Positions 1 through 6,143 of a stretch of DNA of 6,143 nucleotides are shown here, one piece after another. The first letter of the stretch is position 1, and every line of letters begins with the position of its first letter. Both the position numbers and the translations under genes were made by a program. Source of the stretch: an uncultured Thermomonas sp. (lineage in GTDB: Bacteria > Pseudomonadota > Gammaproteobacteria > Xanthomonadales > Xanthomonadaceae); the NCBI GenBank assembly GCA_946480065.1, contig CAMLJA010000124.1, positions 1 to 6,143 on the forward strand, given 5' to 3'. The notes under the pieces were generated by a model. It worked only from the letters and a program-made list of their open reading frames with translations. It searched no databases and was not told where the DNA came from.

Positions 1-235
1 AGCGCCTCGCCCAGTTCCAGCACCATCAGGTCGCGCGCGGCGATCCCGCCGGCCAGCAGCGCGCCCGTGATCGCGCCGGTGCCGCCGCCGAGCTCGATCA
101 CCCGCCGCGCAGCGGGCGGCAATTCGGCCAGCATCGCCGCGGCCAGGCCGTGGCTGGATGGCGCGACCGCGGCTACCCGCCGCGGACTGCGCAGCCACTG
201 CCCGACGAAGCGCAGCCAGTCGGGCAGGCGGCGGT

Positions 236-239
<4 letters not shown>
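1..239 (-). CDS. SAM-dependent methyltransferase, phospholipid N-methyltransferase (PmtA)-like, 3' end outside window
   Basis: Only the first 79 residues are inside the window; the gene runs off the left edge. The reading starts at a GTG at 239-237 that overlaps the rlmL stop codon (GTGA, 4-nt overlap), so translation is probably coupled to rlmL. Residues 48-56 (VIELGGGTG) are a class I Rossmann SAM-binding motif I, and residues 73-78 (VLELGE) fit the acidic end of strand 2. The upstream block, residues 13-28 with [16 protein letters not shown], is typical of the family annotated as phospholipid N-methyltransferase or rRNA-adenine-dimethylase-like, where it precedes motif I. The usual motif is ELGPGTG; here the Pro is Gly. 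The likely role is transfer of methyl groups from S-adenosylmethionine to phosphatidylethanolamine at the membrane surface, but a different small-molecule or RNA substrate cannot be excluded without the C-terminal part. I am sure of the methyltransferase fold and less sure of the substrate. Confidence 0.8.
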
Positions 240-2380
<2,141 letters not shown>

Positions 2381-2385
2381 GGGTG

Positions 2386-2400
2386 AAGAGTTCTATCGTA
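2386..2400 (-). promoter_or_regulatory. Possible -10 element and short leader of rlmL
   Basis: On the minus strand the hexamer TACGAT (2400-2395) stands 14 nt before the rlmL ATG. It fits the TAnnnT pattern of a -10 box and would give a leader of about 7-8 nt. No convincing -35 box is found about 17 nt further upstream, and the hexamer shares bases with the edge of the REP-like element. This is a weak prediction; rlmL may equally be read through from the hydrolase gene. Confidence 0.3.
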
Positions 2401-2425
2401 GGAGCGCACCGCAGGGGCGCGATCC
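2398..2425 (+). repeat. REP-like palindromic element with GTAGGAGC head
   Basis: The element starts with GTAGGAGC (2398-2405), the head found in many short extragenic palindromes of Pseudomonas and Xanthomonadaceae. A hairpin follows: arm GCGCACC (2404-2410), loop GCA, arm GGGGCGC (2414-2420), pairing at six of seven positions with one A/G mismatch, then GATCC. It fills part of the only sizeable gap in the leftward gene run, between the hydrolase stop and the rlmL start. That is the expected location for a REP: extragenic, affecting mRNA stability or attenuation. Only one copy lies in this window, so its repetitive nature is inferred from the resemblance and is not shown here. Confidence 0.55.
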
Positions 2426-2450
2426 GTCGTCCGGCAAGTGGAGACGGGCA

Positions 2451-2978
2451 TCAGCGCAAGTCACCGAGCAGCGCGGCGAACGCCTCGGCGCTGGCCTGCA
2501 CGTGGTCGGACAGGCGGTGCGAATCGTCCACCAGCAGCAGCCGGGCGCTGCGCGCGGCGGCCCAGTCCACCACCTGCGCGGCGGGAATCAGCTCGTCGTG
2601 CCAGCCGTGGACGACCGACGTCGGCACCGCGGCCGCGGGCATCGGCGGCGCGCCCTGCATCACCACCGGCGGCGCCATCAGGAACAGGCCGGCCACCGGC
2701 ACCTGCAGCGACACGTGGCCGCTGATGTAGGCACCCAGGCTGGAGCCGGCCAGCACCAGCGGACCGCGCGCGGCGGCCGCCTGCGCCAGCGCCAGCAGGC
2801 GCGCGATGCGCGCCGGCACGTCGCCCAGCGGGGTGACCCCGCGGCGGGCGTCGAGGTCGGTGTAGTCGGGGCGTTCGTGGGTCCAGCCCAGGCGCCCGGC
2901 CACCTCGGCCAGCGCGGTCACCTTGCCGGCGTCGGGGCCGCTTTCGAAGCCGTGCGAGAGGATGCAGTGGCCGTTCAT
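2451..2978 (-). CDS. Small alpha/beta hydrolase (YqiA/YcfP-like size class)
   Basis: This is a 175-residue compact alpha/beta-hydrolase. Residues 6-12 (ILSHGFES) form the HG oxyanion region, and GSSLGA at 78-83 is the nucleophile elbow GxSxG with Ser80 as nucleophile. Asp128 (HGWHDELIP) and His154 (DDSHRL) complete a plausible catalytic triad in the right order and spacing. There is no signal peptide or membrane segment, so it is probably a cytosolic esterase or thioesterase; the substrate cannot be told from sequence. The ATG at 2978 overlaps the MOSC gene stop (ATGA), so the two are almost certainly translated together from one mRNA. A GGTGG run just upstream is a weak ribosome site. The open frame continues upstream of this ATG through antisense DNA, but only the part from MNGHCILSHGF onward looks like protein, and a start there exactly matches the overlap. 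Confidence 0.88.
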   Translation of the reverse strand: MNGHCILSHGFESGPDAGKVTALAEVAGRLGWTHERPDYTDLDARRGVTPLGDVPARIARLLALAQAAAARGPLVLAGSSLGAYISGHVSLQVPVAGLFLMAPPVVMQGAPPMPAAAVPTSVVHGWHDELIPAAQVVDWAAARSARLLLVDDSHRLSDHVQASAEAFAALLGDLR

Positions 2979-3469
2979 GCCGCCACCAAAGCGTCGCCGA
3001 CGCGCAGCGTGCCGCCCTCGAGGATCCGCGCGCACAGCCCGCCCATGCCGCGCATCGCGTTGTAGCCGCCGGCACCGAGCGCGGCCTCCATGCGCGAGCA
3101 CGGGTCGCATTCGCCGGTGCCCTCCAGCAGCACGTCGCCGATGCGGAAGCGGCGGCCCATCAGCGCGAGCAGCGGGATCCCCGACACCAGCAGGTTGCGG
3201 CGCAGCGTGGGCGCCGCGACCGACGCGTGGCCGGACAGCGCGGCGATGGCCGGCAGGTGCTCGGCCTGCAGCAGGGTCACCCCGCGCTTGCCGCTCGCAC
3301 TGCGGTAGCGGTCCCCGGCCAGCCCGGCGCCGGCGCGCGCCTCGGCCTCGTCGACCGCCCGCATGGCCGCGCCGCGGGCGGGGCGCAGTCCCATCCATTC
3401 CACCCGGCCGGCGCGCGGGAAGGTGCCGAACAGGCGGCCGAGTTCGGAATCGGGAGGGGGCTGCTGCAT
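2975..3469 (-). CDS. MOSC-domain protein (molybdenum cofactor sulfurase C-terminal type)
   Basis: The 164-residue protein is a stand-alone MOSC domain. Supporting motifs are GLAGDRY at 49-55, the charged RRNLLVSG block at 90-97, RFRIGDVLLEGTGECDPCSRME at about 107-128 with the conserved Cys pair (Cys121 and Cys124), and a C-terminal GGTLRVGDALV strand. MOSC proteins handle sulfur or reducible nitrogen on molybdenum-cofactor enzymes; stand-alone members such as YiiM detoxify N-hydroxylated base analogues, with the conserved Cys as metal or sulfur ligand. Which activity applies here is not decidable. The gene is first in a leftward pair with the hydrolase (4-nt overlap). Its ATG lies 22 nt from the divergent amidase ATG, has no Shine-Dalgarno, and has a TAGCAT hexamer 6 nt upstream, suggesting a leaderless mRNA. 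Confidence 0.88.
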   Translation of the reverse strand: MQQPPPDSELGRLFGTFPRAGRVEWMGLRPARGAAMRAVDEAEARAGAGLAGDRYRSASGKRGVTLLQAEHLPAIAALSGHASVAAPTLRRNLLVSGIPLLALMGRRFRIGDVLLEGTGECDPCSRMEAALGAGGYNAMRGMGGLCARILEGGTLRVGDALVAA

Positions 3470-3491
3470 CCGCGAATGCTAGCATCGGGCC
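3470..3491. promoter_or_regulatory. Predicted symmetrical bidirectional promoter for MOSC and amidase genes
   Basis: These 22 nt are all that separates two divergent ATG codons. At 3476-3485 lies the perfect palindrome ATGCTAGCAT. It contains TAGCAT on the plus strand (3480-3485) and TAGCAT on the minus strand (3481-3476). Each hexamer matches TAnnnT, and each ends exactly 6 nt before its gene's ATG, so transcription would start at or near the A of each start codon. Neither gene has a Shine-Dalgarno sequence. No good -35 box is seen for either direction, and any would lie inside the opposite gene. The two polymerase sites overlap completely, so they would be mutually exclusive. The palindrome might instead, or also, be a repressor site. 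Confidence 0.6.
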
Positions 3492-4073
3492 ATGCCCGCA
3501 CCGCCGATCAGACGCGATCCGCTGCCCTATGCCGAGGCGCTTGCGGCGCGGGACCCGGCCGACGTGGACACGGTGGTAATCCATTGCACCGAACTGCCCG
3601 ACTTGGCCACCGCGCGCGCCTGGGGCGAACGCGTGCTGTACCCCGCGAGCGGGACCGGCAACAGCGGCCACTACTACATCGACCGCGACGGCACGATCCA
3701 CGAATACGTGCCGGTCGCGCGCACCGCCCACCACACCCGCGGCTGGAACCCGCGCAGCATCGGGATCGAACTGGTCAACACCGGCCGCTTCCCCGACTGG
3801 CTGGATTCGCGCCGGCAGGCGATGGACGAGCCCTACACCGAGGCCCAGGTGGCGTCCCTGGTGGCGCTGCTGCTGGACCTGCACGCGCGGCTGCCGGGGC
3901 TGGCGCAGGTCGCCGGGCACGAGGACCTGGACCGCGACGAGGTGGCGGCCAGCGACGATCCCGCGCGGCGCGTCCGCCGCAAGCGCGACCCGGGCCCGCT
4001 GTTCCCCTGGGAGGCGGTGCTGGCGGCGGTGCCGCTGCGGCGGATCGCCGCGCCGGGGCCCGCGGCGCCTTAG
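3492..4073 (+). CDS. AmpD-like N-acetylmuramoyl-L-alanine amidase (Amidase_2)
   Basis: This 193-residue zinc amidase cleaves the bond between N-acetylmuramic acid and L-alanine in peptidoglycan fragments. Compared with AmpD, the zinc ligands are His31 (VVIHCTE), His143 (AGHEDL) and Asp166 (KRDPGPLFPW), with Glu93 (SIGIEL) and Lys164 as the probable catalytic pair. The HYYIDRDGTIHEYVP strand at 60-74 and AHHTRGWN at 79-86 are also family features. All key residues are present. No signal peptide, lipobox or membrane segment is seen, so a cytosolic role in recycling anhydro-muropeptides (and hence in AmpR-type beta-lactamase control) is more likely than cell-wall hydrolysis. It differs from classic AmpD around residues 95-118, so a paralogous AmpD homologue is possible and no symbol is given. 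It diverges from the MOSC gene, and its stop codon forms part of the predicted tesB promoter. Confidence 0.9.
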   Translation: MPAPPIRRDPLPYAEALAARDPADVDTVVIHCTELPDLATARAWGERVLYPASGTGNSGHYYIDRDGTIHEYVPVARTAHHTRGWNPRSIGIELVNTGRFPDWLDSRRQAMDEPYTEAQVASLVALLLDLHARLPGLAQVAGHEDLDRDEVAASDDPARRVRRKRDPGPLFPWEAVLAAVPLRRIAAPGPAAP

Positions 4074-4082
4074 AATCCGCGC
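4071..4082 (+). promoter_or_regulatory. Predicted -10 element (TAGAAT) for leaderless tesB, overlapping the amidase stop codon
   Basis: TAGAAT at 4071-4076 fits a -10 box and ends 6 nt (CCGCGC) before the tesB ATG, the same spacing as the two hexamers between the MOSC and amidase genes. Its first three bases are the TAG stop of the amidase gene. No Shine-Dalgarno lies before tesB and no clear -35 box is visible in the GC-rich amidase 3' end. tesB could also be co-transcribed with the amidase. Confidence 0.5.
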
Positions 4083-4958
4083 ATGACCCAGCCCGTTTCC
4101 GAACTGATCGAACTGCTCTCGCTGGAGCGGCTCGAGGACAACCTGTTCCGCGGCCAGAGCCGCGACATCGGCACCAAGTACGTGTTCGGCGGCCAGGTGC
4201 TGGGGCAAGCGCTGTCGGCGGCGCAGGCGACCATGACCGAGCCGCGCGCCGCGCATTCGCTGCACGCCTACTTCCTGCGCGCCGGCGACATCGAGGCGCC
4301 GATCGTCTACGACGTGGACCGCACCCGCGACGGCGGCAGCTTCTCGGTGCGCCGGGTCACCGCGATCCAGCACGGCAAGGTGATCTTCTTCTGCGCGGCC
4401 TCGTTCCAGGAAACCGAGCCCGGCGCCGAGCACCAGCTGTCGATGCCGGAGGTGCCGCGCCCGGAGGACATCGAGCCGGCGCCCGCCATCCCGCCGGAGA
4501 AGATGGCGCTGCTGCCCACCAAGGTCCAGCGCTGGCTGGACCGGCAGGGCCCGTTCGAGTTCCGCCACGTCTACCCGCGCGACGAACTCAACCCGCCCAA
4601 GCGCCCGCCCTACCAGCACGTCTGGTTCCGGCTGGCGGAGAAGGTGGGCGACGCGCCCGAGCTGCACCGCGCGCTGCTGGCCTACGCCAGCGATTTCCAC
4701 CTGCTGGGCACGGCGACCTTCCCGCACGGCATCAGCTACTACCAGCCGGACGTGCAGATGGCCTCGCTGGACCACGCGCTGTGGTTCCACCGCCCGTTCC
4801 GGGCCGACGAATGGCTGCTCTACAGCATCGACAGCCCCAGCGCGCAGGGTTCGCGCGGGCTGGCGCGCGGGCTGGTGTTCGACCGCGGTGGCCGGCTGGT
4901 GGCGAGCACCGCGCAGGAAGGCCTGATCCGGGTGGTCCCGCACGGCGCCGCGCCATGA
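4083..4958 (+). CDS. tesB: Acyl-CoA thioesterase II
   Basis: The 291-residue double-hotdog protein hydrolyses acyl-CoA to free fatty acid and CoA in the cytosol, with broad chain-length range in known TesB enzymes; the physiological role is thought to be CoA release or overflow from beta-oxidation. Family signatures are VFGGQVLGQAL (34-44), HSLHAYFLRAGD (58-69), SFSVRRVTAIQHGK (86-99), ASLDHALWFHRPF (227-239) and ASTAQEGLIR (274-283). The catalytic residues known from E. coli TesB (Asp204, Thr228, Gln278) fall at identical numbers here: Asp204 (YASDFHLL), Ser228 in place of Thr, and Gln278. Ser at this position keeps the hydroxyl. Length is normal and both hotdog halves are complete. Start at 4083 is set by the N-terminus MTQPVSELIELLSLE, typical of the family. 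The downstream membrane protein gene overlaps it by 4 nt. Confidence 0.96.
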   Translation: MTQPVSELIELLSLERLEDNLFRGQSRDIGTKYVFGGQVLGQALSAAQATMTEPRAAHSLHAYFLRAGDIEAPIVYDVDRTRDGGSFSVRRVTAIQHGKVIFFCAASFQETEPGAEHQLSMPEVPRPEDIEPAPAIPPEKMALLPTKVQRWLDRQGPFEFRHVYPRDELNPPKRPPYQHVWFRLAEKVGDAPELHRALLAYASDFHLLGTATFPHGISYYQPDVQMASLDHALWFHRPFRADEWLLYSIDSPSAQGSRGLARGLVFDRGGRLVASTAQEGLIRVVPHGAAP

Positions 4959-5764
4959 GGCAGGTGTTCGCCAGCGCGCGGCTGGAAAACGTGGAGGCGG
5001 TGGCCGGGCTGCTGCGCGCGGAAGGCATCGAGGTCAAGATCAGCGACGGCCGCTCCTACCGCGGCAACCGCCGCGGCACCTTCAGCTATCGCGACGGCGG
5101 CGGCCCGCAGCCCGCGGTCTGGGTGGTGCGCGCCGAGGACCAGCCGCGCGCGCGCCAGCTGCTGCGCGACGCCGGCCTGCTGGAGAGCACCCGTGCCGGC
5201 GGCAGCAGCTTCCTGCCGCTGCCGGCGCCGGAGGCGTCGCGCACCGAGGCCACCGCGCGCAATCCGCTGCGGCTCAAGCTCGGGCTGCTGGCGCTGATCG
5301 CGCTGGTCGGCGCGATGATCGTGTTCGCCAGCCGCCAGCCCGGGCCGAACGCGCCCAAGCCCTCGGTGGCCAGCCAACCGGCACGTCCTGTCGCCCCCAT
5401 GGTGGTGCCGCTCGCGGGGGAGGCGCTGGAGGAATACCGCGCGCCGGTGCCCACCGCGCTGGCGCGGCTGCTGGTCGAACGCGCGCTGGCCGAACGCGCG
5501 CCCGCTCAGGCCTGCGTGGCGATCGACGGCGCCGACCCCGCCACCGGCTTCCTGCCGTCGCTGGCGGCCGGCAAGAGCGCCGTGTTCGCCGCGTCCGCCT
5601 GCCCCGGCCCGGACGCCTACGCCATCGCGGTGCAGGATTACCGGACCGACGGCAGCGGGCGCGGCCGGGTGTCGCTGCTGCTGGACGGGGCGCCGCCGCG
5701 GCTGCTCGACGTGGAGCGGGACGGTACCCGCTGGCGGGTGCTGGGCGAGGCGGCGTCCCCCTGA
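4955..5764 (+). CDS. DUF2007-like single-pass membrane protein ('pathogenicity-like' type), function unknown
   Basis: The protein has 269 residues and three parts. Residues 1-76 (MRQVFASARLENVEAV... WVVRAEDQPRARQLLRDAGLL) resemble the DUF2007 fold, a small alpha/beta domain called a putative signal-transducing domain, with an added basic loop (RSYRGNRRGTFSYR, 33-46). Residues 108-126 (LKLGLLALIALVGAMIVFA) form one membrane helix, followed by a Pro/Ala-rich linker (128-150). Residues 155-269 form a C-terminal domain with two cysteines (187 and 216) that could pair if periplasmic; I do not recognise this domain. Positive charges before the helix (Arg102, Arg106, Lys108) favour an N-in, C-out topology. 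Xanthomonas proteins of this plan are labelled pathogenicity-like, a name from annotation rather than a shown function. The ATG overlaps the tesB stop (ATGA), so coupling to tesB is likely. The palindromic terminator begins at the stop codon. Confidence 0.82.
   Translation: MRQVFASARLENVEAVAGLLRAEGIEVKISDGRSYRGNRRGTFSYRDGGGPQPAVWVVRAEDQPRARQLLRDAGLLESTRAGGSSFLPLPAPEASRTEATARNPLRLKLGLLALIALVGAMIVFASRQPGPNAPKPSVASQPARPVAPMVVPLAGEALEEYRAPVPTALARLLVERALAERAPAQACVAIDGADPATGFLPSLAAGKSAVFAASACPGPDAYAIAVQDYRTDGSGRGRVSLLLDGAPPRLLDVERDGTRWRVLGEAASP
5471..5500 (+). repeat. 15-nt tandem duplication inside the DUF2007-like gene
   Basis: Bases 5471-5485 and 5486-5500 are adjacent copies differing at one position (CTGGT versus CTGGC at the fifth base). 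The repeat is in frame and gives LVERA followed by LAERA at residues 173-182. It looks like a recent replication-slippage duplication in a probably helical segment. Confidence 0.7.
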
Positions 5765-5793
5765 AGGAACGCCCGGCATGCCGGGCGTTCCTT
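5764..5793. terminator. Perfect 30-nt palindrome, probable bidirectional terminator
   Basis: Arm AAGGAACGCCCGGC (5764-5777), centre AT, and its exact complement GCCGGGCGTTCCTT (5780-5793) form a stem of up to 13 pairs with a 4-nt loop. The first base is the A of the TGA stop of the upstream gene. Convergent genes flank it (stops at 5764 and 5808), and an A-rich edge on one side mirrors a T-containing edge on the other, so it can act for both strands. The T tract is short (TTCCTT on the plus strand), so it is not a textbook intrinsic terminator, but stem strength and location support the call. Confidence 0.8.
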
Positions 5794-5807
5794 GCTCCGA
5801 TCGCGGT

Positions 5808-6143
5808 TCAGCGCCTGGGGGCGCCGCGGCCGTGGCCGGCCATCGCCGGCATGGCCTCGAGCTCGGCCTTCACCACCACCCCGTCGTGGTTCGCGTCCAG
5901 GCGGTCGAACGCCGCCCCGGCGCGCTCGCGGCGTGCGGCATCGTCCAGCCCGCGCCCGCCCGCGGCTTGCTTGCCCGCGTGCGCACCGCCGGCATGGGCC
6001 TGCCGCCCCGCCAGGAACTCGTCGCGGGTGAGCCTGCCGTCCCTGTCGGCATCGGCGCCGGCGAAGAACGCATCGCGCTGCTGCCGCATCCGCAGCTGCA
6101 TGTCGGCGCGGTCCAGGTAGCCGTCCTTGTTCATGTCCATCGC
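5808..6143 (-). CDS. EF-hand calcium-binding protein, N-terminus outside window
   Basis: 111 residues are visible and the reading frame is still open at the right edge, so the true start lies beyond the window. Three EF-hand loops can be read. The first begins DMNKDGYLD near the edge; the second is DADRDGRLTRDE (visible residues 31-42 counting from the edge); the third is DANHDGVVVKAE (83-94). The second and third have D/N at positions 1, 3 and 5, Gly at 6 and Glu at 12, as needed for calcium binding; the first ends in Asp instead of Glu, which weakens or alters binding. A Gly/Ala/His-rich linker at about 46-66 separates loops two and three. Related proteobacterial proteins often carry a signal peptide and act outside the cytoplasm, but that part is not in view. 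The gene converges on the DUF2007-like gene across the palindromic terminator. Confidence 0.87.
   Translation of the reverse strand, partial: AMDMNKDGYLDRADMQLRMRQQRDAFFAGADADRDGRLTRDEFLAGRQAHAGGAHAGKQAAGGRGLDDAARRERAGAAFDRLDANHDGVVVKAELEAMPAMAGHGRGAPRR

Follow-up and report, generated by a model that had tools for sequence, protein, structure and literature searches.

The ten-letter word ATGCTAGCAT, which separates two divergently oriented genes of an uncultured Thermomonas sp., is very probably a bidirectional promoter, in which two extended -10 elements on opposite strands share their central TA, no -35 box takes part and two leaderless mRNAs would be made. This reading is based on the window, i.e. 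the whole stretch of 6,143 nucleotides that was analysed, and on related loci in other genomes. In the mechanism that we propose, one promoter of the sigma-70 type would serve both directions, with the -12/-11 pair of each strand being that of the other, and RNA polymerase would bind in both orientations independently of a -35 box. Initiation would occur 7 nt past the hexamer's final T, at the A of each of the two ATGs, and both genes would give leaderless mRNAs with predicted starts 23 bp apart on opposite strands. The use of both ATGs as transcription starts, the leaderless translation and a coupling of, or competition between, the two directions are predicted from the sequence, and the mutual influence of the two directions is the weakest part of the reading. 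The features concerned are the following.

2451-2978, minus strand: alpha/beta hydrolase, 175 aa, relative of XCC1541 (2qjw), E 1.2e-74
2975-3469, minus strand: MOSC-domain protein, 164 aa, PF03473, E 2.4e-14
3469, minus strand: predicted transcription start at the A of the MOSC ATG, 23 bp from the opposite start, placed by spacing
3476-3484, minus strand: putative extended -10, TGC-TAGCAT, of the MOSC/hydrolase operon, from sequence and conservation
3476-3485, no strand assigned: putative symmetric double extended -10 element (ATGnTAnCAT), ATGCTAGCAT, from sequence and conservation
3477-3485, plus strand: putative extended -10, TGC-TAGCAT, of the amidase gene, from sequence and conservation
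3492, plus strand: predicted transcription start at the A of the amidase ATG, 7 nt past the hexamer's last T, placed by spacing
3492-4073, plus strand: N-acetylmuramoyl-L-alanine amidase of the Amidase_2 family, AmpD-type, 193 aa, PF01510, E 6.1e-27
3' of the amidase gene, plus strand: TesB-type thioesterase gene

Genes around the element

The hydrolase ATG and the MOSC stop codon overlap as ATGA at 2975-2978 of the window, and the hydrolase reaches 22.5 bits against Pfam Abhydrolase_11, which is below the cut-off of 27. The plus-strand gene had been called a muropeptide amidase in the earlier note. The assignment to the Amidase_2 family stands, but the score against the NCBIfam model for AmpD (NF008758) is 43.3 bits with a cut-off at 143, and the label is likely rather than proven. 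Within the genome collection, the window is matched best by a Lysobacterales MAG, the amidase of which is 82% identical. Away from the element, a perfect 30-bp palindrome at 5764-5793, between convergent DUF2007-type and EF-hand genes, looks like the stem of a two-way terminator, and the stretch GTAGGAGCGCACCGCAGGGGCGCGAT at 2398-2423, between the hydrolase gene and an rlmL-type gene, is presumably REP-like.

Geometry of the element

Along the plus strand, the CAT at 3467-3469 (the start codon of the minus-strand gene) is followed by a spacer (3470-3475), by ATGCTAGCAT (3476-3485), by a second spacer (3486-3491) and by the ATG at 3492-3494, and the 22 bases between the start codons read CCGCGA-ATGCTAGCAT-CGGGCC. 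The word is an exact palindrome 6 nt from the ATG on each strand, and it places TAGCAT at 3480-3485 on the plus strand and at 3481-3476 on the minus strand. By our own scoring, the Shine-Dalgarno match is 0 at both starts of the window. The divergent ATGs, the TAGCAT on both strands, the 6-nt spacings and the lack of Shine-Dalgarno sequences, all of which the earlier note had described, are thus borne out. Two aspects go beyond that description. The hexamer is directly preceded by TGC on both strands, as is typical of an extended -10 (TGn), and TAG of TAGCAT is an in-frame stop codon for each gene, since the 6-nt spacer is a multiple of three. Neither ORF of the window can therefore begin farther upstream.

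An extended -10 reads TGnTAnnnT, and the usual distance from the last T of the hexamer to the transcription start is 7 nt. Two such elements on opposite strands that share the central TA spell ATGnTAnCAT, which ATGCTAGCAT fits, and their overlap accounts for eight of its ten letters. The shared TA at 3480-3481 represents -12/-11 on both strands, i.e. the two -10 elements overlap reciprocally, as in bidirectional promoters of the shared -10 kind. On both sides, the hexamer's first T stands 12 nt 5' of the ATG, in agreement with the TANNNT found about 12 bp upstream in leaderless genes. A consensus promoter scan gave 0 sites, because it demands a -35, and Rfam gave no structured-RNA match in the window at the gathering threshold.

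Conservation in related loci and genomes

Conservation was assessed in 81 distinct loci, namely the best 80 of 565 confirmed amidase relatives and the window, which were picked irrespective of the palindrome. A TAnnnT 5-8 nt 5' of an in-frame amidase start is present in 58 of these 81 loci, at a distance of 6 nt in 33, 7 nt in 18, 8 nt in 6 and 5 nt in one. ATGnTAnCAT is found in 49 of the 58 and the exact ATGCTAGCAT in 41; the forward TG extension has its T in 54 and its G in 56 of the 58. A partner start lies 5-8 nt away in 31 of the 58 loci (19 MOSC, 2 hydrolase and 10 mini-ORF), the reverse -10 is retained without a start at this distance in 16, and it is missing in 9. In the other two of the 58, L036 and L068, a TTG positioned 8 nt from the reverse arm begins an ORF (119 and 120 codons, respectively) that is not in frame with the hydrolase; these two were classed as 'other'. 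The earlier note had held that an unconserved palindrome in relatives that keep the divergent pair would refute its interpretation; this is not what is seen in the amidase-selected set, with ATGnTAnCAT in 49 loci and a partner start in 31.

The same 58 loci bear on an alternative explanation, in which only the amidase arm acts as a promoter, conservation of the forward element produces the reverse arm incidentally, and transcription of the MOSC/hydrolase operon begins at another site. The letters of the forward TAGCAT that lie outside the selection (C and A in 58/58, G in 57/58) are indeed better kept than the first base of the word, which is the last T of the reverse -10 and belongs to the reverse promoter only (A in 49/58), and the 16 loci without a start near the retained reverse arm also favor this view. 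The reverse-only base is, however, far above the two bases just outside the word on that side, which reach 33/58 and 32/58 for any letter. We consider such a one-sided promoter quite improbable, also with regard to the start positions and the arm losses described below.

The remaining 23 of the 81 loci are without TAnnnT 5-8 nt before the amidase start. In 15 of them, nAnACT precedes the amidase ATG by 6-7 nt, in 14 of these 15 with TGC or TGA just 5' of it, and the background of nAnACT is 12 in 948 genes of a relative. Amidase starts with TGC-nAnACT, such as those of L018, L019, L031, L035, L037, L046 and L049, have an extended -10 without the first T of the hexamer. As 12 of the 15 nAnACT loci are labelled Rhodanobacteraceae, the symmetric form may have been preceded in evolution by a leaderless amidase with an extended -10. 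A leaderless amidase is not universal, since L026, L030 and L045, which belong to these 23, retain the palindrome with the nearest amidase start being 30-36 nt off. In one of the 81 loci (L014), the site is occupied by a run of N.

Genome searches covered ATG starts at the stated spacings, and their counts are lower bounds: CAT-N6-ATGnTAnCAT-N6-ATG matched in 23 of 149 family genomes, its N6/N7 variant in 18 of 149, and across the phylum only two of 249 genomes matched (G035 and G076), both of which are family members already found at the same locus. A control with the center flipped to AT (N6/N6) had no match in the 149 family genomes. All 41 family matches of the two spacings are the amidase/MOSC-hydrolase locus, to which the element is restricted in the genomes searched. 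In one MAG (G003), the amidase/MOSC locus is present twice, on separate contigs and in slightly different form (L082 and L083), perhaps from mixed strains.

It could also be thought that wrong start codons were annotated beside a random palindrome, as the element is short and is known here from sequence alone. We give almost no credence to such a chance or annotation artefact. ATGCTAGCAT is a single copy in the window and absent from all 200 dinucleotide shuffles of it, the 41 matches at one locus contrast with 0 of 149 in the control, conservation in 58 of the 81 loci contradicts it as well, and the in-frame TAG bars upstream starts at the 6-nt spacing. The view of the earlier note that TAnnnT at both starts is unlikely to be due to chance is thereby confirmed.

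The two free n positions of ATGnTAnCAT are less free than the model of a double extended -10 predicts: they are C and G in 41 of 41 family matches, i.e. the same ten letters occur each time. This constancy and the perfect dyad symmetry would suit an operator at which a dimeric regulator governs both genes. An operator should recur at other promoters, but in 1.2 Mb of one relative ATGCTAGCAT is present a single time, at the same locus, so that no regulon is apparent there, and we have rejected an operator as the main reading. Moreover, the variants ATGGTAGCAT and ATGTTAGCAT, with 4 loci each, break the symmetry at a base that an extended -10 leaves free, and an operator leaves the fixed distance to the start codons unexplained. 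We regard an operator in place of a promoter as very improbable; that a regulator binds on top of the bidirectional promoter is possible.

Shine-Dalgarno sequences, -35 boxes and genome background

The background was taken from a 1.2 Mb Stenotrophomonas sample, in which our own simple caller found 953 genes, 947 of which were used. TAnnnT peaks there at 6 nt before starts (19 of 947 genes, with 4 at 5 nt and 6 at 7 nt); at 20-50 nt the mean is 5.5 per position, with a second, broader rise from about 25 nt. A Shine-Dalgarno score of at least 4 is reached by 2 of the 19 genes with TAnnnT at 6 nt versus 469 of 947 overall. Judged from these figures, a leaderless class with the same 6-nt spacing exists in this relative, and together with the conserved element it lends support to the shared promoter and leaderless genes that the earlier note had postulated. 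TAGCAT at 6 nt occurs once in the 1.2 Mb sample, at the amidase. Among the 88 divergent pairs of this sample that are less than 400 nt apart, none shows TAnnnT at 6 nt in both directions, with the locus itself not being among these pairs because the caller missed the hydrolase and the mini-ORF there.

In the amidase-selected set (the best 80 of 565 and the window), a Shine-Dalgarno score of at least 3 is found at none of the 21 MOSC or hydrolase starts at 5-8 nt and at 6 of the 58 amidase starts, whereas the 25 loci without a near start reach at least 3 in 21 cases and at least 4 in 11, about equal to the Stenotrophomonas background (at least 3 in 762 and at least 4 in 469 of 947 genes), a contrast that is partly built in, because a 6-nt spacer leaves scant room. 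No -35 boxes above background were detected in 68 loci, the best forward match being 3/6 and the best reverse match 4/6 (in one locus).

Loss of the reverse arm

The nine loci without a reverse arm are informative with respect to its role. In L055 the nearest partner is 1.1 kb away, and in each of the other eight a single alternative TAnnnT precedes the partner on that strand, a count without a chance control. This replacement stands 6-8 nt before an ATG in L006, L012, L020 and L053, and it is a TAAACT 27-29 nt before the partner start in L033, L052, L059 and L063. That the partner retains a -10 of its own after the loss argues for a promoter role of the reverse arm, and in all eight loci near a partner it counts against a promoter formed by the amidase arm alone. 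The forward hexamer is still TAGCAT in eight of the nine loci, and the idea that these letters are dictated by symmetry alone was rejected on this basis.

Changing genes behind the minus-side start codon

Adding 37 loci from the pattern search, the pattern of which demands an ATG at this place, to the 81 amidase-selected loci gave 118 distinct loci. The amidase-side -10 is present in 95 of the 118, and the minus-side ATG opens a MOSC gene in 41, a hydrolase gene in 9 and a mini-ORF in 18. Of these 68 ATGs, 64 lie at 6 nt and 4 at 7 nt, with 37 of the 118 loci having been chosen for an ATG there. A minus-side start within 5-8 nt is found in 70 loci; that it is placed 6 nt away in 64 of them and 7 nt away in 4 is, subject to the same choice of 37 of the 118, a further point against the one-sided promoter.

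The MOSC gene at the fixed ATG overlaps the hydrolase gene as NTGA in 34 of 41 loci. The mini-ORFs of the 18 loci comprise 10, 12, 15, 17, 20, 25, 27 or 39 codons, and in 18 of 18 the stop codon overlaps an in-frame hydrolase start codon as NTGA. This start is the sole candidate in the examined stretch in 4 of the 18, with further candidates in the rest; in L084, for example, the hydrolase start is either the GTG in GTGA or an ATG two bases on. Two extra mini-ORFs are found in L045 (39 codons, GTGA) and in L020 (8 codons, behind a separate TAGCAT). Loci with predicted leaderless mini-ORFs, from Stenotrophomonas and others, are L010, L016, L021, L042, L050, L057, L084, L108, L109, L112, L020 and L045. 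The mini-ORF peptides are highly divergent, and frame and NTGA overlap are constant; mini-ORFs may be shrunken MOSC genes.

A tentative model, which we ourselves hold to be rather doubtful, is that the 28-bp unit CAT-N6-ATGCTAGCAT-N6-ATG fixes the starts of transcription and translation in both directions while genes come and go behind it. After loss of the MOSC gene, the hydrolase would take over the 5'-terminal ATG, or a throw-away ORF would be retained solely to deliver the ribosome to the hydrolase via the NTGA overlap. The hydrolase starts in the mini-ORF loci, however, often have a Shine-Dalgarno-like match of their own (a lax score gave at least 4 in 12 of the 18 loci, compared with 469 of 947 genes in the Stenotrophomonas sample, and 7 of the 18 have a GGAG-type word), which counts against the delivery step, as the hydrolase start need not depend on the mini-ORF.

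An amidase tree was calculated from 98 of the 118 rows, with 20 being omitted as too short or because of gaps or stops, and a partner label was available for 79 rows, 3 of them assigned by hand (L026, L030 and L045). Parsimony gives 11 partner changes among leaderless rows, of which well-supported branches force only one per partner class. Given the relatedness of the loci and a tree with too little support for counting events, many independent partner changes are not claimed.

Comparison with known systems

Bidirectional promoters with a shared -10 have reportedly been described by Warman et al. in 2021. According to passages of PMC12825309 (Warman et al. 2026) and PMC10268837, a bidirectional promoter is defined by divergent starts 7-25 bp apart, and passages of the former give 18 bp as the commonest distance, with 10 and 23 bp also being common. 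The element described here resembles the promoters of these passages in having divergent predicted starts around one symmetric -10, at 23 bp and thus within 7-25 bp. It differs from them in that both predicted starts are start codons, each arm has a TG extension, and conservation extends over a family at a single locus; the main text of PMC12825309 and that of PMC10268837 contain no instance of the word 'leaderless'. Mutual exclusion of the two directions may be irrelevant at the basal level, because five bidirectional promoters tested in E. coli had, according to passages of PMC12825309, a basal activity too low for polymerase competition.

Leaderless genes carry TANNNT about 12 bp upstream of the start, as stated in passages of PMC3160421, and the two window genes are alike in that the first T is exactly 12 nt before each ATG and no Shine-Dalgarno sequence is present. 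Unlike in these passages, where genes are treated singly, two leaderless genes would face each other here on one -10. Kasugamycin reportedly does not inhibit leaderless translation (PMC5230787). Leaderless mRNAs of Bradyrhizobium have the extended -10 motif TGnTA upstream, which is the same motif as in the window and which is not described as two-sided in passages of PMC4842269. The mini-ORFs of the relatives resemble the 5'-terminal upstream ORFs of E. coli, in which, according to passages of PMC4965119, an AUG at the extreme 5' end opens a short ORF that is able to affect the next gene. There, the downstream gene has a leader and Shine-Dalgarno sequence of its own, whereas the mini-ORFs described here overlap the downstream start as NTGA and stand in place of the whole MOSC gene of relatives.

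Each ingredient is therefore known, i.e. bidirectional promoters with starts 23 bp apart, leaderless genes with TANNNT, the extended -10 at leaderless mRNAs and short 5'-terminal ORFs. No two-sided leaderless promoter was found in the titles and abstract openings of the literature searched, which is no proof of its being unpublished. What appears to be novel is the union of these ingredients in one conserved unit, in which both sides would be leaderless and the start codon stays while the gene changes. The choice of transcription start in both directions would then be tied directly to translation initiation within 28 bp. The mini-ORFs of 8 to 39 codons represent natural variants for asking whether a 5'-terminal AUG is by itself sufficient to supply ribosomes to a downstream gene after the upstream cistron has been lost.
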